Source: an uncultured bacterium (GTDB lineage: Bacteria; CAIJMQ01). From it: a stretch of 13,094 bases of DNA. Positions 1 to 13,094 of the stretch are shown piece after piece. The translations under genes were made by a program, and so were the position numbers. Below the pieces are notes generated by a model. That model had not been told where the DNA came from and made no database searches. It saw only the letters and a list, made by a program, of their open reading frames with translations. Position 1 is the stretch's first letter. Each line of letters opens with the position of its first letter. The stretch is from positions 1 to 13,094 of the forward strand of contig CAIJMQ010000105.1 of the NCBI GenBank assembly GCA_903821905.1, in the 5' to 3' direction.

Positions 1-256
1 ATTCCGGCGGAGTTTTTTCTTTTTCAGTAACTTCCATTTCTCCGATATCCGCAATTGCTTTAATTTTTTCATTAATAAATTGCTGAAAACAGTTTGGCAC
101 ATGGTCTTTAGCATATCTATGTAACGTAACACATTCCAAACATTTCCCATGCCATTCACATTTTACTTTTGGACAGGGACATTTTTGATTTTTAGGATCA
201 GATGCAATCTTTCTTAGTTCCTTAACTAATTTATAAAATTCTTCTTTTGTTCTCAT
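1..256 (-). CDS. Small Cys/His-rich protein, N-terminal 85 residues (3' end beyond window)
   Basis: Reading the minus strand from ATG at 256 gives 85 codons without a stop up to the window edge, so the C-terminus is missing. AAGGA lies 6 nt upstream of the ATG and supports this start. The N-terminal ~24 residues are a charged helix (MRTKEEFYKLVKELRKIA). Next comes a compact cluster: C26, C28, C33, H36, C39, C42, H46 and C56, including CPCPKVKCEWHGKCLECVTLH and the ending HVPNC, followed by a Lys/Glu-rich tail. The CxC...C..HGxCxxCxxxHR...PxC spacing recalls small bacterial proteins annotated as DUF6485, but that match is from memory. The Cys/His pattern suggests binding of one or two metal ions, probably zinc. 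The physiological role is unknown. Confidence 0.72.
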   Translation of the reverse strand, partial: MRTKEEFYKLVKELRKIASDPKNQKCPCPKVKCEWHGKCLECVTLHRYAKDHVPNCFQQFINEKIKAIADIGEMEVTEKEKTPPE

Positions 257-340
257 ATATTATCCTTATACGGCATTAGAACCAAAAACCACACTTACAA
301 TAATCAACAAAATCATAGGTGCAAGTTTATAGGAATGAGG

Positions 341-356
341 GGAGTTTGTAAACTCC
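341..356. repeat. Short hairpin GGAGTTT-GT-AAACTCC
   Basis: A perfect 7-bp inverted repeat with a 2-nt centre, effectively a 6-bp stem with a 4-nt loop. It has no U-tract on either side. It is the first of a run of adjacent palindromes in this intergenic region and is most simply read as part of that repeat cluster. Confidence 0.6.
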
Positions 357-365
357 ATTAGAGAT

Positions 366-443
366 AGATTGCTTCGCCTTTGGCTCGCAATGACAACCTC
401 GATATGTCATTGCGAGCGAACGTAGTGAGCGTGGCAATCTGAT
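366..443. repeat. Interspersed 'ATTGCGAGCGAA' palindromic repeat, copy 1
   Basis: Two halves face each other. The left half, 366-395, starts AGATTGCTTCGCC and ends GCTCGCAATGACA. The right half, 405-440, starts TGTCATTGCGAGC and ends GGCAATCT. The inner 13-nt arms are perfectly complementary and the outer GCAATCT/AGATTGC arms also pair, so the whole can fold into a long imperfect hairpin. The core is a very common type of bacterial interspersed repeat that often produces spurious translated ORFs. The right half (412-443) recurs at 514-545. Confidence 0.8.
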
Positions 444-452
444 TCGGTTTTC

Positions 453-513
453 CCCGAGAAATCCAAAGGATTTCCGGGACTTGGTCCCTGAAATTGCTTC
501 GCAATTTCTAGGG
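453..513. repeat. Three adjoining micro-hairpins between two repeat copies
   Basis: The stretch is three consecutive stems. (a) 453-478: GAAATCC-AAA-GGATTTC, extended by CCCG/CGGG across a one-base bulge. (b) 476-488: GGGAC-TTG-GTCCC. (c) 486-513: GAAATTGC-TTC-GCAATTTC, extended by CCCT/AGGG across one bulged T. Neighbouring stems share bases, so they are mutually exclusive folds at their edges. Stem (b) has the same arms as a hairpin at 6191-6203. The segment lies exactly between the two copies of the 32-nt unit, which suggests a modular element. Confidence 0.75.
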
Positions 514-545
514 GCGAGCGAACATAGTGAGCGTGGCAATCTGAT
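514..545. repeat. Interspersed repeat, copy 2 (32-nt unit)
   Basis: The 32 nt match 412-443 at 31 of 32 positions, with one G-to-A difference at the tenth base after GCGAGCGAAC begins to diverge (CGTAG versus CATAG). The ATTGC arm that begins the unit in copy 1 is absent here and the hairpin cluster directly abuts, so this looks like a half element rather than a full palindrome. Confidence 0.8.
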
Positions 546-596
546 GCTGTTTGTCGTTGTATTGTAGTTAATTACTTGCGAAGAGAGAAAGGGGAG

Positions 597-617
597 AAAT
601 GGTCGCTGTCCCTATTT
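597..617. repeat. GGGACAGCGACC-type element, copy A
   Basis: The plus strand reads AAATGGTCGCTG then TCCCTATTT (GGGACAGCGACC on the minus strand). It lies 22 nt past the stop of the 182-aa gene ending at 639. It matches 1235-1258 apart from a 3-nt CTG duplication and one base, and its second half matches the palindrome at 2025-2048. Such GGGGACAGC-core sequences are frequent intergenic repeats in metagenome-derived bacterial genomes; that statement is from general knowledge. Confidence 0.65.
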
Positions 618-638
618 ATAAAATACATTGAAAATATT

Positions 639-1187
639 TTAAAGTACGTTTACGAAGCGATGCAGGGTATCGTCGTAAAGCGTAACTTCTAAATTTGCTG
701 CCTGATATGCAGTTCGAAAACACAAAGATTTAATTTTTTTACCATTGAGCTCAATAGGTTGATCAATTAATACTTGAATTAGCAAAGATATAAATCTCTT
801 CCATTTATCTGTAGTAAAGATGTCTGTCGGCAAACTGTATTTAGAAAAGAATTTAGTCATGTTTTGCTGTAATTCTTTTTTGTAGATAAACTGCACATGA
901 GAATTTCCAGAAGGCCAAAATTGGCCATCTGGAGATGCATGCCCCCCAAAAATACTTTCTTCTATCCCCGTCACAACTGAAGATATTACATCGAGTTGCC
1001 TACTTTTCTTTGTATGTAACGCCCAGTTGCAATAAAAACGTAAAATTTTGTATTTATCCTCTTTGCATTCTATCCTGTCCATCAGTTTTCTGATTTCAAC
1101 TAAAAGATAAACTACATGGCATTCCTCTGTAACAGGATCGTGATCCGAGAGAAATTTCTTAAGTTTATTAATAAGACTATCTTCCAT
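639..1187 (-). CDS. Uncharacterised 182-aa protein
   Basis: Function not recognised. The start is the first ATG after an in-frame TAG three bases upstream of the codon before it (frame TAG-CCT-ATG), so no longer N-terminus is possible. There is no clear Shine-Dalgarno sequence, which is unusual beside its neighbours. The protein has no signal peptide or membrane segment and looks soluble. Residues ~1-75 are predicted helical, with a conspicuous conserved-looking stretch EECHVVYLLVEIRKLMDRI, then YKILRFYCNWALHTKKS. The middle (~80-110) is Gly/Pro-rich and the rest mixed. The LVEIRKL and FYCNWALHTKK segments resemble a widespread hypothetical family of similar size, seen by memory only. It stands 37 nt after the 67-aa gene and may be cotranscribed with it. 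Confidence 0.7.
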   Translation of the reverse strand: MEDSLINKLKKFLSDHDPVTEECHVVYLLVEIRKLMDRIECKEDKYKILRFYCNWALHTKKSRQLDVISSVVTGIEESIFGGHASPDGQFWPSGNSHVQFIYKKELQQNMTKFFSKYSLPTDIFTTDKWKRFISLLIQVLIDQPIELNGKKIKSLCFRTAYQAANLEVTLYDDTLHRFVNVL

Positions 1188-1212
1188 AGGCTATGCGAAA
1201 ATTATTGATTCG

Positions 1213-1258
1213 GGGGACACAATACTAGTCAATTAAATGGTCGCTGCTGTCCCCATTT
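1213..1258. repeat. GGGGACA...TGTCCCC inverted element, copy B, overlapping a gene end
   Basis: GGGGACA at 1213-1219 faces TGTCCCC at 1248-1254, giving 7-bp arms around a 28-nt centre. The right part (1235-1258) is the longer variant of the element at 597-617. The stop codon of the 67-aa gene (1225-1227) lies inside it, so the element forms the end of that coding sequence and the spacer to the next gene. Confidence 0.7.
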
Positions 1259-1428
1259 TTTCTACTACCGACTTGTTGCTGTTTCTTCAGTAGCTTGAAT
1301 CCCACTACGCCACAGACGATTATTACCCCTAAATCAATCATAACCCATACAGCATATGGCAACCTTGCTATGACACCCAGCAAAACGATTCCTGCTACTA
1401 TTAACAAAGCTATGCCCATATTTTTCAT
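1225..1428 (-). CDS. Uncharacterised 67-aa two-helix membrane protein
   Basis: Function not recognised. ATG at 1428 is preceded at 6 nt by AGGA (1435-1438), which overlaps the stop region of the upstream 187-aa gene, so translation is probably coupled. Two hydrophobic helices are visible, ~4-22 (MGIALLIVAGIVLLGVIAR) and ~26-47, ending at the basic stretch FKLLKKQQQ. A short loop (LPYAV) separates them, giving a hairpin topology with both ends probably cytoplasmic. The final ~10 residues (KNGDSSDHLID) and the TAG stop are encoded by the interspersed GGGGACAGC element. They are therefore likely recent additions rather than a conserved tail; the native protein may have ended soon after the basic segment. 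Confidence 0.65.
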   Translation of the reverse strand: MKNMGIALLIVAGIVLLGVIARLPYAVWVMIDLGVIIVCGVVGFKLLKKQQQVGSRKNGDSSDHLID

Positions 1429-1439
1429 TTTTCATCCTA

Positions 1440-2003
1440 CTAAGTTCCTAATATCTTTCTAAACCAACCTTTTGATTCTGCCTTTGCTCTAATAAGTATC
1501 GGGTTACCCTCTATAAATTTATCTATATTAGCAAAACCTGCTTCTTTTAAAATCTCCCGCTGTGTTTTTTCTCTCTCTTGATATGATTTGGTTATGGGTC
1601 CTGGTGTAGGAAAAAAAATAGACGCTATATTTAATTCAGCTTCTACAAGGAATTGCGAACCCACTCTTTGTTCTGCAACAATGTTAAAATTCTCTAAGGC
1701 AATTTTAAAAGTCCAATAAGTCTTAGCAAAATTAAGAAATAACTCATTTGCTTCTGGATAGTTTCTTGCAAGTGTTACTCCATATATCTCCTCTATTTTT
1801 TCCTCTGGAGCAAAAGTTTCCCCATCTGCTGCACAGCGAACAAAACCTGAGAGTATCGCATAATAAATTTCTGCTGCTCTTTCTCTGTTTTTTCGCACAC
1901 TTTCTCGCTCTTGGCTAAACAGCATTTCCTCATCCGATATAGTTAAAGTTACTCCACCACGAGAAACCAATCTTTGAAGTAATGCCATCCAACCCGATTC
2001 CAT
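1440..2003 (-). CDS. Uncharacterised 187-aa protein
   Basis: Function not recognised. ATG at 2003 follows AGGGG with 5-nt spacing, a good ribosome site. There is no signal peptide. Hydrophobic stretches are short (FKIALENFNIVAE, NIASIFFPTPGPI), so it is probably soluble or peripheral. Residues ~25-55 are a charged helix (SQERESVRKNRERAAEIYYAILSGFV). It has an acidic-rich central part and ends GWFRKILGT. Downstream, the stop TAG runs directly into the ribosome site of the 67-aa membrane protein gene (11 nt between stop and start), so the two are almost certainly expressed together and may act together at the membrane. That last point is inference from layout only. Confidence 0.68.
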   Translation of the reverse strand: MESGWMALLQRLVSRGGVTLTISDEEMLFSQERESVRKNRERAAEIYYAILSGFVRCAADGETFAPEEKIEEIYGVTLARNYPEANELFLNFAKTYWTFKIALENFNIVAEQRVGSQFLVEAELNIASIFFPTPGPITKSYQEREKTQREILKEAGFANIDKFIEGNPILIRAKAESKGWFRKILGT

Positions 2004-2024
2004 TATAACCCCTTTTGCCCTTTT

Positions 2025-2048
2025 AAATAGGGACAGCTGTCCCTATTT
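2025..2048. repeat. Perfect 24-bp palindrome with GGGACAGCTGTCCC core, copy C
   Basis: AAATAGGGACAG is followed immediately by its exact reverse complement. It lies 11 nt past the stop of the 275-aa gene and about 21 nt before the next start. It shares the TCCCTATTT half with the element at 597-617. On the plus strand it is followed by Ts, but no plus-strand gene exists to terminate. On the minus strand the tail is only TTTAAAAG, so terminator activity is doubtful. It could also act as a dyad protein-binding site. Confidence 0.7.
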
Positions 2049-2059
2049 TTTAAGACAAT

Positions 2060-2887
2060 TTATTTCCCTATAAATTTTTCCCTAAGATTTTTAATGTGCT
2101 CCCGCTCAAATTCATCACACATTTTCTTATTTTCTGCTCGCATTTTCTTATTTTCTGCTCTATTTTTTGCTCTTATGATGGAATATACTTCTTCTACTTC
2201 TTTTCTAAATGCTTCTAACCGTGCCAACAAAGTAGTATACCATTCTTCTTGTGGTAGAAATCCTCTAACCTTAACCTGTCTAAACAATCTATCGTGGTCA
2301 ATAATAGCTTCGAATACAGTAAGCTTATTACTTTTGTTGTACACATATATAGTCGTATAATATGGCGAAGAAGATTCCTTTGTCAATTCCATTGTAACTG
2401 AATAATGATCCTTGTTATGGTCAAAACTATAAACACAACCCGTCATTGAGTACTTCGTTGAGTCGTCGGTTCTGGCGCATTCAATGTCTTCTACTGATAT
2501 AGTTTTATACTTCCATGACTTTGGTTTCTCAGGGTCTCTAGAAGAATTAAGAGAGATGGGTGAATCCAAACCCGAGAAGGTACGGAGTTGGGGATAAAGT
2601 CTTTTCCTGTAATATTCATCTTCTATTAATTTTAGTGTCTCGTAAATAGTTTGGGCAAGGTTTAAGTCACTTTCTAACCTTTCCCTTTCCTTAATTACTT
2701 TTTTTAAATCTTTCAGAATTCCCATTTCCTTTTGAGTCTTCCCTTTTTCTCTGCCCAAATTGTATATTACCGCAGCAGCAATCAGCGTGCCTATCAAGCC
2801 CAATAGACCTATTGCGGGCACAAAGGCTATTAATAATAAACTCACTGCAAGTGCTATTCCTACTGGTAAATTAAGCCATTTATTCAT
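2060..2887 (-). CDS. Uncharacterised 275-aa membrane-anchored coiled-coil protein
   Basis: Function not recognised. An ATG at 2926 is possible, but AGGAGG at 2893-2898 sits 5 nt before the ATG at 2887, so the protein most likely begins MNKWLNLPVG. Residues ~5-45 form a hydrophobic hairpin of two membrane helices (IALAVSLLLIAFV; IGLLGLIGTLIAAAVIYNL). Then comes a basic, charged, probably coiled-coil segment (~50-85, REKGKTQKEMGILKDLKKVIKERERLESDLN). The domain at ~100-205 is mixed and beta-leaning with two Cys (IECARTDD, MTGCVYSF), and a C-terminal Lys/Glu/Arg-rich helix carries a perfect tandem RAENKKM-RAENKKM. The bulk of the protein probably lies in the cytoplasm. It stands 127 nt from aspS, separated by a palindromic repeat, so it may be its own transcription unit. 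Confidence 0.7.
   Translation of the reverse strand: MNKWLNLPVGIALAVSLLLIAFVPAIGLLGLIGTLIAAAVIYNLGREKGKTQKEMGILKDLKKVIKERERLESDLNLAQTIYETLKLIEDEYYRKRLYPQLRTFSGLDSPISLNSSRDPEKPKSWKYKTISVEDIECARTDDSTKYSMTGCVYSFDHNKDHYSVTMELTKESSSPYYTTIYVYNKSNKLTVFEAIIDHDRLFRQVKVRGFLPQEEWYTTLLARLEAFRKEVEEVYSIIRAKNRAENKKMRAENKKMCDEFEREHIKNLREKFIGK
2120..2161. repeat. 21-bp tandem duplication inside coding sequence
   Basis: Two copies of a 21-nt unit (2120-2140 and 2141-2161) differ only at the last base. They encode consecutive RAENKKM heptads on the minus strand near the C-terminus of the 275-aa protein. The preceding residues RAKN suggest a degenerate further unit. The length keeps the frame. Confidence 0.8.
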
Positions 2888-2892
2888 TCTTT

Positions 2893-2898
2893 CCTCCT
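2893..2898 (-). promoter_or_regulatory. Strong ribosome binding site that fixes the start at 2887
   Basis: The minus strand reads AGGAGG followed by AAAGA and then ATG. This is the best Shine-Dalgarno sequence in the window. It argues against the upstream in-frame ATG at 2926, which has no comparable site. Confidence 0.75.
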
Positions 2899-2926
2899 GC
2901 ATTTTTCTCTCAGCTTCACAATCCAC

Positions 2927-2950
2927 ACTGTAAACTGGTTACTGTAAACT
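2927..2950. repeat. Direct repeat ACTGTAAACT x2 with 4-nt spacer
   Basis: ACTGTAAACT occurs at 2927-2936 and again at 2941-2950, separated by GGTT (on the minus strand AGTTTACAGT-AACC-AGTTTACAGT). It lies 40-63 nt upstream of the 275-aa gene start. It could be a pair of regulator half-sites or another short intergenic repeat. No promoter consensus is clear enough to decide. Confidence 0.45.
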
Positions 2951-2958
2951 TTTATCTA

Positions 2959-3014
2959 CCCCGATTAGAGATTACGTCCGCCATTGCTACATTGGCGGAC
3001 TATCTCTAACGGGG
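2959..3014. repeat. Long nested palindrome directly after aspS stop
   Basis: Three stacked stems can be read. The outer is CCCCG (2959-2963) with CGGGG (3010-3014), with one bulged A. The middle is TTAGAGA (2965-2971) with TCTCTAA (3003-3009). The inner is GTCCGCCA (2976-2983) with TGGCGGAC (2993-3000) around a 9-nt loop. It starts one base after the aspS stop codon. On the minus strand it is followed by TAGATAAAAGTTT and not by a U-tract, so it is a poor rho-independent terminator and looks like an interspersed palindromic element. It could still stabilise the aspS mRNA 3' end. Confidence 0.75.
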
Positions 3015-3015
3015 C

Positions 3016-4800
3016 TTATCGGTCCAACTTTATATGCAATTCTTTCAGTTGGGCGTCGTTGACAGATGATGGAGCTTTGGTGGTAAGGCAGATGCCTTTT
3101 TGTGTTTTGGGGAATGCGATTACATCCCTGATAGAAGCTTCTCCGCTCATTATTGCCATGAGCCGGTCAAAACCGAACGCAAGACCGCCATGAGGCGGAG
3201 CACCGTATTTGAATGCCTCAAGCAGAAACCCGAATTTTTCGTTTGCTTCTTCTTTGCTTATGCCGACTGTTTTGAAAACCTTTTCCTGAAGCGCACGGTT
3301 ATGTATTCTTATGCTTCCGCTTGAGATTTCTGTCCCGTTTAAGACAACGTCATAAGCTTTGCTTTTTACTTTCTCAGGTTCTTTTTCCAAATACTTTATA
3401 TCTTCTTCTAAAGGAGAAGTGAACGGATGATGTGCAAATTCCCATCTCTTTTCTTCTAAGGAATACTGTAGAAGCGGGAAGTCTATTACCCAGACAAAGG
3501 AGAATTGGGGAACATCTTTCAGGTAACCCAAGTCCTCTGCTAATTTCACTCTTAAACTTCCAAGCGCAGTATTTGTTATCTGCTTATTGTCAGCAACTAT
3601 TAGGATTAAGTCGCCTAATTTTGTGCCGAGCACATCTTTTAATTTCTTTAACACTTCTTCCTTGAAATATTTTACTATCGGTGAATGGCAAGAATCGGCT
3701 TTAACTTCTATCCACGCCAAACCGCCGGCGCCAAAACCTTTAATATATTCTATTAAATCGTTCCTCACTTTAAGCGAAAGCTTTTCACCGCCGTTAGGAA
3801 CATTGATTGCTTTAACTATTCCGCCTTTGTCTATTACCTGATGGAAGATTTTTAAGTTGGTTTGTTTCGCGATGTCGGTTATATCTTTTAATTCCAATCC
3901 AAACCTTATATCCGGTTTATCAACGCCGTAACGTGATATTGCATTGTCGTATGTGATTATCGGGAAAGGAGTTTTTATTTTATACCCTGCTGTTTCAAAA
4001 ATATGTTTCATTAAACCTTCCCCTATCTCCATAACATCTTCTTTCTCGACAAAAGACATTTCCATATCAATCTGTGTAAATTCGGGCTGTCTGTCTTTCC
4101 TTAAATCCTCATCTCTGAAACAGCGGACAAGTTGGAAATATTTATCTACTCCGCCAACCATAAGCAGTTGTTTGAAAAGCTGTGGCGACTGAGTGAGAGC
4201 ATAGAATGAGTAAGGGTTAAGCCGCGAAGGGATAAGATAGTCGCGGGAACCTTCCGGTGTGCTTCGGGCAAGGAACGGCGTTTCTATTTCAAGGAATCCT
4301 TTGTCAGCCAAAAACTTTCTTGCCGCTTGAGTTACTTTATGTCTTAAGAAAAGATTCTTCTGCATTTTATCTCTTCTTAAATCTATATATCTATATTTCA
4401 ACCTGATTTCTTCTCCGAGATTATCCACGTCAAGTTCCAAGGGAGGAGTTTCCGATTCGTTAAGGATTTTGACCTCATTTACGACAACTTCAATTTTACC
4501 GGTAGGCATAGAAGCATTCTCTGTCCCTTGTGGTCTTGGTCTCACATTGCCTTTAATTGCGATAACAAACTCGCTCTTTAAACTTGCTCCTTTACTGTGT
4601 ATTTCGGAACTAACCTGCGGGCTGAATACTATTTGTATAATACCTATCCTATCCCAAAGGTCAACAAAAACAACTCCGCCGTGGTCTCGGCTTCTTCTCA
4701 CCCATCCCATCAATAAAACATCTTCGCCGATTTCTTTGGATGAAACTTCACCACAGTAATGAGTTCTCTTCCAGTCCCCTAAACTTTCCAATTTATCCAT
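3016..4800 (-). CDS. aspS: Aspartate--tRNA(Asp/Asn) ligase, bacterial type, predicted non-discriminating
   Basis: Cytoplasmic class II aminoacyl-tRNA synthetase, 594 aa, the usual length for the bacterial form. It charges tRNA(Asp) with aspartate. An N-terminal OB-fold anticodon-binding domain (~12-110) is followed by the catalytic core: motif 1 around FLEIETP (169-175), the aspartate-binding TQSPQLFKQ (203-211), motif 2 FRDEDLRKDRQPEF (228-241), and motif 3 GAPPHGGLAFGFDRL (533-547, Arg546). The GAD insertion domain (~300-420) is present. H40 in RRSRDHGG and G92 in RPRPQGT match the residues linked to relaxed tRNA specificity (His31/Gly81-type in Pseudomonas AspRS), where discriminating enzymes such as that of E. 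coli have Leu at the first site. It probably also makes Asp-tRNA(Asn) for GatCAB. ATG shares its A with the TAA stop of hisS; the best ribosome site (AAAGG) is rather distant. Confidence 0.97.
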   Translation of the reverse strand: MDKLESLGDWKRTHYCGEVSSKEIGEDVLLMGWVRRSRDHGGVVFVDLWDRIGIIQIVFSPQVSSEIHSKGASLKSEFVIAIKGNVRPRPQGTENASMPTGKIEVVVNEVKILNESETPPLELDVDNLGEEIRLKYRYIDLRRDKMQKNLFLRHKVTQAARKFLADKGFLEIETPFLARSTPEGSRDYLIPSRLNPYSFYALTQSPQLFKQLLMVGGVDKYFQLVRCFRDEDLRKDRQPEFTQIDMEMSFVEKEDVMEIGEGLMKHIFETAGYKIKTPFPIITYDNAISRYGVDKPDIRFGLELKDITDIAKQTNLKIFHQVIDKGGIVKAINVPNGGEKLSLKVRNDLIEYIKGFGAGGLAWIEVKADSCHSPIVKYFKEEVLKKLKDVLGTKLGDLILIVADNKQITNTALGSLRVKLAEDLGYLKDVPQFSFVWVIDFPLLQYSLEEKRWEFAHHPFTSPLEEDIKYLEKEPEKVKSKAYDVVLNGTEISSGSIRIHNRALQEKVFKTVGISKEEANEKFGFLLEAFKYGAPPHGGLAFGFDRLMAIMSGEASIRDVIAFPKTQKGICLTTKAPSSVNDAQLKELHIKLDR

Positions 4801-6071
4801 TATTTTATTAACCTTTTTTTCAGTTCACTTACTATGTTATCAGATTTTATGCTTTCTTCGTCACCCGTTTTCATGTTCTTCAGTTTCGCTGTTCTATTCT
4901 TAAGCTCATCTTCGCCTATAATGATAACGTATCGGGTTTTGAATCTGTCAGCTCTGCGGAACTGCGATTTTAAGCTGCTTTCACGATAGTCCATATCTGC
5001 AGACATTCCTCCACTTCTAATTTTTTGCAGCAGTTGGAACGCTGATTTAAAACATTCTGTACCTATATGTACTACAAAAACATCTAACTCATCTGAAATA
5101 GGAAGTTGTTTTTTCTCGTTCTTTAATGCGGCAATTATGCGTTCCATACCTCCGGCAAAACCGCAGGCTGGGACATCTTCACCTCCCAGTTCTTCTATAA
5201 GGTGATTATACCGCCCGCCACCGATTAGAGTTGCTTGAGCTCCTAAATGCGGATATATAAATTCAAATGTCGTATGTGTGTAGTAATCCAATCCTCTGAC
5301 AAGATTGGGAGTGATTTCAAAGGGAACTTCCAGAAGCTTGAGCAGCTCTTCTATTTTTGCCAAATAGTTTTTGCAATATTCGCAGAGGTTTTCGGTAAAA
5401 GCAGGCACTTTTTTCAGATACTTCTTGCAAGTGTCATTTTTACAATCAAGCATTCTCAAGGGATTATCTTTATATCTTCTTTTGCAGTCGTCGCAAAGTT
5501 CGGAATAATGTTCTTTCATTTCCGCAACAATAACCTTTTCATAACCGGGTCTGCAGACAGGACAACCCACACTGCCCAAGAGCAGTTCGCAATTATCCAA
5601 ACCTATACTCTTCAGAATCAGATATCCCAGATATATAATCTCCGCATCTACAGCCGGGTTCATTACACCAAGGACTTCTGCGCCGAACTGATGGAACTGG
5701 CGCTCTCTGCCTGCCTGAGGCCTTTCATATCTAAAGAAAGGCCCTTTGTAGTAGAGTTTCCAAACCTCATCTTTCGTATAAAGCTGGTTTTGCAGATATG
5801 CTCTCACGACAGGCGCGGTGCCTTCGGGCCGAAGCGTCAAGCTTCTCTCTTTTCTATCGGTGAAAGTGTACATTTCTTTATTTACGATATCTGTTGCTTG
5901 CCCGATGCTCCTTACAAAAAGTTCCGTCCGCTCGAAAATAGGAGTTCTTATTTCCTGATATCCGAATCTTCTGAATATATCGGAAATTTTATCCTCCAGA
6001 TAGCTCCAAATCCTGCTCTCATCGGGAAGGATATCGTTCGTGCCTCTTAATGATTGAAATTTAGGATTCAT
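4800..6071 (-). CDS. hisS: Histidine--tRNA ligase
   Basis: Cytoplasmic class II synthetase charging tRNA(His), 423 aa, normal length. The start MNPKFQSLRGTNDILPDE is the typical HisRS N-terminus. Visible motifs are TLRPEGTAPVVRA (79-91), motif 2 FFRYERPQAGRERQFHQ (112-128), the histidine-specific LVRGLDYYTHTTFEF (257-271), and motif 3 GGGRYNHLIEELGG to GFAGGMERI. A C-terminal alpha/beta anticodon-binding domain begins near DVFVVHIG. The insertion between motif 2 and LVRGLDYY has four Cys pairs (C170/C173, C193/C196, C210/C215, C230/C233), a known bacterial variant and plausibly zinc-binding. It overlaps aspS by one base, so the two are cotranscribed. The ribosome site is weak (GGAAGG about 15 nt before the ATG). 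No T-box motif is visible in the 134-nt leader. Confidence 0.97.
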   Translation of the reverse strand: MNPKFQSLRGTNDILPDESRIWSYLEDKISDIFRRFGYQEIRTPIFERTELFVRSIGQATDIVNKEMYTFTDRKERSLTLRPEGTAPVVRAYLQNQLYTKDEVWKLYYKGPFFRYERPQAGRERQFHQFGAEVLGVMNPAVDAEIIYLGYLILKSIGLDNCELLLGSVGCPVCRPGYEKVIVAEMKEHYSELCDDCKRRYKDNPLRMLDCKNDTCKKYLKKVPAFTENLCEYCKNYLAKIEELLKLLEVPFEITPNLVRGLDYYTHTTFEFIYPHLGAQATLIGGGRYNHLIEELGGEDVPACGFAGGMERIIAALKNEKKQLPISDELDVFVVHIGTECFKSAFQLLQKIRSGGMSADMDYRESSLKSQFRRADRFKTRYVIIIGEDELKNRTAKLKNMKTGDEESIKSDNIVSELKKRLIK

Positions 6072-6092
6072 ATTATATTCAATTAAACCTTC

Positions 6093-6108
6093 CCGTGCTT
6101 TAGCACGG
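6093..6108. repeat. Short hairpin CCGTGC-TTTA-GCACGG
   Basis: A perfect inverted repeat 22-37 nt upstream of the hisS start (inner T/A also complementary). In the hisS leader RNA it would form a stem just above the putative weak ribosome site, so an effect on translation is possible. It is also simply one of several palindromes packed into this spacer. Confidence 0.55.
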
Positions 6109-6126
6109 AGATTCTTTCTTCAATAA

Positions 6127-6186
6127 ATCCCGCAACGTAAGACATCGGGAAAATTTCTTCGATATTTTCCCGATACTCTGCGGGAT
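6127..6186. repeat. Nested palindrome in the spacer between transporter gene and hisS
   Basis: Outer arms ATCCCGCA (6127-6134) and TGCGGGAT (6179-6186) are exact complements. Inside them ATCGGGAAAAT (6144-6154) pairs perfectly with ATTTTCCCGAT (6164-6174) around a 9-nt loop. The order of two nested stems parallels the palindrome at 2959-3014, though the sequences differ. No U-tract follows on the minus strand. It occupies most of the 134-nt leader of hisS. Confidence 0.75.
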
Positions 6187-6207
6187 AATCGGGACTATGT
6201 CCCGATT
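6187..6207. repeat. Hairpin AATCGGGAC-TAT-GTCCCGATT overlapping a stop codon
   Basis: A 9-bp perfect stem with a 3-nt loop. Its right arm includes two bases of the TAA stop of the 661-aa transporter gene (6206-6208). It is directly followed on the minus strand by the nested palindrome at 6127-6186. The GGGAC/GTCCC arms are identical to those of the hairpin at 476-488. It could hinder 3'-exonuclease attack on the upstream operon mRNA, but it lacks the U-run of an intrinsic terminator. Confidence 0.7.
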
Positions 6208-8191
6208 AAAATACCAGCGCTGTAACTGCTTGGGCAATTAAAGCTATAGCAATAGATGCCATTCCGACAAGACCCATACCACAGCCGTAACCTGCAAGAA
6301 TTATAGGCGTGTATTTTCTCCATGTTTCCTTGCCTATTTTCTTCTCAAAGAAAAATCTGCTTAAAAGCGCTCCAAAGAACATAGGAATAGTCCAATGAGG
6401 AAATCCGGACACTCCGGCTACAATACCATAGAAAAAGGACACCGGGAATTTAAAAAATGAAAGTACGGCATACAATACCAAGCTAACTCCGCCACCCCAA
6501 AAAATGAACCCTGGTTTAATTGCCTGCAACATCCATTTCGGACCACCCGGCAGAGTAGAAGTTGCCCAAAGACATTTGAATGTAGATTCCATTGGCCACA
6601 TTCTGTTAACAAATGGGTAGGAAGCAGACGGTATGCCACCCATTCTCCAGATTAGATGCCAGAATATAAATGAGAATATAAGCATCACTCCCAAAGCAAG
6701 AAATTCGGCTTTAACCCACGAACCGAATTTAGTCCTGGTTAATTCCAACTCTTTAAACTTTTGGCTTGTCCATCCCTGGTTATAAAACGGAACCGGCGCA
6801 AACCAGATATTCACTCCTTTATAACCTGAAAGTATAAAAATACCTTCTTTTAAATAAGGAAAACTTATTTGGTCTGCAACACCCGTTATTCCGAACATAC
6901 GGGCAGCGATATAAGATAGAAGAGGAGTAAGAATAAATCCAAATAAAATAAAAAGGAGAATAGGAAATCCAGGAACAAGGATATGGCACAATATAACATA
7001 AAGCGTCGTAGAAATAATAAAGACTACAGCTGCTTTCCAGATTGCGACATCGCCCCTACCTTCCGGAAGTTTTCGTAAAGATGTTCTTCCGCCTTTTGCT
7101 ATAAGCATGGTTATAACTTTCCAAATTCCCATCAAGGCAACCAAAGCAGCCATACCGATACTTACAGAAAGCCATATATCCATATGAGTGGTAACATAGG
7201 TAGGAATTGCGGTCATCCCGGGTAGCCAACTTTTTATAATACCGTATTTATATAGAATTGGATTTAAAATGGTCTTACATCCCACGGAACCTACAAAAGT
7301 TCCCACAACTACCCAGAAAGGCACAATAAAACCAGCCAGGAAAACGCCTAAGTCGGTTGCGAAGCCCAACATCGAGGACGGCCAAAAAACACCAATCTTA
7401 TCAGTGGCATCAACAAAAGGAATTGGCAGAAGCATAAACGGTTTAGTCATCATAGTTCCCGTAACAGCCGGAATTAGTATATAAAAAACACCGAAAACCA
7501 CACCTATCATTGAGGAAATAGAAAAAACCTTCCAGCGCCATGTTTCTGTTTTAGAACTGCTCTCAGCTAATGCGGTAGCACCTTCAGCGGCAACAGCAGC
7601 CATAGGGAAATCGAGCTTCTCAACATCACTTGTCAGGCGGAACATAATATATCCCAAACCAAAGAAATTAAGACGGAATAGAATATGATGAATAATTATT
7701 AGAACGATAGGCAAAATCCAGACTTTACTTAAAAATGTCCTCTGTATTAATGCTTCAGAACCGGCAGGAGGAACTACCCAGACGGGAACTTTCAAACCCC
7801 AAGCCACAGCATTGGCAGACCCTGCAAGATATTGATTCCATATCAACTCAGAGAAAGCTCCTCCCTGAAGTGTTAATGTAGCGGCGCCTAAAACCAATCC
7901 TGGGGCTATCAAACTGCCTGCCAAACAATATATGATATAAATTTCCTGCTTGGTCATCTTGGTTAAAGAGCGCTTGGTAATTTCCATGAAAAGAATCAAA
8001 GTAACCCATTGAGCAGCGCCACCAATACCTGCGCCTATCATCAATCCCAGATAGATGGTACCAGGCATCATAACTATACCTATGAAAAATGCCGCAAGTA
8101 TAGTTTTTATATTAAACCCTTCTTCAAAGGGTTCCTGGAGATAGTCTGCTTTTTTTAACTCAAGCTGTTCTTTTACTTCCTCGTCAGCCAT
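6206..8191 (-). CDS. OPT-superfamily-like multi-pass membrane transporter
   Basis: A 661-aa integral membrane protein with roughly 13-15 hydrophobic segments spread over the whole length, e.g. ~28-57, 60-70, 83-104, 157-172, 223-247, 280-300, 338-362, 386-408, 409-430, 494-516, 560-580, 584-612 and 628-660. The N-terminal ~25 residues are charged and cytoplasmic. Residues 194-210, DFPMAAVAAEGATALAE, resemble the PMA..AEG..ALAE signature of the oligopeptide transporter (OPT) superfamily, and the size fits. Homologues in uncultured bacteria are often labelled 'peptide transporter' or DUF6785/DUF6784, a family name recalled and not tested. The substrate is unknown; a peptide or metal chelate is the family expectation. 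GAGGAG lies 8 nt before the ATG and overlaps the stop of the 1552-aa gene, indicating coupled expression. Confidence 0.8.
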   Translation of the reverse strand: MADEEVKEQLELKKADYLQEPFEEGFNIKTILAAFFIGIVMMPGTIYLGLMIGAGIGGAAQWVTLILFMEITKRSLTKMTKQEIYIIYCLAGSLIAPGLVLGAATLTLQGGAFSELIWNQYLAGSANAVAWGLKVPVWVVPPAGSEALIQRTFLSKVWILPIVLIIIHHILFRLNFFGLGYIMFRLTSDVEKLDFPMAAVAAEGATALAESSSKTETWRWKVFSISSMIGVVFGVFYILIPAVTGTMMTKPFMLLPIPFVDATDKIGVFWPSSMLGFATDLGVFLAGFIVPFWVVVGTFVGSVGCKTILNPILYKYGIIKSWLPGMTAIPTYVTTHMDIWLSVSIGMAALVALMGIWKVITMLIAKGGRTSLRKLPEGRGDVAIWKAAVVFIISTTLYVILCHILVPGFPILLFILFGFILTPLLSYIAARMFGITGVADQISFPYLKEGIFILSGYKGVNIWFAPVPFYNQGWTSQKFKELELTRTKFGSWVKAEFLALGVMLIFSFIFWHLIWRMGGIPSASYPFVNRMWPMESTFKCLWATSTLPGGPKWMLQAIKPGFIFWGGGVSLVLYAVLSFFKFPVSFFYGIVAGVSGFPHWTIPMFFGALLSRFFFEKKIGKETWRKYTPIILAGYGCGMGLVGMASIAIALIAQAVTALVF

Positions 8192-8203
8192 TTTTATTTC
8201 TCC

Positions 8204-11200
8204 TCATGCTTTATCCTTAATCTGCAATTTTTTCATACCTTCGTCTGTATATTGTTTTTTTACATCAATGGGAATAGTTCTCCATATCAAGAATTGTTTT
8301 CTAATTATATTCAGGAAACTCCGGTTTAGTCTCGTCCAAGTAAGTGCTTCTCCTGTATTTCTCTTAATCGTCAATTGTATGAGATAAATACCATATTCAC
8401 CCGTTGGGACAGCTCTCATATCAACTTCTTGTGAAACTCCCAAATCAAAAGGAGACAAGTAAACCACCATCTTTATAGAATATCCTTCTTCATTTTTATG
8501 CTGAAAAGAAGAAAAGCTTACCCCGGAAGTATAAAAAGTCCCTACGGAAGCTTCTGTATATGAATCAAAGAAATTGTTAAAGAATAAATAGATACCTAAA
8601 ACTTCTTTACCGGCAATAGTAAACGGGAAATCAAATTCCCAAATATCCCCTTTAGGATCCGGGAGAACCCATTTTCTCGTTACATCTGGGACTGCCATCT
8701 GAGCAGCTTTCTTTGCAGGATAAATAGTAGAAAGTATAACCGTTGCCATTACTACTAATGTAGATAATACTGCAGCAGTAGAGGAATAATTCAAAGTCAA
8801 ACCCGCCATAAATCCGAATTTAGTGAAAATCCACGCCACAACTTGTCCAAGAAGATATCCCATTACTGCTCCCAATACGGCATAAACACAAGCTTCTGCT
8901 ATAAAGAGAGACCCGATATGCACAGGAGCAAGCCCCACAGAAGAATAAGTCCCGATTTCTCTCACCCTTTCATAAACAGAACCAAGCATTGTATTCAGCA
9001 CGATTAAAGCAGCAATAATAATCGGGATAACCACGTTGCTCATACCCGAGAAAGACGTTGAGCCTATGGAACTATATACCCAAGTATTGTCTTTATCTCC
9101 GACATAGATTGTTAAACCTAAACGGGAAACGAAATCCTCTGTTTCTTTGATTACATCTATATCCGGGGTAAAGTGTAACGCTATGGATTCTATGGTCCCT
9201 CCAAAAGAATCAAGGAAATCAAAAGGTAGTATTGGAACACTTGAAACATCTGCATGGCGGTCAGCGGTTTGTATTTCAAAATGTCCTCCCGTTATTTGAT
9301 TACGGGCTGTCTGCATTTCTTGCAATTGGTCAGAAGTCATACTTGAGAAAGAAACTGGTGTTATTAGTTCATCATCCAAATCCCTTATTCCGGCAACCTG
9401 TGAACTATCAATAACTCCTATAACATTCACCTCTTGTCCAAATATAGTTATGACTTCACCTTTATCCGCAGAAAAATATTTTTTCATTGTGTCTAAGCGG
9501 AATTGGCGAACAAGAGTTTTCTTTTCAGTATCCGGTAAATCTTTTTTATTGATAGCTTCTGCTGCTTCTTTTTCTTGATTTGTAGCCCACAAACTAAAAG
9601 CCAGCTCTTCGGGTAAAATGCAACTATATTTCTCACCTTCTTTAAACCATCTTCCCAACAGAAGATATTTGCTCATATGAGTTATACTATCTTCCTGCGG
9701 GCTCATACCTAGTAAACCGTAGGTATATATACCTTCCTCTCCTCTTCTGATTTTTATGCGAGTATTCTTATCAAGTGCTTTACATATAAGCCAACTACGC
9801 GGGGCTACTATAGCAATATCAGAAAACTCACCCTTTATGTACCCATATGCTGCTTCTTCCAAGGGATTCCATCCCCTATTTTTAATAAGAATACCGTTAT
9901 AGAGCGGTTTATTGGGCTTCAAAATTTTATTGTATTGTATATATGTTTTGACGGAAGTAAACGAAAGCACAGTAAAGGTGAGCAGTATCAGAGTTATAGC
10001 AGTCAGCAGGGTTCTCAACTTTCTTCTTTTCATATTAGAAACACCCAAGTTAAAGGCTGTTCCGCTGGCCGCTATTCTCCCGACATCAGCTTCGTATATC
10101 ATCGCCCTTTTCCGCTTCATTTCGCCCATTTGTTCTTGGAATTTACCAAAGACAAAAGAAATAACAATTACGGAAAGCGCCAATAATATGAATCCGATTA
10201 ATATAACTTCTGGAGCTTCAGCTAATCTGAAAGCAGGATGCACCTGTCTCATTATCCAATAGATTAAAATAAAGATACACGAAACTCCTATTATTTGTTT
10301 GTTTATTTCGGAGAAATCAAATAATAATCTCTCAAGGAAATATGCAAAAGGAATAAGTAAAGCCATATAGAATATTATCGCTTTTATTACATCATTAGCT
10401 GTAGCTTTAACATCGGGATAACCTCTGGAAGCAATCGAGAGAGCTTTCCTTGCATTTTTTATGTGCTCATCCCACAATTTCCGTTCTTTGGCAACTTTTG
10501 CCTGGTCGAGAGCTTCTTTAGCTTCTTTGTGCAGTTCTGACAGCCTATTATTCTCTACTCCATATCTTTGGAAACTATTTATTCTATATTCGTTCAAAGC
10601 CAACATATCATGAGCACCTTGATAAGGTGTCATAGTAATGGCACTAATTCCAGTTATCGGGAAACCATAACCTGTTGCTTCCTCTGCATTAGAAGACGAA
10701 GGAGAATTAAGGAGTAGTAGTCTTCTTCCTAAAGGTCCGGCATTTCCCAAGACTTTTATTTTTTCCTTGGGATTTGCAAAAGCTACGCCTTCATGTTCAA
10801 CATCGGAAGACCATATCCAACCGCCCCCTGTAATCTGACAGCCCCATGATATGGGGTAACTATTCACATCATTGAAAACATCCATACCATCAAGCTGTAC
10901 TAAGTATGCGGGGTCGATTAAATCATATACGTTTACAGCCTTACACGGGAAAACAACAGACACATGAGATTGTTCTTTTGTGGTGATTTTAAACTTCATC
11001 GGATAACTTGCATCTCCATCCGAACCTTTATCCGGAGCAAAATCTATCTCTCCCGTTTCGTTATTTATATGATACCCTTGAAGTATAGGTTCAGTATTAA
11101 ATTCCAGGTCAGTTGTTTCATTATCAGATAGTTTACCTTCCCAAATACCATTAATACTGGCCATCCCTTTTTCATCTGTAAGCTGTATTGCCAGACCCCT

Positions 11201-12862
11201 TACTCCCGTGAAATTCTTTCGGTTAACCATCCAATTGTAGACAACATAAGCTAATGCATTAGGAACCGGCTCGGATGGAACAAAAGATGTGCGTCGGTCA
11301 AAAGTTACAATTTTTGCGTTAAGGGTCATTAACTTATCGTCCAGTTTAAGGCGGGACTGCGGGAAGAAATCTTTATCATTTAAACCTCTTGATAGACTAC
11401 AGGCAAGAAACTTTATTTGCTTTGACAAATTCTTATAATTTACGCGACTTTCTGTATCAAGCGGTGTATCAATGAATTTACGGAAATCATAGACAGTGGC
11501 AAAAGTCAGCGAAGGTGTGCCGGCATACAAAACCATTCTCCCGTCTACTTTAATTTCACTCGGTATCAAAGTATCCCAGGATATGCCTCTTATGGGAGAG
11601 ATACCATTGATAAGCGCATTATCCGGTTCATATCCTAAAACCTTGCAGATTTCATCTCTATATTCAGTTAATTTCATTCCAAATTTAGAAAAATATTCCT
11701 GGAAATAAAATGCTCTACTGCCATGCCATACTGCCAATTCATCACTGCCGCTTGAAAGGTCAAGACCTATGAATAACTTCACGTCCAGTTTGCCGTCTAC
11801 TCTTAAATTTGAATCTTTGTAAAACGGTTCTTTCATTCTCTCTATAAAAGGTTTGGTTCTTCTAAGATGTTCATCCAAGAAGTAAGTGATACCTGAAAGT
11901 CTCATGAAATGGCCTGATGTAGCTACAAAAAGCACTGATCTGGCAGGTGGATTGTTCTTCATAATACGGGCTATTTCTAATAATGCTGTTATACCGCAGG
12001 CATTATCCGCACCAGGAGAAAGGGCAGGAACAACAGACATCGAATCATAATATGAGGAAAGGATTATTACTTCTTTTTTCAACTGTGGGTCGGAACCTTC
12101 CAGATAACCCAAAATATTGGCACCTTCAATTGCCTGCCAATCCATTCTTGCTTGAAGTTTCACTCTGGTTGATTTTTCTTCTAAAACTTTCAATAAAGTG
12201 GTTGCATCATCTTTTTTAATCCAGAAACGAGGTATATTTAATGGTAGGGCAAGGAATTTTTCATCAGCTTCAAATCGTGTTGTATCCTGGGGTTCTATAA
12301 ATATGACAGCTTTTGCTCCCATCATGGAGATGTCTATCCATTTCTTTCCACTATTAAAATCAAGAAGCGCAATACAGCCATCAATGTCTTTGCCATTAAA
12401 ATTTTTAAGTTCGCCATTCCCTCCGTAAAGGATTTCTCCTTCCAACCCTTCAGGAGGCAATGTTGAAGTCCTGACTAAATTTGGATAAAAACAAGATAGT
12501 TCTATGATATTGGTATCTTCTATGCCTACTTCTGATACAGAAAGAGTATCGAGAATTTTTAAACTGGCACCCTTATCTACAGGCACAGTTACGGGAAATT
12601 TCTCGCCTCTTACATCTTGTAATCCTATTTTTTGAAATTCACTTATGATAAAATCCGCAGCCTTTTGGCAACCGGGATATCCGACCACTCGAGAGTTTAA
12701 AGAGGAGAAATAAGAGATATAATTTTTTAAATTTTCTTCTTTTATTTCTTCGGTAATTTTTTTGTAATCCAGGGTATTATTATTTTCCGCTTGTATTAAA
12801 ACGTTTGAAAATAAGAGATGCATCCCTAAAATCGTCAATGCAAAAATAGTGGACTTTCTCAT
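8204..12862 (-). CDS. Giant M28-peptidase-like / FtsX-MacB permease fusion
   Basis: A 1552-aa membrane protein. Signal peptide ~1-25. An M28 aminopeptidase-like domain spans ~35-490 with a PA-like insert (~135-250): YYDS at 271-274, SPGADNACG at 282-290, LFVATSGHF at 311-319, GLDLSSG at 366-372, IDTPLDT at 464-470. Compared with active M28 enzymes the first His is Y271, the Glu-Glu pair is H318-F319 and the last His is D465, so peptidase activity is doubtful. Residues ~515-760 are beta-rich, ~770-812 a charged helix. Membrane helices fall at ~823-845, 855-872 and 884-905, then a basic cytoplasmic loop (KRKR, KRRKLR) and an FtsX/MacB module: helix 949-971, extracytoplasmic domain ~972-1273, helices ~1275-1296, 1318-1345 and 1362-1382 with ERVREIGTYSSVGLAP. 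A further domain, ~1400-1530, ends the protein. The stop of the TPR gene is 3 nt upstream. FtsX-type permeases normally work with an ABC ATPase; none lies here. Confidence 0.88.
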   Translation of the reverse strand: MRKSTIFALTILGMHLLFSNVLIQAENNNTLDYKKITEEIKEENLKNYISYFSSLNSRVVGYPGCQKAADFIISEFQKIGLQDVRGEKFPVTVPVDKGASLKILDTLSVSEVGIEDTNIIELSCFYPNLVRTSTLPPEGLEGEILYGGNGELKNFNGKDIDGCIALLDFNSGKKWIDISMMGAKAVIFIEPQDTTRFEADEKFLALPLNIPRFWIKKDDATTLLKVLEEKSTRVKLQARMDWQAIEGANILGYLEGSDPQLKKEVIILSSYYDSMSVVPALSPGADNACGITALLEIARIMKNNPPARSVLFVATSGHFMRLSGITYFLDEHLRRTKPFIERMKEPFYKDSNLRVDGKLDVKLFIGLDLSSGSDELAVWHGSRAFYFQEYFSKFGMKLTEYRDEICKVLGYEPDNALINGISPIRGISWDTLIPSEIKVDGRMVLYAGTPSLTFATVYDFRKFIDTPLDTESRVNYKNLSKQIKFLACSLSRGLNDKDFFPQSRLKLDDKLMTLNAKIVTFDRRTSFVPSEPVPNALAYVVYNWMVNRKNFTGVRGLAIQLTDEKGMASINGIWEGKLSDNETTDLEFNTEPILQGYHINNETGEIDFAPDKGSDGDASYPMKFKITTKEQSHVSVVFPCKAVNVYDLIDPAYLVQLDGMDVFNDVNSYPISWGCQITGGGWIWSSDVEHEGVAFANPKEKIKVLGNAGPLGRRLLLLNSPSSSNAEEATGYGFPITGISAITMTPYQGAHDMLALNEYRINSFQRYGVENNRLSELHKEAKEALDQAKVAKERKLWDEHIKNARKALSIASRGYPDVKATANDVIKAIIFYMALLIPFAYFLERLLFDFSEINKQIIGVSCIFILIYWIMRQVHPAFRLAEAPEVILIGFILLALSVIVISFVFGKFQEQMGEMKRKRAMIYEADVGRIAASGTAFNLGVSNMKRRKLRTLLTAITLILLTFTVLSFTSVKTYIQYNKILKPNKPLYNGILIKNRGWNPLEEAAYGYIKGEFSDIAIVAPRSWLICKALDKNTRIKIRRGEEGIYTYGLLGMSPQEDSITHMSKYLLLGRWFKEGEKYSCILPEELAFSLWATNQEKEAAEAINKKDLPDTEKKTLVRQFRLDTMKKYFSADKGEVITIFGQEVNVIGVIDSSQVAGIRDLDDELITPVSFSSMTSDQLQEMQTARNQITGGHFEIQTADRHADVSSVPILPFDFLDSFGGTIESIALHFTPDIDVIKETEDFVSRLGLTIYVGDKDNTWVYSSIGSTSFSGMSNVVIPIIIAALIVLNTMLGSVYERVREIGTYSSVGLAPVHIGSLFIAEACVYAVLGAVMGYLLGQVVAWIFTKFGFMAGLTLNYSSTAAVLSTLVVMATVILSTIYPAKKAAQMAVPDVTRKWVLPDPKGDIWEFDFPFTIAGKEVLGIYLFFNNFFDSYTEASVGTFYTSGVSFSSFQHKNEEGYSIKMVVYLSPFDLGVSQEVDMRAVPTGEYGIYLIQLTIKRNTGEALTWTRLNRSFLNIIRKQFLIWRTIPIDVKKQYTDEGMKKLQIKDKA

Positions 12863-12865
12863 ATC

Positions 12866-13094
12866 TTATCTCGCATTTTCCTGATTTTTTTCTAACTGCT
12901 TTATTTTATACCATGCACCCATTGTTTCAGGATTCATATTTATCTCTTTTACATACTCTGCCTGCGCTTTAACCAAATCTCCCTCTTTTTCATATATTAA
13001 ACCCTCAAGATAATATAGACGCGGGAAATAAGGATTAATCCTGTAAATTTTATCCAATTCTTCCCTACATCTTCCAAGGTCTTCTTTCTTAAAA
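12866..13094 (-). CDS. TPR-repeat protein, C-terminal 75 residues (5' end beyond window)
   Basis: The frame is open to the window edge (FKKEDLGRCREELDKIYRINP at its visible start, reading through a TTG that should not be taken as the real start) and ends at TAA, 12868-12866. The segment PRLYYLEGLIYEKEGDLVKAQAEYVKEINMNPE fits the 34-residue tetratricopeptide repeat consensus (Leu/Gly/Tyr, Ala and Pro at the expected places), preceded by the end of another repeat (YRINP) and followed by the start of a third helix (AWYKIKQLEK). TPRs are helical scaffolds for protein-protein contact. The gene precedes the 1552-aa fusion by only 3 nt, so it is probably the preceding member of the same operon and may help assemble that membrane complex (inference). 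Location and full length cannot be judged. Confidence 0.8.
   Translation of the reverse strand, partial: FKKEDLGRCREELDKIYRINPYFPRLYYLEGLIYEKEGDLVKAQAEYVKEINMNPETMGAWYKIKQLEKNQENAR

Follow-up and report, generated by a model that had tools for sequence, protein, structure and literature searches.

An M28-fold pseudo-peptidase fused to an FtsX-type permease and encoded beside an OPT-like membrane protein in two candidate phyla

For the fusion protein pM28-FtsX, encoded on the minus strand of the window (the whole stretch of 13,094 nucleotides that was analysed), the function is predicted to be ligand capture or sensing for a transporter, probably rather than cleavage, because the gene adjoins one for an OPT-like membrane protein. 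In the favoured explanation, which is given a probability of roughly 45%, pM28-FtsX is a type VII-like permease subunit acting with the OPT-like transporter, and its pseudo-peptidase pocket binds a ligand. The parts are known, and the combination of M28 domain and FtsX permease with a constant OPT neighbour is new; no description of an M28-FtsX fusion was found in a literature search of incomplete coverage. If the explanation is true, a bacterial pseudo-enzyme role in a family spanning two phyla becomes open to genetic test, and a transporter partner is added to the type VII ABC repertoire.

The reading frame and coordinates given in the original prediction were correct, and the layout of the protein is as follows.

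8204-12862, minus strand: pM28-FtsX, pseudo-peptidase/FtsX fusion of 1552 residues with an ATG start (reading frame, Pfam, full-length homologues)
12794-12850, minus strand: residues 5-23, a hydrophobic stretch at the N-terminus, either a signal peptide or the first TM helix (hydropathy)
11348-12730, minus strand: pseudo-M28 ectodomain, residues about 45-505 (profile comparison against the PDB and structure comparison)
10397-11347, minus strand: residues 506-822, extracytoplasmic, without recognisable family (searches by sequence)
10148-10396, minus strand: residues about 823-905, three additional and highly conserved TM helices (hydropathy and conservation)
9038-10072, minus strand: FtsX TM1 and MacB/LolCE-type extracytoplasmic core, residues 931-1275 (VIA Z 12.7 with the MacB periplasmic region 3ftj)
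8657-9037, minus strand: FtsX TM2-TM4 with the coupling-helix motif ER..EI...S.VGLAP.H, residues 1276-1402 (Pfam and conservation)
8207-8656, minus strand: residues 1403-1552, C-terminal domain predicted to be cytoplasmic, whose model, mostly at pLDDT about 80, looks START/Bet v 1-like (VIA Z 8.5 with Ara h 8)

With Pfam, Peptidase_M28 was matched over the cut-off at residues 249-317 (1.7e-10), FtsX (PF02687) at 1279-1389 (6e-14) and MacB_PCD below threshold at 1125-1177. Sequence searches with residues 506-822 and with the C-terminal domain returned no named family.

Full-length pM28-FtsX was present in three of the seven genomes examined from the window genome's phylum, the window genome included, and the family was present in 31 of the 35 examined from a second candidate phylum, which was reached via locus L021. 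The range of two phyla rests on a scan of genome contigs queried with two exact peptides only, by which five loci were found in records titled bacterium, Elusimicrobia and Caldisericota, two of them on contigs already known from genomes G004 and G005. No relatives were found in viral contigs. The alignment, with homologues from the two candidate phyla, holds 34 sequences, of which 31 cover the M28 site. Split genes were considered as a sign of modularity and rejected, those in G015 and G040 being contig ends and that in G038 a frame change at one point. The G038 fusion (L081:7710-12085) is read in two frames with one switch point and may be a real split, a frameshift or an assembly error.

The strongest functional clue is the operon in which the fusion lies, which the original prediction had missed; its OPT-like partner and TPR gene are the best functional lead.

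6206-8191, minus strand: OPT-like polytopic membrane protein, 661 residues, 12 bp downstream of pM28-FtsX (Pfam OPT 8.7e-6, co-occurrence)
12866-13093, minus strand: end of a TPR gene truncated by the contig edge, its last 75 codons and stop lying 3 bp upstream of pM28-FtsX (7e-19 against the L021 TPR protein)

Wherever the contigs extend far enough, the loci read in the two phyla keep the order TPR, pM28-FtsX, OPT. Co-occurrence is near-perfect: of 42 genomes, 33 have both the fusion and the OPT-like gene and eight have neither, and the single genome with the fusion only (G027) has it at a contig edge. The OPT-like gene was thus found in 33 of the 34 fusion-bearing genomes and in 0/8 of the others (Fisher 8e-8, kinship ignored); since these genomes are related to one another, the counts do not represent independent events. 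The family assignment of the neighbour counts against the favoured explanation, as it lies around the Pfam cut-off: the match spans only part of the OPT profile (PF03169), and against a cut-off of 25.8 bits the window protein scored 25.1, that of L024 31.0 (1.5e-7), that of L021 25.7 and that of L023 15.2.

Several further genes were observed around these operons. Downstream of the OPT-like gene, hisS and aspS (window 3016-6071) form a synteny common to the window and L024, and glyQ is found near the operon in several members of the second phylum. A gene for a DUF6785/DUF6784 membrane protein lies between the TPR gene and pM28-FtsX in L024 (L024:3713-5659), and in L022 a 104-residue remnant of it, 84% identical, occupies the same place (L022:4464-4775). 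Three minus-strand reading frames of 182, 187 and 288 residues at window 639-2926 are without confident family match.

The permease part has an FtsX/MacB-type (type VII) fold, as indicated by the PF02687 match, by the Z of 12.7 for the MacB ectodomain and by the order of the TM helices, and it matches MacB, LolCDE and YbbP. Hydropathy places TM1 at about 953-971 and TM2-4 at about 1277-1380, with the MacB-type core between them. The N-terminal half, which has the same order of TM1, ectodomain and TM2-4, was tried as a degenerate second FtsX, which would give the two homologous halves of a duplicated 10-TM permease of the YbbP/BceB kind; this was rejected, since profile comparison found no resemblance between the N-terminal three TM helices and the FtsX part (hhalign probability 0.3%). 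The coupling helix (ER..EI) is invariant across 27 sequences, which suggests ATPase docking, and the segment preceding TM1 is near-invariant. In type VII ABC transporters the major coupling helix lies between TM2 and TM3 (PMC5985334), and that of pM28-FtsX sits in this place.

No co-directional ABC ATPase gene was found in any pM28-FtsX operon read in either phylum, and the proposal of an ABC mechanotransmission complex is therefore unproven. This speaks for an explanation in which the FtsX part works without any ATPase and the fusion is a multi-domain scaffold or receptor that serves the OPT-like transporter passively, as an accessory or in its assembly, especially as the other FtsX loci of the window genome have an ATPase beside or fused to them; the extra three-TM segment, conserved nearly as strongly as the FtsX helices, points in the same direction. 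However, the near-invariance of the coupling helix and the pre-TM1 segment is hard to explain without ATPase contact, and candidate ATPases exist in trans, so that such a scaffold is considered unlikely.

A few ATPase-like neighbours lie farther from the operons, and one of these, in G040, is part of a pair that is divergent from the pM28-FtsX operon and adjoins it, namely a mini-FtsX of 214 residues without ectodomain encoded with a LolD-like ATPase. Mini-FtsX and the fusion were both present in 31 genomes and both absent from six (Fisher 4e-4, kinship ignored; G037 entered on a fragment). The absence of mini-FtsX from three genomes with the fusion, and its presence in two without, count against the favoured explanation. 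The co-occurrence is compatible with a LolCDE-like heteromeric type VII complex but does not prove one. The LolD-like ATPase beside mini-FtsX is very conserved (about 75-77% identity between both phyla), the pair was located at L013:750-2136 (G000:C18) and in L126-L137, and in the window phylum it comes after a PqqD-like gene.

A regulator of the cell envelope comparable to FtsEX/EnvC or YbbAP-TesA would use the ectodomain to dock a periplasmic hydrolase or to act on lipid or peptidoglycan, with the OPT-like protein as a side component. Type VII permeases commonly work via an extracytoplasmic partner (PMC12646458), and the TPR protein encoded upstream would suit such a role. In the model the C-terminal domain looks START-like, which may point to a hydrophobic ligand; many helix-grip entries match with Z up to 8.5, a value near the tool's stated noise level and accompanied by no sequence match. 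The tightest genetic link, however, is to the OPT-like transporter and to no hydrolase, and this regulator role is regarded as improbable.

The M28 fold of the outer domain is supported by profile matches against the PDB (2ek8 1.9e-13, BSAP 7.9e-10, transferrin receptor 4e-7, nicalin 8e-6), by structure comparison (VIA Z 18.5 with BSAP and 18.3 with 1amp, PSMA and the transferrin receptor also giving about 18) and by Pfam M28 matches in 29 of 30 family members. The stretch N-terminal of the Pfam match aligns with the N-terminal parts of BSAP and the transferrin receptor. Structure predictions were built on six-sequence alignments; the ectodomain model had a mean pLDDT of 51, and the AlphaFold-based pocket geometry was discarded because confidence beyond about residue 270 of the model was too low for it.

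In the alignment with BSAP/YwaD, the HYDS of active M28 enzymes corresponds to Y271-YDS and the AEE to G317-H318-F319, and in the family profile the final HTP.D reads D465-TP.D, confirming that Y271, H318-F319 and D465 stand at canonical site positions as had been proposed.

12050-12052, minus strand: Y271, standing where M28 enzymes have their first His ligand (Tyr in 21 and Phe in 10 of 31 homologues)
11909-11911, minus strand: H318, standing in place of the catalytic Glu of M28 enzymes (His in all 31)
11759-11761, minus strand: D368, surviving M28 Asp ligand position (Asp in 27 and Glu in four of 31)
11468-11470, minus strand: D465, standing where M28 enzymes have their last His ligand (Asp in all 31)

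Compared with an active M28 site (ligands His, Asp, Glu, Asp, His and a catalytic Glu), four positions, the first His, the catalytic Glu, the metal Glu and the last His, are lost in 31/31 homologues. The metal Glu position (319) holds Phe in 24, Tyr in six and His in one. D286 and D368 had both been taken as retained ligands, and only the D368 position stands as such across the family: the bridging Asp position (286) holds Thr in nine, Glu in eight, Ser in seven, Gly in one and Asp in six of 31. None of the 31 keeps the canonical His/Glu pattern, the window copy being no lone exception, and no intact two-zinc site made of other residues is visible in the sequence.

As a control, five M28 proteins from second-phylum genomes were placed in the same alignment; all five had both the first and the final His as well as the D-N, and three had the Glu-Glu pair, the others having Lys-Glu (one) and Glu-His (one). 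Since these controls mostly keep their ligands, the loss of the zinc site is read as real and not as an alignment artefact; on the alignment it appears family-wide and ancestral to pM28-FtsX. The original description of a degenerate M28 domain on a MacB/FtsX-type permease thus holds across the family, on the evidence of the homologues, the controls, Pfam and structure comparison. In the M28 peptidases of L122 and L124, the C-terminal halves look GNAT acetyltransferase-like by eye.

When the bridging Asp is left out, the other five old site positions show higher conservation than columns drawn at random from the domain, with 0.5% of random sets scoring as low, and for all six positions the figure is 2.6%. 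Between the two close relatives L022 and L024, the dN/dS of the pM28 domain is 0.085, indicating purifying selection. Because the site positions are conserved and the domain is under purifying selection, the old pocket is probably still in use, and these sequence data suggest that it was repurposed and did not simply decay. The title of PDB entry 2anp describes a Glu151-to-His mutant of the Aeromonas aminopeptidase as functional, Glu151 being its catalytic Glu, so a His at this position alone is no proof of inactivity, and the loss of metal ligands is the stronger argument. Residual catalysis by H318, D368 and D465, working in the old pocket with one metal or none, to which the invariance of H318 and D465, the Asp/Glu at 368 and the 2anp precedent might lend weight, is very unlikely, since the first His and the metal Glu are replaced by aromatic residues, the bridging Asp is lost in 25/31 and no more than one or two of the canonical metal ligands remain.

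In the favoured explanation, the outer M28-fold domain, its zinc site gone, would no longer hydrolyse anything but would persist as a binding pocket. Its ligand would probably be a peptide or peptide-like, the least secure step, which is drawn from the chemistry of M28 and OPT proteins. Binding would be relayed via the MacB-type core and the FtsX helices to the OPT-like protein, so that uptake is gated or substrate is presented to it, and the energy would most likely come from an ABC ATPase in trans, with the mini-FtsX/LolD-like pair as the leading candidate. The ligand class, a physical complex, the ATPase in trans and the direction of transport are what we infer, and the computed results cover the fold, the missing ligand residues, the constraint at the old site, the conserved operon with no ATPase gene in it, the near-perfect OPT co-occurrence and the conserved coupling helix. 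The fuller proposal of a new class of transporter complex, in which an OPT-family secondary transporter is driven or gated by an ABC-type mechanotransmission permease bearing a pseudo-peptidase as receptor, and a separate mini-FtsX pair provides the ATPase, is doubtful.

Among known systems, M28-fold pseudo-peptidases are best known as animal receptors. Transferrin receptor, nicalin and nicastrin share the M28 fold with pM28-FtsX, the first two also as profile matches; in all three the zinc site is lost and the fold is used for binding. They are eukaryotic, and to our knowledge none is fused to an FtsX permease, whereas pM28-FtsX is joined to one and has an OPT-like gene adjacent. The BSAP/YwaD and Aneurinibacillus AM-1 aminopeptidases are the best sequence and fold matches over the pseudo-M28 span but, unlike it, keep their zinc ligands and are free enzymes. 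We know of no requirement for an FtsX partner among OPT proteins, to whose profile the neighbour protein matches in part, and no OPT protein needing one was found in the literature search. MacB, LolCDE and YbbAP-TesA have the FtsX fold, the MacB-type extracytoplasmic core and the coupling-helix motif in common with pM28-FtsX, which differs from them in an operon without ATPase, in the added pseudo-M28 domain, three TM helices and C-terminal START-like domain, and in its OPT-like partner.
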